Of a stretch of 64,000 bases of DNA, positions 1 to 64,000 are shown one piece after another (the first letter of the stretch is position 1; each line of letters begins with the position of its first letter). The notes under the pieces were generated by a model. The model was not told where the DNA came from. It searched no databases and was given only the letters and a program-made list of their open reading frames with translations. The DNA lies in assembly GCA_025526935.1 (NCBI GenBank), contig JAHLKD010000120.1, positions 89,211-153,210 of the forward strand, written 5' to 3'. Origin of the DNA: Cladochytrium replicatum. Its lineage: Eukaryota > Chytridiomycota > Chytridiomycetes > Cladochytriales > Cladochytriaceae. The position numbers and the translations under genes are program-made.

Positions 1-1046
1 GGCCTTGGTTGCAACCTTTTGCTTCTTCGCGGCCTGCTCTTCCTCCTTGCGAACTTCATCCTCGGCTTCCATCTCCGCCAACCCACAAGAGCAGTTTTTG
101 CAAGCCTTCTTCTTTGCTGCAGTGCCATCGGTTGTTCCACAATCTATAACATTCATGTGAGAAAATCCCAGACGCGCTAAACATGGAGAATCACACCTGT
201 CAGGTCCGGCTTCAAGTAGTCGTCCTCATCGATGAGGTCATCCTCATTTACAAGGTCTTCGTCATCTTCGTCGTTTGCAGAAACTTTCCATACGGACACT
301 TTTGCCGGTTCTTCGATTGAGTGACGCAAACAATGTAACAATGAGACTTTAACCCAACCCGATTGAGCGATGAACTGGGACTTACCAACTTTGATCCGAC
401 TAGTCTCTTCCTTGGCTGGTGCAGACTTTTTAAACTTGAGCGGAAGTGCAGTGCTTGCCCCAATTTCGTAACTGGGTTTCTTCGCAACAACCTCCACAAC
501 GGCAACTTTTCCGAACCATGCCGTAGCATTGACAGCTCCCGCCAACGGCGAAGTAGGGGTAGCAGCCCACACCTTCAACTCAACTGGGTCAACGACCCAC
601 AAAGCCAGAGCGGCCAAGTCGATAAACCCGTTCAGGGTCAAGTCGCGGAACAGAGTTGTCATTGTCCGGAGCGGGGAGAGGGATGCATCTTCGACAAGGG
701 CGATGGGTTCGGTCAGGTGCAAACTGCCGTTGGGCTGCAATGCTGTTGCAAACTGGCCAAGGGCTGAGACAGTGTGCATGAAGCATGCGGGGCCAGTGGC
801 ACCAGAAACGATCTTCTTGTAATGGGATTTAGGAAGTGACACTATACGATTATTCAGGTAAGATGTTGGAGAGCAGAAATCTTCAACTCTACCCTTACCC
901 ATGGAGAGACGGTCGAGCTGTTCGAACGACACGTTCGCTGCATCTCCGGCTTCAGAGGCGAGACTCTCACGCTGAGCAACTATATCTGCAGCCTTCGCGG
1001 CAGGAGTCCCTACTAGCAGACAGGTCGACCGTTCGGCAGCAGGCAT
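1..1046 (-). CDS. DRE2: Dre2/anamorsin (CIAPIN1), cytosolic Fe-S cluster assembly protein, 3' end cut by window edge
   Basis: Dre2 passes electrons from the diflavin reductase Tah18 to the cytosolic iron-sulfur assembly machinery. The first exon (197-1046) starts at ATG 1046 and encodes a methyltransferase-like N-terminal domain and an acidic linker rich in D and E. A 53-nt GT-AG intron (144-196) then joins to an exon that runs off the left edge. That exon carries the diagnostic Dre2 cysteine cluster KKKACKNCSCGLAE, preceded by DCG, which forms the Fe-S binding motif. The second cysteine motif, usual at the C terminus of this family, must lie beyond position 1. The identification rests on the cysteine motif and the domain order; the N-terminal domain alone would be weak. 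Transcription runs leftward, as for the next five genes. Confidence 0.9.
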
Positions 1047-1155
1047 TTTGGCGATTCTGAGGCGGTTCCAGAGGGTGTGGCGAGAGAGGGTGGGAAATTG
1101 GGTTTACAAATCACGATAAGATGGGAGCGGGAGATTGAGATCTAGTTTTGTATTT

Positions 1156-3924
1156 CTATGTGTACAGCTTGACCGTTGTATCAGCACCTGAACTAAATAA
1201 CCACGGTTGCGTTGGATGGAACTCGCAGTTTAGTGCCCCTGCACCTTTTGTCAGCTCGATCTCAAATACAAATATATGCACAAACCTAAGCTGTCGACCA
1301 CTGAGTGTCCATGGATCCGTTTAACAGGAACAATCAACGGTTGTCGCATGAGGTCGTTGTATACCATCCCGTGGAAAACGTTGACATCTCCATCATCGCC
1401 CACACTCGCGAACAGTGGGTAACGCTTGTGGAACCGAACACTTCGAATAGCTTCTTTGTGGTACCGCAGGGTCTTGAATGGCTTTGTTGAGAGGTCCAAA
1501 TCAAACCAGGCAAGTCGTCTATCGTAGCTCCCGACAATGACGTTATCACCTATCATGGTAACCTTAGTATTCGACCCAACAACACCGACGTTGTAATTTT
1601 ATGTACCTTCGGGATGTACATCAATGCTAGATATCCACTTCATTCCCGTGATCAAGGTTTTTGCCAGTTCTTGCTTAAGGAGATTGTAGACCAGCACGTA
1701 ACGTTGAGTCTACAAAAGTTGTGCATAAGCAAATGTTGTCACGGGATTTTTAATGACCACTTACTGCAACAAACAAGAAGGGCTTTGTTGGATGGAAAAG
1801 AACACACTGGACCATTCCTTTCGACTTTCGGAACGGAGATTGTGATTGCCTCTTGGAGATCTGATGAATCTTCACAGCACTTTGTCCAGCTGGAGTAGAA
1901 AATATTCATTGTTAATGTTCTGAATGTTGTCGGATTTGCACATACCTTCTGGTGACACTGTGACCAAGTAATCTCCTCGCCGATGCCATGAGATATGAGT
2001 TATTGGCTTTTCGTGGGCGATCTTCATGAGTTCCACAGTCTTCTGTTTCCCAGACAGTTCAACCGAAACCCACTCGCAAGCAGAAACTCCTATGAGCGCC
2101 AAATTAATATGAAATGGTGAAGCAGAAGGTAGCGTACTCTCTGATGCCGATGGGGCAGTATGTACGAATTCTTCTGTCAACTTTCGAATGCTGGCAGAGC
2201 CGATCTTCGGAGAGCAGAGGAACAGCGTTTCCCCACTGTTCACACACGGATGAGAACTGCAGATATACTACGTTGAAGCAACTCACCTGGCCACTGCGAG
2301 CAAGGCGTGGTCTTTGTTGGGGCTCCACGCAACTTGCATAACAGCCTTCGATCCCAACGCAATTGTCTCCAGACAGCGGCCAGTAAGCACCTCCCAAATG
2401 CGGACAGTCGAGTCCTCAGAACCTGAGTAAAGAATAATTGAACATTCTTTGATAATGATCCGTCGCATCAAATTTACCAGACGCAAGCCATTGTCCATTA
2501 GGGTGCACTGATATGCTTCGAACCCTGCCTTTGTGACCAACGTAGACCACTGCCTCTCGTTGAGGGAAAGGCCGAAGCTCGTTGGGATCGGGCAGTTTAG
2601 GAAGAAGCTTTTCAACGTCTGTGTGGATCTACAAAGCAGTCAGCATCCAGTTTATCAAGTAATTAATCTAAGTACCTTCTTGGCTTGAACTCGGGGGCAG
2701 AGATACAAATCAAGGCACCGCTCGAATCGTTCCTGAATGAACCTGTTGTACGCTGGGACCTTGCGAAGGCTTGAATACCTGAAAAGTAACGCTGTCAAAT
2801 CATACCGCTAATGCATGTTCCGAACGTATACTTTTGGGGAATGAAGTTTCGCTCACGATCTTCAGGATGAGCTTCGGTCCAAGCTTTCTTCTCCTCCTCC
2901 GACATAAGGTATTCCGCTGGAGGATTGTATGAAGCATAATGATCCGGAAGTGGCATCCTCGTCGCAGGCAAATGCCGGAAGCGCTTATCCTCTCCAGCAG
3001 TATCTCCTTCCCCAGACCATATGTCGTACAGCGCCGGTTTCAGAGCATCGTCCAACTTCGGTCGCAGCCGACCTGCTCGAATCGCTCGTACGATTTTCAT
3101 AATCTAGAATTTCCGTTGAAGTTAAATTAAGAGCAGACAATGGCGTTCCTACCTTCTTTGCTTCCCATTTTGAAGCTGCGAATCTTCGTTTAGGCTCGGG
3201 AGCAGCACTGAGTGGAGTCACAGATGTTTTGCTAGTAAACCATTCAATGGTGGGCTATTCCATCATAACGTGAAAGTGAGAAACACAAATTTCACCAAAA
3301 CAACAAAGAATCGTACTGCGTAAGGATCTACATCAAGCCCAAAGTTTTTGTTCTCAATGCGTTTCAGCAACTCCAGTTCGTTCTTGCTGAGTGCAACTGT
3401 CGCCCCAGTACGCTTATCATAAACAGATTTCCTGCATGGAATTTCCGTTAACATGCACACATTTCCACTGCCACATTTTTGAAATACTCACAAGAGCGTT
3501 GGATCATCGAGCTTGGCTAAGAGAGAATCCAGCTTGTCTCCTTGCGCTGGCTTCATGATCTTTTTTCCATGAATGTCGTACCCGATGTGGGGCAATTCAT
3601 CGTACCACTCGATTGGTACATTTCCGATGGTGTTTTCTGTTTCCTGTTTGACAGAGCCACGATTGCGTAAGAACTTGCAGTTCCTAAGAATGTATATCAC
3701 GGTTGCCGTACCTCGTCTGAAGTGTCGCTGTCGTAAATGGGGTCGATTTCCGGCTGTTGCGCATCCTCCTCTGATTCTTCGTTCTGGGGTCCCCAAGCCT
3801 CCGGGTCCATCAGCTCTCCAGCAAACAGCTCATCGATATTCACAGGCTTGGTCTCTGAAGGAGTAGTTTCCTCCTTGTTCGACAGATCCGGCTCTTCGTC
3901 CACCGCAGCCTTTCGTTTCCCCAT
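1156..3924 (-). CDS. ERB1: Erb1/BOP1, WD40 ribosome biogenesis protein (PeBoW complex)
   Basis: Erb1/BOP1 acts in the nucleolus with Nop7 and Ytm1 in 27S pre-rRNA processing and 60S assembly. The product starts [13 protein letters not shown] at 3924, followed by an acidic segment. The BOP1NT domain follows, with the hallmark stretch [20 protein letters not shown], then KIMKPA, and later [19 protein letters not shown]. The second half holds WD repeats, for example [18 protein letters not shown] and [17 protein letters not shown]. The C terminus ends in a WD blade ([12 protein letters not shown]) before the stop at 1156-1158. The frame is broken by about eight short GT-AG introns. The first is 3644-3711 (exon 1 is exactly 71 codons), and the second joins DPTLL to KSVYDKRTG. 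The gene end is only 53 bp from the end of TFC3 upstream; both run the same way. Nothing looks disrupted. Confidence 0.93.
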
Positions 3925-3977
3925 TGAACAAAAGCTGTCAAAAACTAGTGTGGCACAGTGATTTGGTATAATTGTTT

Positions 3978-6900
3978 TTACAGGATAGTCTCCAGCGCTT
4001 TTCTGGAATCCACTTGACGCACTTTAGCAAACCAATTGAGTTCTGGATACACAGAGACACTTGAATTCTCACTGTCACCCCCAAAATCTGTGATATCTTG
4101 AACTGTTGGGAGTTGCATTTGTCAAGACTTTTTGGTTGTAGTGTAGTACTCTTACCTTCGATAACATCATCAGAATCAGAATCAAACAAGCTCGCATAAG
4201 ATGTTGGAACATTCATGATTCTCTCTGATATGGCACCAATACTTCTGAGCACTTTCACAATAATGTTGATCTCAACAGAATTCATGATTGTGTCCAAGTA
4301 AACAAGCAAGTTTGACTACACAAAAGATCAGCAAAAACACAATACTGGGACATTATATTTACCTGCTGTATTCCAGGACGCTGGACAATAACACTCATTG
4401 TTGCATCTAAGCAAGCAACAAAGACATGCTCCACAAAGTTTCCATTGATGTCAAACCAGACTTTTGCAGGAACCCTTCCTCTTTCAACCACACGATCATG
4501 GAGTGTCGAATTTACTGTTTGTGCTTTAGCAAGAGTCCAATGTACATTGTTCAGACATGTTACGTATCGTGGATGATCAAACCCAACTTGATAGAGCAGA
4601 GGAGATAAATTGGATGTCACATGCAACAGTCGCATAGTTTCAATTGCATCTTTAAGATCTGAAGGAGAGGCCTCATCAAAATTCTCCTGTTTCTCCAAAG
4701 ATTAATGATTAAATTGCTGAAAAGCATTATGTCTACCTTCAGGTCCTCTGAGAGTGCACCTAATGGGCCACAGCTTCCAATATAATTGAACACTTTCCAC
4801 GCAAGATCTCTTGTTGATTGAGAATGAAACAAACTTTGTAACATCTCCTGTACATTCTCTGTTTCGGGCCTTGAAGTGTAGCGATCAACAATCTGCTGAA
4901 TTTGGGCATTATAATCTGATTGTCTTTCAGCAAAATGACCAGACTCAAGATTATCTGCGGTCCGAGGAGCTGGTCTTAAAACAACATCGAAAACTGCAAA
5001 CTCTGCATAAAAACAATTTAGATAGAATTCTTTCACCAACATAACGGTCATACTATTCCATTTACTGCGAAGCCTAGTACGAGCACTATCAGCATTAGAA
5101 GTGAGCAATTGCTGGAAGTCCTGGAAGCGAGGAAAGGCAAGCATCCTTTTTGAAACAAGTAGATCAAGGACACTTGCAACCACACCACCCTCTGAGAATG
5201 GAGAGAACACATGTTCGCGTACAGCAGTCAACATTATTAGATCCTTCCAGCTGACAGTCGCTTGTGTGATAAGTTTATCAGGCAGCAGCCCTCTGACTGT
5301 GTTCAAAAACCTAGAATATCTGTTGGAAAAAATTCATGTTGAAACAATCTTATAGTACTTGTCTGACAACAGGAATGCCCGCCCAGGGATGTGTCGATCT
5401 GAACCACCTTTAAGTGTTGAAATTGTTCCTTGCTTTCTCAGATCTTGTAAAGCTGTTGATATGATTGGTTGAGGAAAGCTGTTCAGAACAAGCCATGCGT
5501 GCTTTGCATCATATGATTGATCAGGTGTAAGAAGTATCATCTGAAACATGCAGGTTAGCACACATGAGACCGCAAATATTTCTTGGTAACCTTTATGAGA
5601 GTCTTCACAACTTGGACTTGAATTTGTTCAATGTTGATGTTATGGTTGAAATGAAACTTTGGTTTAACTTGACTGAAATTACAAGTCAATCCAGAAGAGT
5701 TGAGCAGAGCAATTCGGGCAGCACTGCTTTGACATTCTCGTAAAGAAATATGAAGAGAGTGAGTATTGCAAGATTCTGATTCACCATCTGCAACTGCTGT
5801 GAACATGTTCTCAATGTCACCTACGTTTAACAATAGCTTATGTTGTTTATGAATTGATCCCATTTCACTTAGAGAAGTGTATCAGATAAACATAATACAG
5901 AGAAGTATACGGTGCTGATTCTCACCCCTTATGTTGCTCCTCCCAGTTTTTAACAAACTCAACATAAGGACCAATGTCCATTTCGTTTCGAACTTTTGCG
6001 TAATTTGAGACTGGCTGGAAGAAGTTTCCTTGTAATCCTTCCTCATATATCTGTGACCTGAGTTTTATCAGTTTTTCAATACGTTCTCTCACAACCAGTG
6101 ATTTCATGAGAGTTAATACTCGATTCTTGCAAATAGTTTTGCCCTTCAAAGTTGCATGAACTTGAGCTGAGGTTTTTGCAACTTCTTTCTCAACAGGGTT
6201 CCATAGGAAACGTGATGTATGTCCAAAGTGTGAAACAACATAAGCATACAGCAGGGTCTTATCTTCTTCTGGTGTCCATGAAAATCTGTGTCGCTCATTG
6301 TACTGGGTCCTAATATCATCGACGTGACTAACTACTGGAAGTGCTTCATTTGCTGGACCTTGTGAAATGTTTTCTCCAAATGTACGTGAAATGATTTTTT
6401 TAACACGTCCTCTGATTGCTTTTAAGTTTTCATTGCTTTCAACATTGCTTGAAACTTCGGGTTGAGGTTCTGCTGCCTTCTTTTTCCGCTGCCTGCGTGC
6501 TTTTGTTGGCTGCTCCTTAAGGGCTCTGAGCAAGAGTCGACGTTGATGTGCATCTTCAATCCGTTTGAAGTAGAAGCACACTTTTGGAATTGTCAAGTTC
6601 ACTTCCTCTGCAATCTTTTTGATCTGCCACATATTACCCAAAGGAGTAGTTCCCTTTTTGCGGTTGCAATGGCTCTCAAGCACTTCACGTTGCTCTGAAG
6701 AAAAATTGAGGAGTGGAACCCAGTTGCGCTTAAGTGTGATAAACTGTAATAGATCACTAAGATTATCTGAAATCTGGCTCCTTTCTGACAGAATCTCCAC
6801 ATGGCTGCTGGTTTGCTTAATGCAAATGTACTCAAGTTGCACCCAGTATTGTTTGGCTGTTTCAATGCTGGTGATGGTACAGTAGCGCAGTAGAGGTCGC

Positions 6901-9900
6901 CCTGGTTGTCTGTAATCTTTCAAGGGGACGCGTTGCAGCAGTCTGTATTGTGAATGTAGTTCTGCATTATTGTTTAATCTTCTTGAGATTTGGGTTTCAC
7001 TAACTGACTCTATGAGCTGCAATGCCTTCAGCAATTCAACCAGCTGGAGCAAGTATCTCTTGAATTTGTATATCTTTTTTGGCCCAAATGCAAATTCACG
7101 TATTTCATTTGGAAGTGCATTGAGTCTCATGTTCATGTTTCCATCTTGCTTAATAAACTCATCAATGATGGGTGCTTGCTCCCAAACACCAATGCACTTC
7201 ACAAAAACTTCAAATGTCATTTGCTCAAAAACTCTTGCAGTTTCAATAATCCCAGAATTTGAAAAGCTATTGTTTGTATCACAGCTTCCAAATTGATCTC
7301 CTTCAAAAGAGTTTGATGGAACAACAACAAGTGTCAACAAGAATTCATGAAGAATCCTTGCCCTCGAAAACTTTGCATTGACCCAGCCATTCTGAACAGA
7401 TAATTCAATCTTGTAATCTGTTAATGTCTGAGTATTTCGTTCTTCAGTATTGTCAATATACTCTGATCGCTCTTTTCGCTGCTTCTTGACAACAGGTTCG
7501 GCATCCATATCAATATCTCCCAACATGGCAATTGACATATCTCCACTTTCAGCAAGTCGTTTCTGTATGTCTGCAAGTCTCTCAACTTGTACTGATGAGT
7601 CTAAAACAACATGTTTTGTCATAGTTTTTGCATTAAATAAAACATTCCTTTCTGCTATTGCTTCTACAAATTTGTTAACTGACGGATCATCATGATTGAC
7701 GCTGGGATGAAGAAGTAGCCGCTTGACAGTATTTTGACCAGTAAGCAGTGGAATAGTTACTAGCACAATTTTGAGGGCTCCTTCATCTCGTAGTGACTCT
7801 GCATCACGTGTGATGGTTTTGCGATCTAAGGCATATTTTGATATACCTGTTCCAGCACCTTCTGCCCTCTCGCGCACCTGCTGGCCAAGTCCACTTGATA
7901 ATTCAAGGATCTTCTCTTCATTTAGAATCTCAACAAGATACTTTCTTCGTTGAACAGCATTTATGCTCAGTGCTACTTTGGAAGCAGGAACTGTTTTATC
8001 AAATGTGAGTTCCACTATTGGAAGAATTAGCTACTGTTTGAGAACAAGGACAAGCATTTACCTGTTATTTTTGGCATTCCTGAGTGTGACTGCTGGTGTG
8101 CTGCTATTTAATAATTATTTAGGGGAAATGTTTAAGATGATTGATGATGCAAACCTTGATGACGAGCAACTTCTTGCTGTGAACATAAAGGGGAACAAAA
8201 CCAACTCCCATCAGGAACTTCAAGAAGAGGAGGATTAGCACAGTAAATGTGCAACCCAGAATCACAGTTGTCACAAAGCAACATTGCTACTGCATCGTTT
8301 TGTGAGCCACAAACTGAACATGAAACATCTTGATAAGCTGATCCATCTCCTGTGTTTATATCTGTACTATGCTGGACCTCTGAGGTATGACATTAAGAGG
8401 TTGATCTTCTTTGTGTATTTTAATAAATACCTGTGGGATTATCTATTTCCATTGAATTTTCTCCACCACTTGGAACATCTGGCAAAGCACTAAGCTCTGC
8501 ATTTCCAACAGAGGTTGAGTTGACTGGGCCATCTTTGGCTTCAAGAAACATCCTGTAACCATCTGCAGTAAAGTATCTGAATCTTCTCTCCTTTCCTGCA
8601 TACTCTACAATTCTCACTCCTCCTTTCGAAGGCGGTGTGTTTGGATTTTCAACAGGACACAATTTTGGCAGCATTTTTGCAAGGAGTCTACCAGAAATGT
8701 TACTGAGTGATTGTTGAAGATCCTGATTAATTAACAATTTAAACAAAAGGTACATTTCTTTGAGTTCTAAATCCTTACTGAAGAAGTAACTCCTGCAGCC
8801 CCACCAAGAGTAATTATACGAAATACTTGGGATTCTAGAGACAAATCAAGTAGGATTCCTTCATTTCCAAATTTAACCTTTGGCTCTTTTGCTTTTGAAG
8901 CTGCATGTTTTGTAGCGAGCTCGTTGGTTCTTCCAGTGTAGACCTTGAGAAGCCGTATACAGCGATCGTAATATGTTCGATTTTCTTCTTCCCTTGCTAC
9001 GGAAATTCTCTCAACGTGTTCACTTTGAACCAATCCACTGACCATCCTGTTGAACCATTTCCTATGTGTTGGCTTGAATCTCTAAAACAAAGAAATTGTT
9101 AAGTGACCCATTCATTTTTGAAAATACTGCTGTCAGTACCAATGCAATAAATATATCATTTGCAATCATGATATGATTGTGTGCCTGACTCAACAATCCA
9201 GTGAGCTGCATACGAAATGTTTCGACTTCAAATGACTGCGTGTTCTTTCCGGTCTCAGCAGCAGAGCCCAATGAATCGCGGAAAGGCACAGTGTCAAAGA
9301 GTCTTTTCTTTTCAGAATTGTTGTTTGGAGTAGAAGCACCAAGAGACCCTTGCTGATCTTTTTCTGGGGGCTTGAGGAAGCGGGTAGAAATGCACATGTT
9401 GGTATATGATGAATTCTGAACAACTGGGATTTTGACCCTGATGGATTCATAATTAGATGGACAAAGAAGAACTTGCGATAACTACCGCCTTACACTAGTT
9501 TGAGTTCACAGAGACGTTTGACGTAATGAAACATGGATCGTGGATCAATTCCGGAAGCCTTTGACAGCTCTGCTTGAGTGACGCCCGTTCTGCGACCTCT
9601 GATAATAAGCTGCAGCAACTTTCTCTGGATATCGCCCTTTGAGTCGATCTATTCATATGATGCTAAGAATTAAAATGAACACTAATGATCAGTGGACGTA
9701 CCATTGGTTGCCCTCCAAATATGTGAAAGCTCTGAAAATCTTCGCTTGCGACGAGCTTCAGATTATCTCCATATGTCGCGACAACCTGACCGTAATTCAT
9801 CCCCATCAAACTCGCTTTCTCTTCGCCGATTATCTCGGTTAATCCCGCCTGAAAACACCTCCTTCGTCAGTTCAAGTATTCCATGTCCCATCATTACAGA

Positions 9901-10332
9901 TGTCGCTAACCGAAGGCGGACCAGTGTCTTCCTCGTCGTCAACTTCGCTCCTCTTTCTTTTAGTCTTCTTTTTCACCACCGGCGCGGCAACGTTGCCGTT
10001 GCAAAGTCGAATATCACGTAGGGATCGAATGGAGGGCCAAAGGTAAGACTGCATCGCCGGATCGATCGTATCAGCTCTCGCTAAAGGCTAAATTAAGAAA
10101 ATTTCATACACTGAGTGAAAAGGCTTACGCTGTAACCCACGATCATTTCCTTGTTCGTCGCTGTTGATTTCAGCATAATGAGGACCCAGGAGTTCCCACA
10201 ATCGTTGGAGTGTGCACCCTGAAATGGTAAAAACAAGTAAGTTTCGTCCAAGCCCAACTGTACAACCAATGGCATACCGCTTTCTCCCTCCGTTGCAATC
10301 TCCTCCAGTGCGGCTTTCACCAGCTCGTCCAT
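3978..10332 (-). CDS. TFC3: Largest subunit of TFIIIC (Tfc3/GTF3C1 family, B-block binding) with an inserted PHD finger
   Basis: Tfc3/GTF3C1 binds the B block of tRNA gene promoters to recruit TFIIIB and RNA polymerase III. The gene has about a dozen exons. I start it at ATG 10332 (MDELVKAALEEIATEGES); the open frame upstream has no ATG. After an intron the product continues CTLQRLWELLGPHYAEINSD, typical of the family N terminus. Next come a basic tract (KKKTKRKR), a winged-helix segment (RRTGVTQAELSKASGIDPR, B-block type) and a second winged-helix region. A PHD finger (8155-8349) follows, then an extended helix-turn-helix (ALDRKTITRDAESLRDEG). A Tfc3-type SANT-like region is seen near RFSWTPEEDKTLLYAY, and a long C-terminal domain ends the protein. 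An intron near 4110-4155 restores the frame to end ...SRKALETIL before the stop at 3978. The PHD insertion is not something I know from yeast or human members. Confidence 0.88.
8155..8349 (-). other. PHD-finger-encoding exon of the TFC3 gene
   Basis: This exon lies between two GT-AG introns and is in frame with both neighbours. Upstream, ...MEIDNPT joins to GDGSAYQD; downstream, a 42-nt micro-exon (8062-8103) leads into VELTFDKTV. It encodes a full C4HC3 zinc ligand set: CSVC, CDNC, H-x2-C (HIYC) and a final pair spaced C-x3-C (CSPLC). It also carries the typical PHD stretches LLCDNC, NPPLLEVPDG and WFC. PHD fingers usually read histone H3 tails, so the finger could tie TFIIIC to chromatin; that role is inference. 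The unusual point in the domain is the C-x3-C final pair, where C-x2-C is more common. Confidence 0.85.
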
Positions 10333-10498
10333 CCCACCGTGGTGTGGCTTATTGGTTTGAATGCTCAATTTACTATATGTTCATGCTTCAAAACAACCGA
10401 ATAAAGGACAGGTCCATGAAAACAGTAAGTGGCCAAGCAAGCACCGATAAAAAACTATGATTCCTCCTCATCAAAGTAATCCAAAAAGTAATCATCCA

Positions 10499-11655
10499 TC
10501 AAACTCTCCCTTGGCTTCCCTTCACAAGCGCAATCAGGGACTGCACTTCAGGAATGGACGCCCACGCCGACGCGTCGAAAGGACAATCCATGGACGTTGT
10601 ACCGCCAATGGTGGGTTTGATCCCAAGCCATGAAATAAGAGGGAGGTCCAAGGTCGCGTCATACTTGACTCTGAGCTTGGTTCGACTTGCTTCGCCCAGG
10701 GCACCGCAGGACATCATAAGCTGGATTAGAGCTTCGTCAAACGGCGGTTGAGCGGTGGTGCTGACAAAAGACAGGCTTGCGGGAATGACAAAGTTTGTGG
10801 TTGTCTTTGACTTTAGGGAAGAGTTGAGGAGCATTCCGGTTCCAGTCACTTTGGTGTTGATCGACCCGTCCAAGTTCAAGAGCTTTACCTTTACACAGTA
10901 AACAGTTCAATTAGAGCGAAAACGATATGGATGGTGTCGCATCAGTTGCTTACCACAATCGTCAGGTTGCGGATGTCATAGTTGATGTAGTTGTCGGATG
11001 TCCCGGAAGTCTGGACGTTGAATTTGAGCGTCAAATTAAACGGTTGTGCCGCCGTAGGTGCTGATACGCTCCCTGCAACGCTCAAAGCGTTAGATTGGCC
11101 GAGAGTGAATGATGGGCTTGTGAACGTCGGGATGCGAGGGTAAACAAAGAACGCCGTCACGCCGAGGCCCGCCAGAATAATGATCAGAGAAAGACCGATG
11201 GTGGTCCAGCATCCGCGGCGAGTGCGAAAGCAGCAGCAAAATCTTCGCTCGTTTTGTCGCCTGTGTGAACCGGGCACCGGGGAGTAACCACCACGGGCAT
11301 GCGGGTCCTTTCGATCCTCCCCATCCGTGAAGGACTTGCGTTTTTCGTTGGCAATTGCTGCCGTGTCGATGTAAATAGGCTCATTTGTTTGTGGCGGACG
11401 AACAGTGGATGCACTTGTAACGGAATACTCATCTCGTTCCACATGAGGTGGTTCAGGGTTGGCTGAGAAGCCGCCAGCTTGGGATGGGTTGTAAGTGCCA
11501 TAGTGTGCGGGCTGCGATTGAGCGGGATGGTGCTGCTGAGCATACGAGCCTGAAGATGCAGAGTAGTACTGCTGGTTCTGGTGATCCGCCTGCGGGTACT
11601 GTGGTTGCGCGTAGTAATCAGCGGTGTACTGCTGGTTGTAGGTGTGAGAGCTCAT
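10499..11655 (-). CDS. Single-pass membrane protein with a LEA_2/WHy-like domain
   Basis: Two exons (10955-ish to 11655, and 10499-10888) give a protein of about 363 residues. I start at ATG 11655 (MSSHTYNQQYTADYYAQ); an earlier in-frame ATG at 11736 is possible but adds an unlike peptide. Residues 1-130 are rich in Q, Y, P and S and probably disordered. A basic, cysteine-containing patch (RRFCCCFRTRRGC) precedes one hydrophobic segment (IGLSLIIILAGLGVTAFFV). The rest resembles the LEA_2 (water stress/NDR1-like) fold seen in fungal membrane proteins: FNLTLKFNVQ, then NYINYDIRNLTIVV, then the exon join to VKLLNLDGS. The fold is the basis for the call and the cellular role is unknown. The juxtamembrane cysteines could be palmitoylated, which is inference. 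Confidence 0.6.
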
Positions 11656-11826
11656 GATGCCAGTCCAGGTTTCAGTTGTTTCACAGTTGCAACTTGCGGC
11701 CAATTCAAATGTCTCGGCGGGAAGTGGGTGAGGCACAGTGAAGCCTGGGTCACGTGTGCTCGGCTATCGCAAAGCGAATCGGTACGGAACAGTTTCGAGA
11801 ATTGTGCGAAAGACAAATAGATTTTG

Positions 11827-11847
11827 ATTATTATTATTATTATTATA
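11827..11847. repeat. ATT trinucleotide microsatellite
   Basis: About seven tandem ATT units lie between the 3' ends of the LEA_2-like and DENN genes. No coding role is seen. Confidence 0.9.
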
Positions 11848-11867
11848 ACACTCTAACTCGATGGATT

Positions 11868-14800
11868 CTACTGTGCCGCAAAAGCATCCCTGGATGCTTG
11901 ATGCTCTCGGTTCTCCTTGATCTCCTCTTGTCCTGGCATTGTAAACGATTTCCTAGGTACTACTGGGAGAGGTCGTGTGGGTCGTCCCAAATGTTGCGGA
12001 GGCGGTGATTTGGGTGGTGTTGGTTCATGCGGCGACGTAGTGCTGGCTTTTCTTTGTTTGACTTGCGTGGTTGACGCTCTCGGCGAATCGTCTGGAGAAG
12101 TTGACGCCGAATGCATTCTGAGCTGTTGATTGTCCTGATGTGTGTCTGATGGCACATCGGCCGATTCTGTGACTCCATTTTGCAGCTTGGTTGTTGAACG
12201 TGCTTGTTGCCTCAAGAGGTACAGCGGAACGTGATCCGACGGACTATCAATCTCCTCCGTGTGCACCTCATAGAGCGCCGCAAGGCTCGATGCCGTTCGT
12301 CCATGAATGGTGACCCGGATCGACGACTGCGTGGATCTCGCGCTCGCTTTGATGCTCCCTGATGCATCTCTGGACAAGCTGCTGGCTCGTGACGATGCAG
12401 GGTGTCCGTCCTTGAAGATCTCAAGCATGCTCGTCCGATTGGACACATTTGCACTCACTGCATTCATCACCTCTGCAATTGCGCTGGCATCGTATCCAAG
12501 TGACATCAGGTGGTCTTGGTAGATGGTGATCACTCGGAAGAGTCGCATGTACATCTTCTGAAGGTCCTCCTGCTCAGAACTACTAGTATTTAGAATTTTT
12601 CTTCGTTCGATTGCGCTCATAGTACCTCTCAACGAGCTGTTCCTCGTCGACTGCATGAAGCAACACCAGATGCTGCTCTTGTAAATGTCGTAACGCATCC
12701 AACACTTCCTCAGCCGGCTGACTAGACAGATGTGTTGCTTCGTATCCATCAATCACATCTGACACCTGTGCAAGCCGTTGTTCGAACATTTCCCTGAAGG
12801 AAAGAAATTGAACCGTAAATAGATTCCTGCTCATCAATTGCTCGAATGCCAATACCTGCGCTGTTCATCGGACAAGAATCCGATCCCGACAATCTGTCCG
12901 TTCCCAATTTTCTGGAAGTGCTTCCATTTCGATCGCATCCACTTGCTCACATCTTGCTTCCGTTTCTATGCCATTTGAATATTACTTGCTATCCTTTCTG
13001 TCGAGGCGCAAACTCACCATACTGGACATTCTGGCTTTTTGAACGAGTTCGAATGTATGCGAGCGCATGATGTGCGAATCCGTTTCTGTGATCAACGACT
13101 GAACAACTCTTGGAGGGCACAACAACCGTTCATCCAGCTCCAACGGCACTGTTCCTCTTTGGCTTGAGACTTCTTCTCCTGCAAGGTTGTAGTGTAGCTC
13201 AACACAGAGAACAATAGAAAACATTTCAGAAATACCTGTAAGATCGTCCGTGTTTGGCGGGAGCACGTAGAAAGTTTGTTGGACTCTAAAAGACCCGTCC
13301 TTTAGGAACGGCGTCGAATCCTTTGTGATTTTCAGCCTGCTACGGTTCAACTTCGCCTTGATCGACTCGTCAAAAAATAGTACGTCATAGTCCGACTCAG
13401 GCCTCTCTATTCGGTCGAGCGTGAACTGCGCGAACGACTGTGTCTCGACCACATGCGTCATGAAAGCCTGGTAATAAAACGTGTTTATACTCATCAAGAA
13501 GTTATACACGGTCGCATCGAATATACCACCCCTTCCTTGTCAAGCGAATTTAGATATTCTTGCCTCTTAAACCAATCGTCCTGTACAAGATCCGAAACAT
13601 TAGGCGCACCACCTGAGCTCTTGAGCACATCAGGTCTTAGCCCGCCCCGGTTCTCCAGTTCACGAAGCTGTTGGATCGCATCCGGGATCACCAGGTATTG
13701 TCGATAGCACTTCAACAGTGATGTGAACACCTTTAGGAACGCACGCCGGATCTTCGACTCGTCGAATGAGCCGGGGCAAGGTCGTGCGTCGAGGAGTGGA
13801 ATGCAGCTGGCGTGGATAACCAAATGACAAGCTTGGAAATTTCAGACCAAGGAATAGATCCATGACCTAACTTAGGACTCACTTGAACAGCGCCAATGTT
13901 TTTCGTGATCGCTATGGTCTTCTTGACACAACGAACATGTGCTTCCGACCCGACACCCCTCACACTCTCTCGAACCAAGCGGAGCCAACTGCGTCCCTGC
14001 AGTTGAAGGCGACAATGCCCACGACGATCCATCCTGCGTCATTATTTGTCGTCCCTCGCCCTCCTTTCCATGCCCCAATCCCGCAACGCCGTCGATATCC
14101 ACTTCCCGCGCCAACGTCATTGTATCTCCAACGCATTCGTGAAGGATATGCCCTTCGCGACTGTACACATTCGGTACGCCGAATTCAATGGAACCGCTAT
14201 TCTCAGCTTTGGTCGTTGCTGTGCCGGTACCAATTCCACCCTCTGTTTCGCTGCTTGTGGACCATGACCCTGTCGTCGACTGCTGCTTCCACAATGTGTT
14301 TTGAGTTTGGAACGAAACCAGTGGACCGCGCTGGAATGAAATTTTCATGGAGGCTCTGTTGCTTTTTTTGTGACCGTGCTCTTCTGGAATTGTTGAGGAG
14401 GTAGGGAGCTGTGAGGAGCGTTGGCGTTGTCGCGTTGTCGGAGTGAAAGAACTGTCCTTTGGACCGCGATTGAGGGCTGCGGGAGAAGTGAGGTTGGTGA
14501 ATATGGATGCGAAGCTGGAAGCCGATGGTGAGTTTTGAAGGGAGGTTGATCCAGTTGCATTTGTGGAGATCGAGAGAGTTGCCGATTCGTTCTTGAAAGG
14601 TATGAATAATAAACTCCTGAATGAAGTCGTCAAGATTTTCGCCGCCTTACCGCACTGGACCGTGAGAACATCTTTTTGAATTGGACAGAAAACGGTGATG
14701 AACCAACTGATCCAGCTTCAGAGCGATCTCCCACGATTGTAGACTCCTTCGAAATTTTTGTTAATAACATCTCAAAATTAACTCATCTGCCTCACCTCCA

Positions 14801-17147
14801 TCTCATTCTCAGTTTTCCCTGGGCTGTTCGAAGGTTCCCCCTCCCCTCCATCACCTCTCTGCCGTCGAGCCCGCTGTTGCTGCTGACCAATCCACTTGCT
14901 CACCGAAAACGGAGATTGTGAGGACGAAAGCCCTCCTCCACCAGCAGTCTGCTCCTCCTCCTCGTTCACGACAACCCCCCCGGGTCCAGACGAAGTCGTA
15001 CTCGACGCCAACGACTGAATCGACACAAACAGCCCTCCACCACCACTTTCCCCGATATTGACCACCTTCCCAGTCCCGAGCCTCAGAAACCCTGCTGGAC
15101 CCGTGTTTTCTGCCCACCCGTGCTTCACCTTATTCAACGAGTCCCCAAAACTCTTCGCTTTTCCAGTGTGTTTCTCCGTTCCATTTGACCGCACCGCAAC
15201 GGCAGACGTTGCGGTCGACGGAGCGAGAACCCTTTTCCCTCCTGGGAGTGCAAAGATGGTGGAAATCGGTGGTCCACGCATTTTGTATCGCACCACTGGA
15301 CCGCCATTGGGATTGATGGTCGATCCTGGTGCAAGTCCTGCCGAAACGATTTGGGTCCACGAAGCGCACTGAGCGTATTTGGCGATACGAGTCACCAGCT
15401 TTCGCCTATCTCTGGCTGGAAGCATCGGCACTGGACCGACTTCATTCATTTCGAGTGTATCCGAGTCCAAATCCACAACACACGCCTAAATATGAAAGCA
15501 AAAAATGGAGCATATTATGAGAAACGATGGGGGTCGGACTTACGTCTGTCGGCTTCCACTCGTTCGCACGCTCTACGGTGAAATAATCCCGACGCACACC
15601 AACGATATACGGCATCGGGGCCTGCAGATAACTTAGGAGTTTGGCCGGAAGCACAGGGATCAGAATGTGTTGCCACGAAAGCGGATACATGAGCAAACAC
15701 AGTGATTCAACCGCCAAGTTCAGCAACGCAGTATGCGACGACAAGAAAATGAGCTTCCGCTCCGTCAATGCTAGCTCAAAGATCGTCACAATATGCGATG
15801 GTGAAAGGCACCGAAAGAACGGGTACAGCGAGAACTAAAAGGATCAAACAAGTTCCATGATCCATTTGGTTAGTTTTGGTGCGGGCTAACACTCACATTT
15901 TGCAAGAGCGAACTGGTGTTCACAGGCGGTCTCGAACAGAACAACCTCGCCTTCCCGACCGCAATGCACAGCTCTAATTTCCCAGGCGGCGGCACTGGTA
16001 CCTCCCTGACCAAATTCACAACCCACCTCTCCATCGGTATCCCCAGCCCCAACTCGGCTCCACCAGAACTTTTTTCCCCTCTGAGCGTACATATGAGCGC
16101 ACACAGCCAGTCCCGCAACAGATCGTACCACGGCCACCGACTGAGTACCCCGATCACCCTCGGAACGTACACGTTATCCACAGATGCGAGGACCGTGTCC
16201 CGCATCGGTCGGAGAAGGTCTGTGTACAGTGCTACCTTTTCCTCTGCATCGGCGACGGTATCTGGCGCTGGGCTAGTCGCTGATCTCGGGGTTTGCGGTG
16301 GCGATCGGGGGTTCTGACGAGCGTGGAGGATGGTTTCCTGTATTTGGGCGAGCTGAGATTGGAGGTGCTGTATATACTCCAAATCCGCTTGTACCTTTTT
16401 TGAAAAGAACGGTCAAAAGTTAAAAATTCGGCTCCTAACGCAAATGACAGGAAATACCAGAGCCTTGGTCCGCCATTCCAGAAACATCTCGTCTATTTCC
16501 GAAGCCTGTGCTGGAGAGGGCCGGTCATACATCACCACGCACATCCCATACGCCCGATTCCCATTTTCCTCCGTCACGATCTACCATAACGTTACGAGAT
16601 CAAAAAATTCCTCTAATTCGTATCGTTAGAACGTACGAACGAATGATACGTCTCTTCTGGCGGCCCAGCAACCGAATGCGCCAGTTTCAAGTCGTCCGGA
16701 AACAGAAACTGTCCAGACCCGCAATAATTAGCTATTCTTGCATCCACTCTCAGGTTTTTTCATAATCACCATGGACAGGTACGTCGGGAACGCCGTGTCT
16801 GCATAATCCGTATTTGGGTATCGACAGAGGATCGACGCTTCGTATCTATCCTCAAGCGGATGCGGCAGTGAAAAGTGCCCTCCCAAACGCATGATCCCTT
16901 CACCATCAAACGGCGATTCGGGTCGAGCTTCAAGGGGGGTACGGGTTGGATTCTCATTAGACTTCACGCATGTGTCTTCTTCCCCATGAACCACCTGCGC
17001 CGGCGCAGCGGTGTCAGCTTCCTGTGATTGTGGTGCGATGCGCCGGGATTCTAGTGTGGATGAGGGTGGTAGGCCTGCTTGGTAGAAATAGTCCACGAAT
17101 CGATGCTGTGGGGTCAGCGATGCTTCGGATTGTGGTGCGGGATCCAT
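11868..17147 (-). CDS. DENN-domain protein (uDENN-cDENN-dDENN) with a C1-like zinc finger and proline-rich tail
   Basis: DENN proteins act as exchange factors for Rab GTPases on membranes. The start MDPAPQSEASLTPQHRFVDYF at 17147 is typical of tripartite DENN proteins. uDENN covers about 16400-17150 (ESPFDGEGIMRLGG; YPNTDYADTAFPTYLSMV). cDENN lies near 15440-16000 (FELALTERKLIFLSSHTALL; VESLCLLMYPLSWQHILIPV). A long low-complexity insert follows (about 13900-15300). dDENN lies near 13060-13780 (SKIRRAFLKVFTSLLKCYRQYL; MTHVVETQSFAQFTLDRIE). Between insert and dDENN, a phase-1 intron (about 13831-13881) joins RCS to TCHLVIHASC. The join yields a cysteine/histidine array like a C1 domain. The tail is Ser/Pro-rich (TPPKSPPPQHLGRPTRPLP). 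About ten short introns were inferred. The exact DENND subclass is unclear. Confidence 0.82.
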
Positions 17148-17713
17148 GCTGCAGTGTGATCTACTCGATTAAACTCCTGCAAGAGGGTAGATTAATTGGA
17201 ATACAAGTAGAACTGTCCAAGCTACCGGACTAATTTGTGTGGTGATCCGAGATTGATTAGATGAACTTTCATTAAATGCTCATCTAGTTTTGGAGCAACT
17301 GTTAACTGGACGGCAATGGTGGATTTCGCTGATGCAGATATGTAGGCTTGATCCGAAGGGGAGGTTTTCACATTTGTTGGAATTCGCGTTTTCAGCTTAT
17401 CAGTAAACAGAACCTTTGGACCCCGAAAAAAGAATAACGGGATTAAAAAGAATCCTAGCAAAAAGGGATACAATCGAAAGCAAGATGCGTCCAATGTCTA
17501 TATGTAAGGAATAAAAAGGTAGGGAAAAAATAGATGGAATCCTTTCCTTGGGACCATGTACAGCACAACACTCCCAATAGCTCTCCGTCCCATATGGTAG
17601 CCTTGTTCCCCTGTTGTCGTTCTCCACATAGGTCCGCTCATATATACCCTCCACACAAAAAAATTATAGTTCTCGTGTGCCCTTCCTCCCAAGAAATAAA
17701 TAAAAATAACCTT
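17148..17713. other. Intergenic stretch between the DENN gene start and the ABP2-like gene end
   Basis: This 566-bp stretch holds the DENN promoter and the 3' flank of the ABP2-like gene. An 90-codon open frame on the minus strand (17222-17494) begins with a hydrophobic run but has no recognisable domain or splice partner, so I do not call it. No RNA gene was seen. Confidence 0.5.
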
Positions 17714-19609
17714 CTACTTTCCGTTCTGTCTCTCAACTTCTCCCAAATCTCTGATTCTTGCGTCTCTCTCTGCAACCATCCGCTCCAGCGCCGCGCACCT
17801 CTCTCTCAGAGCCGCGATGACTGCATCGCTCCCGGCTGAATCCTTGGCGACGCTCACGGTTGTCGGCGATACGACCGTGATTCGAGTCCCTGCAGGCAAC
17901 GGCGCAGCTTGAGGCCCTCCACGCTGCTGCGTTTGTCCAACTTGCCCTCCTGAGTGTGGAGACCCGTGGTTTCCTGCCGCTTCCTTTTCGGGTTCTCCCG
18001 AGAAACTTGGATTCGTGAACAGCGGTGACCTTGGGAATGGCGGTCCCTGACCATTGCGAACCGACCTGAACCGATCGCGCTCATTTCCGAACGATGCGGC
18101 TCGGGGACGTGTCGCGGAGCCGTTGGCACCGGGCACCTGGAGCCTCAATTGAGGTTGCTGCTGCTGCGGGTCGCCGCCTTCTGGCTTCCTCGACGGCGGG
18201 CTGGTTGGGATCATGGCGTCCGTGTGGTATCGAGGGACTGAGATGGTTGATGAGCGAAGACGCGGAAGGAGAGGAGGTCCGCTTTCGGGTGTCGGTGCGC
18301 CGTTGGGTGAGGTTGTTGACTGCGCATTATGGAATGGGGCGTGCTCGGAGGACATGGAGACGGAGCGAAGACGCGGGATGGGGTTGCGAAGAGCCGATTC
18401 GGCTGATTCGTGGTACCTGCTGTTGTTTCCAGATGAATTGGAGGCTGGTAGAGGGAGATTTGGAGCTGGCCAGCCATGTGTGGGAGTGTTTGGTGCAGAC
18501 GAAGGCGGTCCGCTCATCGCACCACCGTATCTCGGGTCCATGCCCTGCATGCTGGATGGGTGACGTGGAGGTCTGTCAAAGTCAGAGTTTGAGACATCAG
18601 GCCCGTGATGGCGGGTTGACCCTCGAGATGACGGATCGGTGACTTCAAGGATAAAGTGAGGATCATTGCGGCGAGCGAGCGAATCGTTCCTCCCGCGTAC
18701 TTGCTGTTGTTGCTCATTACGGCGATGATCGCTGCCCACCACCTCCTGTCGTTCTGCATCAGGACCATTTCTCTGCCATGCATCCCCGTCCTGCGAGTGC
18801 TCCAAGGGCTTTTCTATTGTCTGCGGGCGTTTTGGATTGTACACGGTTTCCGTCGGAGAATCGGAGGCCTTTCGTTTGTTCTGGTTTCCAAAACCATCGT
18901 CTTTGAGTGAGAGAGCTGGTTGTTGCCCTTGGTCATCAGGAGATATAGGGTCAGTCGAATAGTCAGTACCGTCACTAAGACCCATATCGTAGTTGAAGAA
19001 CGAGTCGATATGGTTATCTATAGTATTAACACATTCAGTAAACTGGTTGAGCCCAAAGTAAAGGTAAACACACCTTGAAGCCATTTTTTCATTCGGAAAG
19101 AGATACTTGTTGCCTTACTGGGGTCGAACCCCAGCTGTCTTGCAACAGTGGACCATGCACGAATCTGTAAGTGATGAATTGAGACAATGAAATCTTTGTG
19201 TGAGCGTCAGCACACATACCTGGTTGACGCCGCCTGCGTTACGGACGAATTGGTAGAGCACAAAGACGTCGAACGTCTGGTTGTGAACTTTGAATGGATG
19301 CGCAAACTTTTCAACGTGCGACGACAATTTAATCTGACAGTTTGAGTAGTGATGGAACTGCGACAGGTAGTCTGCGTATCGAAGCTGGAGCGCAGATGTG
19401 TTAGCTGCACCAGCGTTGTTTGGGGTGTAGTAAAAGGGCTGGGCAGTCGCAGGAGTAGTTGGCAAGGGATGCGAGGTTGGAGACACCGAGGTCGGGTGTT
19501 GCAAGTTGTTGGAGTTGGTCTGCTGGTGCGACCTGAGCGTAGCGTTGTGGTCTGCGATGTGGTGGTGCTGAGCAGCGATCAAGTCTCTGTCGTGCTGTGG
19601 GTCCATCAT
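17714..19609 (-). CDS. ARS-binding protein 2 (Abp2)-like DNA-binding protein
   Basis: The product opens with a Q/H/T-rich segment (MMDPQHDRDLIAAQHHHIAD). A conserved domain then runs across two introns: PFKVHNQTFDVFVLYQFVRN, AGGVNQ joined to IRAWSTVARQLGFDPSKATS, then ISFRMKKWLQ joined to DNHIDSFFNYDMG. The second join (intron about 19019-19073) is needed to give the family signature 'R(M)KKW...H-I-D-x-F-F-x-Y'. That signature is typical of the fungal ARS_binding_2 family, named for fission yeast Abp2, which binds replication origins. About 400 disordered residues follow. A short C-terminal heptad-like helix (VIAALRERCAALERMVAERD) could dimerise. The family match is by motif memory, not a search. 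An ARID-like reading of the same segment is an alternative. Origin binding in this organism is inference. Confidence 0.62.
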
Positions 19610-19752
19610 TTCGACTAACTGGCGGTTAAGTACAAGTTTTACGACGCCTCCGTTCCCTGAGCAGAGAATGAGGGATTTATTATTTTTATTATTTTATTGT
19701 TTTTTTTTATTTTCTGATTATTATGGGTGGCAGTGCACATGTGAATAAATAG

Positions 19753-21426
19753 ATGAAAAATCAATACAAAATCATTTTTATGAGCACTGCCACACGCATG
19801 CTGTGCAGCCAAACCGCACCAATCGAAACGCTCGACAGAATCTTGCTGTGTCTGGGCAACGGTGCCCACGCACTACAGGACAGAGTGCTGGCATTCAGAC
19901 TGGCTGTGCACTTCAGGAGAAATTACGTAAAGGCATGCCTAGTCAGCTCAATCCCCGCGCTAGCCATCGACAATGCGTGTGCCCGCGGAAATGTTGATTT
20001 ACTCGACCTGCATTTGAACTCGCCAAACAAGCCAGAATACACGGATGACGCTATCGACTCAGCATCAGAAAATGGCCACAGACATGTTTTGGATTGGTGG
20101 GTGCAAAGCGGTCTCGACTTAAAGTACACCACGAAGTCAATTTTTTGCGCGTGTGCCAACGGACATCTCGACATTCTAGACTGGTGGTCCACGAGCGGTC
20201 TCGAATTCAAATATGATGTCCATGCGATGAATGAGGCGAGCGGGAATGGGCATGTGCACATCTTGGAATGGTGGAAGCAAGGTGGTTACGAGCTTCAATA
20301 TTCTATAAACGCGATACACCGACCGTGTTTCTTGGGACGTGTCGATGTCTTGGATTGGTGGAGATCAAGCGGGCTCCCCTTCAAGTACAACATGTACGCT
20401 ATGGGTAACGCAAGCTCCGAAGGTCATCAGAACGTTTTGGAATGGTGGCTTGCAAGCGGACTTCAACTGAAGTGGAATGCCGAAGCAATCGATGCAGCAA
20501 GCCAGAACGGTCATATCCACATTTTGGACTGGTGGAAGTCCTGTGGACTCGAACTAGTGTATACCTCGGCTGCCATTGATGGTGCAACCTGGAGGGGCCA
20601 GATCGAGGTCCTGGACTGGTGGAAGACTAGCGGCTTGGAGCTCAAATGGTCTTCTGAAGCGATGGATGAGGCTAGCTTCGTTGGTCGTCTTGAATCCCTC
20701 AACTGGTGGAAAGAAAGCGGGTTGGAATTAAAATGGACGTCCCGGGCAATGGAAGGAGCGAGCGAGAACGGCCACATCGATATTCTCGAGTGGTGGAAGA
20801 ACAGTGGCCTAGATCTTAAGCTTGAAGGCCACTCCGTAGGTCAAGCAAGCAGGAACGGCCACGTCGGGGTGTTGGAATGGTGGAAAGTTAGCGGATTGCC
20901 TTTTCTTTACACAGACTATGCTTTGGGTATAGCGTGCGTCACTGGGCAAGAAAAGGTGTTGGAGTGGTGGAAAAACAGCGGCCTCGAACTAAAGTACTCT
21001 CACAACACGATCGACAACGCAAGTGCATATGGGCACCTTCACTTATTGGAATGGTGGAAATCAAGTGGGCTAGAGCTGAAGTATTCGGCCGAAGCCATGG
21101 ACTATACGTCCGATCGGGGTCATATTCATGTTCTGGAGTGGTGGAAGAACAGCGGCCTGGAGTTGAAGTACTCTCACAACACGATCGACAACGCAAGTGC
21201 ATATGGGCACCTTCACTTATTGGAATGGTGGCTGTCCAGTGGGCTTGAGCTTAAGTGGTCTAGCGATGCAATGGACTTTGCTGGTGCTCACGGACATTTG
21301 GATGTGCTTGAATGGTGGAAGAAGAGTGGATTGGAATTAAAGTGGACTCAAAATGATATGCCTGGGATGCGAATGGAAGTTCAGGATTGGTGGAGGGCAA
21401 CTGGACTCTGGAGTGATGTGGATTGA
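19753..21426 (+). CDS. Intronless protein of 29-residue ankyrin-like 'WW' repeats
   Basis: This 557-residue protein is one open frame. ATG 19753 is used; ATG 19780 (MSTATRML) is equally possible. After a roughly 90-residue N-terminal region (PIETLDRILLCLGNGAHALQ), the remainder is built of about 15 units of 29 residues. The unit pattern is A.(D/N).AS.NGH...LEWWK.SGLELKY; 16 WW motifs were counted. The NGH...LL.WW core resembles the second helix of ankyrin repeats, but the period is 29, not 33. Such proteins are probably protein-binding scaffolds. The last unit decays to QDWWRATGLWSDVD before the stop. It is divergent from the ABP2-like gene, with 143 bp between the starts. The lack of introns contrasts with all neighbouring genes and hints at retroposition, transfer or rapid family expansion. 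Confidence 0.8.
   Translation: MKNQYKIIFMSTATRMLCSQTAPIETLDRILLCLGNGAHALQDRVLAFRLAVHFRRNYVKACLVSSIPALAIDNACARGNVDLLDLHLNSPNKPEYTDDAIDSASENGHRHVLDWWVQSGLDLKYTTKSIFCACANGHLDILDWWSTSGLEFKYDVHAMNEASGNGHVHILEWWKQGGYELQYSINAIHRPCFLGRVDVLDWWRSSGLPFKYNMYAMGNASSEGHQNVLEWWLASGLQLKWNAEAIDAASQNGHIHILDWWKSCGLELVYTSAAIDGATWRGQIEVLDWWKTSGLELKWSSEAMDEASFVGRLESLNWWKESGLELKWTSRAMEGASENGHIDILEWWKNSGLDLKLEGHSVGQASRNGHVGVLEWWKVSGLPFLYTDYALGIACVTGQEKVLEWWKNSGLELKYSHNTIDNASAYGHLHLLEWWKSSGLELKYSAEAMDYTSDRGHIHVLEWWKNSGLELKYSHNTIDNASAYGHLHLLEWWLSSGLELKWSSDAMDFAGAHGHLDVLEWWKKSGLELKWTQNDMPGMRMEVQDWWRATGLWSDVD
20994..21231 (+). repeat. Exact 64-bp coding repeat, 174 bp apart
   Basis: Bases 20994-21057 and 21168-21231 are identical over 64 nt, including synonymous positions. 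The spacing of 174 bp equals two 29-codon units. The other repeat units differ at many sites, so this copy is recent or gene-converted. Confidence 0.95.
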
Positions 21427-21476
21427 GATGGATCTATTCGCCGTGAACAACATCCTGAAGCTCGAAGCAATCCGCT

Positions 21477-22400
21477 TCATGCATTGTCGTATGCATCCAA
21501 CGCGGTGAGAGCAATTGCAAATGCTTCCAGTGGCGTCAACGGGAACCATGCGTCCAGTGTAAAGTAATTGTTCCACATCGTCCAAATTGCATTACAATAT
21601 ATCCGTCTAACTAAGATCAAAATCAATGCGTCTTCCCCACAGCAACTGCAATTTTTACCTTCAACCTCAGCAATCAGTTGGAAGTAAATAATGCTGGGTT
21701 GCGTCACTCTGCCTCCAAAGTTCAAACAATGCCTCTGCGTAGCTTCGTTCCACCTCGGAGATTTATTCCGCCAAAACAGCAGGCGTTGGCTGTTTTTTGA
21801 TTTGATGTCCGCCGTGATTCCACACGTCGGAGTCCCGACATCATTCACTGATGAAGCCGATGATTTGCGAGCCGCTGCCGTGCGGTGTCTGTGGGGATGT
21901 CGCGGAAGCATCATTGTCACCGAAATTGGGATTTTCGTCTGGCTGGGTTCAACGATGGCATCGCAACGGAGATCTCACTAGGCAAGACTGTTTTCGACTA
22001 GAAACAGATACCCAATTAGAGAAGGGGCAAGGACGGGCGCGATCATTGTAGTACGTAAGAGATGCAAGCTGCTTCCCGAAGTCCCTTGTCAGTCAATTCT
22101 TTACATACGTAAAATAAAATGAAGTTGGTGCGTTGATAATTTGCTCTGGGAGAGTACTCAATGCACAGAAAAGAGTCAGAATCACATTGTATATTACTTT
22201 TGCTTCGGGACATAGTTTTTGGAATCCTTGGTGAGATCATCCTGGCTTGTGGATGGACGCTTTTCCGTTCGCATGGAGCGAGAAGGAATTTATCATCAAT
22301 TTCGCTGAACAATGGTGAAAATTAGTGAGCTTTGTCATACAATGTCTTCTTGCGATAGAGGCGACATCGCATTATTCCGTCAGGGGAAGCCGCCTTGGAA
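21477..22400 (-). pseudogene. Tubby-like protein (Tub domain), inactivated
   Basis: Pieces of a whole Tub domain follow in order on the minus strand: IMRCRLYRKKTLYDKAH, DKFLLAPCERKS, PRANYQRTNFILFYV, REAACISY, VLPSEISVAMPSLNP, NKSPRWNEATQRHCLNFGGR, DGYIVMQFGR, and the C-terminal YFTLDAWFPLTPLEAFAIAL ending TALDAYDNA. Two GT-AG introns (21998-22054 and 21607-21658) keep or restore the reading. The gene is nevertheless broken. There is an in-frame TAA at 22322-22324 right after KAH. At least two frame changes fall at about 21905-21950, and one near 21570 lies between FGRCG and NNYF. Tubby proteins bind phosphoinositides and carry receptors into cilia. Sequencing error could explain some single-base shifts, but four lesions in one gene favour a real pseudogene. 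I give no repaired reading. Confidence 0.8.
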
Positions 22401-22574
22401 TTGAAAGTTTAACCATGAGCGGGAATTACGGGAAAAATACAGTTTCCCATGAGTGTTGGAGAAATTGGTGGCTGGTGTATGGGAGTGTTCGAGATAGTTG
22501 ATCTACCACCTGGAGAGCGGGCTGTGAGGTGCAAGTGTCCTGAGGAGAAAGGTTCATGCAGACGGGTGACACAA

Positions 22575-22700
22575 CTGGTTTAAGGCTCGACTTGTCGCCA
22601 AAGGATTCTCGCAGTGCGCAGGAGTGGACTTTGATGAAACGGTTTGCACCAGTGCTTGACTTCGTCACTCTCAGACTGATTTTCTGTGTGGACAGTGTGT
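22575..22700 (+). pseudogene. Ty1/copia reverse transcriptase fragment
   Basis: The frame reads KARLVAKGFSQCAGVDFDET, and after a one-base shift continues RFAPVLDFVTLRLIF. This is the conserved start of the copia RT domain (KARLVAKGF.Q...DF.ETF.PV). No integrase or RNase H remains around it. Confidence 0.75.
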
Positions 22701-22746
22701 TATTTACAAACACTATCGTAAAGAGAAACAAAATTCCACTGAACAA

Positions 22747-23085
22747 TCAAAAGTTGATAGGTGGAACAGCCCAAATCAGCTTCTGTATCTGGTTCATATC
22801 GTCAGAGTCCCATCCACCACTGGTTATGTCCTTTGCCAACCCAGTCCTGATGAACCGATCGATGTCGTCATTTGAAAGCATGAAATCCTTCGCTAAACCT
22901 GTCTTCCAAGGTTTCCAATCCACCTCAGGGAGCGTTATGGACGAAAGATGCCCGATGTATGCCGTCCAGAACCTTAGCCACTCAGAAGGATATGCATCCA
23001 CTAATGCTCTGAACATGCGATTGATAGTGGCAGACGTACTTAGCGAATTGTTGTGCCGTATCCAGTTTCCGAGCAAAAAGTGCAC
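22747..23085 (-). other. Orphan open reading frame, no recognised family
   Basis: A 112-codon open frame has normal-looking composition (EVDWKPWKTGLAKDFMLSN; RFWTAYIGHLSS) but no ATG at its 5' limit. It may be an exon or a fragment of a decayed gene or element. I recognise no domain. Confidence 0.25.
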
Positions 23086-23550
23086 CCTAAGAAGAGTATG
23101 GCCACTCTGAGCACTGCTACTTGAAGTTGATATTCAGCTTGAGCGTTTGTCAGATTCAACAAATATGGGCCGTAAGAACTCATTTCAGGAGAGGACTTTG
23201 TAGTTTATGCTGACAAACTTGATTGATGGTGGAAGAGATGGCAATTTAAGGTCATAAATAAACCTCATTGATCTTATGCATCTGGAAGCAGGTGCCCTGG
23301 ATGACCTCTTTAACCAAAAGGATAGCCGTAGGACAGTGGGGTAAGCAATGCAAGGGAACTGGTTGGAGAACTGGTTTGTTGTACCTTCGGAATTCTACCA
23401 ATCCCCTTGATAGCCAACAAGATGCTTATTGGGCCGCACGTTGATGTTGGCAGCTTGGCGCCGCAGGTGTAGCAGCTTCTGAATGACCAGCCTGTCGTTT
23501 CTGAGCACAGTGAGCAGCAAGCTCTCCCTCCGGGACAGTCACACGTGATT

Positions 23551-23640
23551 TCCATTGTGAAATCTCCTGGGAGCCGCCTGCTTCTCCCTTTCCATTGTGA
23601 AATCTCCTGGGAGCCACCTGATTCTCCCTTTCCATTGCAG
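23551..23640. repeat. 40-bp tandem repeat, two full copies and a partial third
   Basis: The unit starts TCCATTGTGAAATCTCCTGG at 23551 and again at 23591, with two differences. A third start (TCCATTGCAG) sits at 23631. Confidence 0.9.
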
Positions 23641-23649
23641 CGGTGATCT

Positions 23650-23688
23650 CCCCGAATCTTGCTATAGCCAGTGGCTATAGTCTCGGGG
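23650..23688. repeat. Inverted repeat able to form a hairpin
   Basis: CCCCGA and TCGGGG flank CTATAGCCA and TGGCTATAG. The inner nine-base arms pair perfectly with almost no loop. It lies just after the 40-bp tandem repeat. Confidence 0.8.
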
Positions 23689-23861
23689 ACAAAGGAGGCA
23701 CTATCGCTACCATCTTACTTGAGGTTCTTCAAGGCACCAAAGGAAAGGATGCTACAATAGTTCAGTTTTCCTCGGAGGCCAACTTTATTGATGTTTAGTT
23801 TTATTTGGCTCCCTCAGATCCCTGAGTTGAATCTCCAATATCCTTGTTCCCTTCTTTGTTT

Positions 23862-24191
23862 CTAATTGCTTTTCCTATCCACTTTGACAACATGAACTTC
23901 CTCTTTGTCGTCACTGTGATTTGGATCACTCTCGTCCATGTGATGAATCCGCACGTCACCTGGATCTGAACTCTCAGATACCCGAGGGCTTGTGAAAGAT
24001 GCTGATGACCCCATTTGCTCAAGCACTCCATCTTCTTCAGTCAGATCATACAGTTTTGCTAGCTCCGTGTAGTCAACTGGAAGAGTATGCTCAGCGAGTT
24101 CTTCCTCAACCAGATCAGATGCCTGGGGTTCTGGAGTCGGCTGAAGTATGATCTGTGTGACCTGCGGTGGTTGCAAAGAACTCAAGTTCAT
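23862..24191 (-). other. Orphan acidic open reading frame
   Basis: 109 codons from an ATG at 24191, rich in D, E and S (DLVEEELAEHTLPVDYTELA; HHMDESDPNHSDDKEE). No domain is recognised. The composition resembles the acidic linker between integrase and RT in copia polyproteins, but there is no direct match to families A or B here. Confidence 0.25.
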
Positions 24192-24345
24192 CAGAGGGGC
24201 AGTTGAAATCGCAATTGGAGCGTTGGAAGGTGCATTCTTGATGAATGCTGTGGTGAATCAGCATTGTGGGAGTAGGGTATACTCCGTTCGAACGTCATGT
24301 GAAGAGCCAATCCTGACACTCATCACGTCATCCATCACTCATCAG

Positions 24346-24573
24346 TGTTGCATACTCATATATAGCAGTATGGCTGGATTACTAAACTACTGTTAACAAT
24401 AAGTAAATATTACTGTGATTACTAAATGGCACATCAATCAGACAATGGATTCTTTGTTCCTAATCGGGAACAAAGAACATAGACGATACGTAAGGACACG
24501 TTTTCACCATCATAAATACATATTACTCTTCCCGAGTAAACAATTATTATCGCCTTAACAATTATAACCAACA
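24346..24573. repeat. Candidate solo LTR of a Ty1/copia element
   Basis: This 228-bp AT-rich block begins TGTTG and ends CAACA, the standard inverted ends of copia LTRs. Inside is a perfect inverted repeat (24450-24477) with TTCTTTGTTCC pairing with GGAACAAAGAA around TAATC. No 5-bp target duplication is visible at its edges, and no gag or pol adjoins it, so the call is tentative. Confidence 0.35.
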
Positions 24574-24648
24574 GGTCTTTCTGCATCCCGCATAGAGAAC
24601 TCCTGGACGTCTCCAGTCCATCTGTTATGTCATAGTGTTGTTATATGT

Positions 24649-25140
24649 ATGGTTGTTGAAGTGACTGTAGTAATAGAGTCCCATAACGTTCACACTCCAA
24701 CAATTCTTTGTCGGTGTAGATGGATGGGTAATACTCTCGATTTGGTGTTTCCGATCCATGATGCTGTTAATGGGATCGCTCGAGGGTTTGTATGTCTGTG
24801 CAGTGACAGGGACCGTGGTGTATGTGAAAACATTAGAGAGTGGAGACGGGTGGTGAAAGATGGTTGTACTGAGGATTTGGTTGATTATTTATGCCAGTAC
24901 TATCAAAAAAGTGGTTTAGAAAAGTTCTCACCACCAAAAGCACCGGCGCTAGGTGGACGTGATACAGAGGTTGCTGCAATTGTCAAGAACGAATGTTCGG
25001 TTCAATTTTCTTCTCCTAATTTCAGTGTTTCACTTGAGGCATTGCGAACCCGCCTGCCCTCTTTCGCGCTCGAGGGTTCTTCTGCTTCGTTCTTCCTACG
25101 TTCGCTTAGGACAGAATCCCACTCAATGAACTTCTCATGA
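24649..25140 (+). CDS. Hypothetical protein, no recognised family
   Basis: A 163-codon frame starts at ATG 24649 and stops at 25140. The sequence includes GNTLDLVFPIHDAVNGIARG, a charged CENIREWRRVVKD and a Ser-rich tail. I see no domain, signal peptide or splice partner. It sits in the decayed, repeat-bearing zone next to the candidate LTR and may be a chance frame or an orphan gene. Confidence 0.3.
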   Translation: MVVEVTVVIESHNVHTPTILCRCRWMGNTLDLVFPIHDAVNGIARGFVCLCSDRDRGVCENIREWRRVVKDGCTEDLVDYLCQYYQKSGLEKFSPPKAPALGGRDTEVAAIVKNECSVQFSSPNFSVSLEALRTRLPSFALEGSSASFFLRSLRTESHSMNFS

Positions 25141-25516
25141 GCCTCTGATTCTGCGTTTCGGGAGGATTACTTCTTGTCTAATTGATTCTTTGATTGCGAT
25201 GTAACATCCTTTCCCACAACGGAATCTTCTTAATCGCCCTGATTCTTTAACTTAGCATAAAACTTATATCTTCGAGCTGATATAATTCACAACTACGAGA
25301 ATGTAAAGTTCTGATGTGTTGATTGAATGCGCCTTACCAATATCCCTGTCGTCTTCTTATCTGGTTTTCTCCTCTCACTATCTACAAAAATTCGCTCCCA
25401 TTCCTTTCTATCGCCTTGAGCTGCACCTGGACATCTCCATCCGCAAATACTTCCATTCCGCAGGCCGTCGTTGACCAAAAGCATCTCTCCAGTCACGTGT
25501 GTTGCTGATCAAAAAA

Positions 25517-27863
25517 ATGGTTGACTTCCAAGCGGCTCTGAAGCTGGCTCAGGCAACCGCTGCCAAACTTGCAGCCTCGCTGCCGGCACAGGGACAAGAT
25601 TCTTCGGGGCCGGGATCGAACAAACGCAGCCGAGACGATTACGAGGACCCGCCCCACCGTGCTCCGCCCCCTTCGGGCGGCTACCGTCGGGACGACTACA
25701 GGGAACACGATGACGAAGACCAGAGGCCGTCCTCAAGGGCGCGACATGGACTTGGGAGCTCTGAGAGGACGATGAGCCATTATGGGCCAGGGTCGTCTGG
25801 CGGGATTGATGGGCGAGCGCCGTCCGTGGTTCGAGAAGAAACGTACCCTCACACTATGGTGGGTTTTAGGGAATAAAGGAGTCTTTACTAAGACTGTTGA
25901 CAGGTGGGGTTGATCATCGGACGGAAGGGAGAAACACTGAAACGAATCGAGGATACCTGCAATGTGAAAGTCCAGATAAACGCCCGTAAGTGCTTTAAAA
26001 TTCTCAATTTTGTGTTTCAATCTCATGAAAGAATTAAAACATTTAATAGCTGAAGGAGCACCGGACGGGGATCGACGTGCAATTCTGACTGGAACGGAGG
26101 AGAACATCCAGAAAGCTCGGGAAATGATCAGTGACATCTTGGGACATGGGAGCAAAGGCGGTCGATCGGGTGGAATGTCATTCCTGACTGGTTCTAACGC
26201 TGTTGCACCGGGCACGAAAACGGTTCAGGTGCCTGTCCCCAGATCGAAAGGTAATGCATTATTTCTTTTCGATTGCGAATTATAAAAATTGATAATTTTT
26301 ACTTGGTGTCCATTAGTTGGTCATGTTATCGGAATGAAGGGTGCCACGATTCGTTCTTTGGAAGAGCAGTCCGGGGCGAAGATTGTCGTCGCAGCCGACA
26401 GTGAGAGCGACCCGTCTTCCACAACGCGTCAAGTTACTGTTTCCGGGACCGATGATGCTATTGATCTCGCAAAGCGGTTGATTGACGATGTTGTGAACTC
26501 GGCTCCGACAAGAGTAAAACCAATCGTTCAGTTTTGTTTATTCTGTTAAGATTCCGTTTCAGCGTCCGGGGGGGTATGATGCTGGTGGGGAGAAAGAAGT
26601 GATGAGGGTACGTATAGTGGAACTTTGTCGCTGCTATTTCAAACGCAAAGTTATTAGGTCCCGAGTGATAAGGTCAGGTTGATCATCGGAAGAGGTTTGT
26701 GGAGGCAAAGTGAAGAACGGTAACCTTCTAGATTGGCTGATAGCTTGAATAGGAGGCGAGACTATCCGTTCAATACAGTCGCAAGCACGTGTTCGAGTTG
26801 ATATTGAGGAAGAGAACGGTCCGATTAGAAACATCACAGTTTCAGGTATTTTGAGGAGAGATTACATTTATAGCTGACCAACCATTTCTTTTTTGCTTCA
26901 GGGACTTTAGACGGTATTCGAATGGCAAAGGATATGATTGAGGAGAAGATTAATGTGAGGGTTGAAGTACTTGGATGATAAGATGGCTCAATCATTTGCA
27001 TCAGCAACAGCCACGCGATGGACGCGGGTCTGGTCGTTATGGTGGTGGTCGACGGTACGCTATGTGATGTGGTCCCTGATCGGAGCTCACTGTTCACCAG
27101 GGATGACGGGTACGGAAACGACTACAATGCCTACAGCGGTTACGAAAACTACTACGGCCAAGGACAATATGCAGGTATTATATTGGCCTTCGCCTGCTCC
27201 TTTTAGGCTCTTGCTAGACTTGGGAAGGGTGAGGTTGAATGGTTAGGAGGGCTTGTGAGCATCCCACTGGTCCACTGTATTATGAAAGCTAGCGGTAGCG
27301 TCATAGCTGCTCCGGTTTGTATTTGGCATATTGGGTTGTCTTGTTCGCCATCGAGAGAAATGGTTTCTCTTACTTTAGAGTCGAGCCTTTTCGAGTGGAA
27401 TGGGCAAAATTTCTGGATATTTCTTTGACCCGCTCAAAGGAGCGAGGCTGCTTTGACTATGATTCTTGTGACAAATCATCGGACCAAAACCAAAACCCCC
27501 CTTGTAGGATACAGCTCAGGCGATCCAAAATCGGGAGGAGATCAGCACGGTGCTGGGGGAGACTACTCGAAAGCCTGGGAAGAATGGTTTAAGCAGAACC
27601 CTGGAGGAGACCCTTACTCGTACTATTATTACGGGCAAGGGCAAAGTGGGGACCCCACTGCCTCCTCAGTACCGGCTGATACAGCTGCCGCGACTTCAGA
27701 TGCTGAAGCAGCAAAATCAATAACTTTGCCGGGTGGCGAGAATGCGGCTCAAGGTGGCCAAGATTATTCCAAGGAATGGGAGGAATACTGTCGCAAGATG
27801 GGTTATGGAGCTGGAGGTGGGGATGGTGCAGCGACGTCACAACCTCAAGTTGGCGAGGAATAG
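25517..27863 (+). CDS. Three-KH-domain RNA/ssDNA-binding protein, FUBP/KSRP-like
   Basis: The start MVDFQAALKLAQATAAKLAA at 25517 is followed by a disordered, R/D/S-rich region. Three KH domains then come, each with its GxxG loop. KH1 is VGLIIGRKGETLKRIE (exon from 25904). KH2 is VGHVIGMKGATIRSLEEQSG. KH3 is VRLIIGR joined to GGETIRSIQSQARV. The linker and tail hold R/G/Y-rich sequence (GSGRYGGGR; DDGYGNDYNAYSGYENYYG). Two FUBP-type tyrosine/tryptophan motifs occur at the C terminus (DYSKAWEEWFKQNPGGDPYS and DYSKEWEEYCRKMGYG). Animal relatives bind AU-rich or single-stranded DNA elements and affect transcription and mRNA decay. Introns are 45-70 nt except the last (about 27175-27515), which is near 340 nt and may hide an alternative exon. 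Function is inferred from the family. Confidence 0.85.
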
Positions 27864-28119
27864 GTAATTAGAGAACGACACTTTCTCGACACATTGCTGA
27901 CTCTCTATTGAAATACTATCTAGACGGGACCGCCCCTCCTGCCTTTATTTTTAGGCCGCCCCCTTGCCCTTGTTTTTGTGCACTTTGAAGGTGACGAAGT
28001 GGCCCATCCAATTCGCTTTATATGTTACGGGTAGTGTTCGCTTGGTTAAGTTCATGTCTGTGGCTGAGAATGTTGGAGCTGGTCTGTTGATATGACTTTT
28101 TAGTCTCATATCAAGCTAG

Positions 28120-28854
28120 CTAGTTAAAAATTCGTCTACCTGCCAGCCAATCTAGCCCTTGCTCAAGTCCTTCCCCTGATAAAGCGTTGCACGCCCTGGC
28201 CGACTTTCAGTTGTTGTCCTGAAACGTTGTCATCAAAAACGCCCACCATATTGTCCAGTTTCGATCTCGGATGTCTTCCAACGCCAATGCAGTGGCACAT
28301 TCTGAAGGAAGGAGTGCGCCATCTAGATCCATTTTGTTTGCGAAAAACAGAATTGGAACTTTCCGTGTTTGCATCGCTTTCGAAGTTTTTGTACGGGGAT
28401 CAGCACATTGGATTAAGGACTATGTCAAGTGTGGAGAACCTCGGTTTCCGAGTATGCTTTCCAACTCATCTCTGGCAATGCATGCGCGTACTCTATCAGC
28501 TGAATCTACGACGAAAATTATGGCATCCGTATCATGAAAATAGTGCTGCCAAAGGTCGCGGTATTTCCCTTGGCCGGACATATCAAATACGGTAAAGCGC
28601 ACTTTCGATCTGAACGAAAAATTTTCAACATTAAAGCCTACTGTCGGAACTATTTCTTCTGGCTGTATCTGGCCAAGTGAACCGATTCGTAAATGTTAAT
28701 ATAATCTGTGAAAAACTAGTTCAATTACCTTCTCAGCTTTGAAGTGATTCAGTATTGTTGACTTTCCAGAGTTATCGAGACCGACACAGAGTACGTTTGC
28801 CCGCTTTCTCAGCAGCCCCAGCGACGTAAGCAGGTTTGTCCAGAATGCGGTCAT
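28120..28854 (-). CDS. ARL6: ARL6/BBS3 small GTPase
   Basis: ARL6 recruits the BBSome coat to membranes for ciliary cargo transport. Exon 1 (ATG 28854) gives MTAFWTNLLTSLGLLRKRAN and the P-loop GLDNSGKST. After an intron, PEEIVPTVGFNVENFSF holds switch I. RFTVFDMSGQGKYRDLWQHY carries switch II with the DMSGQ variant characteristic of ARL6, rather than the DVGGQ of Arf proteins. The G4 motif is FFANKMDLDGALLP. A further join gives NWTIWACNALSGEGLEQGLD, the G5 region and C-terminal helix, with a stop at 28120-28122. Four exons are needed; the intron before AMQTRKVPILFF uses the unusual donor GTTCTC. All key GTPase motifs are present. It is convergent with the KH gene and divergent from VPS1 (307 bp between starts). 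Confidence 0.9.
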
Positions 28855-29161
28855 TGCCTCAAACAACCTGAGGCAGCGCGTCGGCAGTTCCCAAACAGGC
28901 TAGATTGTGGGTTTAAATTTTCCACCCGTCCCGTCCAACCAAAACATCGAAGTCAAAGAAAGGCATTTGGGCCAAAAATAGATCGTGCCTTACGACGCTC
29001 CAGTGGGATCGCCTGCAACCCTCCCGCTCACATTTGTCGCATCGCGTTACATCCGCATTCTTATCGCCTGTCCTACCCCAGAATAGTGGTTAACACGTGA
29101 GTGAGCCGTCTGTCTCAGCCCAAGGCACCCACCCCCTTATCTTTGCCATTCAACATAGACC
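28855..29161. promoter_or_regulatory. Shared intergenic region between ARL6 and VPS1 starts
   Basis: The two genes diverge from this 307-bp stretch, which must hold both promoters. I see no clear TATA box or X-box palindrome that I could defend. Confidence 0.5.
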
Positions 29162-31881
29162 ATGGATACAGGACTCATCAAAACAGTCAACAAACTCCAA
29201 GACGCTTTCGCCGCTGTTGGCGTGGCAAACCCAATCGACCTTCCACAGGTAAAGTGTGATTGCTGGTGATCTTGTGGAGCTCGTCACATCGGGAAGTTCA
29301 ACCTTGGGACACTGTTAATCGATATTGTTGCATTAGATTGCTGTTATCGGCAGTCAAAGTAGTGGAAAGAGTTCAGTTTTGGAGAACGTCGTAGGACGAG
29401 ATTTCCTTCCCCGTGGTACAACGTCTTTCATTATAAAGTTGGCTCGCCGTCGCTTAATCATTTCGGTTCAGGTAGCGGTATCGTCACTCGAAGACCTCTC
29501 GTTCTCCAGCTCATCAACCGGCCCAATGCAAAAGGGGAAGTTGGAGGTGTCGCTGCGGGGACTCCATTGGATGCGGCTGGGAAGCCCACCACTAATGGAG
29601 TAGTGACTTCCCCATCTTCCCCTCGCCCGAGCGCTGCTGCTGGAGAGCCCGAGGAGTGGGGGGAGTTCTTGCACATTCCCGGCAAAAAGTTCACCGACTT
29701 CAACGAAATTCGTGAAGAAATCGTTCGTGACACGGAAGCGAAAAGCGGAAAGAGCGGCGTCTCGGCGCATCCCATCAATCTCAGGATTTACTCGCCCAAT
29801 GTCCTTACCCTCACATTGGTCGACTTGCCTGGGCTGACGAAGGTGCCTGTGGGTGATCAGCCAAAGGACATCGAGAAGCAGATTAGGGACATGATCTTGA
29901 AATACGTCTCCAAAAATAATGCAATTATTCTTGCGGTTACGCCAGCAAACACTGACCTTGCCAACTCGGATGGTTTGAAACTGGCGCGTGAAGTGGATCC
30001 CGATGGTGTACGCACGATTGGTGTTCTGACAAAGGTGGATTTGATGGACCCTGGAACGGATGTCGTGGAGGCTCTTGCTGGTCGTGTCATCCCTCTTCGA
30101 TTGGGTAACATTTGCTGAAATTCCAATGAAGGGATAATCTTTAACTCCATTTGTTAGGCTACGTACCTGTTGTCAACCGTGGACAGCGCGACATTGATAA
30201 CCGAAAGCCCATCGATGCTGCACTTGAAGCGGAAAGGCAATTTTTCGAGAACCACCCCGCCTACAAGTCCAAAGCTCAGTACTGTGGTACACCATACCTT
30301 GCCCGTAGGTTGAACATGGTAAGAGATTGTGTGAAATGTACGTGCTATCTACTTGGGCTAACTCAAATCCACTTGTAGATTTTGATGCACCACATCAAAA
30401 ACACGCTTCCTGAAATTAAGACCAAAATTTCCGCGAGCCTTAGCAAATACCAAACAGAGCTTGCACAGCTTGGTGACCCGCTAGGTGATGACACAGCAAA
30501 CCACGTATGTAAAAAAGATGGGTTTGAATTGCAATTCTAAAATACTTTGTCGCAGTCGAATGTCATCCTCAACGTGATCACAGAATTTACGAACGAATAC
30601 CGCACAATCATTGACGGTACCTCAAACGAAATTTCCAGTGACGAATTGAGTGGTGGTGCTCGTATCAGCTTTGTGTTCCACGAAATTTTCGGGCAAGCTG
30701 TCAGGAGCATGGATCCTTTCGACCAGATCAAAGATGTCGATATCCGAACCATCCTTTACAACTCTTCTGGTTCAATGCCCGCTCTGTTTGTTGGGACAGC
30801 GGCCTTTGAAGTTCTAGTAAAGCAACAAATCAAGCGATTGGAGGAACCGAGCTTGAAGTGTGTGTCTCTTGTCTACGATGAATTGGTTAGGATTCTCAAC
30901 AAGTTACTTCAGAAGGGCGTAAGTTTCGCTATGTGCTTCATTTGCGCCTCACGCCGACAGTATTAACTAGGTTTTCCGCCGCTTCCCTCACCTTCGGGAG
31001 AAGTTCTACGGAGTTGTTATCAACTTCTTCAAGAAAGCCATTCTTCCTACAAACAAGCTTGTCCAGGATTTGATCGCGTGAGTACATTCGACGTCCCTCC
31101 TCAATTTCAGGATTCTCACACTTGTTCTTCAGAGCTGAATCGTGCTACATCAACACTGGCCACCCAGACTTCCTCACTGGTCACAAGGTACTAATTCGAG
31201 TCGCTTTTATTCTATAATTTTCTTACTCCTCTTTTGTTAAGGCGATGGCTCTTGTAACGGATAAGCTGAACATGTCAAAGCAACCTCAACCGCCTCTAGG
31301 TGCCGATCCCAAAGCCCCACGCAGCTCCAATGCGCCAGTGCCTGGCGGTGTGGGAAGTGTTGCTCCGAACCCACTCTTCTCGGAAGGTGACCAAAGTGGA
31401 AACTTCTTTGGAAGCTTTTTCAGCAACAAAAAGAAGAAGCCCGGTGTGCTTGAAAACGTATGTGTTCTGACTTGCATGACTTCTCATGTTAATAACTTCT
31501 CCTTCAGCCCCCTGCGGTGTTGAGAGCTTCAGGCAACTTGTCTGAGAGGGAGTACATGGAAACTGAAGTTATCAGTGAGTTCTACTAATCGGACATCTAG
31601 TCAACAACTAATGATTACCTTCAGAATTGTTGTTGATGTCCTACTTCAACATTGTGAAGAGAACCGCCGCCGACTTGGTTCCGAAGGCCATTATGCTGAA
31701 CCTTGTACAATTCAGCAAGGAGGAGCTTCAGCGTGAGCTTCTAGCCGAGCTTTACAAGAAGGAGACATTCGATGACGCTCTTAGGGAGTCTGACTTCACT
31801 CTTCAGAGGAGGAAAGAGTGCAAGAAGATGATCCAAGCTTTGCAGACTGCGGATGAGATCATTACCTCCACTGTGAACTAA
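29162..31881 (+). CDS. VPS1: Vps1-type dynamin-like GTPase
   Basis: Vps1 drives membrane scission in endosome/Golgi-to-vacuole traffic and peroxisome division. The start [20 protein letters not shown] at 29162 is typical. GTPase motifs: G1 [21 protein letters not shown]2 in [16 protein letters not shown] (intron join); G3 [16 protein letters not shown]4 [10 protein letters not shown] variable insert precedes [14 protein letters not shown]. The middle domain reads [20 protein letters not shown] and [16 protein letters not shown]. The GED ([18 protein letters not shown]) ends at stop 31879-31881. The closest family is Vps1, not Dnm1, on the G4-to-stalk sequence ([27 protein letters not shown]). 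The insert-B region contains [16 protein letters not shown]. About ten short introns interrupt the gene. Confidence 0.93.
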
Positions 31882-32062
31882 AGTGTTGCATATAGTGGTT
31901 GTGGAGGTTTTCAGTTTGGGAGGGAAAGGTGCGAGTTATGGTTTTAGTTCATAGTTTACGGTTAATGCTCTGTGTTTTTGTGGGACGGATTGGATTATTT
32001 TTTTCTCTTTGTGTGATCCGCCCTAATAAATTCTGAACGCGTTATAAAAACAAACTTCCCCC

Positions 32063-35000
32063 ATGACAACTCAACTGCTGTTTCAATCATACGAGTTGCC
32101 CCTCCGTAAGTTGCCTTCAAGTACAATTGATAACTATGCCTAACGACTTAAGATAGAGCACGCTGCTAGTGACAATCCAATATTCCAATCCTACTGCTAC
32201 GAATTTGAAAATGATCTAGATCAGGCGACCAGATGGCTGGATCAGGTGTGCAAGGCGCTCAGGCAGTATGTCGAAGATATGAATCGTAAGCTAGAGCATG
32301 CATCTGCGTTGTTCAAGGGGATGGAAAGCTCATATCTGGCTATAGGGATGAACGAATCAACAGCCGCATTGGTTACTAAACTCCTGCAGACTGAGTTTCT
32401 GCCAAAGTCAGGAACTTGGTCAACGGCAAGCCAAACTTTGTCTGATGCACTCCAGACCGTGTATGCACTCAAGCAGAAGCTGGTGAGCTGAACTGGATTT
32501 TCATACACCATGTATAACTGTAAAAGCATGTAGGAAGATGATTTGGAAGAGAATGTAATTTCCCCGTTGGAGCAATACTTGCGCACGGATGTCAGGACAA
32601 TGAAGGTAAGCGACTCATCAGATGGTTCTGAAATCCCTGAAAAAAAGGTAGCGAGTGAGCAAGAACTATGAAAAGATCGCGGAAAAGTACGAAGCGGCTA
32701 TCAGTAAGTATTCATCACGATCTAAGTCCAAGGAGGCGAGTGCTGCTCGAGAGGTAGCGATAGGTTCCGTCAATAATTGTTCGCTTGATTTATCTCGCCG
32801 ACAGGAAATGTTTCAATTATACGATGTTCGCAAACTCTACACTCGTGCCTCTCTGGAGTATGGATACAGAATGCAGATCTTCAAAGAGAATCTGGAGCAT
32901 TTCATTTCAGATCAGGTTTGTGGAATATCAACAGCTTTGCATTGTGTTTCGTTTATACACATTGAGCCAGCTACTTGGTGCTCTTGCATCGCACGCGGAC
33001 TTCGCATCGACAAACTCTGAGTTGTTCAAAAATATTCAGCCGTTTATGGAAGGCCTTCGAATTCGAGTGGATGATGGTCGCGAATACTTGAATCAAAGTG
33101 CTGCCCATATCGAGACGGAGAAGCGGCGACTGGAAGAGGAATGCATCAATAGACTGCGTGTTGATGACTCCCCTATTACCACTTCAAATGGGCAAGTAAA
33201 TGCCGACACAAGTGATCAACTTGGGACCGAACAGGGAGCATCATTAGGTGTTCTTAAAAGGTCGCCTTCAAAGCTACTTGGAGAAGGTATTCGTTTGGCC
33301 ACGGAAAAATGCGAACCGCAGAGCACTGTAGCACAGTCGAGAGAGGAAAAGGAAGGTTACTTATTGAAGAAAGTGCAAAAGCCGATCGGTCCAGCGTCCT
33401 GGTCTCGCCGTTATTTCTCGATTAAGGGCGGATTTCTTGGCTATAGTTTCACTCCTACGTTTGGAAAGTATCGTGGATCGATAGTCGCTACTTCACCAGT
33501 CAACGTTCTTTTGTGCAACGCCCGACCAGCTCAAAAGGAAGAACGGAAATGCTGCTTCGAAATATATACGGTTCGCAGATCATTCATAGTTCAGGCTGAA
33601 ACGAATGAGGATGTTCAGGCTTGGATAGATACGCTTGAAGCAGCGAAGCTGTCGGCTGCAACAATGAGTATCTCCAACCCTCCCAGTTGCTTGTTGCGCG
33701 GGGTGAGTGATCTCCAAACATCCACAATAGATGGCGAGGAAGAAATGTCAGAAGATACGGGTGAAAAGCTTTTGGTCTTTCAATCGCCTTCTTGCAGACC
33801 TGCTCCTCTCGGGAGATTGGATTGCAGCCCATCACCACCAAAATTACCAGATCTCCCCTCAAGAAGATCGCCAACCAGGCCATTGAATCGGAGCTTCTCA
33901 CCGGCATTATCCACACTTCTTAATGCATACGATGAAGATGATGAGCCGGAGAGATTGGCTCCAGGCGGTAGAAAAGTGAGTGACGATTCGTCAAATTCAA
34001 GACTAAAGTATCCCGACTCCGCCATGGAGAAGAGAGACGAAGAGATGCACTCTCTTCTAAAGTCAGTTCCAGCTTCAGATCATGTTTTGGGTGTATTCCC
34101 TTGCGCACTACAGAAAGAGATTGCTATTCAAGGAAGAGTTTTCTTGACGCAAAATCGAGTCTGCTTCCATTCAAATCTACTTGGATTTGTAACCGTTTTG
34201 GTTGTACAAGTCTGCGATGTCATCAACATTGTTCGAAAGCAAACACCATTTTTCGGCTCAATCACAATCTATACGGTTGACGGCACGCACACGTTTCATG
34301 CCTTTCTCAAAGACGATGTAAGGATGCATGCCGCCTTGCATGCTGTATGGATGAATATTACGGACTCAAATCCATTGAAATTGCAAGATCTCTTTCACTC
34401 ACTGCACAAACCTGGTGGAGTCCTCGACCTTTCCACGAGGAAAATGAGTGATCAGAGCTCTGGCAGCGGAGGGCAAATGGGAGAAGCAGGAGTACAGTCA
34501 GGTGAACAGCTTTCCGGACTCAATTCCGCATATCAATTGCCACCTGAAATTCCTGTTCCAACCCAAGAAGTGGTTTGTGGCTGCACTGAGCATTTTGAGA
34601 AGCGGGAGGTAGACATGGTGCTTCCAATACCTGCAAAGCATTTGTTTGAATTGCTTTTCGGTGAATTATCTCAGATTTTTTGGGAAAAGTATCATGTAAA
34701 GTCTGGAAACACACAATTGACGTTTGGAAGCTGGGCAGACGAAGGTGGTCAGCGTAGCAGGGATCTCAAGTTTATCATCCCGATAAACAATTCGATGGTC
34801 AAAGCGAAAGAAGCAGATTGCCAAGAGACCCAGACAGTTACAAAGAGAGACGAATTCTTAAGCTACACGATCGAGTTGAAAAGCCAAACACCTTCACTGC
34901 CTTACGGGGACACCTTTTCACCAATATCACAATATTGCATCACATGGGTATCCTCAAGCTCCTCTCGACTGGTTATCCACGTCGGATGCAAGTTCATGAA

Positions 35001-35748
35001 AAACACAATGGTGAAGAATATGATCAAGTCTGCCGCAATGAAGGGACAGGCAGACGCAATGCTACTACTCGCTGACGTGTTGAAAGCGGAGATCTCAACT
35101 ATACTGTCTGAGAGTTCCGTTCGTGCTGACAAGGGGAACACAGTTTTCAATGACGATTCGGGAACTTCAGATCTCAGAGCCTTATCTCACAGAAAAACGA
35201 AGCACGAAATCTCATTACTGAGAAGACTAGCATCTTCAAGGTGGCTATTCGTTCTGTTGGTTCTGTTGATTGGAGTGGGTTGGCTTTCATCCCATTCATC
35301 AGCCCAAAGGAAAAGGCTCAGCGCCTCCTTTCATAATCTTACCGAAGATGGAGCACGCATTACTGATTCGTATGTCCCGCGGTTGGCAAGCACAGATTCA
35401 GAGACGTTCAAAACATTCTATCAAGCACACTTTACCGCACATGCCCATCACAAGTTCGTACCGAAAGCAGATGTTGTTTTAAGTTACAGATCTATTCAAC
35501 ATCTCCAGCTTCTTGATCGGTTTTCAACTTTACATATTGCTCTCCGTGAAGCACATTCAGAGCTTGTGGAAATGCTAGGGATGGTGGAGTCATTGCAAAA
35601 GACTGTAATATCAGCTCAATTTGTGAACTGGCTTGCAGATAATGTGGGGGCATGTAAAGAAACACAAGTGGGCGTGGGAAGACCTTTCAGCACATTCGGA
35701 GGAAAGCTTAACTGCCGCGATCTTGCGAACCAGCTGAAGACTATGTGA
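32063..35748 (+). CDS. BAR-PH-GRAM-VASt membrane protein (Lam1/Lam3-Sip3 type, sterol transfer at contact sites)
   Basis: Yeast Lam1/Ysp1 and Lam3/Sip3 sit in the ER at plasma-membrane contact sites and belong to the StART-like sterol-transfer group. Here, a helical BAR-like region comes first (FENDLDQATRWLDQVCKALR; KNYEKIAEKYEAAISKY). A PH domain follows (EGYLLKKVQKPIGPASWSRR to AWIDTLEAAK, about 33350-33650). A linker precedes a GRAM domain (FPCALQKEIAIQGRVFLTQN; CFHSNLLGFVTVL). The VASt domain starts CTEHFEKREVDMVLPIPAKH (about 34580). One transmembrane segment lies near 35240-35285 (WLFVLLVLLIGVGWLSS), and a lumenal tail ends at 35748. I place the start at ATG 32063; a short first exon MTTQLLFQSYELPL joins to HAASDNPIFQSY. 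Five small introns fall in the BAR part; the 3' two thirds is one exon. Confidence 0.87.
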
Positions 35749-35828
35749 CGGGACAATACTGCACTAAAAATAAAGTTTCAAAATATTTCTTCAAATTGAC
35801 GTCGAAATAGTGTCCAAGCGTCGTTCAT

Positions 35829-38800
35829 TTAAGACTCGCAGGACCAAGGCTTTTCGTCACCAATTGGATCAGTTCTCACAACCTTCGTAATCCAATCGCC
35901 ACAAGCAATCCGAATCCTTTCACTCGTCGCCGGGCAGTCCAACTTAAACCAGTCCTTGAGTCCGTTGTCATGACGAGCTGATTTGATTGCGTCCTTGACT
36001 GCCCAAAATACAGATGCTCCCAAGAACAGCGGCGGTTCCCCAACAGCCTTAGATGAATGAACCGCTCGGATGTTGCGCGAGCCCTTCACTATATTCACAC
36101 GGAAGTCAGCGGGAACGTCTCGGAATCCTGGAATCTTGTATGCGCCGGGACCACGGGTGAGAACCACTCCAGAATTTGGTGATATCAGAGGCTGTTCAAT
36201 GGTACACCAGCCTTGACCCTGAGCGAAAGCACCTTCGATCTACAAGGGGTTCCGATTGTAAGAATCACGAATGCCTTGGGGAGGTTGTCTAATTACTTGG
36301 CCGATATCAATAGCAGGGTTAATGCTTGTTCCAATGTCCATAACTATATCGGTTCTCAATACGACGTGATCCCCGGTGAGGGTATCGATCTCCACTTCTG
36401 TGCATGCAGCACCATAAGTGAAGTAGCTGAACATCCTTCCTTGATTTGTCGTCCAGTCGTACGTTAGGTCAGGAACTCGGTAGAAACCATTGGCGGACAG
36501 ATTAACACGATCGAGGTACGCCATTTTTACGATCTTGCAGAATCACAAATACCGGTTGACTTATCAGAGCGACGAATGTCCCAAAAAAGACCCTCTCACC
36601 GACTCCCACGATGCCTCAGGATTGCGTTCTCGGTACGGAGCTAAACGACTGGCTATCTCCTCACAGGCAAACTTAACAGCCATTCCGTTGATATCTAATG
36701 AAAGTGTGTAAACTATTGGATGCCTGCCATAAAGGTTACACACCTGATGAAATAGAGGCCGCTGTGGGACTAGTATTTGGTACTGTCGCCGTGCTTGTTT
36801 CACTCAAATGCACTTTCGAAATAGGAACACCAAGAGCTGCCGCGGCGATCTGAATCACTACATAGAATACGTTCAATATGGGGAAAGCCAGATAAAATCG
36901 AAGTACTTTTAGTGTGAAGCCCTTGACCCATCTCCGTCCCGCCTGATTATAGTAAATGATTTCAGAAATGCTCGAACCAGTCAACTATGAACTTACCGTG
37001 AGTAACGAGAACAGAGCCATCGGATGCATACACATGGACAAGGGCACCTGCTTGGTTGAACGTACGGAATGTAAAAGCAATACCGAACCTATTAAATAGT
37101 TAGACTGGCACAGCGTTCACTCAGGTGGACTGACTTTGTTGGCATGGCGATAATTCCTCGCTTCTTAAACTTATTAAGCCTATTGTATTGCTCAACGGCA
37201 GCCTTCCTCGTCCTGCGAAAGAAGATAATGAGATCGACTCAAAGTTTAAACCAAAAGCTTACAAAAAGTCGGATGTCGTCATCACCTCACTCCAAACCCT
37301 CTCAAAATGCAAATCATCCAAAGGTTGACGGTAGTGTGTTAACTGGTTTAACTTGTAAAAATTGAGCATCTATGCAGAGAATGTCAGAGAAAGCTACGAT
37401 CTGGCATGTGAAATGACACGTACTCGTATCTCATCCACTGATCTTTCAAGTGAGTCGGCCACATGGTTTATCCACGCTTCAGCAACCATCATTCCTTGAG
37501 GTCCACCGAATCCACGGAATGCTGTGTTTGTTGCCAAGTTTGTTTTGCATACACGACCGAGAATAGAAACATGCGGGATCTTGTACACGTTATCAGAGTG
37601 ACTCATAGCCCGCTCGACAACAGCTTTGAAATTGGTAAGCAATGCTAAAGTTCACTGGCAACACGTACCCAGCGATAAGTCCATGGAAAAGCCACCGTTT
37701 GCGAACAGTTCAAGCTCGAGCGAAACAAGCCGCCCTTCTTCGGTGAAACCAACGCGATATTTTCCCAAGAAGGGATGTCGTGTCCCTAGTTTCTTGTTCA
37801 GCTGAGATTCCTACATAAATGTCGAACGCAACTCACCACTCAATATCATATCTTCTTCTCGAGAAAGGGCATAGCGCACTGGCTTCTTGAGTTTGTGGGC
37901 TGCAACAGCTACCGCACAGCTAAGGAAACATGAACGAGTTTCCTTACCTAAACAGGATTTCAGATTATGGAAGTACAGGCACAATATGCTGTACCTCCGA
38001 ATCCCCCACCAAGACGCTTCACCTGGTGAAATTATAACCATGAGTAGACCCAGAAAGCAAGTATATAGCCGAACTCAATACACTACCCGACAGACAATTC
38101 GGTTCGCAGGTACCCCTAGAACGTGTGAAACCAAGTGCTGACCGTGAATGAGCACTCACGGAAGTGATGAGAAAAATCCAATCAGCTTACTTGCGTCTCG
38201 GTAGGGTTCTGAGTACTCGCGAACACTTCGTATTCGTCATCCTCGCCCTTCGGAACTACCAACGATGCGTTTGTTTCAAGATAAAAGTGTTCCTGTCCTG
38301 CAATCCTCATTTCTCCTTCAACGTGTCTAGTGGCTGCACTCAGGGGAACATCTGCGGCTTCCTGCTCCGAAATAATTTCAGGTCCAACGGCAAAAGCCCC
38401 TGATCGAAGCACTTTTGTGTAGGGGAAGAAGGATCCAGCCTTAATGGCATCCTAGAACTTGGTTGAGACCAATCGATTACTTCAATGGTTGGTGAACAAG
38501 CTTACTTCTATGGTGAGAACAGGGATTAATGGTTCGTACTTGACTTGAACAAGCTTGGATGCAAGTTGGGCAGTCGCCGGGCTGTCGGCAACGATAAGCC
38601 CAATCGGTTGCCCAACAAACACAACTTCCTTGGTAGCAAATACTTCTTCATCTGGATAAAAAAATTGAGCATAAACGGAAAAGGTGACTTTTAGCTGTTA
38701 CCGCGGAAAGTCGGCCCAATAATGTTGGGATTATGGGGATCTTCCACGCTCAAGTCCTCCTTCCATGAAGGAATATCCTTTGCCGAAATATACCCTTTGA

Positions 38801-41624
38801 CGCCTACGACCTTTAGTGCCTCAGAAGGGTCAACCAACCTTCAAAAAAATAAACAATAAAAATAATTAGCGGATTGTGAATACAGATGGATCGACCATAC
38901 AGGATCTTAGCATGTGCCTGAGAGCTCATAACAAACGCTGCATGTAACTCACTTCCGTACGAAGGAATGTCATCGAGATACTGTGCTTCTCCGGTGACTT
39001 GTTTCATTGCAGACAAGTGAATAACACTTTGACCAACAATAGACCCATCTTGCGGTTCTTGATACGTCTAAAGGAATGAGTTAACGACAACACGACGAAA
39101 AAACTTTGGGAAGGTTTGCCTGTGCCGCGGTGACAGGGGGACGGACTATATCCTCAATCGCAGATCGCTCTTCCCTCGCGACTGACGTCTCCGACAGCTG
39201 GCTCTGAATAAAGAGTACGAACTTGCTGAAAAAGCTGATTGATAATGCCTTTCGATATTCGACTTGTCCACCAGGAGTGGAGAATGACATTGGCATATCC
39301 TGTAACAAATCTCACCGTTTGAAAAAGGTACACGGAGAGATAGGATAGCCGGTCACCTTCATCAAGACTTCAGACACTTCGTTCACCAAGGTCGCACTAA
39401 GCCGCTTTCCTATGAGGAAATCACTTGCAGAGTTGGCCCTTAGAGCAGTGTCATGAAGGATGTCTGGTAACGTGCTTTGAAATGTACCTCATTGTCGTTG
39501 GGGCTATAGTATAAACGTGGGAGAAACAAATTCTTTGTGAGCTCAAGCTCTGATGGCGAGTATATCGTTCTCACCCATTCCGCCAAACACAAGAGATGCG
39601 TAGGAAATAAGCAAAGTGGAGGGATCAACGGTCAAGCGGAAAGCCGCGTTAACGATTGCTATGTCATCTTCCCGCCGCTTAGCCTGCTTGTAAGCCTTGG
39701 CAAACTCGTGTTGTTTGGTAAATGGGATGACTATTTGCAGAAAAACTCAGCTGATTACGAATGTATGCCAAAGCATTGCTTACAGATGGATATCAAAACC
39801 TCCGAGGTTTGTAAGGCTGTTTTGCGGTAGCCTACGAAGAAATCTTTCATAGGAATTCTCCGAATGCCATACTTTAGAGATTGAACCACGGCCACTACAT
39901 CCTGGTTCACGATTGAGTCTGAACATAAAGCGATATAATAAGCCCAATACGTACAAGTGCTACCCAAATGGGATTTAGATCAGATATCGGACTTGCAGTG
40001 ATAATATTTCCACCAAGCACTGCAACATTTCGGATCTGCGTGCCCGCAAAGTATTTGAGATTGTCTAAAATGGCCAATATTCCACGCGAGGCGTACTCCT
40101 GAAATCCAGAAGGGAGGAACAAAAGCGTAAGCGGACATAACTGGAGAAGAAGAAATGTTTTACCTCAATGGATGAAACGACTTTCTTGAGTTCATGTTGC
40201 AAACTCGTTAGAGTTACACCCGCGCCAACAGACACGCCATCCGCTAGCTCTATGTTAGCGCAGAGCAAAAACAGTCCAGGAATCACACATGCCTTTGACC
40301 TCCACTCGTTTAAGCTCGGGAAGGTCGGATGCATATATCCAAACCGAACTCCTTAGTTGCTTAAACCGCACCTCAATCCCCAATTCAGTGTTGCCATTCA
40401 CAATCTTTGCTGAAGGATACTCATCCTGAAGTACAAGTTCAATTGGAAGCGGTTCGTTCTGCCACGTAAAATACCATGATCTGGAGGAGTTCAGAGAGAC
40501 TTCCAGGATGCGCCCACTTTACACCAGACTCAGCGTTTGTTGACTTTACGGCAGAAGAAAACATGTACGATTTCGGCCACTTATCAGCTTCGTGCTTGCT
40601 CCTCAGGAGCTCTGGCACCTTCGTCTTGGATGATTGAGGCCAAATTGACCTCGCCTGTTGCAAATATGGCTGTCAGAAAACGATCATAAGACGTGTCGTT
40701 GAGAGACCTTCGAGACGACATCTTCAATGTCATCACACGCCTGATAATCTTCAGTATTATTACGCCTACCAATGCCCATGCCGGGAAACTTACATGGTCA
40801 TCCTTACAACGTCCCTCATTTTCGCAATTCCCACTTTTAGAGCAAATTTTTGGAGCTGACTCAAGCAACTAAAAATTACGTTGCTGTGAGATTTGCCCAA
40901 GGTTGTGGTAGTAACACGTACCTTCGTGAAGCCTTCTACAATCGGGCGGTATCTGGATCAATTCAGCCAAACTTCGAAGCAAATGTTTTTTGAAGGTTTA
41001 CCCGGTGCAACGACAAAGATTCCCTTCAAAGAACAAGCGTGAGAATACATGTTCAGAACGAAAACAAATCACGTCCTTCTCACCGTCAAGTGACGCATTT
41101 ACTTCATCTTTAATCGCGCCGTCATTGTTCAAGCTCAGGGAGTACGCAGACATGATGATGCCTGGGGTACAAAAACCGCACTGGCTGCCATGCGATGTGG
41201 CGAGAGCCTCTTGAATGGGGTGAGGATTCTTTGCTGATCCAAGAGCTTCGATGGTCACCACGTGCTTCCCGTCCAAAGAGCAAACCGGAGCCAGACACGC
41301 ATTAACCGACCGGTGCCTGCAATGTCGTTGTTACCAACAACGGCAAGTCTGTTCACGACTGACAACATACACGAACGTATTCTCTTTCTCTTCGTATGAA
41401 GAAACAGTAACAGTGCATGATCCACATCCACCTGCATGTGAACTAGTAAGGTTGGGCAAGGCGAAACATGAAGTTTAGCAACCTTCACCACAGCCCAACT
41501 TTGTTCCTGTGAGTTGGAGCTTCCGGCGGAGATAGTCAATCAGACTTTCCGTTGGATCAGGCTTCGCATCAATGATCTCCTCGCCGTTCACGAAGAAATG
41601 GAGCGGTTTAATCTCCAGCTTCAT
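35829..41624 (-). CDS. XDH: Xanthine dehydrogenase (molybdenum hydroxylase)
   Basis: The enzyme oxidises hypoxanthine to xanthine and urate with NAD+. The start [17 protein letters not shown] at 41624 opens the 2Fe-2S domain: [18 protein letters not shown], then the second cluster [20 protein letters not shown] and [15 protein letters not shown]. The FAD domain includes [19 protein letters not shown]. The molybdopterin part includes [44 protein letters not shown] (made by an intron join; holds the expected active-site Glu), [19 protein letters not shown], and near the end [20 protein letters not shown], whose Glu is the catalytic base. The stop is at 35829-35831. About twenty short introns break the gene, and no lesion was seen. 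Aldehyde oxidase is a paralogue. The motif set and general presence in fungi favour XDH. The gene is convergent with the VASt gene, 80 bp apart. Confidence 0.9.
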
Positions 41625-41790
41625 TGTTGGTGAATATCAGTGTGGGGGCGTGGCACAGGTGGTCTTATCGAAGAGATCATTTATGTTAATCACTGGTCAG
41701 CAGATCCAAGTTCACATCAAAGCCCGCACTGCAAAGAAACAATGTATAAACGCCGATAAGTGCTCCACAACGGCGCTGCACTTTCGAAAT

Positions 41791-43372
41791 TCAATCTCCA
41801 CCACTTTTGGCAGTAGTCGCCTGTCCATTACTCCGGTTGTTAAAACCGGCGTAGTTCGAACGATATCCCCCACGACGCCCACCAACAGCGTTGTATCCTC
41901 CAACGTATCCTCGGCCACCGGTGAATGCACCCCTTGGCCCACCACGACGGTACCCTCGGCCATCCACACCCATCTGGCCAAACGTTTCCAAGTTTAGGCG
42001 TCGTTCTTCGTACTGTCGTGCTCTCCGGTTGACCCTTAAAAAGGGTTTCAGCTAATTGTAATTCACGCCAACGAACACTCTACAACCTTTCGCCAGAAGA
42101 TTCAGACCTTTCCTTTGTTTCACAAGAAATGTTGTCGAAAAAGCTCTTAGTCTTGTTGTAGAATAGCCCCAACTCTTCATCGTCTTCGCCGCCGTTCACT
42201 TGCCCCTTCTCCGGAGATACGCTGTTTTCTTCCTCTTCTTTGTCCCCGTCCTTCTCCTTCGCCAAATCCATTTTGTTAAATTTGGCGTTCGCGGTTTCAA
42301 AGTCAAAATCGGAATCGGGAACAGTCACTCGATTACGAGGTCCTAAGTTGCGCATGTGTCCACCACGGTTCCCACTGTGACCACCACGATATCCCCCTCG
42401 GCCCCGATGGTGAAAGCCTCCACGATAGCCACCGTTTTCGCCATCAACTAATTTGAAGTTTAATTACAGTGGAGATGTTCGTATGCTCGACTATACCCTT
42501 CCGTGCGCCAACTTGAGCGTACGTGAGCTCAGGCTTTCCTTTCGCTTTTCCACCACCATTTTCAGACCCTCCCTGACTTTGCTCGACAACCGAATCTCCA
42601 TCAGATCGTTTCCTCGGCTGCTGACCGGAAGTAGACGATTTTTCATCAGACTTCCTTTGGTTCGACGTTGCTACTTCCGTTGCCGCAGGCTTTGTTGGCG
42701 AAGACTGAACGTTAGCTGGAGCTTTCCCTTTCTGTGGACCAGAGGCGTTCAAGTTGGCATTGTCGGGCTGCTCAGATATCGGTGCAGATGGGCCGGTACC
42801 CGACGAATGCTGAGCCCAAGCAGGAGCTTGCTGCTGCTGTTGAGGATATCCCATCATGTACGGCGGGGGCTGCATCATAGACGGCATACCGGGACCTGGA
42901 GGAGGCATTCCACCGTAAACTTGTGAATGAGATTGTCCGCCCTTTAAAAAAATTGAGACGATAAGTTCACCGACATAAGCTTGAAAAAGGGTTGAAAAAA
43001 GCTGGCACTTACAGCGTGCATAATTGCAGGGTCATTTGGAAGCTGACTAACTGGAGGGGGAGGAGCTGGTTGCTCATTCATGACACTGAGATCCTGCACA
43101 TCAGATCCCTTAAAGACAATAAAATCGAAGACCTGCGGTGCCGCTGGGATGAACTGCGGGGCTGGGCGGTTCTCGGTACCCATGGAAGTGACTACAGCCG
43201 AACATCCCGGTTCAGAGATCAACCTAAGCATTAGATAGGCACTCTTACCTTCTCTCAAAGACACCGTCGCATCTTCTTGACTGATCGAGTGCAAGATGCC
43301 CACGTACCGACATCCCGACTTTGAGATCAGCGATAGCTTCAGTCCCAGATACGTTTGCAGCGGATTTGACAT
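41791..43372 (-). CDS. SCD6: LSM14/Scd6/RAP55-type mRNP protein
   Basis: These proteins repress translation and promote decapping in P-bodies, binding eIF4G and Dhh1. The Sm-like fold opens the protein: YLGLKLSLISKSGCRYVGIL, then an intron join VSLRE to VTSMGTENRPA, then FDFIVFKGSDVQDLSV. A Pro/Gln/Met-rich linker follows. The FDF motif is DSDFDFETANAKFNK; the FFD box is LFYNKTKSFFDNIS; the TFG box is ERRLNLETFG. RGG repeats precede the FDF motif (GGYRGGFHHRGRGGYRGG) and end the protein (GRGYRRGGPRGAFTGGRGY). The start is ATG 43372 and the stop at 41791. Domain order is complete for the family. Arginine methylation of the RGG tracts is likely, by analogy. Confidence 0.92.
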
Positions 43373-44072
43373 TCCCTATCATCCAAGGCCGTCAGCATTG
43401 TGCTTAATGTAGGTGTTACAAGGATTACTCGTACCTCCACAAAACAGATGAGATGACTTGGTTAACCTATTGAGAGTTGCAACAAATTGTTCTCAGTCTA
43501 CTCCCAAGTCCAATCAGCACTCATCGTTCGCTCAAGCTGTTTTGTTGCACACTCACCAGTGTGTATCGAATGTGGGCAACAACTCTTCCTAAATCGCTTC
43601 TCAGAAACCACCGGCCGTTGGCTGGTGGCTGGACACGTGGTTGAAGGCAACCCTTAATAAGCTTCAAGAATTTGTGGACACTGGCACAATGTGAATCATT
43701 ATTGGCGCAACTGATATTTAACCAAAATCGCAAGCTAGCTTACATTGTTGCTGGAGTATTTTCTGTTACAATCCTCGTCTTCTTCGTTGATTTGATAATA
43801 TTATGTCAAAACTCGAGTTTTAACGTGCATCCATATTAGGATCTGACATTCACCTTCCGATTCACAGTATCTCTCATCGACATCAAATAAAGATTAGAAA
43901 CAACGATAAAGATAATGTAGGTAAGAATCAACGATGATTAGACCCATAGAAATAATTTCTATTTTCTATCGAGCAAGCCACATTTTTTCTATGTTTGAGA
44001 AGCGAGCACATTCGCTACCCATCACAGGCAAGCAAAGCTAATTTCGTTCAGACCTCATGATAATTTCGAAAA
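43373..44072. other. Intergenic region between LSM14 and WDR6 starts
   Basis: The genes diverge here. It must hold both promoters and perhaps an unrecognised first exon of WDR6. A 70-codon minus-strand frame (43521-43733) shows no domain and is not called. Confidence 0.4.
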
Positions 44073-47000
44073 GTAGCGCTCAGCTTTCTGACGGATTCCG
44101 TACTTGCAGTTGGGACCGGTCCCTATTTGCTCGTGTACAAAATCTCATCAAACTTGAAATCACCCGCTTGGACTTGTGAATGCTTCGAAGGTCTTTCAAA
44201 CATTCATGGGATCGAAGTCAATTACGACGAAATGAGAAGATATAGATGCGCATTGTTTGGGGGAAAACACATTGAACTGATTGATGTGGTTGAAGATGAA
44301 AATCACAGGTTTGCAAGAAAGATATACTTTGATTGATCTGCTTTTCATGTCAATAAGTTTGACTGGAAATCGTGTTGGAAAGCAGATGATACTTCCTGAT
44401 CTGATCCAAGCAGTCAAATGGATTGGCGAGGTATTTGAGTTTCTCAACTTTAGTCTATCATTCATCTGTATTCTATCATTCATCTGTATTAGGACAACAT
44501 TGGCATTGTACTTGGGCATAACTGTTTAGAAGTATGGAACATTTCAGGAACAAATACTCGTTCATACCGCTGTGCAGAACACTGTTTGCTGTAAGCAAGG
44601 GAGCACCGCTCTCATCCACTTTTATTCAACCAGCCGTTCTCTACCAAAGTCATTCAGCAGAGTGCTATGGCTCTTCGGAAGAAACACTCCTTGTAGCCGC
44701 TGGCACAATATTTAGAGAAATTCTTCTTTGGAGACCAGTATGGGGAGATTCTGCCAGTACCGAAATCCTCTATCGTCTGACTGGCCATGAGGTTTGTAAC
44801 TTATTTTTCTCAACAACCATTTATGAAATTACATGAAAAGGGCGTGATATTTGGAATAACATTCAATGTAGATGGTACACTCTTGTCGTCCGTCTCAGAA
44901 GATCGCTCAATTAGAATATGGAACATAAATTTGCCAAAATCAAAGTTCCAGATTGATGATGTTGGAGGCAGGCCAGAGATTAAGCAAGCTGATAGAATTT
45001 TGTATGGCCATGGTGCCCGGCCATGGGCATCTGTGATTCTGAACACAACGCTTATCAGTGTAGCTGAGGTAAGCAAAAATGCCAATGAATCAAATTAGAG
45101 GAAATTTACAATAAAATGTAGGATTGCACCACCAGACTTTGGGATGTTAGAACCGGCGAGTGCACAAAAGAATGGAAAGATCATGGTGGAAAGAACGTAT
45201 GGTGCATAGCAGCAAATCTGTCATCAAAATTGATAGTACGATTACATCAATCATGTTGATAATACAATGCTTACCCAGCTTAGGCAACCGGTGGGAATGA
45301 CTCAAGTGTGAATTTAAAGAGGCTTGATACATCTACAATGGGTAAGTAAAAATTTGTTAAACTCGTGCATACAATCAAAAAACATGAACTTCTCGTAACT
45401 TTTATTTTAGATATTGTGATATTGTCTCCATTGGTGAGTAATCATCAAATCATGAAATATATATCATGTAGCAACTATTTGCAAGGCTCTAAATAAGAAT
45501 TAGTCTATTCAGGATTCTGTATTACTATCTTGGAAAAATATGAAGTTTATTAATGCAAAAGCAGTTGTACTGTGTGACTCATCAGGGTCAGTTTTTTTTC
45601 TTCAGAAAGCATTTTTATTTACCCAGTCTTCTGTAGCTGCTTCTCACTTTATATCAGAGAGTCAGAAACATCAGATGCTAATAACTGGATGCTTGAAAAA
45701 AACCTATATATTGATGAAGAATATGCAGATTATTCTGTAATAGAATTCATACCCGGTAAAGACATTTTGGTTGCCGGAAGTAGAGATGGTTCACTCTGTG
45801 CATTTAATATACACTCTACAATTGTGGTATGTACTTCTGTATCTCTTGATTATTATACTAAAGAATCTTAAGCCTTTTAAATGGAGACCCCACAAAGGAT
45901 TTGTTCAGGGAATTTATCTGTTCAACAATATTCTGGGTTTGTTTCGCCTCATTTTCTTTGACCAGATCTAATTGAGTTTTTCAACACAAGACAAGTCACT
46001 TGACATATTTTCATATGATACAATTGCGTCCCATATAATATGGGATGTAGTAACTATATCAGATAATTGTGTGCGTTTGATTTAAATTAACGATTGGGAA
46101 AACATTAATCATGTGACCAGCAAGTAGATGTGCATCATAAAGCATTGATTTTACTGCCTGAGAATTTCCAAGTTACAAGTTTATGCCTTTCCCAAAGGAG
46201 ATTTTTGATTATTGGATCGCGCACAGGCGATATTACTTCATTCAATCTGCATGAAGAACAGCTTAATATTCAACCTTACAGAAATCTCAATATCAGCCAA
46301 CAGAATCTCAAGGAAAATCGCGATTTTAAAAGATGTATCAAATCTAACGGGCTTATCAGGAGAGCACATACATCGACAGTTACATGCATCAAATTTTTAT
46401 CTGAGTATGCTGCAAACAGCACAGAAATAGATGATTTTCAAACTAGGAATAAAGATTTGAGAATAATTTCCTGTGGAAGAGATGGTCACTTTTGTTTATC
46501 AGATTTATTGGTAGATTTAACAAAAGGTAAAAACTTACCAATAAACCCTATTAGCCTTAAATTTATCTTAATCAAACGTTACCTAACAAAGGTGAATGGA
46601 TACTACAAAAAAAGCTCTCTTCCAGACTGTCGAAAGGGTGGCTTGAACAGGTGTGAAGAAAAAACTTTAAAAAATAAACTAATGTCCCCTTTAGATAATA
46701 TTTTTTGAAAAAGAAATGTACTTCTTCGGTTTCTTCAACAAGGAGTTTATCATCTTGACACAGTCTGGAGAAAAGGTAGTAAGTTTACAATCTATCTATA
46801 AAATTTCTGAAACATGTATCAGATATTTTCAGTGGATTGTGCAGGAGGTCATAGACGGTGGGATGCACATGTATCAGATCAAAGAATTTTGTTTGCCTTT
46901 ATTAAGAAAAAAGATGTAAGACTGATGCGTATTGTACAACAGTTCCTTAATAAACTTTACAGCTATTTGTTACTTCAACAGAAGGTGTTTTGTCTCGAGA

Positions 47001-48541
47001 CATTAACATTAAAGTAAGATAGCTATGGGCTCAGAACATATGTTTGAACCTTAGCATTCATTATCTATAAAGGATGGTCATTCAGGAAGAGAAGTCAGAG
47101 CAATGGAGCTCATTAGTGTCAGTCCGACAAACACCAAAACAGAGCAATGCTTGATAATTACCTCAGGGGAAGATGGGATTATCAGGATACATAAATGTAG
47201 GTCAAAAATTCAGTGTAGCAAAGTGACCCATTTTCTGTTTAGATTTGGAGCATGATTTCCTTCAGCCTATTTTACAAATCCGTCGCCACAGAGCTGCAGT
47301 TTTGTCTTCATCGGTCTGCACTATAGGTAAACTACTAAAATAGGAAACCTGAGTATTCCACTGAACTGCTGAAGCATTCAACAAGACAATTATATACACT
47401 GCTGGTGCACAAGAAGAATTATTTGGATGGTGCTTAGAGACAGAAATTTCATCCGGTAAATTGGAAAGTGTAAGATGCAAAGAGATTGTCAAATTTCCGT
47501 GTTTAAGGTATGTGATGATACTCCAAATTGCAATCAAACTACTAACTCAAACCATCCCTAGTAAAATCAAAGATACTCGTTTTCTTGATATATCAACAGC
47601 ATTGCTTTTTGAGAATAATATTTTGATTGCAATAGCTTGTTCTGATACAACCATGAAGGTACTTTCGATAGGCTATACAGTGAATTATGTCTGACCAAGT
47701 AGGACAGATCTGGATACATGATCTCTTAACCAATGATGTACTTTTCATTGCAGAATCTAGATATCACAATCGTTGTGTTACAAAGGTGCAGATAATCCAA
47801 AATTTAGATGAACAGCAAGTGTTTGTACTCAGTGCAGGAACTGATGGGAAGATCTGTTTGTGGGACTTAAGTAAACTGTTGTCCCAACCTCGTTCCAGTT
47901 CTATTATAAATCTTGAGGAGCCAAATTTCTGTGTGGTAGCTCACCATTCAGGAATAAACTCATTGCATGGTGTTTTAACAGGTTTGTACATATTAGGAGT
48001 AAAGACATCAATTCTCATGTCTTTCTAGATAACGGGAAGATCCTGATAGCAAGTGGGGGCGATGATAATTGTGTCAGTGTAAATGTTATTGAGGTTCAAA
48101 AGAAAGATTGTAGGATACGGGAACTGAAGAATATAGCAACATATTCAAAAGCAGCACATTCATCAAATGTGACAGGTATTCCAGAAACTAAATATGCGTA
48201 GTTTACTTACAAGAAGTATATATCTTAAAGGAATGAAAATTATTGAATCAAACAAATTAGTTTCTGTCTCAATCGACCAACGCATATGTCTTTGGAAATT
48301 GTCATCTACTGAAGAGAGATTAACTCTAAATCTTGAAAAAACAACCTATGTCAATGTCGCTGATTGTGTAGATATGAGCATTTTGAGAGATGGGTAAAGG
48401 AAATGGATTTTCTTGCGTACTGATAGTTGTAACCTGTGATTATCCAGGTCCAAACTACTGATAGGTCTTGCTGGTCTTGGCCTGCAGCTCTTTACATTTC
48501 CTCTGATTCATATCAATACTGCTGAACCACACTCAAAATGA
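44073..48541 (+). CDS. WDR6: WDR6/Trm734-type WD40 protein, tRNA methylation cofactor; first exon not resolved
   Basis: WDR6 (yeast Trm734/Rtt10) partners the FTSJ1/Trm7 methyltransferase, which modifies the anticodon loop of tRNA. The first clear coding stretch is VALSFLTDSVLAVGTGPYLL from about 44073. No ATG is in frame just upstream, so a short first exon must lie before it. WD repeats across many small exons include GVIFGITFNVDGTLLSSVSE, DRSIRIWNINLPKSK, ARPWASVILNTTLISVAEDC, LSSKLIATGGNDSSVNL, VFVLSAGTDGKICLWDLSK and KLVSVSIDQRICLWKLSS. The C terminus SKLLIGLAGLGLQLFTFPLI ends at the stop 48539-48541. The gene is more AT-rich than its neighbours and has about fifteen introns. The call rests on WDR6-like wording around the HxGVIF and RILYGHGAR blocks. 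Confidence 0.75.
44455..44490 (+). repeat. Exact 18-bp tandem duplication inside a WDR6 intron
   Basis: CTATCATTCATCTGTATT occurs twice in a row at the 3' end of an intron, ending two bases before the AG acceptor. It duplicates the polypyrimidine/branch neighbourhood. Confidence 0.9.
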
Positions 48542-49264
48542 AATACAATGCTAATTTCTCAATAGAAAATAACAGTTGTAAATGTGAAAGCAAACAGCTG
48601 CAGAGACTAAAATATATAATGTGCCACAAAAGCAGCTATTCTTTTCCAGAACACAGGAAGAGTTGTGCCCTCTAGTTTATTGCGACCATAAAATGTGGAT
48701 GACACTGGAGACTCTGCCCTATTTTGAGCAGGATGTGTTTATGGCAACAAGAAGAAGCAGACAAAGATGACAATCAATCTACACTTGTGAATCTGTAGGA
48801 ATCTTCTTGTTGTGAGTCTAACATGAAGGCAGTTGTTTCCTCCGATTGTTGCAGATGGCAGCCCATCAATTCCTTCAGAAAGTCAGGGTAACAAAACAAT
48901 TGTTCTTTCACATTGTTGGTGAAATACATCAGGATCCAATCTTCCACAACAATTCAAACTGTGCGCAAAGACGTACTTAATTTCAGCTAGCTGTTGCTAT
49001 CTATCGTTTTGGTTGATGAGGAAATGGTGCCTCTTTATTTTGACGTTGCAGATAAGCTTGGATTCAGTGAAGGAAAGTTTAATTATTCACAAAGAGAGTC
49101 ATTATTGCACAGATTGGATGAGAGCACATATGTCCTAGTTGCCATGAGAAAGAGGCCATTTCATCAGTTGTGGCACAGCACTCCTTTCCAACTTGCACCA
49201 GACTATTTGACTGTGTGGATGTTGTTCTTACAAAGCGACCAAACTCATCACGGTGAAGACTACC
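48542..49264. other. Gene-poor stretch between WDR6 and the retrotransposon cluster
   Basis: About 720 bp holds a 92-codon plus-strand frame (48994-49272; EEMVPLYFDVADKLGFSEGK) with no recognised domain. I see no RNA gene or LTR end. Confidence 0.4.
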
Positions 49265-51440
49265 TCAATTAAAAGAAGAGATATTCCCTCAAAGATATTC
49301 CTTTGCCTGAAGAACATCATCTACATCAACAGTAGTATGTTCACGTATCTTCACAGTAGAATTGTGAGTAGATGTGGTTTCATTTGCCAGAAATGACAAG
49401 TATCAGATAGATCACGGATGTATCCCATGTCTTCATAGTTCGCCCAGAGTCATTTGTACCATTCTCTAGCAGCTTGATGTAAACCATATAAGCTTTTGAC
49501 AAGATTACTAATGGATTGCCAGATTCGTCAGTCTCTGCAAATCCATGATGCATTTCAAACATAAACATCTTCCTCAAGTAATACGTTGACATATGATCCT
49601 GTAATGTCAATTTGATAAATCTATAATCTTCCCATTTGGTAAGGTGTTTTTGTTTCATGTTGCCAAATTGACAAGTTGTTGATTTTCTTCACAAATGGCT
49701 GCAAACCAGTATGGCCATTCATCAAGGTGCGACATATCTTCCTGAACTGTTTTGGGAATACTTCTCAAGTATCCTTGAGGTATAGGAACGTCAGGTGTAC
49801 TTGATTTTGCTTTCTCATTTACATTGAGATTAGGGATATTACGTCTCAATAAGGGATGTCTCAGCAGGGGGATAAAATCTATTTATTGGAGTAATCATAG
49901 GTTGTTTGCCTTTAAGTTTGCAGTGTTTGGCTTTGTGTGCGACAAATCCATAATTGCTGTCATCATCTTCACCAATCCATTATAAGTCTTCCAAATCACT
50001 TTGGGAATCATTTTCACTTAGTTCTTGTACAGGTTGTACAGAAAGTGATATAGAAGTGTATCATTCATGTGTAATGAATGTTAAAGTCGTTGATGGTAAC
50101 ATGCTCGTCATCAACACTTGAATTATGTTGGGCAATAGGAGTAGAATGCATTTGTGAGATATCCATTCAATGATAAAATCAAACGATTGGGATTCAACTC
50201 CTCATCAGATGAGGTGTCAGCACTGTTATCAGAATCTGAATCAGTAGTATTGTCATTTCGCTATTCATATCAGGTAACCTTGAAATATCAAAATGTTGAC
50301 CCTGTGGAATAGGATAGTGTTTAGTGAGGTCATTTAAAGTTTGAGATGTTAGGTTTGGGCCAATAAATACTCCCACATGAAAGGTAAAATGAAAATATTC
50401 GCTTGTGCGTTTTGTATCAAGATTCACAGCATGAATAATTTTCATATCTTCACCCTTATAACCCTCAAATAGTCCCAGCTCTGACTTCTCTGATACTTTG
50501 CAACTAGACCTTTGTTCTGGAGAAATCCAGAGACTAACCAGGGTACCAAAGGTGTGAAGGATTGCTGGATCAATCACCTTGTCAAAGTAAACAGTATGTA
50601 GTACATTCTTAGTTCTAGAATGGTAAACTCACAATTTTTGACAGTGGCAGCATTTATGATGGCAAATTTGATGAACTGTAAAGTGTGTGGAAGACCTGCT
50701 GTTTCAGATTAGACTTGTACATCTCTTTTGTTGAACGGACATTTTGTTCAGCAAGACCATTCAGTTCTTTGACTGATGCAGGTGAAGCATGCGCATGTAT
50801 GCATGGTACCTTGTGACTACACCAAGTCAAGAAATGGTTTGACAATAGTTCTCCAGAATCAGATTTCACTTCATAGACAGGGAGTGGCAGAAATCTATTT
50901 CAACATCTGCAATGTGTCTTAGCATACTATCAGAGGCTCTTTCGTTGCAAGAAATATATTGTGATATGAGAACTGTTCATCTGCAATAATCTGCCAGTGA
51001 CCTATTCTAAACTTTTGGCAAGTTTTCGCTTCCTGCAGAAATTCTGAGTGCGGCCAGATTTGCAACAGAATCGCAAGAGAATTTGTTGTTCTTCACATCC
51101 TTAGATTTTGATGCAGCACGAGCATTTGCAGTCCTACTGTTGGCATTTCCTTTGTTTGGAAGCATGTTTCTGAATCAAATGTTTGAGCTGGTTATACTCA
51201 GCAGAAGAATGAGAAGAGTTGGGATGCAAACACAAACCTCATGAGCAGCATGAGCTTATGGTAGCTTTTTGGTCTATACTGGCATGGCTTTGCCTTTGAT
51301 TTGAGGTGAATCTGAAGGAGTGTAATTGCGAGTTACATCCATTTGAATGATTTCTCTCATCTCAGCAAGTAAGTTCTGCATTGTTCTCAGGTAATGATGT
51401 TCTCACTGCAATCACCTTCATCATCAACTAGGTCTGCCGT
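49265..51440 (-). mobile_element. Degenerate Ty1/copia family B copy, minus strand (RT, integrase, gag remnants)
   Basis: Reading leftward from 51440: gag remnants (DEGDCSENIIT, matching the 52572-53220 copy), then a nucleocapsid-end remnant. Protease is missing, and the integrase core follows with stops and shifts (ELNGLAEQNVRSTKEMYKSN; FHTLYSSSN; HTFGTLVSLWISPEQRSSCK; KSELGLFEGYKGEDMKIIHA). RT remnants come last (KMFMFEMHHGFAETDESGNP; REHTTVDVDDVLQ near 49265-49340). The RT block aligns in order with the family A reading EFPHGFGRVDFRNRP. Many frame breaks mean it is not functional. No LTR is seen at its left end. Confidence 0.75.
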
Positions 51441-51564
51441 TAAAGAGTACAACGCAATTGTGAACAAAAATCATCGATGATTGCAATCATACCGCCCAGA
51501 AGAACAGATGTATGAATGATCACATGGTACAACAAGATCCCAAACAGTTGTCTTCCGGATTGTT

Positions 51565-52385
51565 ATCTGGAGGTCTACATCAATTTAGTGCAAAAGCACC
51601 AGAGTGCTGTCGATCGAGTTGCTGCTTTACATGGAATTTGTGCAGCAAAACGACAGAAGACTTTTGAAAACTGCCATTGGGAAGACTGTTTCAAAGCTTT
51701 GGCTTGCTCCAACGGTGAAGATGTACTTGAAGTCAAATCATTCATTGCTGAGCTGATTCAACTCACTGAGGAAAAGCTTTCAACTAAATCGGCTGAAGCT
51801 GTTATTCAGGAACTTCTCACTTGAGTTTGCTCCATGATCAGTCAGCCAGACATCAATTTGCAATCTTTTTGATTTTACTCTGAGACATCTCAATGGATAC
51901 TTTCACAATGTATGAGCCTGATCTAGTTGATGATGAAAATGATTCTGGTCAGAAGATACAATCAGAACATCATTACCTGAGAACAATGCAGAGCTCACCA
52001 AAAGTTTGAATGATGAGGAATGGAAACGCATAAAAGCATCTCGTGCTTCCTCCTCTACATCCCAGAACATGGATGTCGATTCTCAGTAAACAACGTTTCT
52101 GCTGTGACCATTAAAGAATTAGCTAGATTACACCAGCAATTCAGTCACATACATTTGCGGATAATCCTGCAACCTTTACATTCTCTGGGAAAGAAACTGC
52201 CCAAAGTCAGGAGTGACGCACCTGATTTTGTTAACTTGTCTATTCTACAGAACTGCATAATTTCAAATCAGAACAAGGCTGTACAAACTCCTATTTACTC
52301 AAAGCTAAGTCCAGCACCGAGCAAATTATATCGGCTTCATACTGATGCAGTACCAATCGTCAGAAATGGCAAAACAATAGGTTAT
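51565..52385 (+). mobile_element. Internally deleted family B copia fragment, plus strand
   Basis: It begins in gag (NLVQKHQSAVDRVAALHG; NCHWEDCFKALACSNGEDVL). It jumps from the end of gag to the nucleocapsid/protease linker (LNDEEWKRIKASRASSSTSQ), then jumps again to pre-integrase (NNVSAVTIKELARLHQQFSH). It stops abruptly at KTIGY (52385), where the strand of homology flips. Both deletions are clear by comparison with 57608-58890. One zinc ligand is changed (CIISNQNK where the sister copy has CIICNQTK). Confidence 0.75.
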
Positions 52386-53220
52386 CTGTTTCCATTCCTC
52401 ATCATTCAAACTTTTGGCTAGTTTGCGTTTCCTGCAGAAATTCTGAGTGTGGCCAGATTTTGCACAGACCGCAAGAGAATTTTTGTTCTTCGCATCCTTA
52501 GATTTTGATGCGGCACGAGTGTTTGCAGTCTTACTGTTGGCATTTCCTTTATGAGGAAGCATGATTCTCAATCAAATATTTGAGTTGTTTACACTCTGCA
52601 GAAGAATGAGAAGAGTTGGGATGTAGAACACAAACCTCATGAGCAGCATGAGCTTTCGGTAGCCTTTTGGTCTTTGTCGCATGGCTTTGCCTTTGATTTG
52701 AGGTGAATCTGAAGGAGTGTAATCGTGAGTTACATCCATTTGAATGATTTCTCTCATCTCAGCAAGTAAGTTCTGCATTGTTCTCAGGTAATGGTGTTCT
52801 GATTGTATATTCTGACCAGAATCATCCTCATCATCAAGTAGATCAGGTTCATACTTTGTGAAAGTATCCATTGAGATGTCTCTGAGTAAAATCGAAAAAG
52901 ATTGCAGATTGATATCAGGTTCACTGATCTTTGAGCAAACTTGAGTGAGAAGTTCCTGAATAACAGCTTCAGCCCGTTGGGTTGAAAGCTTTTCCTCAGT
53001 GAGTTGAATCAGCTCAGCAATGAATGATTTGACTTCAAGTGCATCTTCACCGTTGGAGCAAGCTAGAGCTTTGAAACGGTCTTCCCAATGGCGGCTCTCA
53101 AAAGTCTTCTGTTGGTTTGCTGCGTAAATTCCGCGTAAAGCAGCAACTCGATCGACGGCATTCTGATGTTTTTGCACTAAATGTTGAACAAACCTGTGGT
53201 CTGGATCCTCAGGTTGTATG
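52386..53220 (-). mobile_element. Family B copia gag and nucleocapsid, minus strand
   Basis: Gag reads FVQHLVQKHQNAVDRVAALR, HWEDRFKALACSNGEDALEV and LLDDEDDSGQNIQSEHHYLR, and it is open from 53231 to 52572. After a shift the zinc knuckle follows near 52430-52500 (CAKSGHTQNFCRKRK, of the form C-x2-C-x4-H-x4-C with the first pair altered). It ends at LNDEEWK (52386), joined head to head with the plus-strand fragment. The 275-bp LTR lies directly upstream in the sense of transcription. Confidence 0.78.
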
Positions 53221-53495
53221 TGTTGATTCACGGGTTAATGATAATAGGAGATGAATAAAGAAGATTGCGAGTCACAAGTGCTAGCGCAAGAGAATGCTCC
53301 TTGTGTGTATCGCCACAGGCTCCTTCGATAAGTGTACTGTCGTTTTGGCTTTTCCTTCTGATCATCATCTATATGCTTTAGTTCAATAGTTAGAAATGTT
53401 GCTCGGTGAAGAGTGACATTTCTGTATATCAGGCGTTTGTGTTTTGTACTATCAATGACTGGATTGGCCAAGTCCATCAATCGAAATTCTTAACA
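53221..53495 (-). repeat. 275-bp copia LTR (minus orientation) inserted in family A reverse transcriptase
   Basis: On the minus strand the block starts TGTTAAGAATTTCG at 53495 and ends CCGTGAATCAACA at 53221. It interrupts the RT frame of the family A element right after CATTTCTGGCGATAC. The uninterrupted RT continues past the same word at 63670-63685 (ends ...GCGATACAATCC), which fixes the insertion point. GATAC is the likely 5-bp target site. The same LTR recurs at 58891-59450. Confidence 0.85.
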
Positions 53496-56400
53496 GTATC
53501 GCCAGAAATGACAGATGTCTGCAATATTCCGCATGAAGCCAAGACTAAGATATTGTTCCCAAACAGTTTTGTACCATTCTCGAGCTGCCTGGTGTAGACC
53601 ATACAGACTTTTGATAAGTCTGCAGACAATGGGCCGATTCCGGAAATCTACTCGTCCGAAACCATGTGGGAATTCAACGCAATTCTCTTCTTCCAGCATT
53701 GCATTGAGATATTCACCCTTGATATCAAACTGGAATATGATCATGCCGACTAATGCTGCTAATGCAATCAGAAAACGGATCGTTGACGTTTTCGTAACTG
53801 GAGAATAGGTTTCATCGAAATCCAATCCTTCAATCTGTGAAAATCCTCGTACGACCCAACGTGCTTTGAATCGAGTAATATTGCCATGTTCGTCAAGCTT
53901 GTATGTAAAACCCATTTGCCCGATAATGAATTCTGTCCATCAGGTAAAAACGTTTCGGCCCAAGTATTGTTGCCGACTAGTTGTGTGACTTCCTCCTTCA
54001 TCGCCGCTAACCAGAATGGAGCCTCATCGGATCGTGATAAAGCCTCACGAAGAGTCTTTGGTGCAGTCCGTATATTTCCATTCGCAATTGGTTGTGTTGG
54101 ATATGAGGAATCGGCCTTCAGGGTCCAATTGATATTAGGAACGGATCGGGTAAATAAGGAATTACGTTTCTTTTTGGCGTTCGACAAATGTGCACTTGCT
54201 TGGAGTTTTCGTTTTCTTGCTGCATACGCTTCATCGGCATCTTCTCCAATGAATTGAAGATCACGTTCGAGTTGTGCATCATATTCCTCTACAGGAGATA
54301 CAGAAGACAAATTCCGAGATTCTTCAGTAATGGATTGTGGAGTGGATAAATCAGCATTTGGATCGTAATCAGCATCGTCTGGGTCATCATCGTCTAGTCC
54401 ATGTAAATGTTCAACAACATGCATGTCACCGGCTTCTTCTAAGCGGTAATATATGGGGTCGTCGCTCGAATCCTCATCGATTTCTTCGTCTGCAACGGTA
54501 GAAATCGGGAAATTGTCTGAGACAAACTCAACAGTCGTCTCTTGCACCTCCTGATCTCCGGTTGGTATTTGATCAACATCGAAATATGTCCCGGCCTTCA
54601 GTGGATATTCTACCGTAAGATCGTCGAGTAACTGTCGGGTAGGATTATAACCAACAAAAACTCCCTCGTGGAACGTAACATGGAAGTATTCGCCTATTGT
54701 GTTTGTCCGAAAATTGAGTGCTATGACGATCTTCAGGTCTTCACCCTTGTATCCGAGAAACAGACCTAGTTCAGACTTGTCTCGGATTCTGCGCGCCAAC
54801 CTTTGTTCGTGTGAGATCCACAAACTAACGAGTGTTCCAAAGGCGTGGATAGTTGCCAAATCTATCCGCTTGTCAAGGTAAGCACAGTACGGAATCGCAT
54901 TCACAGCTGAATGGAAAGTAGCGTTCTTGACGACTGCAGCGTATAGGATGGAGAGTTGCACGAATTGAAGTGTTCGTGGTAGTCCAGCTTGTAGCAGCAT
55001 CGCGTCCGACATATACTTGATCGATTGTATATTCCGCTCTGGTAGACCATCGAGTTCCTTTACTGACGGAGGAGCTGGGTGGACGCGGATGCGAGGAATC
55101 TTGGTATTGCACCATTGGATCAACCGTTTCGTAATCAATTCTCCTGAATCACAACATAGTTCAGCAACGTGTAATGGGTGATTGCGATTTTCCACATCAG
55201 CGATATGTCGAATCATACTATCCACCGCATCACTCTTTCGATTCAGGAAGTAGATTGTGATGAAACGAGGTTGTTCGTCGACAATGATCTGCCAATATCT
55301 CTTCTTCTGTCCGTCGTAGATTAAACGTACGACATCGGAAAACAGACGGAAAAGTTTCCTCGGAGCTCGACTTATTGTAGAATAAATCAGCTTCTGCTTC
55401 AGCTTCGTGCGACTACAGACCAAACAATTCTGCATAATTGATTTGTTGACAAGATTGAATGCATCCGGTTCAACCTTGGGCATTTTGATGTTGAGCTTCT
55501 CTGCCGTTCGAAAGATCGTCCGTAAGTGGATGTGACCAAACTGCTGGTGTAACTTTGCAAGTTCGTGTACTGTCACTGGCAATAAGTTGGTGCTCACTCC
55601 AACTGTATCTTGAGATGCTCGTTGACATTCATCATCGTTCATTTGACGAATGCTGTTGTCTGACATTACATCGAGACCCATCGCGTGAGAAGATCGTACA
55701 CCGGACGTAACGTCCATTGACTGATCGAGACCTTCTGCGGATACCGCTACTGCTTTAGCTCGTTGAGCAATCACATGCCGTGGTTGGTGAGTTCCGACGG
55801 TACTAACATCAGCATAGAGATAGTACAAATCTCTTTCCCGTCGCCCAATAATAACGTGTTCATCCGTATCACCATGCGTGAGGATAACCTTGTCTTTGGT
55901 GAAACTCACAATGTCCCCGGAGTCTCCAATGATACTACACACTGATGCAAGTGTGTCTTCGAGATCAGGAACATAAAGTGCGTTGTGTATTATCTTAATT
56001 CGCCCATTGGGTAAAACTACAGATACATCTCCAAAACCACAAACTGGAATTGTATGACTATCCGCTAGTTCCACCACGTCCTCGTCATTCGTATACGTCA
56101 GCGAACTAAAGGCATGACGATTAGGTGTCATCCAAACAGTTGCGCCTGTATCAAGCAAACCCACACGATCCTTTGCTTGAACATGTACACGGACAACCTT
56201 CTGTGCCGAGTGTGCGTTCACTATCAAAAACATATTTCCGATGTATGTGTCAGCATCTTCATCAACAGAAGTAGGTTGGGTAAGGTCAAAGATTACCTTC
56301 TTGGTCAACACCGGTTTGGCAGTAGACTCGTCCTCCGACGAATCATCACCTGCATCGCCACGGCTGGCAATGAATGCACGAAAATCCGTGTCTAAACAAA

Positions 56401-56883
56401 GACTCTTTGCAGTGAGATAGCGTTTACACGCTGACTGCTTGTGTCCTCGTTTGCCACAGAAGTTGAAGTTGCATGTGAGATCTGTCTTCTTTGCAGAAGA
56501 AGATGTGGACGACCTGGAGTCCTGCGACTGCCTGGTCTGAGTGGAACTGCTACTCCCACCGCTACTGCTTGAGCCACCCAAGGCACCCTGCTTACGGCAT
56601 TGAGCATTGGTGTGAGACAAGTTTGGATGCAAGGTACAAATATCCTCCGACTTCGCAACCTTGGCTTTCGCTTTCGCCTTCGCTTTCTTCGCCTTTGCCT
56701 TCATGGCCTTCTTTGTCCCATTAGGCCCACCGGCATCCATGGTGACATTGAGTTGGACCAGGTCGGTCAAGATATTTGACACTGTTTCGAAGTAATGCGT
56801 TGGCTTTTGGTGGAATGGTCGGGGAGCATTCGGATTTGCAGCATCAATTGGATCTTGTATTAACGCCGGTTCCCATTCGGCAT
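53496..56883 (-). mobile_element. Ty1/copia family A element, minus strand, truncated at both ends
   Basis: One frame of 1043 codons (53768-56899) covers the gag C terminus (EWEPALIQDPIDAANPNAPR), a zinc knuckle (FCGKRGHKQSACKR), protease (VGLLDTGATVWMT), pre-integrase HHCC (HQQFGHIHLR...CLVCSR) and the integrase core. The core acidic residues lie in IIVDEQPRFITIYF, CCDSGELITK and LPERNIQS. An acidic linker follows. A one-base loss near 53913 shifts the RT start; RT continues FKARWVVRGFSQIEGLDFDE to IADICHFWRY, where the B-type LTR has inserted. The 5' end is cut at about 56883, where family A sequence stops and unrelated sequence supplies MCMHQH. No own LTR is seen. Confidence 0.9.
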
Positions 56884-57339
56884 GTTGATGCATGCACATA
56901 TATGGAACTAGCTACTCCAGTCTTCATCCACTACCGACACTGAGGGGAAATAGCCTTACCAGAGACGTCTGGGACAAGTTCATGCGTAATCATACATTAC
57001 ATGAAAGAACTGGCATTTCTAACTATTGGTCATGAAGACATCCTCCTTTACTCATTGGAATCTAGTAGAGTTCTGCGAGTGATCACGCGTTTGAGAAAGA
57101 ATGTGATGCTAATCAGTTTGCTGCTGACAGTTATATCATACTCGAGTACATCTCGTATGATATTAATGCAAGGTACTACATACTTATTTCTCATAGAGAA
57201 CATGTCATTGTAGACAAGATTATAGCTAATCTTCATGTTCTGCTCACAATGCTTATTGTGAACGATCACTGGGATCTATATCTCTCTATTCGAGAGAATA
57301 ATGTTTATATTAGATATTTCCATATATCTATAGCCACAG
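56884..57339. other. AT-rich spacer between inverted copia copies
   Basis: About 450 bp holds only short frames and no match to the families A or B coding parts. It may be remnants of LTR or older insertions. No gene is called. Confidence 0.4.
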
Positions 57340-58890
57340 GTTAATTATAAAAGCCGAAACGACAGTATATTTGAATTGTTTGCACAATTCAAAGAGCCTG
57401 TGGCGATATGAGATTTCGGGTGGCTGTGGCGCGAGAGCGTGATTGGAGAAACACGAAACTCTGCACCTACACAGATCAACCTGAGGACTATCTCTAGCGC
57501 AAGTCCCAGATCAGCAGCACTAAAACTGATCAAATCACATCGCCCTCAAACCAAACTTCGACAACCACAAGCAGAATTTCTGCAGGAAACGCAAACTAGC
57601 CAAAAGTTTGAATGATGAGGAATGGAAACAGATAAAAGCATCTCGTGCTTCCTCCTCAACATCCCAGAACATGGATATCGATTCTCAGGAATCAGAACCT
57701 TCCAGCAAGGTACAATCAATCAAATCCTTCTCTTCAATCTTCAAAGCTAATAATATTGTGGATTTTACACATCCCTCTATTATCACAGCATTGAAGAGTA
57801 CCAACTGCAATCTACACGTAAATGCCAAACCTCTCGGTTTGATTGACTCTGGTGCTTCTGCTTGGATGACTCCAGACAGACATGCATTCAAGAATTTATT
57901 TTACGTTAATGATGCAGGAGATGTTTACTTGGCAGACAATCATCCCATTCCTATTAAAGGCTATGGAGATATTGCACTTGTTTTGTCAAATGGTTCAATA
58001 AAACACATTCAAAATGCACTTTTTGTTCCCGATTTAGAGGATACACTTATATCTGTCTATAGCATCATCGGGGATGAAGGTGATATAGTCAGTATTACCA
58101 AAGACAAAGTGTATTTGTCAAACAAAGGAACTGAACAATGTGTTACCATTGGTTTAAGACGTGGAGGTTTATATTATCTTCATGGAAGTTTGGATACTAC
58201 TAATCCATTCCTTAAACACTCTTCCAAAATAGGTGCAGCTATTTTGACGAATCTTTCTAATTCTGCACTCTCTGTTGGCAAACAGAATGTTTTACCTTGT
58301 ACCACTACAAACACTGCCCAAGAGCAGCAGACAACCACGTCTGGTGTAAGGTTTGACACAGTGAAGGACAACAATGTTTTCCCAAAAGATTCTAACAAAA
58401 CTAGAAATTACGGGGGTGAAGTTTTAGACGGAGCTTCATCTGCAACATTAAGTCTGTACTCCCAAACAATGGCTGATAATGGAGTAAACAACGTTTCAGC
58501 TGTGACCATCAACAAATTAGCTAGATTACACCAGCAATTTGGTCACATACATTTGCGGAAAATCCTGCAAACTTTACATTCTCTGGGAAAGAAACTGCCC
58601 AAAGTCAGGAGTGATGCACTTGATTTTGTTAACTCGTCTATTTTACAGAACTGCATAATTTGCAATCAGACTAAGGCTGTACAAACTCCAATTTACTCAA
58701 AGCTAAGTCCAGCACTGAGGAAATTATATCGCCTACATACTGATGCAGTACCAATTGTCCGAAATGGCAAAACAATAGGTCACTGGCAGATTATCGTAGA
58801 TGAATACAGTTCTCACATCACAATCTACTTCTTGCAACGAAAGAGCGAAGCCTCTGATAGTATGCTAAGACACATCGCAGATGTTGAAAA
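57340..58890 (+). mobile_element. Family B copia fragment, plus strand: LTR remnant, protease and integrase
   Basis: An LTR-tail-like piece lies at about 57346-57410 (AAGCCGAAACGACAGTA, then GAGCCTGTGGCGATA), similar to 59318-59365. From 57580 the element reads QEFLQ-type nucleocapsid end, LNDEEWKQIKASRASSSTSQ, protease (LGLIDSGASAWMT), the structured protease-to-integrase stretch (VFPKD), pre-integrase (LHQQFGHIHLRKILQ...CIICNQTK) and the start of the integrase core (HWQIIVDEYSSHITIYF). The frame is open 57608-58909 but has lost gag and everything after DVEN, where the 58891 LTR inserted. The rest is transcription-incompetent. Confidence 0.85.
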
Positions 58891-59450
58891 TGTTAAGTAT
58901 TTCGATTGATGGACTTGGCCAATCCAGTCATTGATAGTACAAAAACACAAACGCCCGATATACAGAAATGTCACTCTTCACTGAGCAACATTTCTAACTA
59001 TTGAACTAAAGCATATAGATGATGATCTATTACGAGTTTGGATACCTCCAGTTATTTCTTCATGGGTTATATTTATTGCGGCCATAGGTATAGTAAACTG
59101 TCATTACTTTTCTATCATCCACTTGTAGAAGTGAAGCCCGGATCAGATCACAGCAAAGGTTTACATATGATTAACGCGTTCGTGGGAATCATGTGTGAGA
59201 ACAATCCTGTTGAGGAGAGCTAGATCTCACGCACAGCTTAGCATGATTATGCTTCGCTACGCCTGTGAGAAGAAGAGTCAAACCTTATCGCTTCGATCCA
59301 GATCTTCCGGAAGGAAAAGCCAAAACGACAGTACACTTATTTAAGGAGCCTGTGGCGATACACACAAGGAGCATTCTCTTGCGCTAGTACTTGTGACTCG
59401 CAATCTTCTTTATTCATCTCTTAGAAACATTAACCCGTGAATTAGCAACA
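58891..59450 (+). repeat. 560-bp copia LTR, plus orientation, with a 283-bp extra segment
   Basis: It starts TGTTAAGTATTTCG and ends GAATTAGCAACA, matching the 275-bp LTR at 53221-53495 on both sides. About 283 bp (roughly 59028-59310) are extra here and carry no other homology that I can see. It interrupts the integrase frame of the family B element right after the codons for DVEN. The following word ACACAACCTGAGGATCCAGA is shared with the other copy and would include the primer-binding region. Confidence 0.85.
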
Positions 59451-59540
59451 CACACAACCTGAGGATCCAGACCACAGCTTTGTTCAACACAATAGTTACG
59501 AATCGTTGCTTAACACATTTCTTTGGACAACAACGACAAG

Positions 59541-60770
59541 ATGGGTTCAGGATCGAATGACACCACATCTTCGCGGCCGAAGCCATTCACCGGTAAAACG
59601 CTGCAGGATTTCGATCTGTACATGGAACAAGTGCAGACTTACGCAAACTTACGTGGCGGCGCTGGCACTATGCTTCTCCAAGAACCAATGGCTCTTCCTG
59701 ATAATCCGAATTACGAGGCGGAAGGAAATCGCCCACAGCGTCCGATAGTCATCGCCGGAGCTGCTGGCGGAGCTGCTAACGAAGCACGAGCACAATGGGA
59801 AGCAGAACTACGTGAACATTTGGCGATCGTCACACACAACAGTCACTTACGTACGCAATATCGTGCTGAGATGCAAGATTACCGTGCACAACAAGCGGAC
59901 AATAACGTCGCAGTTGGAATTCTATGCGAATGTTTCCCAAAACGCGACATGAATCGAGTCAGAGCTTATGCGTCAGCAAAAGGCAAAGTCGATGGACTTC
60001 GCCGAATTTTCAGTGCTGGCGGACAAGCTCCGATCGAATCGTCTATGTGGGAGCAACGGCTGGTAGATCTGAAATGTACGAACGGTCAGTCGGCAGAAAG
60101 CGTTCAGCAGTTTGTGACCGACCTCACTGAGTTATTCGAACTCAAACTGAACTCTTTACCGGACGAACTCGTAATCAAGGATCTACTAAACCGGTTAGTC
60201 GCAAAAATCACGATGCAGACAATTGAACTACGGACCCTCGTACCTTTTCTCGGAAAAATGATCACTTCTGCGTATGCCGAATGGGAACCGGCGTTAATAC
60301 AAGATCCAATTGATGCTGCAAATCCGAATGCTCCGCGACCATTCCACCAAAAGCCAACGCATTACTTCGAAACAGTGTCAAATATCTTGACCGACCTCAA
60401 CCAATTGGTCCAACTCAACGTCACCATGGATGCCGGTGGGCCGAATGGGACAAAGAAGGCCATGAAGGCAAAGGCGAAGAAAGCGAAGGCGAAAGCGAAA
60501 GCCAAGGTTGCGAAGTCGGAGGATATTTGTACCTTGCATCCGAACTCATCTCACACCAATGCTCAATGCCGTAAGCAGGGTGCCTCGGTGGCTCAGGCAG
60601 TAGCGGTGGGAGTAGCAGTTCCACTCGGACCAGGCAGTCGCAGGACTCCAGGTCGTCCACATCTTCTTCTGCAAAGAAGACAGATCTCACATGCAATTTC
60701 TGTGGCAAACGAGGACACAAGCAGTCGGCGTGTAAACGCTATCTCACTGCAAAGAGTCTTTGTTTAGACA
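59541..60770 (+). pseudogene. Family A gag (frame lost at the zinc knuckle)
   Basis: Starting at ATG 59541 (MGSGSNDTTSSRPKPFTGKT) the frame encodes the gag/UBN2-like capsid region (FDLYMEQVQTYANLRGGAGT; MWEQRLVDLKCTNGQSAESV; NSLPDELVIKDLLNRLVAKI). Then come EWEPALIQDPIDAANPNAPR and the lysine-rich linker. One G is missing near 60583 relative to the minus-strand copy. This throws the zinc knuckle (encoded near 60690-60740) out of frame until 60770. The family B gag is a distant homologue (HWEDRFKALACSNGEDALEV against MWEQRLVDLKCTNGQSAESV). Confidence 0.85.
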
Positions 60771-63700
60771 CGGATTTTCGTGCATTCATTGCCAGCCGTG
60801 GCGATGCAGGTGATGATTCGTCGGAGGACGAATCTACCGCCAAACCGGTGTTGACCAAGAAGGTAATCTTTGACCTTACCCAACCTACTTCTGTTGATAA
60901 AGATGCTGACACATACATCGGAAATATGTTTTCGATAGTGAACGCACACTCGGCACAGAAGGTTGTCCGTGTACATGTTCAAGCAAAGGATCGTGTGGGT
61001 TTGCTTGATACAGGCGCAACTGTTTGGATGACACCTAATCGTCATGCCTTTAGTTCGCTGACGTATACGAATGACGAGGACGTGGTGGAACTAGCGGATA
61101 GTCATACAATTCCAGTTTGTGGTTTTGGAGATGTATCTGTAGTTTTACCCAATGGGCGAATTAAGATAATACACAACGCACTTTATGTTCCTGATCTCGA
61201 AGACACACTTGCATCAGTGTGTAGTATCATTGGAGACTCCGGGGACATTGTGAGTTTCACCAAAGACAAGGTTATCCTCACGCATGGTGATACGGATGAA
61301 CACGTTATTATTGGGCGACGGGAAAGAGATTTGTACTATCTCTATGCTGATGTTAGTACCGTCGGAACTCACCAACCGCGGCATGTGATTGCTCAACGAG
61401 CTAAAGCAGTAGCGGTATCCGCAGAAGGTCTCGATCAGTCGATGGACTTTACGTCCGGTGTACGATCTTCTCACGCGATGGGTCTCGATGTAATGTCAGA
61501 CAACAACATTCGTCAAACGAACGATGATGAATGTCAACGAAGCATCTCAAGATACAGTTGGAGTGAGCACCAACTTATCGCCAGTGACAGTACACGAACT
61601 TGCAAAGTTACACCAGCAGTTTGGTCACATCCACTTACGGACAATCTTTCGAACGGCAGAGAAGCTCAACATCAAAATGCCCAAGGTTGAACCGGATGCA
61701 TTCAATCTTGTCAACAAATCAATTATGCAGAATTGTTTGGTCTGTAGTCGCACGAAGCTGAAGCAGAAGCCGATTTATTCTACAATAAGTCGAGCTCCGA
61801 GGAAACTTTTCCGTCTGTTTTCCGATGTCGTACGTTTAATCTACGACGGACAGAAGAAGAGATATTGGCAGATCATTGTCGACGAACAACCTCGTTTCAT
61901 CACAATCTACTTCCTGAATCGAAAGAGTGATGCGGTGGATAGTATGATTCGACATATCGCTGATGTGGAAAATCGCAATCACCCATTACACGTTGCTGAA
62001 CTACGTTCCGATTCAGGAGAATTGATTACTAAACGGTTGATCCAATGGTGCAATACCAAGATTCCTCGCATCCGCGTCCACCCAGCTCCTCCGTCAGTAA
62101 AGGAACTCGATGGTCTATCAGAGCGGAATATACAATCGATCAAGTATATGTCGGACGCGATGCTGCTACAAGCTGGACTACCACGAACACTTCAATTCGT
62201 GCAACTCTCCATCCTATACGCTGCGGTCGTCAAGAACGCTACTTTCCATTCAGCTGTGAATGCGATTCCGTACTGTGCTTACCTTGACAAGCGGATAGAT
62301 TTGGCAACTATCCACGCCTTTGGAACACTCGTTAGTTTGTGGATCTCACACGAACAAAGGTTGGCGCGCAGAATCCGAGACAAGTCTGAACTAGGTCTGT
62401 TTCTCGATACAAGGGTGAAGACCTGAAGATCGTCATAGCACTCAATTTTCGGACAAACACAATAGGCGAATACTTCCATGTTACGTTCCACGAGGGAGTT
62501 TTTGTTGGTTATAATCCTACCCGACAGTTACTCGACGATCTTACGGTACAATATCCACTGAAGGCCGGGACATATTTCGATGTTGATCAAATACCAACCG
62601 GGGATCAGGGGGTGCAAGAGACGACTGTTGAGTTTGTCTCAGACAATTTCCCGATTTCTACCGTTGCAGACGAAGAAATCGATGAGGATATAAACGACGA
62701 CCCCATATATTACCGCTTAGAAGAAGCCGGTGACATGCATGTTGTTGAACATTTACATGGACTAGACGATGATGACCCAGACGATGCTGATTATGATCCA
62801 AATGCTGATTTATCGACTCCACAATCCATTACTGAAGAATCTCCGAATTTGTCTTCCGTATCTCCTGTAGAGGAATATGATGCACAACTCGAAAGTGATC
62901 TTCATTCATTGGAGAAGATGTCGACGAAGCATATGCAGCAAGAAAACGAAAACGTCAAGCAAGTGCAAATTTGTCGAACGCCAAAAGGAAACAAAATGTC
63001 CTTGTTTACCCGGTCCGTTCCTAATATCGATTGGACCGCTGAAGGCCCGATTCCTCATATCCAACACAACCAATTGCGAATTGGTAAATATACAGACTGC
63101 ACCAAAGACTCTGTCGGGAGGCTTTATCACGATCCGATGAGGTCTCCAGTTCGTGGTTAGGCGGCGATGAAGGAGGAAGTTACCACAAACTAGTCCGGCA
63201 ACAATACTTGGGCCTGAAACCGGTTTTTACCGTGATGGACGGAATGTATTATCTGGCAAATGGGTTTTCACATATAAGCTTGACGAACATGGCAATATTA
63301 CTCGATTCAAATCACGTTGGGTCCGTACGAGGATTTTCACAGATTGAAGGAGTTGGATGTTCGATGAACCTATTCTCCAGTTACGAAAACGTCCACGATC
63401 CGTTTTCTGATTGCATTAGCAGCATTAGTCGGCATGATCATATTCCAGTTTGATATCAAGGGTGCATATCTCAATGCGATACTGGAAGAAGAGAACTACG
63501 TCGAACTCCCTCATGGTTTCGGACGAGTAGATTTCCAGAATCGACCCATCGTCTGCAGACTTATCAAAAGTCTGTACGGTCTACACCAGGCAGCTCGAGA
63601 ATGGTACAAAACTCTTTGGAAACAATATCTCAGTGTTGGTTTCGTGCGGAATATTGCAGACATCTGTCATTTCTGGCGATACAATCCAACAAATAATACC

Positions 63701-64000
63701 CGCGAACACACTACCGTTCATGTCGATGATATACTACATTTTTCCACAGATCCAAACGCATATCATCGGTTTCAGACCGATTTGGAAACTTCGTTCACAG
63801 TAGGCAGTACTTCGAAGGCGAAATGGATTCTGAAAATGGAGTTATTGCAGACAACGGAAGGATATTTCCTTAGCAATGCATTGTACGTAAAGAAGATTCT
63901 CGAAGAAGCGAATTTATGGGGTACCAACATCAAACCGACCAAAACACCGATGTCAAAATCATATATCTTTGATGAGACCACACCACACTGTCCGATGCCG
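60771..64000 (+). pseudogene. Family A pol: protease, integrase and partial RT, frameshifted
   Basis: Protease (VGLLDTGATVWMT, near 60990-61030) lies in the open frame 60848-61690. An extra base near 61541 moves integrase to another frame (61524-62426: LHQQFGHIHLRTIFRTAEKL, CLVCSRTK, IIVDEQPRFITIYF). There one base is missing near 62406 relative to the minus-strand copy. The acidic linker is open at 62612-63160. RT from about 63240 is broken by several further shifts and stops before the window edge. In the full copy the RNase H region would follow. Confidence 0.85.

Follow-up and report, generated by a model that had tools for sequence, protein, structure and literature searches.

In Cladochytrium replicatum, the gene predicted to encode the largest TFIIIC subunit (TFC3/GTF3C1) contains an in-frame exon for a PHD finger, positioned just before the eWH domain. 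In our main reading, to which we assign a probability of about 0.55, this is a Tfc3/GTF3C1 whose linker carries a cage-less finger that would be spliced in, folded by zinc and able to bind the histone H3 N-terminus beside the B box. The arrangement appears to be a new combination of known parts, with a function that we infer. Table 1 gives the coordinates within the window, i.e., the whole stretch of 64,000 nucleotides that was analyzed.

Table 1. Predicted features of the TFC3/GTF3C1-like locus, in window coordinates; splice scores are those of the position weight matrix described in the text.
Feature	Coordinates	Strand	Details
TFC3/GTF3C1-like gene (largest TFIIIC subunit)	3978..10332	-	1830 aa from 17 predicted exons when the PHD exon is 195 nt
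Exon encoding the first portion of the B-block_TFIIIC winged helix	9494..9648	-	PF04182, 46.7 bits
Exon preceding the PHD exon; covers the close of the N-terminal part and the beginning of the linker	8431..8722	-	residues 407-503
PHD exon, longest in-frame version	8155..8379	-	225 nt, phase 1-1; in frame also from 8361, 8349 or 8346
PHD finger core	8192..8320	-	43 residues from the first Cys, Pfam match; contig 97402-97530
Predicted micro-exon	8062..8103	-	42 nt, phase 1-1; 39 nt with the second NAG; donor 8061 scores 6.0, acceptor 8103 scores 2.2
Large exon after the PHD exon and micro-exon, starting near eWH_GTF3C1	5926..8014	-	PF24101, 50.4 bits (frame 5922-8030)

The exon model runs from an ATG at 10332 to a stop at 3978 and was set by GT-AG borders and reading frame, with all splice joins predicted; the product lengthens to 1840 aa if the 225-nt PHD exon is used, and the shakiest join outside the PHD region is at the 39-nt intron 5358-5320. 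Pfam profiles matched the spliced protein in the order WH_GTF3C1_N (PF23704; residues 1-38, 36.6 bits, cut-off 27, covering only positions 1-38 of 101), B-block_TFIIIC (PF04182; residues 160-228, 67.7 bits, cut-off 22), PHD (residues 514-556), eWH_GTF3C1 (PF24101; residues 599-705, 50.9 bits, cut-off 30) and DUF6581 (residues 1266-1490, 99.6 bits, above its curated cut-off). An earlier, sequence-only reading of this DNA had described an otherwise standard Tfc3 gene and had proposed a profile search of the translated product as a check. The search returned the PHD and the other profiles all above cut-off, and the description was borne out by the content and order of the WH_GTF3C1_N, B-block, eWH and DUF6581 matches. 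DUF7599 reached 31.2 bits (cut-off 27) when the frame at 8767-9081 was scanned alone and is absent from the whole-protein table.

Direct similarity to solved TFIIIC subunits is weak. With the finger removed, the protein had a single PDB match in phmmer searches at E <= 0.1, human GTF3C1 (8cli_A, E 1.2e-6), which is built of weak stretches, the best of them with an i-E of 0.019; the first 667 aa of this finger-less protein yielded no matches up to E 10, yeast Tfc3 included. The 702-aa frame of the gene had no relatives among bacterial and archaeal genome contigs or viral contigs, as expected for a eukaryotic gene. As PF04182 also gave above-cut-off matches in 4 of 14 prokaryote controls, single weak matches mean little, and the identity of the gene rests on the domain set. 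In the 50.5-Mb genome, one match apiece was obtained for the B-block domain, the large-exon frame and the PHD region. Judged by domain content and order, the minus-strand gene is a genuine single-copy Tfc3/GTF3C1 orthologue.

Several other genes lie in the window. On the same strand, a BOP1/ERB1-like gene (about 1156-3924, minus; low end placed by eye) starts approximately 50 bases past the TFC3 stop and has a BOP1NT match at 2795-3103, and an Anamorsin-like gene occupies 177-1103, minus (Anamorsin_N, 91.2 bits). A single open frame of 557 aa at 19753-21426, plus, contains ankyrin-like repeats in which the motif WWKxSGLELK recurs. Copia-like gag-pol frames fill 53768-63160, with two near-alike copies in opposite orientation (53768-56911, minus, and 59514-63160, plus; judged by eye) and a divergent third frame between them (57530-58909, plus); Pol_BBD matches were found in two of the four frames scanned.

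The finger itself is well supported by profile scores. Translated alone, the PHD exon frame matches PF00628 at 44.6 bits (E 1.4e-11), and the match within the whole spliced protein is 38.5 bits, against a cut-off of 24 in both cases, in agreement with the earlier claim of a complete PHD finger exon inside TFC3. The match ranks third among at least 24 PHD matches in the genome, while the PHD profile had no matches in 14 control genomes. A loose C4HC3 pattern run over all six frames of the window matched once, at the PHD exon, and never in 40 base shuffles. All eight candidate zinc ligands are present (C514, C517, C529, C532, H537, C540, C555 and C559), and seven of the eight cysteines in residues 421-720 are PHD ligands.

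The claim that all C4HC3 ligands are encoded thus holds for the eight residues, with the qualification that the last pair is C-x3-C instead of C-x2-C, which is unusual for a PHD finger. Pfam aligns the exon as far as profile position 45 of 47 and leaves off three residues short of the last Cys, whose codon (8183-8185) lies just beyond the match, and phmmer alignments drop out of register at this last pair, with the first seven ligands in register with BAZ2A. The same C-x3-C end is seen in one of the ten other fingers of the genome whose ends were compared, that on contig C104, and we therefore regard it as a variant and not a broken finger. An AlphaFold2 prediction for the 74-aa finger, run on the single sequence without an alignment, had a mean pLDDT of 43. 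Overall, the finger, its frame and its place before the eWH in TFC3 are clear features of the predicted protein.

The exon borders were scored with a position weight matrix trained on 13 introns outside the PHD region (39-62 nt). The sequence-only reading had placed a 195-nt PHD exon at 8155-8349; its location and frame stand, on the minus strand with phase 1 on either side, and its start is the lowest-scoring of the five acceptors tried. Starts at 8379, 8361, 8349, 8346 and 8337 give exons of 225, 207, 195, 192 and 183 nt behind introns of 51, 69, 81, 84 and 93 nt, with acceptor scores of 1.4, 3.4, -1.4, 3.7 and -1.0, respectively, and all five preserve the frame and the whole finger. Length favors 8379 and score favors 8361 or 8346. 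The case for 8379 as the preferred start, made by length, is weakened by these two in-frame, higher-scoring acceptors. The start is decided by neither length nor score, since the matrix was built from 13 introns and, in leave-one-out scoring, its training acceptors span -4.6 to 9.3. As every version holds the finger, the choice leaves the odds of our main reading unchanged.

The micro-exon said to follow was likewise recovered in frame, with a 39-nt alternative to the 42 nt originally given; a tandem acceptor (NAGNAG) lies at 8100-8103, and both lengths keep the frame. Between 8460 and 7990, the PHD exon (8154, 6.3) and the micro-exon have the top two donors, and the top acceptor is the one preceding the eWH (8014, 8.7). 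Whichever form of the PHD exon (none, 195 or 225 nt) is paired with whichever form of the micro-exon (none, 39 or 42 nt), all nine products stay in frame. Since neither cassette disturbs the frame, forms of TFIIIC with and without the finger are both possible in principle. Read-through of 8154-8015 would end the protein after residue 585. Codon scores were 0.03 for the PHD exon, -0.36 for the micro-exon, 0.22 for the large exon and -0.32 to 0.27 for the other exons; coding bias lends the PHD exon and micro-exon no support, and the PHD exon is not set apart from background.

Searched against the PDB, the finger matched 73 sequences at E <= 0.001, and the best of 60 were CHD4, ATXR5, BAZ2A, DPF3, BAZ2B and KDM5B. 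A Trp two residues before the zinc His marks PHD fingers with an aromatic cage. Five other fingers of the genome (C27:299774, C27:50587, C6:554327, C90 and C38) have this Trp, and the TFC3 finger has Gly at the position. With cage-less relatives and this Gly, an H3K4me3 reader is unlikely; the TFC3 finger is predicted to be cage-less, with the H3 N-terminus in unmodified form, and not H3K4me3, as its likely ligand. In a gapless alignment with BAZ2A, the TFC3 finger has Val, Gln, Ala, Val and Asp at the positions of V1677, G1685, D1688, E1689 and D1695, respectively; the acidic contact to K4 (D1688) is lost, with Ala in its place. With Ala, Val and Gln at the positions of D1688, E1689 and G1685, H3 binding could be weak or lost. 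ATXR5, the second PDB match, has Pro-Ser at the D1688-E1689 pair, and its finger reportedly reads H3K4me0. The residue numbering was carried over from the residues named in PMC4291147, where D1688 is described as the acid contacting H3 K4 and where BAZ2A and BAZ2B are given a Kd of approximately 2.5-4 uM for H3 K4 and K4me1 and of 20-28 uM for K4me3. KDM5A/B PHD1 and AIRE are described as favoring H3K4me0, and among 31 H3-binding PHD domains 18 prefer me3, 10 prefer me0 and 3 prefer neither (PMC6979384).

The position of the finger can be compared with the layout described for yeast tau138, in which WH4 spans residues 334-416 and the eWH residues 550-640 (PMC11724288). Disordered stretches on both sides of the yeast eWH are thought to allow varied spacing between the A and B boxes, and loss of the eWH is lethal (PMC4490372). 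The TFC3 finger sits where tau138 has its disordered linker, just before the eWH, in a spot that would tolerate changes in length and lie near B-box DNA. This linker position makes a tethered reader plausible, as a nearby nucleosome could be reached with the winged helices undisturbed.

The sequence-only reading had further stated that the yeast and human subunits have no PHD finger, and the sources consulted agree with it. The tau138 domain list in PMC11724288 consists of winged helices with nothing else named, and the paper's main text never uses "zinc" and has "PHD" once, as "PhD program". In the aligned segment of human GTF3C1, residues 502-723, there is no C4HC3 pattern, from which it follows that the finger is not needed for TFIIIC in general. 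PMC10781861 mentions a zinc finger domain in human Tau138, but the main text of its cited source, PMC9961906, contains neither "zinc finger" nor "PHD" and does not bear the remark out.

For the origin of the exon, 12 of the 23 other listed PHD matches were compared as potential donors (the 11 left out were near-duplicates and several weak matches). The five best local matches among these 12 same-genome fingers were 39-55% identical. By BLASTP the best was the C104 finger (C104:18254; 39% over 59 residues), barely ahead of C31, C69 and the KDM5-like C6 finger, and phmmer ranked the C6 finger first. The C104 finger is not an obvious exon donor, having a phase-0 intron before it and none behind (judged by eye); it lies at 1700-2395, minus, of the C104 locus L019. 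Phases of the PHD exon and micro-exon are symmetrical, 1-1. This gives the exon shuffling proposed in the sequence-only reading only a weak hint, since an exon entering a phase-1 intron in frame needs such phases in any case.

The genome contains both the H3 substrate and a predicted writer. Histone H3 is identical to the query over residues 1-37 at two loci, a Set1-type N-SET match reaches 32.3 bits (cut-off 28.3), and a gene with two PHD fingers on contig C6 is KDM5-like, named by resemblance only. Taken together, these make H3K4 methylation likely in this fungus. IFT57 above cut-off and strong Chitin_synth_2 (PF03142) matches of up to 756 bits are together in keeping with a flagellate fungus; of 14 prokaryote controls, IFT57 matched 3 below cut-off and Chitin_synth_2 matched 4 above it. 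PHD and chitin synthase matches often occur as near-duplicate pairs on separate contigs (C6/C28, C69/C31, C27/C55, C27/C56, C30/C3 and C5/C8), perhaps reflecting divergent haplotypes or partial genome doubling, and TFC3 is single.

Alternative explanations differ in which step of our reading they deny. If the PHD exon were rarely or never spliced in, it would be a cassette relic within an intron of an ordinary TFC3. This is consistent with the preservation of frame upon omission of the PHD exon, the micro-exon or both, and with acceptor scores before the PHD exon of just -1.4 to 3.7. We consider it very unlikely, because an unselected exon would hardly retain eight ligands, an open frame and a 44.6-bit match; in addition, skipping both exons requires a 416-nt intron (8430-8015), compared with 39-62 nt in the training introns, and the PHD exon donor outscores 12 of the 13 leave-one-out training donors. 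It would be more improbable still that the exon is part of another gene sandwiched between two TFC3 halves, or that the locus is mis-assembled, as the B-block and the large eWH exon were each found once in the genome and flank the finger in the order expected, no Met precedes the finger in the PHD open frame, and the neighboring same-strand exons lie at distances of 51 nt downstream and 51-84 nt upstream.

The finger could also be real and translated and yet have a role in structure or in protein-protein contacts, docking for instance the WD40 subunits tau60/tau91 or a remodeler, instead of reading histones. Replacement of the K4-contact acid and its neighbor by Ala-Val fits such a role, as does the report that on arrays with more than 100 PHD fingers just 31 PHD-containing domains bound the H3 N-terminus (PMC6979384). 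We regard this as possible but on balance unlikely, given that the nearest sequence relatives are mostly H3 tail readers and that the finger retains the LLCD strand, the Asp following the third Cys and the Val two residues ahead of the first. A further alternative concerns age and is compatible with either function: the exon may be old in the TFC3 of zoosporic fungi, or older, and have been lost in yeast and animals. We hold this to be a realistic option at somewhat below even odds. The gap of 133 residues between WH4 and eWH in yeast (PMC11724288) is roomy enough for a former finger, and the comparison covers a single genome; against it, the aligned human segment preserves no C4HC3 trace and a symmetrical exon also fits insertion into an intron.

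Returning to the H3-binding reading, the proposed sequence of events is as follows. The PHD exon would be spliced into TFC3 mRNA, and the finger would fold around two zinc ions with C-x3-C as its last knuckle. It would then bind the extreme N-terminus of histone H3, preferring K4 that is unmodified or low in methylation, and TFIIIC sitting on a B box would thereby also hold a neighboring nucleosome through the finger. This suggests that a tRNA gene factor of a flagellate fungus may contact nucleosomes directly, and the finger would then link tRNA gene recognition to the state of histone H3. A bolder and doubtful extension is that TFIIIC in this lineage is a histone reader whose B-box subunit holds the unmodified H3 tail of a nearby nucleosome as its winged helices grip the tRNA gene, that cassette splicing yields reader and non-reader forms, and that access follows the local H3K4 state. 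Such a dependence on H3K4, if true, would bear on access to tRNA genes or to extra-TFIIIC sites.

In the listed titles and abstract openings on TFIIIC, Tfc3 or Pol III together with PHD, no report of a PHD finger in a TFIIIC subunit was found, subscription papers and genome annotations being outside the scope of that search; as far as we have seen, a reader domain in GTF3C1/Tfc3 has not been proposed before. A review of Pol III chromatin describes active human tRNA genes as mostly bearing H3K4 methylation, and its main text uses none of the words "reader", "PHD" and "bromodomain" (PMC11346459). The class of the TFC3 finger predicts unmodified K4 and not K4me3, which is the reverse of the simple expectation. 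A finger in the B-box subunit, which is real in sequence and would surprise Pol III specialists, offers a direct test case for whether TFIIIC can sense H3 tails.

Among known systems, the cage-less fingers of BAZ2A/B, KDM5 PHD1, DPF2/3, CHD4, UHRF1 and ATXR5 are the closest in type, as the top PDB relatives and in having Gly, not Trp, two residues before the zinc His. BAZ2A has the same ligand spacing up to the seventh ligand, and the TFC3 finger differs from it in the C-x3-C last knuckle and in Ala-Val replacing Asp-Glu. The plant ORC1 BAH-PHD (PDB 5hh7, among the matches), which is said to read the unmodified H3 tail, is a comparable case of a PHD finger within a subunit of a core DNA-binding machine in one lineage; ORC1 is a replication origin factor, and its PHD finger, unlike that of TFC3, is nested in a BAH domain. 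The PHD finger of TAF3 in TFIID is likewise a reader within a general transcription factor, as the TFC3 finger may be, but TAF3 is an RNA polymerase II factor that reads H3K4me3 through an aromatic cage, whereas the TFC3 finger has no cage. Yeast tau138/Tfc3 and human TFIIIC220/GTF3C1 share with the Cladochytrium protein the N-terminal winged helix, the B-block winged helix, the eWH and a long C-terminal part, and differ from it in that no PHD finger before the eWH is named in the yeast domain list or seen in human residues 502-723. A whole extra domain in a TFIIIC subunit of one fungal lineage has a precedent in the histidine phosphatase of tau55 in S. cerevisiae and other hemiascomycetes, although this is in another subunit, has an enzyme fold and is apparently uninvolved in Pol III transcription (PMC10781861). 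Finally, human GTF3C1 is said to acetylate H3K18 (PMC9961906, citing other work), so that connecting this subunit with H3 is not in itself new. The same subunit would act on the H3 tail in both organisms, in human as a writer activity, with no PHD finger named in that source, and in Cladochytrium through a candidate reader domain.
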